A stretch of 24,650 nt of DNA from the IMG/VR virus record IMGVR_UViG_3300044955_000061, positions 1 to 24,650 of that record. The stretch is one strand, 5' to 3'. Under the pieces are notes generated by a model. That model saw only the letters and a program-made list of their open reading frames with translations. It was not told the DNA's origin and searched no databases. The position numbers and the translations under genes are program-made. The DNA is from a virus. Shown here piece after piece: positions 1-24,650 of the stretch (position 1 is the stretch's first letter; the number at the start of each line of letters is the position of its first letter).

Positions 1-214
1 CGACCAGCGCCGATAGGTCAACCAACGGCGCGATGGCATCATACGCACGCACGCTGTCGCTGTCACGCGCATAGGCTCGGTTGGCGTTCTGCAACGCAGC
101 CAGCGTATCACCCATCTCACGCGCCAGGTACTTCAGCACCATCACATGGGCCATGCCATGAATCTTCGCGTTCTGACGTGCATCATCATCGGTGTCGTAC
201 ATAAGTCCGTCCAT
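1..214 (-). CDS. Hypothetical protein, C-terminus outside window
   Basis: The minus-strand frame opens with ATG at 214 and stays open to the window edge, giving 71 visible residues. The start is supported by a GGGAGG ribosome binding site eight bases upstream. The visible part is soluble and mostly helical by composition, with the acidic stretch DTDDDAR near the N-terminus followed by an Ala/Arg-rich region (MVLKYLAREMGDTL, ANRAYARDSDSVRAYDAI). It has no signal peptide or membrane segment. I do not recognise the family. It lies downstream of the holin-like and lipoprotein genes after a 237-base gap, so it may belong to the end of the lysis/late block or to a new transcript. The missing C-terminus prevents a better call. 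Confidence 0.65.
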   Translation of the reverse strand, partial: MDGLMYDTDDDARQNAKIHGMAHVMVLKYLAREMGDTLAALQNANRAYARDSDSVRAYDAIAPLVDLSALV

Positions 215-451
215 GTGTTCGCCCTCCCATTGCGAGAGGGTAGGTTAGCATTGAATCTCAGAGGCTGGCGCGGTAAATTCAAATCATTGCGGCGGCGCTG
301 AAAGCAGAAGCGCGGGGCGCGGAGCCAGTCTCATGCCGTTACACGAGTGCCTGTCTCGTACAGGATGACGCGGGGGTAGTGGCCCGCACCCGGCGCGCTC
401 CCTTTGAGCCGGGGTAGCTCAGAGGTCGCCGGAGTAGCGCCCGGCCCGCAA
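215..451. other. Gap without a convincing gene
   Basis: This 237-base stretch separates the lipoprotein stop (452) from the start of the next gene (214). I see no minus-strand frame with a plausible start and ribosome binding site; the longest frame crossing it has its start inside the lipoprotein gene. A 16-codon ATG frame begins at 334 but has no recognisable product. The segment 389-415 can fold into a CCCGG/CCGGG hairpin with an internal CTC/GAG stem, but no T-run follows it on either strand. The segment also holds a tRNA-like D-arm sequence, listed separately. Confidence 0.5.
408..425 (+). other. tRNA 5'-half-like sequence
   Basis: The plus strand reads GCCGGGGTAGCTCAGAGGT, which matches the acceptor strand, the TA linker and the D-arm core (AGCTCAG-GGT) of many bacterial tRNAs. 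Downstream bases allow a weak D-stem closure (GCTC with GAGT at 432-435), but no anticodon stem, T-arm (GTTCGA) or CCA end follows within about 80 bases. It is therefore not a functional tRNA. It could be a relic of a host tRNA picked up by recombination, part of an attachment site, or chance. Match seen directly; origin is inference. Confidence 0.3.
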
Positions 452-745
452 TCAACCCTCCGCAGGCTTCGCGACCGGATCGTCAATGCTGTCGCTGATG
501 ATTGCGTCCAGCACTGTGACGCCGCCCTGCGCCGCTGTTCCTGCAATTCCACCAACAGCGCCGACCTTCTCTGCCGTCTTGACGCATTTGGTCCGGTCCA
601 GTTCTTTGCACACATCGGCTGCTGCCTGTGCTCCGGCCTGGACGCCAGCCGTAGCTGCGCCAATCGCTGCGCCCGTTGCGTTGATTTGCTCGGTGGTGCA
701 CCCGGCCAGTGCCAGCGCCGTCAGCGCGATCAGAATTCGCTTCAT
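452..745 (-). CDS. Small phage lipoprotein, possible spanin/lysis accessory
   Basis: This 97-residue protein has a classical lipoprotein signal: positive start MKR, hydrophobic ILIALTALALA, then a lipobox L-A-G-C with the acylated Cys at residue 16. The mature part is Ala/Gly-rich (residues 25-45 and 63-77), contains two further cysteines in VCKELDRTKCVK, and ends acidic (ISDSIDDPVAKPAEG). It should be an outer- or inner-membrane-anchored periplasmic protein. The start overlaps the stop of the holin-like gene by ATGA, so the two are probably co-translated. Position after a holin-like gene suggests a lysis role such as an outer-membrane spanin, but the usual proline-rich spanin tract is absent. 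It could instead be an entry-exclusion lipoprotein. Lipoprotein status is firm; role is inference. Confidence 0.75.
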   Translation of the reverse strand: MKRILIALTALALAGCTTEQINATGAAIGAATAGVQAGAQAAADVCKELDRTKCVKTAEKVGAVGGIAGTAAQGGVTVLDAIISDSIDDPVAKPAEG

Positions 746-915
746 GCTTCACCTTCGATGTTGGGGATTGCGTAGACCAGAACCGCCGTAATCAGCGTGG
801 ACACCGACTGGATGACCTCTGGGGTTGCGGCTTCCGCCAGCGGTGGGATTGCGGGGGCGAACAGTGTCACCAGCCCGCCGAGCACCGCCACGATGGCCTT
901 GTTGTACTTCTGCAT
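742..915 (-). CDS. Small holin-like membrane protein
   Basis: A 57-residue protein is encoded from ATG at 915, preceded by a strong AGGAGG ribosome binding site that overlaps the stop codon of the tail fibre gene. Two hydrophobic segments are visible: residues 7-25 (AIVAVLGGLVTLFAPAIPP) and 36-50 (VIQSVSTLITAVLVY), joined by a short acidic/Ala turn (LAEAATPE). A basic N-terminus (MQKYNK) and acidic tail (NIEGEA) frame them. Size, two-helix plan and position between the tail fibre and a lipoprotein fit a class II-type holin, which would form lesions in the inner membrane at lysis. No endolysin is visible next to it. A non-holin small membrane protein is the alternative. Confidence 0.7.
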   Translation of the reverse strand: MQKYNKAIVAVLGGLVTLFAPAIPPLAEAATPEVIQSVSTLITAVLVYAIPNIEGEA

Positions 916-924
916 TGCTGCCTC

Positions 925-3363
925 CTATCCGCCGTTCTTGGCGGTGATGAATGCTTCGATTGACGCGATTTCGTCTGCCGTGGGTAGGTCTTCCATCACG
1001 ATCATCTGCGTCACGTCTGCGAGAATGTTATTAGCGCCGCCCGTGCCACCAGACCCGCCGAGGATTGGTGTGTAAGTCGCACCCGTTTCGGTGTGGCCGA
1101 GGCTGTCAATCTCCACACCATCAACCCGCAGAGTGGCTTCGTTGCCCACACTATCGCGCGTCCAGCCGAGAACGTGCCAGTCCGTATCCCCGGCCAGTGG
1201 TTCTGTGATTCGCTGGCCGCCCCCGAACCCGCCCAAAAACGCGTCCAGATTGGTTGTCCAAGCCATGCCGAAAGTACCCGGCCCGTTGTCCCCCATCATC
1301 CGCACGAGGTTCGTACCGGCTGCTTGCCGCCGGATTCCCAGAAACACCGCCGACGCAGTTCCGAACGCAACCGAGTTGCTGAAAATGTAGCTGCAACTGT
1401 TCGCGCTATCGAAGTCGAGATACGTGACGCCCCCAGAGACCGTCAGAGTGGCCCGCTGGCCGTCCGTCGCCGGAACGCCGTGGTTTGTGCCGTTTTTGTC
1501 TTGGATGGTGCCTACAAGGTCGCCGTTGCCAGCCGTCGTGCTTGGGCTTGAACGTTCCTGGAATACTGTTGCCGCGTCGCTTGGGTCGTACCAGACGCCG
1601 CCCGTTCGGGCCATTGCAGCGGCAACGTTGCTTTCGAGGCTTGATCCGCTCGGACTGTTGCCCACGCCCATTCCCAGACCCATTTGCATTTCAATCTCCT
1701 CGATCCATACGAACAGGGGTAATTCACCGGACACACCCACAGGTGCTTCCAGTTCAATCGTGCTGTCGTGAATTTCCTTGATGCGTGGGTCATCCCCAAA
1801 GTCGCCGCGCCCGTACTGGTGCACGGAAAGCAGATCGCCCACCTTCAGGCCTTCGGTACTGCCCTCGACCGATATCGTCGCGCTGCCAGACGTGAACTTG
1901 CCCCATAGCGGGGCTTTGGGCGTCTTGTAGCCGCCCGCAATGAACTGCCACGATCCAGCGTCCGATACTGTCGCCGTGGTAAAGTCATGGCCTGACATTG
2001 CCTCGGCATAGACCTTCCGCCCGATCACGCCCTTGATCCAGAGTATCTGGCCGGTCACATCGCAGCGAGCCGCGCCGCCCTGGTAGAATCCCACGGCGCG
2101 CGGTGTTGGAATGTCGATCCCAGCGTCAAGTTCCAGCGTGACGTCCAGCCCATCTACCGTGGTCGTGAAGTCGGCCTTGGGTCGCGCAAACACCGGGCGG
2201 CTGTGATTGATTTCAATGCCGGTGCCGGAGAAGTGTGCGCGCTCGACCCAGTAGGGTAGGGCAATATGCCCGTGCCGGTATTCGCCGGTCGAGACGTTGT
2301 GAACGTCAGGGTTGCCATAGAGCGTTGCTTTGACGTCGTGTTGTGTCGATCCTGCGTAAATGCCCAAGCTGGCATTCCATGCCGCCTTCTGCCAGGGGGC
2401 AGATATACCCAAGATGCTTGTGAACCTGCTCCCATCCCGTATGCGCACGTCAGCGGGCATCATGCTTAGGACTTCCGACCCTGCAAAGTCCGTGCTGTTG
2501 AATATGACAGCCGACTGGTTGTTGCCGCCCATGACGTTTGCTGGCACGTCATACTCAAGCGTCTTGATCGGTAGAAACAGAAGATTTGCAGTCTGAAATA
2601 CCAGCGAACCTTCAGACGATCCGTTGCCTGTCCAGTCGCCAATTCGGTAAAGCGACTCAGCCTTGGTGCAGTCGAACTGCATAGGGCCAAGCAATGGCGT
2701 ACCGCCGAACTCGAAGATACGCCCGATAAATCCGCCAAGCGATAGCGTCTCGACCTTCCCGCCGAACTGCCCTTGCTGCCCGGTTGTCGTGTCGATGTTG
2801 GAAAAGCACGTCCACACATCAGCAGCAATCCAGCGCTCGAACAGCATGGACCGCGCCTGATGCCCGAGCGAGCGAGCGAGATACTTTACATTCTCGCAGT
2901 TTACATCGCGCCCGAACGTAAAGTCGCCGTTGTGGATGATGTCAGCGCCATTCAGCAAGACTTGGCAGAATCCACCGGCCCAGACGTCATAGAACCCATT
3001 GTCGCTCGAAGGGTCTTCTGTGCCGACCGTCTTGTCGTTTACCTCTGCGAACGAATGCTGATTGTCGTTTCCCCAGTACCGCTCATCCGTCTTTGGATAG
3101 GCAGTATCTCGCACCGCGTAACCGAGGACAGACAGCTTCCCAATACGGCCATAACGAGTCCCGCGAAACGCAAACGCAGGCCGATCCGGCACGCGACCCT
3201 CACGAAAGGAGAACCCGCTCAGTCCTCGGTTTTCATATCCCAGACGCCTGCTAGGACCATTCCGCTCAATTGCCGGAACACTACCGAACCCATCGACCGG
3301 CCCAATGAATACAGTGTTGTCAAACTTGTTGCCGTCGTAGACCTCAAGATCTAGCGCATCCAT
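925..3363 (-). CDS. Tail fibre/tailspike with C-terminal lectin-like domain
   Basis: This 812-residue protein is the largest in the window and most likely the receptor-binding tail protein. Residues 1 to about 520 are rich in Gly, Asn, Asp and aromatic residues in short strand-like repeats, typical of a beta-helical or beta-prism spike. A short Gly/Met stretch (QMGLGMGVGNSPSGS) near residues 560-575 looks like a hinge seen in tail fibres. The last ~190 residues resemble a concanavalin A/LamG jelly-roll: WYDPSDAATVFQE at its start, VTYLDFDS, WHVLGWTRD, ATLRVDGVEID, and the closing helix PTADEIASIEAFITAKNG. Such domains bind sugars. The start overlaps the preceding gene by ATGA. I see no obvious depolymerase active site, so enzymatic activity is left open. 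Confidence 0.8.
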   Translation of the reverse strand: MDALDLEVYDGNKFDNTVFIGPVDGFGSVPAIERNGPSRRLGYENRGLSGFSFREGRVPDRPAFAFRGTRYGRIGKLSVLGYAVRDTAYPKTDERYWGNDNQHSFAEVNDKTVGTEDPSSDNGFYDVWAGGFCQVLLNGADIIHNGDFTFGRDVNCENVKYLARSLGHQARSMLFERWIAADVWTCFSNIDTTTGQQGQFGGKVETLSLGGFIGRIFEFGGTPLLGPMQFDCTKAESLYRIGDWTGNGSSEGSLVFQTANLLFLPIKTLEYDVPANVMGGNNQSAVIFNSTDFAGSEVLSMMPADVRIRDGSRFTSILGISAPWQKAAWNASLGIYAGSTQHDVKATLYGNPDVHNVSTGEYRHGHIALPYWVERAHFSGTGIEINHSRPVFARPKADFTTTVDGLDVTLELDAGIDIPTPRAVGFYQGGAARCDVTGQILWIKGVIGRKVYAEAMSGHDFTTATVSDAGSWQFIAGGYKTPKAPLWGKFTSGSATISVEGSTEGLKVGDLLSVHQYGRGDFGDDPRIKEIHDSTIELEAPVGVSGELPLFVWIEEIEMQMGLGMGVGNSPSGSSLESNVAAAMARTGGVWYDPSDAATVFQERSSPSTTAGNGDLVGTIQDKNGTNHGVPATDGQRATLTVSGGVTYLDFDSANSCSYIFSNSVAFGTASAVFLGIRRQAAGTNLVRMMGDNGPGTFGMAWTTNLDAFLGGFGGGQRITEPLAGDTDWHVLGWTRDSVGNEATLRVDGVEIDSLGHTETGATYTPILGGSGGTGGANNILADVTQMIVMEDLPTADEIASIEAFITAKNGG

Positions 3364-4253
3364 CAGGCAGCACCGATTTCTTCGGCGATGGCGGTAGAAG
3401 TGGCACGCTCATGGATGCTTGTGTCTGTGTCGTTCAGCGTTCGGTTGAGCGTAACTACCGCAGAAGCGCTCATGCGAACGTGGAAGGAATAGGTTACAGC
3501 GGAATCTGTCGCAGGCGCATCAATGTAATTGACAGAAACTTGCGCCATACTCGACGCGTTGTCGCCGTCAAACGGGATTGGACACAAACCATGAATCCGG
3601 TTTCCTGCGGCGGCAGCCGAGCCGATCTCGACACCGTCTCGCTTCACGTAAATCATTGACCCAGGCGCGCCAATGTTTACCTCAAGTGAAAGATTGGCAC
3701 TTAGTCCCACCCTCGATGTCGAGGAAGACGGGGTAATCGTCACATCCATATGGCTTAGATGCGTATCAGCCGACGCTGTGTAAGACTCAGGGTCAACGTG
3801 GTGTGTCTGCACCTTGTTCTGAGCAGCAAGGATTGCTTCCAGCAGATTGGCCGCGTCGATCAACGCGCCAGACGTTTTCGCAGTGATATCCGCCGTTTCG
3901 GCCAAGCCGGTGATAACGTCGCTGTTCACTGTGATGTCTTTAACGGACAAGTCAAAAAGCGCGCCATCGACCGTAAGGAAAGGGATATCGTTCGTGCCGT
4001 CATAGAACGTCAGAACCTTACCGGATGACGTGTTGAGCCAAAACGAGTTGTCTCGAACAGCCGCAGGTCTGGACGTTCCAGAATACATGCCACCCCACCC
4101 CGCAGCGATGGCCGCTGCAAGGGACCGGATTGCGTTGTTGATTCCGCCGGGCGGGCAGTTTTCAGCGACGTTCACAGTACCGCTAGAACCGTCTGGTACG
4201 GTCGTGTTGTCGCCAGCGACAATGTTCAGTTCGCTCGGAAGGATGTCAACCAT
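3363..4253 (-). CDS. Tail fibre / tail appendage protein
   Basis: A 296-residue protein starts at 4253 behind an AAGAGG ribosome binding site. The N-terminal region carries a pattern common in phage fibre proteins, ENCPPGGINNAIRSLAAA (residues about 31-48), followed by a compact domain with WLNTSSGKVLTFYDGTND, a short fibre repeat type that reports what the virion displays. Residues 130-150 (SGALIDAANLLEAILAAQNK) could form a trimerising helix. The C-terminal half is beta-rich with repeated Ser/Ala/Val strands. It probably links the spike to the tail or forms a second, shorter fibre. The stop overlaps the start of the large fibre gene. By eye, base composition here and in the next upstream gene is more AT-rich than in the head genes, which may reflect exchange. 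Confidence 0.7.
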   Translation of the reverse strand: MVDILPSELNIVAGDNTTVPDGSSGTVNVAENCPPGGINNAIRSLAAAIAAGWGGMYSGTSRPAAVRDNSFWLNTSSGKVLTFYDGTNDIPFLTVDGALFDLSVKDITVNSDVITGLAETADITAKTSGALIDAANLLEAILAAQNKVQTHHVDPESYTASADTHLSHMDVTITPSSSTSRVGLSANLSLEVNIGAPGSMIYVKRDGVEIGSAAAAGNRIHGLCPIPFDGDNASSMAQVSVNYIDAPATDSAVTYSFHVRMSASAVVTLNRTLNDTDTSIHERATSTAIAEEIGAA

Positions 4254-4300
4254 ACCGCTTGCCTCTTGATTTTTGGGATTACCCGCGCCATGTGCGTAGG

Positions 4301-4495
4301 ATGCTAGTCACCGAAATGACCGTTTTTCAGCTTTATGGGCTGATCATGTTGGCGTTTGTAATTGTCATGCTTGCGGGCCAGCTTTTGAAGCTAGTCCCGA
4401 CACTGACAGGCAAACAAAAGTTCGTTGCTTACTCTGGCCTGACCGTAATGGTTATTGGACCGGCGTTTTTTGGGGCTTGGGTCCTTCAGATGTAA
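4301..4495 (+). CDS. Reverse-strand two-helix membrane protein (candidate moron)
   Basis: This is the only credible plus-strand gene. From ATG 4301 it encodes 64 residues (59 if ATG 4316 is used; a TTG at 4259 would give 78). Two hydrophobic segments are clear, about residues 11-31 (LYGLIMLAFVIVMLAGQLLKL) split from VAYSGLTVMVIGPAFFGAWVL by a basic loop TLTGKQKF. It fills the 198-base space between two minus-strand genes and overlaps the 3' end of the ejection gene tail-to-tail by 44 bases. I found no good ribosome binding site for any start and only a poor promoter (TTGATT at 4266 without a matching -10). An inserted, separately expressed phage gene is one reading; fortuitous open frame is the other. 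Confidence 0.5.
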   Translation: MLVTEMTVFQLYGLIMLAFVIVMLAGQLLKLVPTLTGKQKFVAYSGLTVMVIGPAFFGAWVLQM

Positions 4496-6524
4496 GATCA
4501 ATCCCGAATTCAGCAGCAAGTGTCCTAAATAGCGCTCTTTTCTGCGCCGTAATCTCAACGGCATCACGGGAAACATCGCGCCCTGTCTGAACGGTAGCCC
4601 GCAGCCCATCAACAGCTTTCATTGTGCCTTTGTCGGCAATTGCCTTGGCGGCGCTCGCCCCCGCAGACACTGTCAGCGCCGCTGGGTTAACCGCAACAGC
4701 GCCCAAGTTCAAAGCTGTCATCAATCCATTTCCACCGGGCGACAACTTCCCCACCAAGCGCAAGGTGTTGTCCTTGGCACTTCCACGAACGATCCGGCGC
4801 ATCGCCCCGATTTCGTCAGACGAAAAGAACTTTATCTGCTTCTTGTTCTTCAGCAGGCTTTTGAAGCGTTGCCGAATGACGTTGTTCACATTTCCGCCGC
4901 TTCCGGTGCTTGCCGCCTGATCGGCTGCTTCAAGCAAAATGCTATCAATCAATTCGGCTTTTCGGAACTGAGTGTGCGCCTTGCGCGCTTCTCTGATCGC
5001 ACCTGACACAGCTCGTACATTCACCTTCTGACCATTCGCGCCACTTGTTGGCACTGTCCGCTCAATAAAGCTGTCTATTTGGTCAACCATAGACGCGCCA
5101 AACGACTTGTCGGCGGGCAGCATAGACCCTCCCGCATCTCGCGAAACTACTTGGCGCAGTTGGTCCAACTCAGTCAGAGAAAGAGCTTTCCCACGAAGCG
5201 ATTGCGCGTATTGGAGCGCGGCAGATGCCCCTTTGTGTAGTTCTGAATTGAAGGCGCGTGACTGGAGTTGCTTTTCCATACGGGCGACCAAATCATCAAC
5301 AGCCTGTGATCGATATGACGCCCCCAAATTAGAGACCGCCTGATACGCGTCATCGCGCGCCGCCTTAAGGTCCGCTGTTGGCTTAAGGGCCTTCATTGCA
5401 GCGCCCCGAACCCTGCCGTTTGCAATGCGCTGCAAACCGCCTGTAATTACGCCGCCGAGAAGAGCCCCAGCAGCCCCGGACTCAAGCGCCTCAGTCGCTA
5501 TATTCTCTAAATCGCCCTCGGCTGCGCCTGCGCCCCAAATAGTCCCGTAGATTGCGCCTTCACCAGCGCCAGCCGCTGCCGCCCCAGGAACAGTCTTTGT
5601 CGCGCCGACCAATGACAGCCCGTTCTTAGCCGCGCCAACACCTGTAGCAACAGCGCCCGCGATGTTTGATCCTGTCGCCAGCACAGGGTTTTTCTCAGAG
5701 AATTTTGCAGATCTTTCGCGCTCTTCAGACAAAGCAATCTGATACTGTTCGAGGAAATTATCATCGTTAAACAACGCAGGGATAGCGCGCTCGATTGCCT
5801 CAAGATTGTCCCCAAAATTCCCGGCTACACCGCTGGTGAACTCATCAAATGCGCCTTCAATCAATCCCTTCTCAGGAAGTCCAGACTGGTCAACCGCCAT
5901 CTGCCCCAGCGCCGCCTCAACGTCCGCCCGGTCTCGCGGGTCAGGGCCTTCAGCGGCAACGCGCTCTTGCTGCGTGGGACCAAGCAGGCCACGACGCTCC
6001 GCTTCTGCCTGCAACTCGCTCTGGTCGATCAGTCCGCGACGGACGGCTTCCTGAAACAGCATATCCTGCGACGCACCGCCAATCAGTGTATCTGTTCCGG
6101 CACCGCCGCTTATACCGTCGCTGAACATCTGGCGATATCGCGCCTCCCGCTTGGGGCGGTGCGATTTGTGCGGGCGCAAAAAATCATTCATGATCGAGAC
6201 CGCTGCATCAGCCGGGTTGTCCGTCGCGAATATTCGCTTGGCCGCGCGCTTCTCGGTCCCTGACAATTCGTGCATCAGGAAGTCAGCCTGCACATTCATA
6301 TCAGAGACCGGAAGCCCCCGTTCCTGAGCGAATGCTTCAAGCTGGCGGCGGCGCGGGCCAGTCCATTGCAACAACCCATAGCCACCACGAGATCCCGGCA
6401 CGATTGGCTTGATCTCGTTGATATCCGTCCGCATGCCACTTTCGTCTTGAGCATTGGCCGCGAAGGCCTGCGCTACATGCTTGGGAAGGCCGCGTTGCAG
6501 CAGCGCCGCCGTTAGATCGGTCAT
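4452..6524 (-). CDS. Ejected virion protein with phage tail lysozyme domain
   Basis: The 690-residue product begins with a domain of the phage tail lysozyme type (Phage_lysozyme2 family): residues 19-29 QAFAANAQDES, where Glu28 is the likely catalytic acid, then GGYGLLQWTG (47-56) and RRRQLEAFA. This domain would cut peptidoglycan locally as DNA enters. Residues about 265-360 are Gly/Ala-rich with zipper-like spacing (TGSNIAGAVATGVGAAK, AGALLGGVITGG), consistent with membrane insertion. The remainder is long, helical and charged, with a second Gly/Ala hydrophobic patch near residues 600-640. The plan resembles internal proteins of podoviruses that form an entry channel (T7 gp16, P22 gp16/gp20 in role, not in sequence). 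Start overlaps the upstream gene by ATGA. Confidence 0.75.
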   Translation of the reverse strand: MTDLTAALLQRGLPKHVAQAFAANAQDESGMRTDINEIKPIVPGSRGGYGLLQWTGPRRRQLEAFAQERGLPVSDMNVQADFLMHELSGTEKRAAKRIFATDNPADAAVSIMNDFLRPHKSHRPKREARYRQMFSDGISGGAGTDTLIGGASQDMLFQEAVRRGLIDQSELQAEAERRGLLGPTQQERVAAEGPDPRDRADVEAALGQMAVDQSGLPEKGLIEGAFDEFTSGVAGNFGDNLEAIERAIPALFNDDNFLEQYQIALSEERERSAKFSEKNPVLATGSNIAGAVATGVGAAKNGLSLVGATKTVPGAAAAGAGEGAIYGTIWGAGAAEGDLENIATEALESGAAGALLGGVITGGLQRIANGRVRGAAMKALKPTADLKAARDDAYQAVSNLGASYRSQAVDDLVARMEKQLQSRAFNSELHKGASAALQYAQSLRGKALSLTELDQLRQVVSRDAGGSMLPADKSFGASMVDQIDSFIERTVPTSGANGQKVNVRAVSGAIREARKAHTQFRKAELIDSILLEAADQAASTGSGGNVNNVIRQRFKSLLKNKKQIKFFSSDEIGAMRRIVRGSAKDNTLRLVGKLSPGGNGLMTALNLGAVAVNPAALTVSAGASAAKAIADKGTMKAVDGLRATVQTGRDVSRDAVEITAQKRALFRTLAAEFGIDLTSEGPKPQKTPVQ

Positions 6525-7522
6525 CGGCCCAGAGCCTTCAGCAATGCCTCATCTGATATGGACTTTACGTCGAATTTCTTAGACTGCCCCGGCGTGGCAG
6601 CACCTGCGCTCTGCAGTTTCGGCGCGATAAGTTCAGTCATCATCTGTCGAAGTTGCGCGATATTGGCAGCCCCACGCTCTTTCATGCTAGCATATCCTGT
6701 CGCGTCCATTGCAGCGCCTGACAGTGACGTTGGGTCAATAAGCAATTGATCCATCAGTGTAAGGTCAGGCCCGTTCAGAACGCCAAGATTGAAAAGTTCT
6801 TTCATCTGCAACTGAAGGCTGCGGCGCGCCACGTCGTAGGCATCCTTAGCCTCTCCCGGAAGCACCGTGCTGCCGTGCTCATTCAGAAGGCCCTCAAATG
6901 TATCGAGACCCTTCATAATTGAGTCGTAGGCGTTCCGCCCCTTGATCGCCTCAGTCTTGATTGCTGTTGGTGCGTTAGCACCGCCAATTTGGACAGTGCC
7001 ATCTGGACCAATTGTAATCCCGCTGTCCGCAGCCAGAATCTTTTCACGCGCTGCTTTGTAGTCTTCGTCGCCAATCAAGCCAGAACGATAGTCAGCAGTG
7101 AGTTTAGCGATAGCAGATTGCGCAGTTCGCGGTTTCTCCGGCGCTGCAATCGAGACCTCCGGCCCATCCGCCCCGCCAAGGTCAACAAGCTGATTGCCGA
7201 CGACCTTGTACCGCGCATACGGGTTGCTAGGAGACGGAAACGCCTGTTGCGCCATGATCCCCATCGCAGCGCGCGGGTCCGCATCATACATCGCGCCCAG
7301 GATGCCCTGCTGTTGCGGGTTCATGCCCTGCATGTGGCCCATGATGCCCGGCTTCAGCCCCTGCATCCGCTGGCGTTCCATGATCTGCGCCGTCCGCTGC
7401 TGATAGGGTGCCATGTTCGGCGCGCGGCCCTGCGACAACGCCATAAGCGTCTCACCAGCGCCGCCGATGCCATTCGCCAACGTGTCAGCGTTGCGGCTCA
7501 GATAATCGAGAATTCCAGCCAT
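6521..7522 (-). CDS. Putative ejected/internal virion protein
   Basis: A 333-residue protein with a Met/Gln/Gly-rich N-terminal third (residues 25-90, with QRTAQIMERQRMQG and MQGMNPQQQG) and a helical C-terminal two thirds. It has no signal peptide or clear membrane segment. Residues 136-168 (SAIAKLTADYRSGLIGDEDYKAAREK) look like the short helical repeats found in phage DNA-transfer proteins. It starts with TAATG, sharing two bases with the stop of the Gly/Ala-rich gene upstream, and ends in an ATGA overlap with the lysozyme-bearing gene. This tight linkage places it in the ejection set. I cannot assign it to a named family, and a tail scaffold or chaperone role is possible. Confidence 0.6.
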   Translation of the reverse strand: MAGILDYLSRNADTLANGIGGAGETLMALSQGRAPNMAPYQQRTAQIMERQRMQGLKPGIMGHMQGMNPQQQGILGAMYDADPRAAMGIMAQQAFPSPSNPYARYKVVGNQLVDLGGADGPEVSIAAPEKPRTAQSAIAKLTADYRSGLIGDEDYKAAREKILAADSGITIGPDGTVQIGGANAPTAIKTEAIKGRNAYDSIMKGLDTFEGLLNEHGSTVLPGEAKDAYDVARRSLQLQMKELFNLGVLNGPDLTLMDQLLIDPTSLSGAAMDATGYASMKERGAANIAQLRQMMTELIAPKLQSAGAATPGQSKKFDVKSISDEALLKALGR

Positions 7523-7944
7523 TAGTAACGCGCTCCATACGGATAAGCCCCGCCCATCTGCATAGGCTGCATCATGCCGCCGCCCTGCCGCATCGGGTAC
7601 TGGATTTGGGGTGGCGGTGCGATCTGGGGCTGTCCGCCGCCTCCCCCGCCTTGCATCATTCCGCCCATCTTTTCGATCATCGGCCCATACTTATCGAGGA
7701 ATCCCATGATGCCAGTCTGTCCTTTGAGGGCTGTGCCACCGATTTTTCCCGCCGCGCCTGCAGTATTTGCACCCATAATCCCCGCTGGAGCAGTACTTGC
7801 ACTGCCGATGGCCCCGGCACCTGCGCCGAGTGCGCCAGCACCTGCTGCCGCCATGCCAGCGAGCGTGCCAGCCGAAATGCCCGCCGATGCAGTGCCTGCC
7901 GCTGCCGCTGCGGCAGCAGGAATTGCTACCAAAGGAAGAACCAT
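7522..7944 (-). CDS. Gly/Ala-rich small virion protein, likely membrane-inserting
   Basis: This 140-residue protein is dominated by Ala and Gly over residues 1-70 (PLVAIPAAAAAAAGTASAG, then GALGAGAGAIG), which can form tightly packed membrane helices. Residues 85-100 (YGPMIEKMGGMMQGG) and the Met/Gln/Pro-rich tail (PPPQIQYPMRQGG) are flexible. Ribosome binding site AAGGGG sits seven to eight bases upstream and overlaps the stop of the preceding gene. Low-complexity Gly/Ala proteins of this size commonly sit among the ejection proteins of podoviruses, where they may coat the DNA channel or insert in the host membrane. Function is inferred from composition and context only. Confidence 0.6.
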   Translation of the reverse strand: MVLPLVAIPAAAAAAAGTASAGISAGTLAGMAAAGAGALGAGAGAIGSASTAPAGIMGANTAGAAGKIGGTALKGQTGIMGFLDKYGPMIEKMGGMMQGGGGGGQPQIAPPPQIQYPMRQGGGMMQPMQMGGAYPYGARY

Positions 7945-7947
7945 AAC

Positions 7948-8709
7948 CTACCCCTTCAGCAATGGAATGAATTGCGATGCGGCCTGCATGCCCCCACCGA
8001 GAATTCCAGCAAATCCTGGAATTTGCGTATTGGTCGAAACGCCGGTTTGCGTGCCACCAAGCCCGCCAGCCATTGCGCCCATTTGCATAGCGCGAAGGGC
8101 GCTCTGATACCCACGGTCTTGTGTTTCGTAATGAAGCGCCGCCTGATCATCCAGGACCTGCTGTGACCGCGCGTCTTCTGACATGCCAACGCGGGCAAGG
8201 CGTTCATCATCCGCATAAGCCAGGTCGTGCATTTGAGGGGCCATCGACATGGCCTGCAATCGCCTGTTTTGGTCTTGGTTGAATGCGTCATAGTGGATTG
8301 GTGCAATTGCTCGCGCCGCCGTTTCTGCAAGATGCTCCTGCGCAACACTCGAATTCAGCATTCCCGAATTCTCGAAGTATGACGCGGCAGCAGGCAGCGC
8401 CTCTCGCAATGCGTTCTCCTGCACTGCGTCAATGCGTGCATATGGATCGCCGCCGACCATATCTGTGTAAGCGTCAATCGTAGTGCCAGACACCGGGTTG
8501 GCCGCGGCAGTCGCCGACATGCCTGCGCGTGCGTCCAGTGTCGCTTGGCTTTCATCAGCCAGGCGAGAACCAAACGGGGCAGGTGTCAGGCGATTGCTGC
8601 CCATAAGCGTAGCGGTGCTCGTCAGTGCATCCCGCAATAGCGGCTGAGCGGCGCTCCATGGTTCTGAGACCGCGTTCTGAGACTGCTTCTGCTTGCTTTT
8701 CTTAGGCAT
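7948..8709 (-). CDS. Putative internal/ejection virion protein
   Basis: A 253-residue protein with a very basic Lys/Gln start (MPKKSKQKQSQN), then helical segments. The middle part (residues 95-160) has the layout of podovirus DNA-transfer proteins: an Ala-rich helix (REALPAAASYFENSG), a Ser/Gln turn (MLNSSVAQEHLAE) and YDAFNQDQNRRLQAM. The C-terminus is Gly/Ala/Met-rich with GAMAGGLGG and ILGGGMQAASQF, suggesting membrane contact. It overlaps the end of the GNAT-like gene by eight bases. The basic tail could bind DNA in the capsid. I regard it as one of the proteins that leave the virion with the DNA. No enzyme motif is visible. Confidence 0.6.
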   Translation of the reverse strand: MPKKSKQKQSQNAVSEPWSAAQPLLRDALTSTATLMGSNRLTPAPFGSRLADESQATLDARAGMSATAAANPVSGTTIDAYTDMVGGDPYARIDAVQENALREALPAAASYFENSGMLNSSVAQEHLAETAARAIAPIHYDAFNQDQNRRLQAMSMAPQMHDLAYADDERLARVGMSEDARSQQVLDDQAALHYETQDRGYQSALRAMQMGAMAGGLGGTQTGVSTNTQIPGFAGILGGGMQAASQFIPLLKG

Positions 8710-9094
8710 ATTCCCACAATCTATATGTTGGCTTGAAGTCCTGCTCTCTCATGAAACTGTCCCACCCCGCTCTGCCGAAAACCTTGACTCGCCCGTTGGA
8801 CTCTCGATCAGAAAACCCCTTGACCTCATCAAGTAGAGTCTCGCGCCAAGCCTTCATGTTTTTGCCTGCACAGAAGTCCAACCAGACCCCGCCGCTGGTT
8901 ATTTCCGTAAGCGCCACCGCATCGATATCGTCGCCAAAACAGACCCAGCATTGCCGGTTTCCGGAGTTTATCGCGCCTCGCAGCGAACGCTCTGTCGCCT
9001 CCCCATGAGAAAGAGCAACGAACTGTTCAAAGAACGGCTTTAGCCGGGGCCAGTGATTACGAACATCAACTCTCGTCAGCACCGATACGATCAC
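8702..9094 (-). CDS. GNAT-fold-like protein in ejection block
   Basis: The 130-residue product begins with GTG in a GTGA overlap with the upstream gene's stop. Its plan resembles a small acetyltransferase-like fold: N-terminal helix pair (VDVRNHWPRLKPFFEQFVAL), strands CWVCFGDDIDAVALTEI and VWLDFCAG, a helix (MKAWRETLLDEVKGF), strand VKVFGRAGWDSF and the closing FKPTYRLWEYA. This matches the order of elements in T7 gp13-like and other GNAT-related virion assembly proteins, which are small and sit next to ejection genes. The usual acetyl-CoA loop (R/QxxGxG/A) is not evident, so catalysis is doubtful. It may help assembly without being a major virion component. Family assignment is inference from pattern, not alignment. 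Confidence 0.5.
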   Translation of the reverse strand: MIVSVLTRVDVRNHWPRLKPFFEQFVALSHGEATERSLRGAINSGNRQCWVCFGDDIDAVALTEITSGGVWLDFCAGKNMKAWRETLLDEVKGFSDRESNGRVKVFGRAGWDSFMREQDFKPTYRLWEYA

Positions 9095-9288
9095 AGCAGG
9101 CTCAGGAGTTTTCCCATCGCCGTCCAGTTTGGCGGCGTCAGGCGCAGATAGAGAATGCGCGTCGTCGTATCGACATAGATCACATAGTTCAGGCTGATGT
9201 TCACCGATGGCACGCCCGATCCAGATGTGGTTGTGTTGCTATCGGGAACGACAGGCGGGTCTTTCAGGTCAGACTTGAGCGACTTCAA
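9091..9288 (-). CDS. Small hypothetical protein, probably structural
   Basis: A 65-residue protein starts with TTG at 9288, sharing four bases (TTGA) with the stop of the preceding gene. The N-terminal third is polar and loop-like (KDPPVVPDSNTTTSGSG) and the rest alternates as beta strands (VPSVNISLNYVIYVD, RILYLRLTPP). There is no membrane segment. It ends in a GTGA overlap with the GNAT-like gene. I do not recognise the family. Position between beta-rich virion proteins and ejection proteins suggests a minor tail or connector component. A different in-frame start does not exist nearby, so the non-ATG start is accepted on coupling alone. Confidence 0.5.
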   Translation of the reverse strand: MKSLKSDLKDPPVVPDSNTTTSGSGVPSVNISLNYVIYVDTTTRILYLRLTPPNWTAMGKLLSLL

Positions 9289-9692
9289 AGCGGATCACCA
9301 GACGTAATGAGAACACCATACATGATGATTGTCAGGTCGTTCGCAGACCCAGCGTGAATTGCAAAAGTCGATCCTTGCGGTGCCATTAGCGTGTTACGCT
9401 CAGCCAGCGTTACCGTGTCATTGGCCGGGATGCTTTCCGCGCTGTAGATGGTGTTGGCATCACCCGCAGAACCGCCGCTTGGCACAATGTGCATGGTGAA
9501 AGTAACCGCCGACCCAGTATGGTTGCACACCTTGAACGCGCCCACATGAAAAAACGCGTCATCCGGCACGGTCAGGAGCGTCTGCGCGGCCCCGGCGCTT
9601 GTCGCCGTGATTTCAGTCACTGGCAGACAGATAATCTCCCGGCCCGGTGCTTGACGCTCGTTCTCCTGCTGAATGCGTGGAATTCCGGTCAT
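9285..9692 (-). CDS. Beta-sandwich virion protein
   Basis: A 135-residue protein starting at ATG 9692 in an ATGA-type junction with the nozzle gene. After a charged leader (RIQQENERQAPGRE) the sequence is an alternating beta pattern: TEITATSAGAAQTLLTVPD, FKVCNHTGSAVTFTMHIV, SIPANDTVTLAER, STFAIHAGSANDLTIIMYG. This is the signature of small immunoglobulin-like or jelly-roll virion proteins that phages use as decoration or tail appendages. No catalytic or metal site is seen. Neighbouring genes on both sides are tail related, so a tail knob or collar component is likely. Specific family not recognised. Confidence 0.6.
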   Translation of the reverse strand: MTGIPRIQQENERQAPGREIICLPVTEITATSAGAAQTLLTVPDDAFFHVGAFKVCNHTGSAVTFTMHIVPSGGSAGDANTIYSAESIPANDTVTLAERNTLMAPQGSTFAIHAGSANDLTIIMYGVLITSGDPL

Positions 9693-11158
9693 CTCATGCC
9701 CGCCGCTCTATACCCGATCTGCACACCTTGGGCCTTTTCCCATACCGCACCAGCAGGGATTGTCATTCTCGCGCGTGCATAAAGCCCTTCAGCCCGAACC
9801 GGGCACCACCCGGCATCGTTCAGCATACCAACGTCAGATATCGTTTCCGGCCCGCCCTTAGCCGACTTAGTAATGATCCGCGCCTCGGTGTTCTCTGCTG
9901 AATTCTGCACAATCGGCCAGACTTGGCCGATCATGGAACGCTGCCCAGGCGCTGGCTGGAATTCCCCGGTTTCGAAATCAGCCTGAAGCGCGTCACCATC
10001 CAGAGCGGTTAATTCCGTGTTCGATCCGCTATTCAGGTAAGCCGACAAACGCCGACCGCGCGCCTGAAACTGCGCAGAATCCAGCGAAATCGGCACATCG
10101 TCAATCGTGCCGTACAGCGCGTCCAGCGCCTCAAGCGTCGTTGCGTTCACCGTGCCTTCGACAAGCCGTTCAAGCGACATGCTCGCCGTGGACCAGCGTT
10201 CTTCTGCCCACGAATAGATCAGCAGCCTGTCAAATGTGCCATCGCTTTCGTTCGACGCATAGGCCCAAACAACAGACTGGTTTTGCCAGTCAATCGCGCC
10301 GTGCGTTCGAAACAGGTCAACGCTCGATGCGTCGCTTCGGAAAAACTCATTTACCCGGCTGGTCCCAATGGGCTGCGTAGATGCTCCGTTCGTGGCCCAG
10401 AATCCATCGTGCGCCAGAAAGAACGTCATGAACCCGACCGTAACCACGGCATTAGGCGCAATCGCGCCACGGGCCTCCTCGATTGTCTCCACCTGAAAGA
10501 CAGACGGCGGACCCACCGCAGAAATCCGGCTAATCCCGTACTCTTGAAACACCAGAGGAAATCGCCCGCCGCTGATCCCCGTGATATGCCCGAACTCATG
10601 GCGCAACTCGGCATTCCCAGCCCGGTTCGTCGCATCCGCAGTGAACGTTGTTGGTTGGCTCAACCCCGACCACTGGATCTTGTAAGGATTCGACGCCAGA
10701 TTTCCGACAACCAAATGCGCGCCGACCTTGCCGATAACCTTCGCTTGCTCTGGCGCGTCCGAGACCGCCGACCACGTTGTGTCCGAGTCAATGTCTGTCA
10801 GGTGTTGCAGATCGTTGTTTTCCGATACAGCGAACACGAAGCTGTTGAACTGCTGAAACTGCCAATAGTTGTCCGACCCGATTGAAGTCAGCCCTGTTGT
10901 CGCCGTCACCGTACCGGATACATCGACCCACAGCTTATCGTCGCCGCCGCCTACCGTAATGGCGTCCTGCGTGGACCGGGCGAAGAACGCTGCGCCCCGA
11001 CACTCGCCAGACGTTGACCCTGACGTATTGCCCGCACCGAGAAATGGCCCATAGCCACCAGCAGACGGATAGACATTGTTCGCCCGCACGCATCCGGGGT
11101 TCTGAAAGTTTGGGTGGTCCGGCAAGAACTGACCGAACTGGATTTCTGCGATCTGCAC
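9689..11158 (-). CDS. DNA stabilisation / tail nozzle-like protein (P22 gp10-type)
   Basis: I place the start at GTG 11158, which shares one base with the adaptor's TAG stop, giving 489 residues; the longer frame to 11341 would bury 61 residues in the adaptor gene and its extra sequence looks non-coding. The N-terminus then reads VQIAEIQFGQFLPDHPNF, with NPGCVRANNVYPSAGGYGPF, the usual opening of packaged-DNA stabilisation proteins of the P22 gp10 type and related podovirus nozzle proteins. The body is strand-rich, with GGGDDKLWVD, GAHLVVGN and FFLAHDGFWATNG arranged like beta-propeller blades. Such a protein closes the portal channel after packaging and carries the tail tip. The overlap and neighbours fit this role. 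Ribosome binding site is weak, so coupling to the adaptor is likely. Confidence 0.7.
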   Translation of the reverse strand: MQIAEIQFGQFLPDHPNFQNPGCVRANNVYPSAGGYGPFLGAGNTSGSTSGECRGAAFFARSTQDAITVGGGDDKLWVDVSGTVTATTGLTSIGSDNYWQFQQFNSFVFAVSENNDLQHLTDIDSDTTWSAVSDAPEQAKVIGKVGAHLVVGNLASNPYKIQWSGLSQPTTFTADATNRAGNAELRHEFGHITGISGGRFPLVFQEYGISRISAVGPPSVFQVETIEEARGAIAPNAVVTVGFMTFFLAHDGFWATNGASTQPIGTSRVNEFFRSDASSVDLFRTHGAIDWQNQSVVWAYASNESDGTFDRLLIYSWAEERWSTASMSLERLVEGTVNATTLEALDALYGTIDDVPISLDSAQFQARGRRLSAYLNSGSNTELTALDGDALQADFETGEFQPAPGQRSMIGQVWPIVQNSAENTEARIITKSAKGGPETISDVGMLNDAGWCPVRAEGLYARARMTIPAGAVWEKAQGVQIGYRAAGMR

Positions 11159-11835
11159 TAGAATCGTGTCGGGCGCACCCGGCCCGTCCCCATCTTGCGC
11201 GTTGCTTCGGCCAATATCGCACGAATCTGCCCGCGTTCGATCTCCTGATGGACCAACGCAGACTCGGTGTCCTTGATATATTTCGCGTAGAGCCGCTTTG
11301 CAGCGGAAGCCTCGATAAGTTCTTGCGCTTCCTCGAACCAAACCGACCCATCAGTGTCGCTCGACGGAACCGCCCCCTTGACAGTTGCCGATATGTAGAT
11401 CGTCAGCGCATTGGTAGGGATGGGCCAGACGCCGATCTGCCCTGCATAGAGCGTGATAATGTTCGGGTATCCGCTGGTCTGCGACCCTTCTCGAAGGGCT
11501 TCGAAGTCTCGATACGGCACTGGATCAAGCGGGATATCAATGCTGCCGTCTTCGATTTTGGCGTATCGGATACTCACCACGTCCTTTGCAGACGTGGTTG
11601 CTGTGAAATCAGTGGAGTCGCCATATGAAGCGCCAGCCGTGAAGTCCACACTGTTATAAAATTCTGTCCCCGCAACAGTCGCGAACGTACCGCCGCGCAC
11701 CTCGGTCAGATACCACGGACGGCGGTTGAATTCGCGGATAGACGCCTTGATCTCGGCCTTGATCTCGGCCTCCAGATCGCTCCGCAGCGTCTGTGAGACG
11801 ACGTTAGCCGTTATCGTTGCGAGCGTTTCGGCCAT
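11158..11835 (-). CDS. Head-tail adaptor protein
   Basis: The 225-residue product has the plan of podovirus head completion/adaptor proteins (SU10-type adaptors, T7 gp11 and P22 gp4 in role). It opens with a long helix (LEAEIKAEIKASIREFNRRPWYL), then beta strands (TFATVAGTEFYN, DVVSIRYAKIE), the strand-turn IGVWPIPTNALTIYIS typical of these adaptors, and a C-terminal helical pair (EEAQELIEASAAKRLYAKY and VHQEIERGQIRAILAEATRK). It would bind beneath the portal ring and receive the nozzle. It starts at ATG 11835, 32 bases inside the Cys/His-rich gene, with AGGTGG close upstream. Position after capsid genes and before the nozzle gene agrees. Confidence 0.72.
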   Translation of the reverse strand: MAETLATITANVVSQTLRSDLEAEIKAEIKASIREFNRRPWYLTEVRGGTFATVAGTEFYNSVDFTAGASYGDSTDFTATTSAKDVVSIRYAKIEDGSIDIPLDPVPYRDFEALREGSQTSGYPNIITLYAGQIGVWPIPTNALTIYISATVKGAVPSSDTDGSVWFEEAQELIEASAAKRLYAKYIKDTESALVHQEIERGQIRAILAEATRKMGTGRVRPTRF

Positions 11836-11971
11836 CGTGCCACCTGCAATAGTTCGATCCGGTCAGCGGCTTCTTTTGGCACTGCGACCCGTCCTTACAG
11901 GTGCCGTGACAAGTGGCGAGGGGCAGCGATACCGCCCGCTCGCGTTCAGCCAGAATTTGCCGACGACGCAT
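11804..11971 (-). CDS. Small Cys/His-rich (zinc-binding-like) protein
   Basis: From ATG 11971 this frame encodes 55 residues; a GTG at 12058 would extend it to 84. The conserved-looking part is CHGTCKDGSQCQKKPLTGSN followed by YCRWHDG, a spacing of Cys and His (C-x3-C-x5-C ... C-x2-H) that matches short phage zinc-binding motifs of the DUF5763 kind. The preceding segment MRRRQILAERERAV is basic and helical. The ATG sits in TGATG, sharing one base with the stop of the 21-codon frame upstream, so it may be translated by re-initiation. The alternative is a single protein made by ribosomal frameshifting from the upstream frame. Metal binding is inferred from the motif; role is unknown. Confidence 0.5.
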   Translation of the reverse strand: MRRRQILAERERAVSLPLATCHGTCKDGSQCQKKPLTGSNYCRWHDGRNARNDNG

Positions 11972-12036
11972 CAGCAGCCGGTCTTGCCAACCGGGCGAAT
12001 TTCCTTCGGCGGCCTGGCGTTCGTTTGCTTGCTCAT
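11971..12036 (-). CDS. Tiny upstream frame, possible leader or frameshift N-terminus
   Basis: ATG 12036 has an excellent ribosome binding site (AAGGAG, eight bases upstream) and overlaps the preceding stop by ATGA, yet the frame stops after 21 codons (MSKQTNARPPKEIRPVGKTG then Cys). Its TGA overlaps the ATG of the Cys/His-rich gene. A start this good leading to so short a product suggests a leader peptide that delivers ribosomes to the next frame, or the N-terminus of a frameshifted protein. A true point mutation that broke a longer gene is also possible. Confidence 0.4.
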   Translation of the reverse strand: MSKQTNARPPKEIRPVGKTGC

Positions 12037-12239
12037 TGGTCCTGCTCCTTGAACACACCTGCCGAAATCAAGGCGTCAACCGTCGCCTGGAGCGCATCGC
12101 GCAACTGTGCGGTGGTTACTTTGCCTTCGGGGATTTCGGGAGATTCTGCGGGGGATGGTGAAGGGGCGAGGGGTTTCCCGCCCACTTCGAGGTCGCCAAC
12201 ACACAACTGCATGTTGGCGTACTGCGTTGCGCGGTGCAT
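12033..12239 (-). CDS. Small hypothetical protein downstream of head genes
   Basis: The ATG at 12239 overlaps the stop of the head protein (ATGA) and is preferred over an in-frame codon at 12269 that would lie in the head gene. The 68-residue product begins MHRATQYANMQLCVGDLEVGG, followed by a Pro/Ser/Glu-rich linker (PLAPSPSPAESPEIPEG) and a helix (TTAQLRDALQATVDALISAG) ending in FKEQDQ. There is no signal or membrane segment. It could be a small connector or assembly protein; the flexible linker between an N-terminal strand-like part and a C-terminal helix suggests tethering. The family is not recognised. Confidence 0.6.
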   Translation of the reverse strand: MHRATQYANMQLCVGDLEVGGKPLAPSPSPAESPEIPEGKVTTAQLRDALQATVDALISAGVFKEQDQ

Positions 12240-12652
12240 CAGGTGTTGTCCACCAGATACTCGACCCACACGATGCCGGAACCAGCCGTCGCTGCGGTAC
12301 CCGTCAGAGCGGGTGTGGCAACAACTTCGGCACCGGACGCGGTGTAAGCATCCGCTGCGGTCGCCAGTTCATCGGCGGCAATGACGCCCGCCGTACCCAG
12401 CGCCAGATCGGTTGCATATTCGTCGGTGTCGTCGGATGTGCCGTCAACCGCATTGCGGAAACCGATATCCAGGACATTCGACGTTCCCGCATTGAATGCG
12501 GTCGTCACAACCACACCGCCCCGGATCACAGCCGCGCCTGCGGGCAGGAATCCCAGAGAAACGGAATTGCCATCGTCACCGAAGACCACCGTTGCCTGAA
12601 GGAAGTGCGTCAGGTTGTGGTGGAACTGCTGACCTGCGTATTTGTCGCTCAT
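12239..12652 (-). CDS. Capsid-associated (decoration/head) protein
   Basis: The 137-residue protein starts at ATG 12652 behind GGAGG with ideal spacing, 12 bases after the major capsid gene. It is Ala/Thr/Gly-rich and strand-forming: LTHFLQATVVFGDDGNSVSL, GAAVIRGGVVVTTAFNAGTS, NVLDIGFRNAVDG, and a final strand SGIVWVEYLVDN. Proteins of this size and style often follow the capsid gene in phages of alphaproteobacteria and are thought to decorate or complete the head. The motif VVVTTAFN(A/S)GTS-x-LDIG is one I recall as recurrent in such proteins. The exact role, decoration versus head fibre, is open. Confidence 0.6.
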   Translation of the reverse strand: MSDKYAGQQFHHNLTHFLQATVVFGDDGNSVSLGFLPAGAAVIRGGVVVTTAFNAGTSNVLDIGFRNAVDGTSDDTDEYATDLALGTAGVIAADELATAADAYTASGAEVVATPALTGTAATAGSGIVWVEYLVDNT

Positions 12653-12664
12653 GTCATGTCCTCC

Positions 12665-13771
12665 TTACGCGTGCGCTGAGGCATAGGTGGAAATCACAAT
12701 CGACCCGAAGTCTTCGACATTTGCCGAACCAGATTCAGGACTGAAACGGTTCTTTTTGATGCCGAAGATGCTGCCCGCCTCGACACCGAACTGGTTGCCG
12801 TAGTCGAACATTTCCTCGTTCCAATCGTATTTCGACGCATTGCTGGAGCCGCCGAAGGCAATCGCCGCCGACTGCGCGCCGCACAACACCGCACGACGTA
12901 CCGTGTCAATCGCAGCGCCCGACGAACTGTTGACGCCCTGGGTGACACGCTTGGCCTTGTGCAAGATGATCCCATTGTAGACGCCCAGCGCGCCGGTGAA
13001 GATCGGGTTCTTACCCACATCGCCACCTTGCATCGCGGCCTTCTGGATGTCCTGCCACTGACCAGTTCCGGTGCCTGTGCGAAGGTCCGTCACCTGGTAG
13101 TCGTGCAGGAAGGCGACGTAGTAGTCATCGCCCATCATCCTGATCGGACGAATGACCGAGCCGGTGCTTTCAGCCGTCGATGCCGTCTCAGCCTTTTCAC
13201 GCGCATAGTCCAGCAGTTCCAGCGTGAACGTGTCGGATGATCCGAGGTCTTCGTCGTTCGAATTGCCGGTGCCTGCCAGAATCTTGCGGTTCGAAGTTGG
13301 TGCCGTAACGGTGTTGTTGCCCGTAAACCGGGTGTCCGTCTGCACCGTGTTGCCGCAGATATGGTTGAAGAAACTGACGTCCATACGGTCGGCCCACCAG
13401 TCCCGCAGCCCGTCCTTGGCCTCGGTCCGAAGTGGGTACGGAACCCGCTGTTCGGTCAGCTTGCCATTGATACGAACGGCGTGACGAAGCTGGTTCACAA
13501 CGATGCTGTCGTTGTAGAACTGCAACGCTTCCTCGTTGCCTTCCAGCGTTGAATCGCCTTGGACGCCATCACCCTGCAACTGCACCCGCAGTCCATAAGT
13601 GATCTTGTCGCCTGCGCCTTTTTTGAGGTCAACATGCTCTTGAATCAGGGCGTCTTTGCCCTTGCCGATGAAGCGTCCGATGTAGGTTTGTCGGATTGCT
13701 TCATTCGCAAGCTGTTTGGAAAACAGCTTATTCGTCAGAGAGTGATTGACCCCGAATTCTGTATTAGCCAT
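12665..13771 (-). CDS. Major capsid protein, N4 gp56 family
   Basis: The start is set at ATG 13771 because GGAGG lies five bases before it; an ATG 15 bases upstream (13786) lacks a site. The 368-residue product is recognised from hallmarks of the N4-gp56 major capsid family (Phage_capsid_3/DUF4043): GAGDKITYGLRVQLQGDGVQ, GDSTLEGNEEALQFYNDSI, VVNQLRHAVRINGKLTEQRV, and DGLRDWWADRMDVSFFNH. These cover residues about 50-140 and correspond to the HK97-like fold's E-loop and spine region in this family. The protein forms the icosahedral shell. It is preceded by a scaffold gene, which agrees with separate-scaffold assembly. This is one of the firmest calls in the window. Confidence 0.92.
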   Translation of the reverse strand: MANTEFGVNHSLTNKLFSKQLANEAIRQTYIGRFIGKGKDALIQEHVDLKKGAGDKITYGLRVQLQGDGVQGDSTLEGNEEALQFYNDSIVVNQLRHAVRINGKLTEQRVPYPLRTEAKDGLRDWWADRMDVSFFNHICGNTVQTDTRFTGNNTVTAPTSNRKILAGTGNSNDEDLGSSDTFTLELLDYAREKAETASTAESTGSVIRPIRMMGDDYYVAFLHDYQVTDLRTGTGTGQWQDIQKAAMQGGDVGKNPIFTGALGVYNGIILHKAKRVTQGVNSSSGAAIDTVRRAVLCGAQSAAIAFGGSSNASKYDWNEEMFDYGNQFGVEAGSIFGIKKNRFSPESGSANVEDFGSIVISTYASAHA

Positions 13772-13868
13772 TACGGCCTCCATCATTCAGGTTGATCATT
13801 CTCCCCTTGTCGCCGGTGGATTAGCGCAGACCGTGTGACGCCCGGTCAGGCGAAGACCGATTAGGAGG

Positions 13869-14792
13869 TCAGCCCGCCATCACCCGATCAATCTCGGACT
13901 GTGGCACCTTGGCAAGTTCGGCTTCTGACATGTTCGCCAGCGCCGCCAAGGTATAGCCGCCGGTCGATTGACCGCCAGCCGATGACAGTGACGCCTGCGT
14001 TTGCTGGGTCGCTGCCAGTTTATCCATTCGGTCAGCCTCCTGCTCGGCTGGAGCGGGCGTCGGACCTTTATAGCCACGCAGTTTCGCAAACTCGTAAATC
14101 TGCTGCGCGTGGTTCGTGCGGTTCGCAATCGAATTGTTGACCACAGTCGCCAGTTCGTCGTGGATGCTTACGCCGATCTGGTCTTCAGGCACACCCCAGA
14201 TCCGCAGTTCCGCCTTTCGGGATTCCACCGCAAAGTTCAAAGCGTCGTCGTAGTCAGGGGTTTGCTGGCGAAACGAGTTTTCGACCTGCGCCGCGTAGTT
14301 TACGGCTGCCTGCCGCTGAACTTGCTGTTGCACCTGCTGCTGAACCTGATCGACCTGATCAGCCTGCGGCTTGATCACCTGGGCCAGCGCAACCTTAAAC
14401 CCTTCCGGGTCTTCAATCGGGTCCGGCAAAGCCGCAATCTGCTCGTCAACGGTCTTTTCCGGTTCGACCGGGTTCTTGATCGCCTCGATTTCGGACGTTG
14501 CTTTTTCGATCTGCTGCTGAAGCAAAGTCATCTGCTCAGTCAGCCGGGCATTCTCTGCCTCTGCGGCCTTCCTGCCTTCGCGCTCCTGATGCATGGCACC
14601 GTGAGGCACCATTTTGACCTTATCGCCCTGGCCTTCCTCTTGCTCAGCCGCTTCCGCCTCTGGTTTGGCGTCAACTTCAAACGGCACGTCAGCCGCTTCC
14701 GATTCAACTGCGCTTTCCTCTGGTGCTTCCACAGGCTCAGCCTGCATCGCTTCCAGTGCTGCCGTTTCCTCGGCAGTTAATTCATCACTCAT
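13869..14792 (-). CDS. Scaffolding protein
   Basis: The start is taken at ATG 14792, with TAGGAG five bases upstream, rather than the in-frame codon at 14834. The 307-residue product is strongly acidic at the N-terminus (MSDELTAEETAALEAMQAEP), then charged and Gln-rich. A predicted coiled coil runs through ARLTEQMTLLQQQIEKATSE and again at DQVQQQVQQQVQRQAA. The C-terminus ends in small helices (LAALANMSEAELAKVPQSE). Acidic start, coiled coil and position between portal and capsid are what scaffolds share, while sequence is poorly conserved. It would guide procapsid assembly and be lost on maturation. No protease domain is visible. Confidence 0.82.
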   Translation of the reverse strand: MSDELTAEETAALEAMQAEPVEAPEESAVESEAADVPFEVDAKPEAEAAEQEEGQGDKVKMVPHGAMHQEREGRKAAEAENARLTEQMTLLQQQIEKATSEIEAIKNPVEPEKTVDEQIAALPDPIEDPEGFKVALAQVIKPQADQVDQVQQQVQQQVQRQAAVNYAAQVENSFRQQTPDYDDALNFAVESRKAELRIWGVPEDQIGVSIHDELATVVNNSIANRTNHAQQIYEFAKLRGYKGPTPAPAEQEADRMDKLAATQQTQASLSSAGGQSTGGYTLAALANMSEAELAKVPQSEIDRVMAG

Positions 14793-14846
14793 TGGCTCTC
14801 CTACGGGAGTCGAAGCCGCGATACGGTGCGGCAACCGAAATCCGCC

Positions 14847-16871
14847 CTATTGCGGATATTGAGGGGGCTGCAATTGCGCGCGGAGGATTTCCATATCCGC
14901 GCTCTGCTCGCCTGCCTGTTCTGATGTGCGCAAATCGACCATTGCCCGAAGGGCCGCGATATCGCGCTGTGTATCACTGTCGAGATACATCTTTTCGCGC
15001 TGCAACTCGCTGCTTGCGCCGATCTCAGCGATTTTCCGCGCTAGTTCCTGCTGCTGGCTTTCGCCCTTCTGCATGTCGCGCTGCGCATCGGCCCGGTGTC
15101 GCATCGTGTCGCGCATGATATCGGCTTGCGCCTTGATCTTCGCCTTGCCGAATTCGATTTCTTTCAACCCTGCCAGTGGGTCTTCCGGCTCCCCAGCAGG
15201 CTGCGTCAGGCTTTTCTTGATCGCCTCGGTCAACGCAGACGGGAACGGGCTATACTCGATGATTTCTGCCCAGACTTCAGGCGACAACTCAGTGCTGGTC
15301 AGCACTGGCATCATGTTCATGACGGTCTCCCAAACGCGTTCCTTGTTGTTCGGAGCGGTCGGGGCATCATCAATGATAACGTCATACTTCGTCGCGTTCT
15401 CATCTGCGATCAGCGGCAGATAGCGAATGTCATTCTGGTCACCGGTTATCCGCACAAGGCGACCGTCTGCAAGATGCTCCTGAATGTAGTACAGAAGAAC
15501 CTTGCCTTGATGCTTGCGATACAACCGAAGCGCATCGAACAACTGCGCCAACGTAGTCATCGCCGACTGCTTGCGCTGATATTCGAGGATTCCTGGCTGG
15601 TTCTGATCTCGCAGGCCGAGCAATTCCTGATTAACCCCGCTCGCGTCCCGGATCGACATAATTGCGAACTCGGTCAGGTTCATCATGCCCGCCGGAAACG
15701 CAGCCTGCGGCTTAGGTTGGATTTGACCTTGAGCAATCGCACCACTGTTCAGCCACGTAATACCGTCAGCCTTTGCCCAGCTTTCCTCGAACTCCTGGAT
15801 ATCGTCTACAGCGTTGCGTTCCGCCATGACGCCGCCCTTGGCGTTGCTGTTGATAATGTGGAGCGTTTGGGTCAGCCATTTGTTCGCAAATTTCTGCGGG
15901 TCTTTCATCGACTCCAACAGGCCGTACCACGTCTTTTCTTTCTCGTCATAGTACCCGGTCACAGGGTTGAGCGTGAACGCATCCTTACACGGCTGCGAGC
16001 GGGCCAACTCAACATTCCCCAGAAACGCCTGATGGTATTCATGCTTGCTCACAACGCGATGGCGAACCTTGTCGATCCCGATCAACTTCGCCACGCGGTC
16101 AAATTGGTCCTTCGGCAACTCGCCCTTTTCGCCTGTCAGCGGGTCAATGTACTCAACCCGCTTAACCTTCTCTCGCCATTGGATTTGCACGACGCGGACC
16201 ATGTTCGTCTGGTCGGCAACGTGACCGTCACCTAGCGCGTAGTCATCGCCTGCGTGGCTTGTGTTCACATGGCCGTCGTCCTTGCCGTCCAACCACAGCG
16301 CGTCCAGCTTTTCCCGGTCGTCCTCGCCAAACATGTCGGCAGCGTCGATCTTCGGGATTTCGCGCACACGAAAACGGTATCGGGTGTCCACCAAACCGCG
16401 ACGGGATGCCGAGCAATCCCAACCCATCTCAAGCGGAGATATGCGCTCAATCGAAGGCTCGCCTTCTGTGTCCGCCTCGAAGTCCAGCCGGGTTTCCGTC
16501 CACCCCATGCCGCAAACCAAGGTATCATAGAACGATTGGCTTTCTTCCTCCTCGGCCCCGCCCTGATCACGGAACCATTCAGCCGCAGCCGTGAACATCT
16601 CGTTAGGCTTGGAGTCGCCAATCTCGCGGGGGAAAAAGCGGACCTCAGTGCGATTGTTGATCTCGGAACCGGCGACAGCGTTGATAATCGTCGCCGTCCT
16701 GTTGAACGTGATCGGAACACGATTAGTCTCGGCCAGATAGTTTTCTTCCTCTGTCGTCCACTGGCTTGATCCGGCAGCAAAGCCGTAGTTATCGCGTGCG
16801 CCTTCACGCCACTGCGATTGATTGCGCCAGCTTTTCGTGACCCATTTTTTCAGGGTCTCGAAATCAGTCAT
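14847..16871 (-). CDS. Portal protein, P22-like
   Basis: The ATG at 16871 has GAAGG nine bases upstream; the TTG codon before it is not needed. The 674-residue product matches P22-type portals in length and pattern: helical N-terminus (WVTKSWRNQSQWREGARDNY), the TFNRTATIINAVAGSEINNR core helix, GMGWTETRLDFE with RISPLEMGWDCSASR, and the tunnel-loop region about ASGVNQELLGLRDQNQPGIL, QRKQSAMTTLAQLFD and KHQGKVLLYYIQEHL. The final 100 residues form a Gln/Glu/Arg coiled coil, like the P22 barrel. It forms the dodecameric ring at one capsid vertex and the docking site for terminase. It overlaps the preceding 57-residue gene by eight bases. Confidence 0.9.
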   Translation of the reverse strand: MTDFETLKKWVTKSWRNQSQWREGARDNYGFAAGSSQWTTEEENYLAETNRVPITFNRTATIINAVAGSEINNRTEVRFFPREIGDSKPNEMFTAAAEWFRDQGGAEEEESQSFYDTLVCGMGWTETRLDFEADTEGEPSIERISPLEMGWDCSASRRGLVDTRYRFRVREIPKIDAADMFGEDDREKLDALWLDGKDDGHVNTSHAGDDYALGDGHVADQTNMVRVVQIQWREKVKRVEYIDPLTGEKGELPKDQFDRVAKLIGIDKVRHRVVSKHEYHQAFLGNVELARSQPCKDAFTLNPVTGYYDEKEKTWYGLLESMKDPQKFANKWLTQTLHIINSNAKGGVMAERNAVDDIQEFEESWAKADGITWLNSGAIAQGQIQPKPQAAFPAGMMNLTEFAIMSIRDASGVNQELLGLRDQNQPGILEYQRKQSAMTTLAQLFDALRLYRKHQGKVLLYYIQEHLADGRLVRITGDQNDIRYLPLIADENATKYDVIIDDAPTAPNNKERVWETVMNMMPVLTSTELSPEVWAEIIEYSPFPSALTEAIKKSLTQPAGEPEDPLAGLKEIEFGKAKIKAQADIMRDTMRHRADAQRDMQKGESQQQELARKIAEIGASSELQREKMYLDSDTQRDIAALRAMVDLRTSEQAGEQSADMEILRAQLQPPQYPQ

Positions 16872-17037
16872 CAATCGCAGCCTTCATTTGGTCGTATTGC
16901 TCTCGCCAGTCTTGAGAAACTTTCTCGCGGACCGCCCTAATTCCGTTTGACAGACCCACCTGACCGCCGTGATCAAATTCAGCCGCAGAATAGCCATCAG
17001 ATTCGGCCTGAGCGATAAACTCATCAAACGGAAACAT
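16864..17037 (-). CDS. 57-residue acidic hypothetical protein
   Basis: ATG 17037 overlaps the stop of the spike-base-like gene (ATGA) and the frame runs 57 codons to TGA at 16864, eight bases into the portal gene. The product reads MFPFDEFIAQAESDGYSAAE then FDHGGQVGLSNGIRAVREKV and ends in KAAIDD. It is short, acidic at both ends and probably one or two helices. Its TGA lies within the start region of the portal gene, so translation is likely coupled. I do not recognise the family. Small proteins between terminase and portal exist in many phages and often have no assigned role. Confidence 0.7.
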   Translation of the reverse strand: MFPFDEFIAQAESDGYSAAEFDHGGQVGLSNGIRAVREKVSQDWREQYDQMKAAIDD

Positions 17038-17309
17038 CAGTCAGCGACCGCCACGAAAATATCGGAGGCCGTGGTGCCTGTGCTCAGAACGCGCGTGATG
17101 ACGCACGGCAACTCATGGCCGACCGCCAGCGTATACGTGCGCGTTGTGTCTCCGCCGCCCAGCGTTCGAACCGCAACAGCGCCTGCGGTCTCCACACGAA
17201 TACCAAAGGCCAAATTCGGAAGGTCGTCTGAATCGCTTGGCGTCACAGGCTCCCAATCATGGGGGATACCAGTGTGCTGCATGCCGGTCAGGCGTGTGTG
17301 GTTGGTCAT
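17037..17309 (-). CDS. Spike-base-like protein (RCAP_rcc01079 family)
   Basis: The 90-residue product contains the characteristic features of the spike base protein of the Rhodobacter capsulatus gene transfer agent: VTPSDSDDLPN near residue 22, a GIRVETAGAVAV strand, then LAVGHELPCVITRVLSTGTT and a final IFVAVAD. In that family the protein sits at the base of head spikes or the virion surface. Finding it between TerL and the portal is unusual. ATG 17309 follows the TerL stop after one base, and there is no strong ribosome binding site, so coupling to TerL is likely. A general small beta-barrel virion protein is the alternative. Confidence 0.75.
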   Translation of the reverse strand: MTNHTRLTGMQHTGIPHDWEPVTPSDSDDLPNLAFGIRVETAGAVAVRTLGGGDTTRTYTLAVGHELPCVITRVLSTGTTASDIFVAVAD

Positions 17310-17310
17310 G

Positions 17311-18777
17311 TCATGCTGCCCATGCTGATGAAGGTCGTTTGCGCTTTTTCGCGCGCTTCGCTGGCTCTTTAAAGCCCGCCGAAAACGTCATGAACGCATC
17401 CGCCGCGTTGCTGTTGTCGTCGTGCAGCGGCTTGTTCCTGAAGGTGCCGCGCAATTCATCCCATTCCTTGCGGTAGTGGCGCAGGCGCTTGATGCCCTTA
17501 CCGCAGTACTTCAAGTCGAAGTCGCAGGAGGCGAACACCGTCCGCGCTGTCTCGACTGCCTGCCACTTGTCTGTGGGACGCTGGACAATCTCAGGCCGAA
17601 AGCCCAGGTCATCCATCACGCCAACCCGGCCATGCTCCAGAAACAAATCCTGGCGCTTGCCGTCATGCGGCAGGTAGTGCCTGTCAAAGCTGGCGTCGCG
17701 CTCTTTTGCCCAATCTCTCAACCAGCCCACATAGTGGCTGATATATTCTCCGCTGTTCTCGTAGTAGCCGACAAAGCGATTGCGTTCCTTGACCCGCTGG
17801 TGAAGCCAGATGCAGTTCAGGTCGTTCCTGCCTATATCCCAGAAGCTGTTGACCGGGTACATCGGATCATATTCGAAGCGCCCGATATGGCCGTGCTTGT
17901 CAGCATGGGCCAGTTGCCGCTCAAAGATTGCCCCCTCGATAGCCTGCTCGAAGGCTTCTTCCGGCGTCGCAGGGTACTCCCGCTTCATGTCGCCGCCCTG
18001 TTCACGTTCCGTCAGCAGCCACCACGCGCGCTGCTCAGCGTCAAGATCGACGCCCTGCGCCTTCAAGCTGGCGAAATAGTCTTCGTCTTCCTGTGTGGCC
18101 TCTATCAGCTGAGGAGACGCCCTGTATTCGCTCGCCGACCACCACGGGAAGAAATGGAAGCTATACCGCCCCACGCCCCGCTGCGCCTCCTGACACATCT
18201 CGTAGAACCGACCTTCTTGCCCTTCAGCCGTGGACTCGATTGTAATGTGGCCTTTCTCAGCCGCCGGGAAGGATCCGGTTACGATCTCCCGCGCCTTCTG
18301 CGGGAACTGAGCGCATATCTTGCCGAACTCCGACACATGAAGGCGCTGATACGTGCCAGAACGTGCGCTGGTCTTGACCTCCAGCGTTGACCCGTTGCTG
18401 AGGGACAACGTGTCCGCGCTATCCTTCACCGATCGCAACCGAGCCTTCAGTTGGTCCGGCAGGTTCTCATACGGGAACTTTACCTTCGTCTCAAATATGC
18501 TTTTGGCGTCGTCCAGCTTGTGCGCGATGATTGCCGCCCGCCAATTCGGGTTGAACAGACATTCATCCAGCGAAATCATGCAACACAGCGTCGTGAAACC
18601 CCGCTGCCTTGCCTTCAGCACAATATCGCGCCCCGTCAGCGCCTTAGCGAACTCCGCCTGCGCCTCGTTCATCTGGAATCGGACGCGGTGTCCGTGCTTG
18701 TCTACAATCCAATAGAGATTGTTTAGCCGCCAGTACGGGTCTAGGAACTGGTCAGCCGTCGCCGATGCGCTTGCCAT
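17311..18777 (-). CDS. terL: Terminase large subunit
   Basis: The 488-residue ATPase/nuclease drives DNA packaging through the portal. The ATPase domain shows the terminase form of Walker A, LKARQRGFTT (residues 54-63), a Walker B ending LHVSE (146-150), and the coupling motif ESTAEG (181-186). The nuclease domain has Asp314 in FWDIGRND, Asp371-acidic HDGKRQD, and the third acidic cluster DDNSNAADAF (453-462). Length and motif order are normal. Its ATG at 18777 lies 26 bases inside TerS. The C-terminal basic segment KRAKKRKRP (474-482) may contact DNA or the portal. The closest plan I recognise is the Sf6/P22-like group. Confidence 0.93.
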   Translation of the reverse strand: MASASATADQFLDPYWRLNNLYWIVDKHGHRVRFQMNEAQAEFAKALTGRDIVLKARQRGFTTLCCMISLDECLFNPNWRAAIIAHKLDDAKSIFETKVKFPYENLPDQLKARLRSVKDSADTLSLSNGSTLEVKTSARSGTYQRLHVSEFGKICAQFPQKAREIVTGSFPAAEKGHITIESTAEGQEGRFYEMCQEAQRGVGRYSFHFFPWWSASEYRASPQLIEATQEDEDYFASLKAQGVDLDAEQRAWWLLTEREQGGDMKREYPATPEEAFEQAIEGAIFERQLAHADKHGHIGRFEYDPMYPVNSFWDIGRNDLNCIWLHQRVKERNRFVGYYENSGEYISHYVGWLRDWAKERDASFDRHYLPHDGKRQDLFLEHGRVGVMDDLGFRPEIVQRPTDKWQAVETARTVFASCDFDLKYCGKGIKRLRHYRKEWDELRGTFRNKPLHDDNSNAADAFMTFSAGFKEPAKRAKKRKRPSSAWAA

Positions 18778-19198
18778 TGCCTGCGATGCTGGTCAGCAGT
18801 GCGGCCAACGGGTCGGCCACATCATGCTTGTTATGGATTTCCTGCTTTTCGCCGTACTTCTTCGGATTCATGCGAGCCAGCGCCCACTTGCGGGTATCAA
18901 TCCGAAGTCGAGACCGCTGAACATGCTCCCCGTTCAAGCGATAACCTTCGCCGTCGTCGCCCTCACGCTCCACCCAGTCGTTGGACGCGTCGTCAGCAAT
19001 CGCAAACATTTCGTCAAACAACGAGTCTGCACGCCGCTCCATCGCGCGCGCGTACTGGTCCGACAATTCTGCGTCCTCCGACACCCACTTGAGAAACGTT
19101 GACTTCGAAGGCGTCCCCTCATCGGCGCAAATAGACCGCAGGCTTTCACCCTCAGCTATCCGAGACAGAACTTCTTCGCGCTGCTTAGCCTTTGCCAA
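18752..19198 (-). CDS. terS: Terminase small subunit, Sf6-like
   Basis: The 148-residue product has an N-terminal helix-turn-helix: VLSRIAEGESLRSICADEGT, then PSKSTFLKWVSED (residues 10-42), followed by an oligomerisation region (DQYARAMERRADSLFDEMFA) and a C-terminal part that carries RLRIDTRKWALARMNPKKYG, a signature of the Sf6-type small terminase. It recognises the packaging site and regulates TerL. It starts with TTG at 19198, supported by GGAAGG eight bases upstream and lack of any nearer ATG. It overlaps TerL by 26 bases. Confidence 0.88.
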   Translation of the reverse strand: MAKAKQREEVLSRIAEGESLRSICADEGTPSKSTFLKWVSEDAELSDQYARAMERRADSLFDEMFAIADDASNDWVEREGDDGEGYRLNGEHVQRSRLRIDTRKWALARMNPKKYGEKQEIHNKHDVADPLAALLTSIAGNGKRIGDG

Positions 19199-19202
19199 GC
19201 CC

Positions 19203-19409
19203 TTACCCTTCCTCGCGCTGTGTGGTTGTGAGGCCTGCGACCATTTCGGTTAGCTTGTTCATTTCGCGATAAGTCTGTCCGTGCAGATCGGCTTCAATCT
19301 CATACGCAAAATATGCAGACGCTGCGTCCATCTCAGCATCACACCGCACCATCTGACGAGCGTATTCAAACAGGTGCTCTGCGTCGGATATTTCGGTCAG
19401 TTCAGCCAA
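19203..19409 (-). CDS. Small acidic hypothetical protein before terminase
   Basis: The 68-residue product starts with TTG at 19409, with GAGGAAAGG correctly spaced upstream. It is acidic and helical (AELTEISDAEHLFEYARQMV, then AASAYFAYEIEADLHGQ) with a C-terminal REMNKLTEMVAG segment. The stop is five bases from the TerS start. The start overlaps the end of the 42-residue gene upstream by 13 bases. No family recognised. It could assist packaging or be an unrelated accessory. The in-frame internal ATG would remove the conserved-looking helix, so TTG is preferred. Confidence 0.6.
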   Translation of the reverse strand: MAELTEISDAEHLFEYARQMVRCDAEMDAASAYFAYEIEADLHGQTYREMNKLTEMVAGLTTTQREEG

Positions 19410-19525
19410 TGCCGATGCCTTTCCTCGACCAGCAGCTTCAGGATGGATTTTGCAGCACGCCCGTTAAGCACATGTTCGATCAAATCCAGTTCCTTGCGAT
19501 CAAGTCGAATCTTGTGGTCAGCCAT
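19397..19525 (-). CDS. 42-residue basic hypothetical protein
   Basis: ATG 19525 is preceded by a very strong ribosome binding site (GGAGG, six bases away), which makes this short frame credible. The product starts MADHKIRLDRKELDLIEHVL and continues NGRAAKSILKLLVEERHRHW, an amphipathic basic helix pair. It is probably the first gene of the packaging/head block. I do not recognise the family; a small helical regulator or DNA-binding peptide is plausible. It overlaps the TTG start of the next gene. Confidence 0.6.
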   Translation of the reverse strand: MADHKIRLDRKELDLIEHVLNGRAAKSILKLLVEERHRHWLN

Positions 19526-19779
19526 TCCCTACCTCCGAAACAGTGGGTGCAGTCGTCGTGTGGATCGTCTTGCATGGAAATAACACACCAAAACGATGTG
19601 GTTAGTTTCTGCCGCCTTTTGGGCATGTAGCGGGCGCGCCTGAATTACGCGGGCATTTTAACGATTGCCCAGATCGCGCCGTATGCATCCGACTTGCTGG
19701 AATGGTGTTTCGCTCTCATACCGAGGACATTGACCGGGCCAACCACCCTAACGCCGTCTCCAGCGCAAACTCCTGAATC

Positions 19780-19811
19780 AAAAGCGCCCGCGACGGGTTT
19801 CGTCCGGGCGC
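19780..19811 (-). terminator. Intrinsic terminator between early and late blocks
   Basis: On the minus strand a hairpin pairs GCGCCCG (19811-19805) with CGGGCGC (19790-19784) and, after a one-base bulge on the 3' side, GACG?CGTC (19804-19801 with 19795-19792), closing a five-base loop. Four T residues follow immediately (19783-19780), then GATT. It should stop transcripts coming from the right. It lies about 48 bases past the stop of the predicted regulator and just downstream of the candidate promoter. Confidence 0.7.
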
Positions 19812-19829
19812 ACTTTCGTAGCTTGGCGA

Positions 19830-19857
19830 AAGGTAGCATATCTGGATTTTGCGTCAA
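19830..19857 (-). promoter_or_regulatory. Candidate late promoter
   Basis: The minus strand reads TTGACG at 19857-19852 (five of six against TTGACA), 16 bases of spacer, and TACCTT at 19835-19830 (TAnnnT, three of six against TATAAT). Alphaproteobacterial housekeeping promoters tolerate weak -10 boxes, so it is acceptable but not strong. Transcription would begin near 19823 and meet the terminator hairpin about 12 bases later. It begins just past the regulator's stop codon. Confidence 0.4.
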
Positions 19858-19858
19858 G

Positions 19859-20353
19859 CTAAACATGCAGCCTGTCCAGCGCGACCCGCAAGAGCCGTGT
19901 CATCCGCTGGCGCGCAGCATGCGAAGTCCTGCACCCCCGCATCTCGATCAGGTACTTGCAGTCGAGAACCACATGACTGAACACCTGCGTCATTGGCCCC
20001 GGCGACACGCTGCGCACAGCCTTTGCATAGCGCATCTTGGCTTCTGCTGTCAGGGCCGCGATCTGGCCGCAGTCCATGGACTTTTCGACATACTCCGAAA
20101 GTCCACCGCCACCCGGAAGGGCGCGCTCGTACAGGTTCAGTGCGGCAATGCCTGCGTCCTTCTGCTGTTCGGTGATAGCGCCATGTGACGCCATGCGCTC
20201 AAGCGGGTGCTGGCGCGTCTTGCGGCGTTCGCCTGGCCTTCCGTCTTTAGGGCGATGGTAGACAACGCCGAACTTCTGCGCAGCCGTGTCAGGCCCCGTG
20301 TCCGTTGTCTGGAACTCTTTCAGATCGGACGGCTTTCTGCGTGCCTTGCCCAT
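19859..20353 (-). CDS. Predicted regulator, DUF6456-like; possible late activator/antiterminator
   Basis: The 164-residue product starts at ATG 20353 with GGAGG five bases upstream. The first 50 residues are basic (MGKARRKPSDLKEFQ, RPGERRKTRQ). The rest follows the layout of the DUF6456 region found at the end of alphaproteobacterial regulators: HPLERMASHGAITEQQKDAG (residues about 49-68), LYERAL, then MRYAKAVRSVSP, VFSHVVLDCKYLIEMRG and the final LLRVALDRLHV. I judge this from pattern, not alignment. It is the last gene of the early block and lies directly before a promoter and terminator, the place where lambdoid phages carry antiterminator Q. An antiterminator or late activator role is inference. 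Confidence 0.5.
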   Translation of the reverse strand: MGKARRKPSDLKEFQTTDTGPDTAAQKFGVVYHRPKDGRPGERRKTRQHPLERMASHGAITEQQKDAGIAALNLYERALPGGGGLSEYVEKSMDCGQIAALTAEAKMRYAKAVRSVSPGPMTQVFSHVVLDCKYLIEMRGCRTSHAARQRMTRLLRVALDRLHV

Positions 20354-20362
20354 GCCTGCCTC

Positions 20363-20755
20363 CTATGCGCCGCGCCTGATGCCGAGGGCTTTGGCGACTT
20401 TTTCAACCATTGCTTCGCTTTCACGAAGTCTGCGCTCTAGTTCGCGGTATTCTTTCTCGCGTTCAGCATGGCAGTGCGCCTTGAACGCAGTTGACCATGA
20501 CTTTTTCTGAGAAATAGACGGGTGAATCGTCTGGCATCCGATTTCAGCTTCACGCCGGTACTGGAACTGAATGTGTTCAATCACATCCCATGATTGAACG
20601 CGCGGCGGGCCGCAAGCGACTTCCTGCGGATAGGACGACACCGTGTTGCCCGCGTCATCGCCAGCCATTGCTTCATCGACCAAAGTCTTCATCGCCGCCG
20701 GAGCCGTAACTGGTGACGACGCAAGCATTCCAATCAATCCGCGTCTGTTCAGCAT
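20363..20755 (-). CDS. Hypothetical protein with Arg-Arg leader and coiled-coil C-terminus
   Basis: The ATG at 20755, five bases after the upstream stop, is preferred over an in-frame codon at 20851 that would overlap the upstream gene by 90 bases. The 130-residue product begins MLNRRGLIGMLASSPVTAPA, an Arg-Arg plus hydrophobic start that resembles a twin-arginine leader although short. The middle contains WDVIEHIQFQYRREAEIG and SQKKSWSTAFKAHCHAE, and residues about 95-125 form a charged coiled coil (EREKEYRELERRLRESEAMV). Export is doubtful because no cleavage site follows clearly. The family is not recognised. Confidence 0.55.
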   Translation of the reverse strand: MLNRRGLIGMLASSPVTAPAAMKTLVDEAMAGDDAGNTVSSYPQEVACGPPRVQSWDVIEHIQFQYRREAEIGCQTIHPSISQKKSWSTAFKAHCHAEREKEYRELERRLRESEAMVEKVAKALGIRRGA

Positions 20756-20760
20756 CCCCG

Positions 20761-20961
20761 TCACCCCCACTTGCTCGACTGGCCCTTTGGCGTACCTTTG
20801 CGACCGGACTTGCCGCCGTAGACAGTCCGCGCGTCTCGTGCTGCCTGCCATGCGGCAACGGCTGGCTCTTCGTAAACCTCATGGTCCACCACCCGACCAG
20901 CACGCAGCCCCTTGACCGTGATGTAATCGCCCTCAAGCGTGTTCAGTATCTTCGTGGTCAT
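20761..20961 (-). CDS. Small hypothetical protein
   Basis: ATG 20961 follows AAGG at six bases spacing; an upstream in-frame ATG at 20979 lacks a site. The 66-residue product starts MTTKILNTLEGDYITVKGLR, with beta-like segments (VVDHEVYEEP), a helix (AVAAWQAARDARTVYGG) and a basic tail (KSGRKGTPKGQSSK). It may bind nucleic acid through the tail. Not recognised. It is five bases from the next gene and 20 bases from the previous one, in line with an operon. Confidence 0.6.
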   Translation of the reverse strand: MTTKILNTLEGDYITVKGLRAGRVVDHEVYEEPAVAAWQAARDARTVYGGKSGRKGTPKGQSSKWG

Positions 20962-20981
20962 TTCTTCCCTTTCAACCATAA

Positions 20982-21368
20982 CTACCCAACCCGTTCCTTC
21001 CCCCCATCAAAGGGGAACCGGGCACAAGGACCACATTCACGCCTCCGTTTATCGGGCCGCCCGTATCGTGAGCCAGCCGCCTTCCCCGCTGGTAACGCTC
21101 CAGCCCCTCTTTCGAAGTCCCCGGACACCATCGCCGGTGGGGATATAAAAGGCCCGTTTATCGCTGCCGTATGCGGATCGTGACAGCAGGGGTGGGTTAT
21201 GCCCCCGGAGGTATTACAGATCGGCTCTGTCAGGCCCTTCTTGCGTTCTGTGCCCTGGATATGCCCCTGAATGGGTTTGCTCCGTTGGGCATTGCCGCCT
21301 TCAGACAGGGTTTGGCACGGGAACCCTGCGAACCGTGGGCGGATTTTGATGAGTGACACTTGAAACAT
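20982..21368 (-). CDS. Unrecognised Cys/Gly-rich protein
   Basis: The ATG at 21368 has AAGGA five bases before it; other in-frame ATG codons at 21407 lack a site. The 128-residue product opens MFQVSLIKIRPRFAGFPCQT, then is polar with cysteines spread out (ICNTSG, THPCCHD, RECGPCARFPF) and an Arg/Lys-rich C-terminus. No membrane segment. The composition is odd for this block, and codon choice looks less regular by eye, so a non-coding region with a lucky frame is possible. The segment sits between a DUF3310 gene and small early genes. A metal-binding role for the five C-terminal cysteines is speculative. Confidence 0.4.
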   Translation of the reverse strand: MFQVSLIKIRPRFAGFPCQTLSEGGNAQRSKPIQGHIQGTERKKGLTEPICNTSGGITHPCCHDPHTAAINGPFISPPAMVSGDFERGAGALPAGKAAGSRYGRPDKRRRECGPCARFPFDGGKERVG

Positions 21369-21420
21369 AACGTTCCTTGATGTATTTACTGAGTACGGGA
21401 CCGCCAAAGCCCATACCCAG

Positions 21421-21453
21421 CCCCGCAGTTAACCGCTGCGGGGTTCGGTTTTT
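21421..21453 (+). terminator. Plus-strand intrinsic terminator
   Basis: On the plus strand CCCCGCAG (21421-21428) pairs perfectly with CTGCGGGG (21436-21443) around a seven-base loop, then TTCGG and five T residues (21449-21453). The T-run is on the plus strand only; on the minus strand the hairpin is followed by GGCTGGGT. So it would stop transcripts moving left to right. The TAA stop of the DUF3310 gene lies in the loop. A minor role as RNA 3'-end protection on the minus strand is possible. Confidence 0.6.
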
Positions 21454-21662
21454 CCGGCCTCCTTTTGGCGCTTGGAAATCTCTCTGGAGATGTACCAACT
21501 GGCCTTCTCCAAATCCTCGATAGCGTCACCCTTCAGATCGGCGCGCCAGATGTATTTGACAGCGTTCCCCAGGCAGAAGCCCATGTGCTCTGTCACCTGA
21601 ATGCACTCGACACCCGAAGGATGGTCTGTGTAGTGCGGAGGGTGGTTGACCATGTCCGTCAC
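21429..21662 (-). CDS. DUF3310 family phage protein
   Basis: The 77-residue product starts with GTG at 21662, with AAGGAGG seven bases upstream and a GTGA overlap with the preceding stop. Family hallmarks are NHPPHYTDHPSGVECIQV at residues 6-23, then GFCLGNAVKYIWRADLKG and IEDLEKASWYISREI. DUF3310 proteins (sometimes annotated as SaV-like or nucleotide kinase-like) are common small proteins in phage early regions; their biochemical role is not settled. The conserved helix near the end is intact. The stop lies in the loop of the hairpin at 21421-21443. Confidence 0.88.
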   Translation of the reverse strand: MTDMVNHPPHYTDHPSGVECIQVTEHMGFCLGNAVKYIWRADLKGDAIEDLEKASWYISREISKRQKEAGKTEPRSG

Positions 21663-21934
21663 TTGCCAACCTCCTTGACCATGTACTTTGCAGCCGCCTG
21701 CCGACGCTCTGGGCTTAGGGCTTGGAAGATTGCGTCCAGCACAATCGCCCTTGTCTTGTCGTCAGCCATCGCAGCCCAATGACGGGCGTCCTCGGCAACG
21801 TCTTCGAATTGCGGGATTGGAGCGCATGGCCCCAGCTCTGAAACCATAGCGTCAACCGTGCGGCACCGATCTGCGCGACCCAGCGTCCGCCACATGTCTA
21901 TGCACATCGCGCCTATGCTGACGTGATCGTTCAT
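21659..21934 (-). CDS. Small hypothetical early protein
   Basis: The 91-residue product starts at ATG 21934 in an ATGA overlap with the zinc-ribbon gene's stop. It reads MNDHVSIGAMCIDMWRTLGR at the start and is helical throughout (FEDVAEDARHWAAMADDKTR, AIVLDAIFQALSPERRQAAA). There are no membrane or catalytic motifs. Position suggests a helper for early replication or host takeover. Not recognised. Confidence 0.65.
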   Translation of the reverse strand: MNDHVSIGAMCIDMWRTLGRADRCRTVDAMVSELGPCAPIPQFEDVAEDARHWAAMADDKTRAIVLDAIFQALSPERRQAAAKYMVKEVGK

Positions 21935-22416
21935 TCGACCAACTCCGCATCAGGGGCCAGCATCTCCCGCATCCAGCGGAAATCCTCGATCTTCGCGCCG
22001 TCACGCTCGATCTTCTTGCATCGCCCGAACAATGGCCCGCGTTCCGCCTCTGGAAGAGCAAAAATTGACCGCTTCACCTTCGGCAGCATTTCCGCCTGTA
22101 TGGCCTCGGCAGTTTTCGTGCGCATCTCGTGCCCAGCGCGCCCTTCCCAAGCATTGCGCTTCGCTTCGGGACCGCAGTGTGGGCATCCGAAAGGATACTT
22201 CGCGTAATAGCTGGTGAGTGTATCGATCCACGCGTCATCGCAGTGAGTGCAGACGATATCGCACAGGTGCGGATACTCATCGTGGGCCATGAAGCTGACA
22301 CCGCAGCCCATGGCGTTCTCCGCCGCGATTCTGTTGTTCGTCGCGTCGGCCTGAGAAATGAACCGCATGATAACGTCAGCAATCATCGGGCGCGCTATGT
22401 TGGATATGTGCCTCAT
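21931..22416 (-). CDS. Zinc-ribbon protein, early block
   Basis: The start at ATG 22416 has GGAGG seven bases upstream and overlaps the previous stop by ATGA, giving 161 residues; the frame extends farther but without a site. Two CxxC pairs, Cys56/Cys59 (VCTHCDDAW) and Cys78/Cys81 (FGCPHCGPE), form a probable zinc ribbon with 18 residues between. The C-terminal half is charged and helical (RTKTAEAIQAEMLPKVKRS, EDFRWMREMLAPDAE). Zinc ribbons of this kind bind nucleic acid or proteins of replication or transcription. Exact family is not recognised. Confidence 0.7.
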   Translation of the reverse strand: MRHISNIARPMIADVIMRFISQADATNNRIAAENAMGCGVSFMAHDEYPHLCDIVCTHCDDAWIDTLTSYYAKYPFGCPHCGPEAKRNAWEGRAGHEMRTKTAEAIQAEMLPKVKRSIFALPEAERGPLFGRCKKIERDGAKIEDFRWMREMLAPDAELVE

Positions 22417-22607
22417 GATGCGGCCTCCACGCTGGATTCCATGGAGAACACCGCGTAACCGGGAGGAACTGACTTCCCGTCTTGCGCGTTGTTCCAAGCG
22501 ACGCGGCAGGTCCGCAGCTTATGCCCGTTTACCGGCTTCAAGCTGTCACTCTCATCAAGTGCAATCGATGGCAGCCCATGGCTGCTGGCGTTCCATTCAG
22601 CTTTCAT
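22413..22607 (-). CDS. Small hypothetical early protein
   Basis: ATG 22607 lies seven bases after AGGAG and overlaps the stop of the VRR-NUC gene by ATGA. The 64-residue product reads MKAEWNASSHGLPSIALDES and later LRTCRVAWNNAQDGKSVPPG, then YAVFSMESSVEAAS. It appears to be a compact alpha/beta protein without signal or membrane segment. Not recognised. It is co-translated with the zinc-ribbon gene. Confidence 0.65.
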   Translation of the reverse strand: MKAEWNASSHGLPSIALDESDSLKPVNGHKLRTCRVAWNNAQDGKSVPPGYAVFSMESSVEAAS

Positions 22608-22891
22608 TTCACCGCTCCTATGGCCCTGAGAGCCATGTCTTCCGTCCAGACAAGGTGTATGGTGCAGCCCACAGCCTCAGCTTGACGCCGATAACCGGCC
22701 TGTCGTTCTGCTGTTGCGCTCTTGCGGCGGGACTGCTGTTCACCCGATTTGATTTCGAACAGGTGCCAGCGGCCTCGGAAGCCAGCCAACACATCAAATT
22801 CAGCATTGAGGGGAAGAACCCAAGCACCCACATCCCGCATCGCGCGGACGATATCGGGCTGCTTGGCGTCGATCTTCCTAGCCCTCATCAT
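22604..22891 (-). CDS. VRR-NUC domain nuclease
   Basis: The 95-residue protein is a stand-alone VRR-NUC domain, a PD-(D/E)xK nuclease. The core is KQPDIVRAMRDVGAWVLPLN (residues 10-29), then Asp33 in FDVLAGFRG, and the catalytic pair in LFEIKSG (Glu46, Lys48), followed by the helix ATAERQAGYRRQAEAVG and strand TIHLVW. Stand-alone phage VRR-NUC proteins cut branched DNA and may resolve replication or recombination intermediates. It starts at ATG 22891 overlapping the previous stop and is followed by ATGA coupling. Its place next to annealase and HNH genes supports a recombination role. Confidence 0.85.
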   Translation of the reverse strand: MMRARKIDAKQPDIVRAMRDVGAWVLPLNAEFDVLAGFRGRWHLFEIKSGEQQSRRKSATAERQAGYRRQAEAVGCTIHLVWTEDMALRAIGAVK

Positions 22892-23331
22892 CGCATCCCC
22901 GCATGTGCGCGGTATGCCGTGTCAATGTTCTGCCATTTGCTCAACGCGAATTCGTTTCCTTCGCAGATTTGTTTTCTACTGCTGACCTTGCATAAGCTTC
23001 GAACACGGGTCGCTGCATTTTCGGCAGTAGCGTCAAAACCCGTTCCAGCGACAAGCCACCGCTGGAACCCTTCATCCTGGCACCGGATAGCCGCCTGCTT
23101 TACCGCTGGCAGGTCACCCCATCGGTCAGATTGCTTAGGAGCGGGCTTGGAGGCGGCCTCTGGCTTCAGAGGCGCGATTCCTACCCATTGCTCTTCCGCA
23201 AACGTAGGAAGGCCACCCAGCGCCTTTACAGCGTCGTCTGCCTGTTCAATGGGGACTTCCATGACAAGCTGGGCAACCTTGCGTGTCTTGATCAGCTTGA
23301 AGTCTGAGAATGTGGCTTTGATCGCGCTCAT
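22888..23331 (-). CDS. Conserved-type phage early protein, unknown function
   Basis: The 147-residue product starts at ATG 23331 with an ATGA overlap. The first half is SAIKATFSDFKLIKTRKVAQ then LVMEVPIEQADDAVKALGGL and WVGIAPLKPEAA, a pattern I recall from phage proteins often found close to recombination or replication genes. The second half has EGFQRWLVAGTGFDATAENA and RVRSLCKVSSRKQ, ending in a helix ALSKWQNIDTAYRAHA. No catalytic motif is evident. It might regulate or assist the annealase/nuclease module. I do not attach a family name. Confidence 0.7.
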   Translation of the reverse strand: MSAIKATFSDFKLIKTRKVAQLVMEVPIEQADDAVKALGGLPTFAEEQWVGIAPLKPEAASKPAPKQSDRWGDLPAVKQAAIRCQDEGFQRWLVAGTGFDATAENAATRVRSLCKVSSRKQICEGNEFALSKWQNIDTAYRAHAGMR

Positions 23332-23711
23332 GCCGCCACCGCCAGAATGCTTGCGAGATACTGGCGATCTGCCGCATCCCGCATATCCTCCAGAAGCACC
23401 AGCGCGCCCATCCGATCAGACTGTTCAAAGCACTCGTAAAGACGCACAGCCCAATCCAAGTGATTTTCACCGGTCAGGGCTTGTTTCCAGAAGCGGTCAC
23501 GCCCACATTCTTCCTCACGGTGCAGCGAGTAGTGCAGCGGAAGACACGTCCACAGCGGGGCCTTCATGCCCATGGACTTCTGCCCCGTGTGCGCGACCTC
23601 TACGCCGTCTGTGCGGCCCGATAGGCAGCAGCCTAGCCCGTCGTGCAGGAAGGCCATGTAGCGGCGCTCCTGTTGAGTGAAGCGGCCTGTTCTGGGATTG
23701 GGGCGACCCAT
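23328..23711 (-). CDS. HNH-like nuclease (Ref/DUF968-like)
   Basis: The 127-residue product has a Cys/His arrangement resembling HNH-like phage recombination nucleases: GLGCCLSGRTDGVEVAHTG (residues 26-43), LWTCLPLHYSLHREEECGRD (53-72) and FWKQALTGE. His41, His60 and His64 are candidates for metal and catalytic positions. Proteins of this kind (Ref of P1, DUF968) act with recombinases. It starts at ATG 23711 within TGATG, one base shared with the stop of the 55-residue gene, and overlaps the next gene by ATGA. Catalytic activity remains an inference. Confidence 0.7.
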   Translation of the reverse strand: MGRPNPRTGRFTQQERRYMAFLHDGLGCCLSGRTDGVEVAHTGQKSMGMKAPLWTCLPLHYSLHREEECGRDRFWKQALTGENHLDWAVRLYECFEQSDRMGALVLLEDMRDAADRQYLASILAVAA

Positions 23712-23878
23712 CAGCCCGCCCTCTGCAATTCTTCGCGCAAGCGGGCATTCATCAGCACAACGCGCGGTTCGAACCGGGTCTTTCCCAGACGCGCAGCTTC
23801 ACGCGCCTTTTCCATGTCGCCCTGGATTTCGTCCAAGTAGTCGAGACGATCTGGCGTGGGGTTATACAAATGCAGCAT
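23711..23878 (-). CDS. 55-residue charged hypothetical protein
   Basis: ATG 23878 opens a 55-codon frame to TGA at 23711, which overlaps the HNH-like start. The product starts MLHLYNPTPDRLDYLDEIQG and continues DMEKAREAARLGKTRFEPRV, ending VVLMNARLREELQRAG, a helical, charged protein. The ribosome binding site (TGAGGT) is modest. It fills the only gap between the SSB-like and HNH-like genes, which makes a real gene likely. Not recognised. Confidence 0.65.
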   Translation of the reverse strand: MLHLYNPTPDRLDYLDEIQGDMEKAREAARLGKTRFEPRVVLMNARLREELQRAG

Positions 23879-23887
23879 GACTAAACC

Positions 23888-24139
23888 TCAAAATGGGATT
23901 TCGTCGGAATGGTCATCCTGCGGCGCGCTCTGCTGTCCGCGCTGCCCGGATGCTGTGTCACGGTCGTTCTGCTTGAACGCCTTGACGATGCATCGGCCTT
24001 CAGCGTCTTGCAGAGGAAGCGCGTCGAAGATCAGCGAGAACCCGCCGTTGTCGTCGGGAAACGCAGTGCCAATCCGAAACCAAAAGGTGCCGCCGCCTTT
24101 TTTCGGGCGCGGGGTGCAAAGATTCATACGTTCGGTCAT
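23888..24139 (-). CDS. Small protein with SSB-like C-terminal tip
   Basis: The 83-residue product opens with a beta-rich half: TERMNLCTPRPKKGGGTFWF, RIGTAFPDDNGGFSLIFDAL and PLQDAEGRCIVKAF. A Gln/Ser/Asp-rich tail follows and the protein ends DDHSDEIPF, closely resembling the DDDIPF tip of bacterial single-stranded DNA binding protein that recruits partner proteins. The full protein is half the length of a normal SSB OB-fold protein. Its start overlaps the Rad52-type gene by ATGA. It may bind ssDNA or recruit host SSB partners to the annealase. The tip is seen; the function is inference. Confidence 0.6.
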   Translation of the reverse strand: MTERMNLCTPRPKKGGGTFWFRIGTAFPDDNGGFSLIFDALPLQDAEGRCIVKAFKQNDRDTASGQRGQQSAPQDDHSDEIPF

Positions 24140-24650
24140 GCTGCATTCTCCTGACGATTGGCCTTGCGGGCTTCCACGTCTGCTTTGATCTTGTCGAAAT
24201 ACGGGGTGCCACGAAGGGACAGCACGGCGTCTTTGTGAGCCTTGCCGAACTCGTCCAGCGCCATGTCGTCAGTCTCTTGAAGCTGGACGAACAGGTCTTC
24301 GTAGGTCTCTTTGGCGGCGTCGATCCGTTCAGCTTCCGCGCCATCGACTACGTTGGCTTGGTCTTTGTCGTAGAGGGCTAAGCCGAACGGATAGCCGAAC
24401 GACTTCAGCGCGCGCTTCATGGCGTCTGAAACAGCTTCCTTGATCGCGCTTTCGTGCGCCAAGCCGAGGTCTCGGTCGTAACCATGCCCAGCCCCGAAAT
24501 CTTCGCGTATCACACCGTCAACTGTGACCCGAACGCGGGCCGTGTAGGTGACGCCCCAGCCGGGGTCTTTGTTCTGGCCTATCTCACGTTCGGACTGCAT
24601 GACGCATTCCGACTGCATGACTTCCTGCGACCATCCCCCGTGTGTGAAGA
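24136..24650 (-). CDS. Rad52-type single-strand annealing protein, N-terminus outside window
   Basis: The frame stays open to the right edge beyond the first internal ATG at 24618, and the extra residues read FTHGGWSQEV, which fits the Rad52 family opening G-W-S-x-E, so the true start lies outside the window. The visible body has GVTYTARVRVTVDGVIREDF, then GAGHG, AHESAIKEAVSDAMKRALKS and FGYPFGLALYDKDQ, the core of Rad52/22 proteins. The last 60 residues are helical and acidic. Such annealases pair complementary single strands in phage recombination and genome repair. It is translationally coupled with the SSB-tip gene by ATGA. Confidence 0.88.
   Translation of the reverse strand, partial: FTHGGWSQEVMQSECVMQSEREIGQNKDPGWGVTYTARVRVTVDGVIREDFGAGHGYDRDLGLAHESAIKEAVSDAMKRALKSFGYPFGLALYDKDQANVVDGAEAERIDAAKETYEDLFVQLQETDDMALDEFGKAHKDAVLSLRGTPYFDKIKADVEARKANRQENAA

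Follow-up and report, generated by a model that had tools for sequence, protein, structure and literature searches.

The late genes of a P22-like phage are probably switched on by overriding a stop signal in their leader, a reading made without RNA, binding or reporter data. It is fairly likely that this switch is a Q-like processive antitermination system whose regulator is a GafZ-type protein with no relation to lambda Q. The window, meaning the whole 24,650-base stretch analyzed (one strand of a virus record), is judged from its sequence to be a P22-like phage with genes for the terminase small subunit (TerS), the terminase large subunit (TerL), a P22-type portal and a coat protein on the minus strand. 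The observed minus-strand order is the gene for a 164-residue basic protein (P0001; 19859–20353), which is the last early gene and the proposed late antiterminator, then a promoter-like site, a terminator, and TerS, TerL, portal and coat. TerS (18752–19198; PF20901, 2.5e-40; phrog_1482) is the first clear late gene, followed by TerL (17311–18777; phrog_2, 1.1e-27; 57.6% identity to the TerL of Octadecabacter DB virus 2), the portal protein (14847–16874; phrog_156, 1e-101) and the major head protein (12665–13786; phrog_334, 6e-100). A late leader of ~370 nt without a clear gene (19780–19410) lies ahead of a small ORF upstream of TerS.

The stop codon of the 164-residue gene (TAG, 19861–19859) is located just before the −35 element of the top promoter-like site of the window. 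The −35 element TTGACG (19852–19857, minus strand) and the −10 element TACCTT (19830–19835, inside GCTACCTT) are separated by a 16-nt spacer, and the site ranked first on both strands of a whole-window scan with a score of 9.9. Transcription is expected to start near 19823 within the leader TCGCCAAGCTACGAAAGT (19812–19829), which resembles the conserved leader of gene transfer agent (GTA) operons in the Rhodobacteraceae. The distance from the −10 to the GC-rich, 28-nt intrinsic terminator hairpin GCGCCCGGACGAAACCCGTCGCGGGCGC (19784–19811) is 18 nt, and the hairpin is followed by the T-rich tail TTTTGATT (19776–19783). The hairpin folds with −20.5 to −21.7 kcal/mol (z = −3.5), and 1 of 200 shuffles folded equally well. 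It was the top terminator of the minus strand and the second over both strands, and 19857–19784 was the best promoter-terminator pair of the minus strand. These data confirm the coordinates given in the first-pass annotation for a promoter after the regulator stop codon and for a strong hairpin with a T-run after the expected start. That annotation also had the packaging genes following without another clear promoter. TerS and TerL do follow, but other minus-strand promoter-like sites exist as far as TerL, with lower scores of 8.1–8.3.

The −10 element is weak by the E. coli consensus, and the promoter matches the strict consensus at only 8 of 12 positions. A generic scan of the window listed neither the promoter, owing to its weak −10, nor the hairpin, owing to its bulged stem. 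A GafZ-like palindrome was sought between the −35 and −10 of the window, and only 3-bp arms were found, which 70% of shuffles equaled; the binding motif may differ between species. The promoter spacers of two relatives, L062 and L185, contain palindromes with 5-bp arms (p = 0.05–0.06 each).

Profile comparison makes the 164-residue protein look like a stand-alone, highly diverged DUF6456/GafZ-type protein, a remote relative of GafZ and of the GafA C-terminal domain, and this family name replaces “unknown” for it. The earlier label “DUF6456-like” fails by hmmscan, which returned zero Pfam matches up to E = 10 and did not reach the curated cut-off of PF20057, and holds as remote homology in profile-profile comparisons (94–96%). 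There was no usable match in Pfam, NCBIfam or PHROGs and none to the Q antiterminator families in Pfam or PHROGs. The protein family matched no PDB chain, and Rfam gave no result above gathering scores. Used directly as a query against phages and viral contigs, the protein found no relative. The entry to bacterial genomes was a Paracoccus prophage relative (L062/L090; TerL 59% identity), and the search there yielded Rhodobacteraceae relatives at the level of 30–32% identity. A five-member phage family aligned with the GafA DUF6456 domain in hhalign with Prob 94.4–96.4% (P = 8.5e-8 to 1e-9) versus 0.1–4.9% for control alignments with reversed DUF6456, TerL and a Rhizobium-phage protein. The bridging short proteins L117/L118 score above the PF20057 cut-off and match both the phage family and DUF6456 at 97–98% in profile comparison. 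A profile of the phage-type members plus L117/L118 recovers the C-terminal part of GafA-sized proteins (360–430 residues) from dozens of Rhodobacteraceae genomes. P0001 was the top match of a GafA-only profile over ~12,000 ORFs, yet with an E of only 0.054, and the relationship is termed remote because the single-sequence signal is weak. Sequence identity between P0001 and GafA is very low, and the alignment covers only the C-terminal part of GafA, without its DnaA-like N terminus and omega-binding center.

The gene for the 164-residue protein is absent from most relatives with a similar TerS or TerL, and no homologue was found in Octadecabacter DB virus 2, the cultured phage with the closest TerL. 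Rhizobium phages RHph_I1_23 and RHph_Y1_10 encode a protein of 214–251 residues in the same place, which was excluded because homology was not shown (Prob only 5–6%). Matches in L098 and L100 were discarded as spurious frames. In Rhizobium phages L044 (37802–39716) and L047 (6507–7883), DnaA-C-like or GcrA-like genes and LuxR-type helix-turn-helix genes precede the late genes, as does the 214–251-residue protein, and this gene set is possibly another late regulator in the style of GafY/GafZ.

DUF6456 is the annotation of BLAST matches to Rhodobacter capsulatus GafA (PMC9638019), and the domain is the C-terminal part of both GafA and Caulobacter GafZ. GafZ of Caulobacter crescentus, a homologue of the GafA C-terminal domain, is an experimentally established, processive antiterminator (PMC11150451). 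It binds between the −35 and −10, where an element is required, is located across the operon with RNA polymerase, NusA, NusE and NusG, and lets polymerase pass both the GTA terminator and rrnB T1 (PMC11150451). The phage protein is like GafZ in its DUF6456-type domain, as inferred from remote homology, and in the proposed target, a promoter for a terminase-led structural operon; as for GafZ and the GafA C-terminal domain, packaging and structural genes lie downstream, here TerS, TerL, portal and coat. Unlike the phage gene, which encodes the C-terminal domain only, GafZ is host-encoded and has a partner, GafY. The palindrome that GafZ binds is not seen in the window, and the known Caulobacter GTA terminator is downstream of the first GTA gene, whereas the window terminator is in the leader. 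Pseudomonas aeruginosa AlpA (cited in PMC11150451) is likewise a promoter-loaded processive antiterminator, but no relation to the 164-residue protein is seen. An eLife paper cited in PMC13236601 has Bartonella GTA antitermination as its subject.

GafA controls the R. capsulatus GTA operon upstream of terS, and its C-terminal 162 residues, which match P0001 in size and profile, bind a promoter fragment with the −35, −10 and start site (PMC9638019). Unlike P0001, GafA has 382 residues with a DnaA-like N terminus and an omega-binding center, and its published role is that of an activator that works via the omega subunit (PMC9638019). The phage protein could be an initiation activator of this kind that recruits polymerase to 19857–19830, leaving the hairpin incidental or a damper of leakage. 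The weak −10 would fit, as would the ~fourfold decrease in a terminator-free GTA reporter upon gafZ deletion (PMC11150451), and an initiation role cannot be excluded. It is nonetheless unlikely to be the explanation: the omega-binding part of GafA is the central region and not the C-terminal part (PMC9638019) to which P0001 corresponds, and a hairpin at a short distance from the promoter is found in many phages and GTAs, where it is kept by compensatory changes. Antitermination by GafA itself has only been suggested, by authors who noted that GafA might have this activity too (PMC11150451).

Antitermination at the phage promoter, taken as the simplest account, would begin with constitutive initiation by RNA polymerase at 19857–19830. 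Without the regulator, polymerase would halt ~40–45 nt later at the hairpin 19811–19784. Once the last early gene supplied the 164-residue DUF6456-like protein, it would load onto polymerase at the promoter or the initial leader, the binding region of GafZ and of the GafA C-terminal domain. The loaded polymerase would then pass the hairpin and transcribe TerS, TerL, portal and coat. The loading site, read-through, processivity and timing are all inferred, and travel with RNA polymerase and Nus factors is likewise without data. The order of regulator, promoter, promoter-proximal terminator and late genes is that of lambda Q, Q21 and Q82, with the difference that no sequence relation to the 164-residue protein was found in Pfam or PHROGs. 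The likeness to Q is one of function and layout only, and that the protein works like Q is an inference.

The same trio of regulator, promoter and terminator had been proposed as something to look for in related phages, and it was found there. A promoter with a hairpin ≤50 nt downstream was detected in 5 of 32 family members (the window, L062, L107, L180 and L189) versus 0.42 expected from dinucleotide shuffles; among the ends of other genes in these loci, 2 of 268 had the pair. A relaxed −10 criterion adds L181, L185, L186 and Paracoccus phage Shpa, and the layout is found in eight further phages or prophages besides the window, with cultured Shpa among them. The leader GGCATnnTCGnAG directly follows the −10 exactly in L107, L180, L181 and L186 and with one mismatch in L185, and in all five a hairpin comes next, its tail T-rich to varying degrees. 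L179 has this leader with only a weak hairpin. Shpa encodes a homologue of the L062 protein (66.5% identity), and its promoter-like site is followed by a hairpin and the packaging genes; given the weak −10, this layout was assigned by visual inspection. The packaging genes after the module, read from translations, are of several unrelated kinds, so the module looks portable. Many of the 32 family members lack the pair, some of them possibly not being next to packaging genes, and the pair-scan thresholds were fixed with the first cases already in view. tRNA-like sequences occur in the late leaders of L062 (4941–5500) and Shpa (ends, L307/L308), after the terminator and before TerS; ARAGORN detected no tRNA in L062.

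The region upstream of the GTA terminase was examined in 85 alphaproteobacterial loci, among which the presence of R. capsulatus was not established. The combination of a promoter and a strong terminator after it was present in 62 of the 85 versus 5.7 expected from shuffles. In Paracoccus and most other Rhodobacteraceae GTAs the hairpin begins ~24–26 nt after the −10, and the conserved stretch CAwGCTrGrAGAAgTGGGC lies between the two. Stem cells in 21 GTA leaders were paired in 93.9% of cases versus 73.3% after shuffling, double changes numbered 25 versus 7.0, and stem covariation was 0.579 versus 0.193, with 0 of 500 shuffles as high. These results identify a conserved promoter, leader and covarying intrinsic terminator upstream of terS/terL in Rhodobacteraceae GTA loci (L218–L276), whose operons are of the kind under GafA control. 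A leader terminator in GTA operons is not mentioned in the GTA literature searched. A matrix of the GTA leader applied to the window ranked 19825 on the minus strand first of 49,258 positions, with 0 of 20,000 shuffles as high, and this match falls in the window promoter, precisely in the stretch that separates the −10 from the hairpin. A gap is needed to obtain the match, and the runner-up site has almost the same score.

The GTA data bear on two other explanations. The plain alternative in the first-pass annotation was that the hairpin only terminates the early operon; the promoter-like sequence would then be fortuitous and the late genes would start elsewhere. The hairpin is indeed the sole strong minus-strand terminator between the early and late genes. 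This explanation is disfavored and appears improbable, since GTA operons have the promoter and immediate terminator without a preceding early phage operon, the best promoter of the window sits between the gene end and the hairpin, the arrangement recurs in other phages, and the window leader resembles the GTA leader. The promoter and terminator could also yield a small RNA of ~45 nt that is stable and functional in its own right, given that a short transcript is predicted from the sequence anyway. Little credence is given to this idea because relatives differ freely in the sequence of the stem without loss of its pairing, as expected of a terminator, and the location next to packaging genes is kept.

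Antitermination in the phage is supported by the remote homology to DUF6456, a family that includes the antiterminator GafZ, by the recurrence of the layout in phages, by the GTA promoter-terminator pair with its covariation, and by the leader match. The Q-like reading offered at first pass gains this support, and the mechanism in this phage remains an inference. The points that count against it are the −10, poor by E. coli standards, the lack of a Pfam family by hmmscan and of a GafZ-like palindrome, the described position of the Caulobacter terminator after the first GTA gene, the absence of the GafA N terminus and center from P0001, the many family members without the pair, and the post hoc scan thresholds. 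The protein would be a phage version of an already known kind of antiterminator. The phage module is a concrete candidate for late-gene switching in alphaproteobacterial phages like this one, with Paracoccus phage Shpa and a Paracoccus sulfuroxidans prophage as named test systems.

A broader reading is only slightly favored. GafZ/DUF6456 proteins may serve alphaproteobacterial phages and Rhodobacteraceae GTAs as their general “Q”, loading at a conserved initially transcribed element between the promoter and a built-in terminator (CAwGCTrGrAGAAgTGGGC in GTAs and GGCATnnTCGrAG in phages), and activation by GafA would be at least partly leader antitermination. The shared layout suggests that domesticated GTAs inherited phage control, and through the predicted Rhodobacteraceae GTA leader terminator the unresolved mechanism of GafA can be tested directly.

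Two minor observations were made. One Rhodobacteraceae genome contains three closely related DUF6456-like regulators (L103, L104 and L105), two of them near contig ends. The strongest hairpin of the window (21346–21449, plus strand; −23.7 kcal/mol, TTTTCC tail) is located 26 nt past a promoter-like TTGAAA-17-TATTTA, antisense to the early genes, and is possibly a small antisense RNA.
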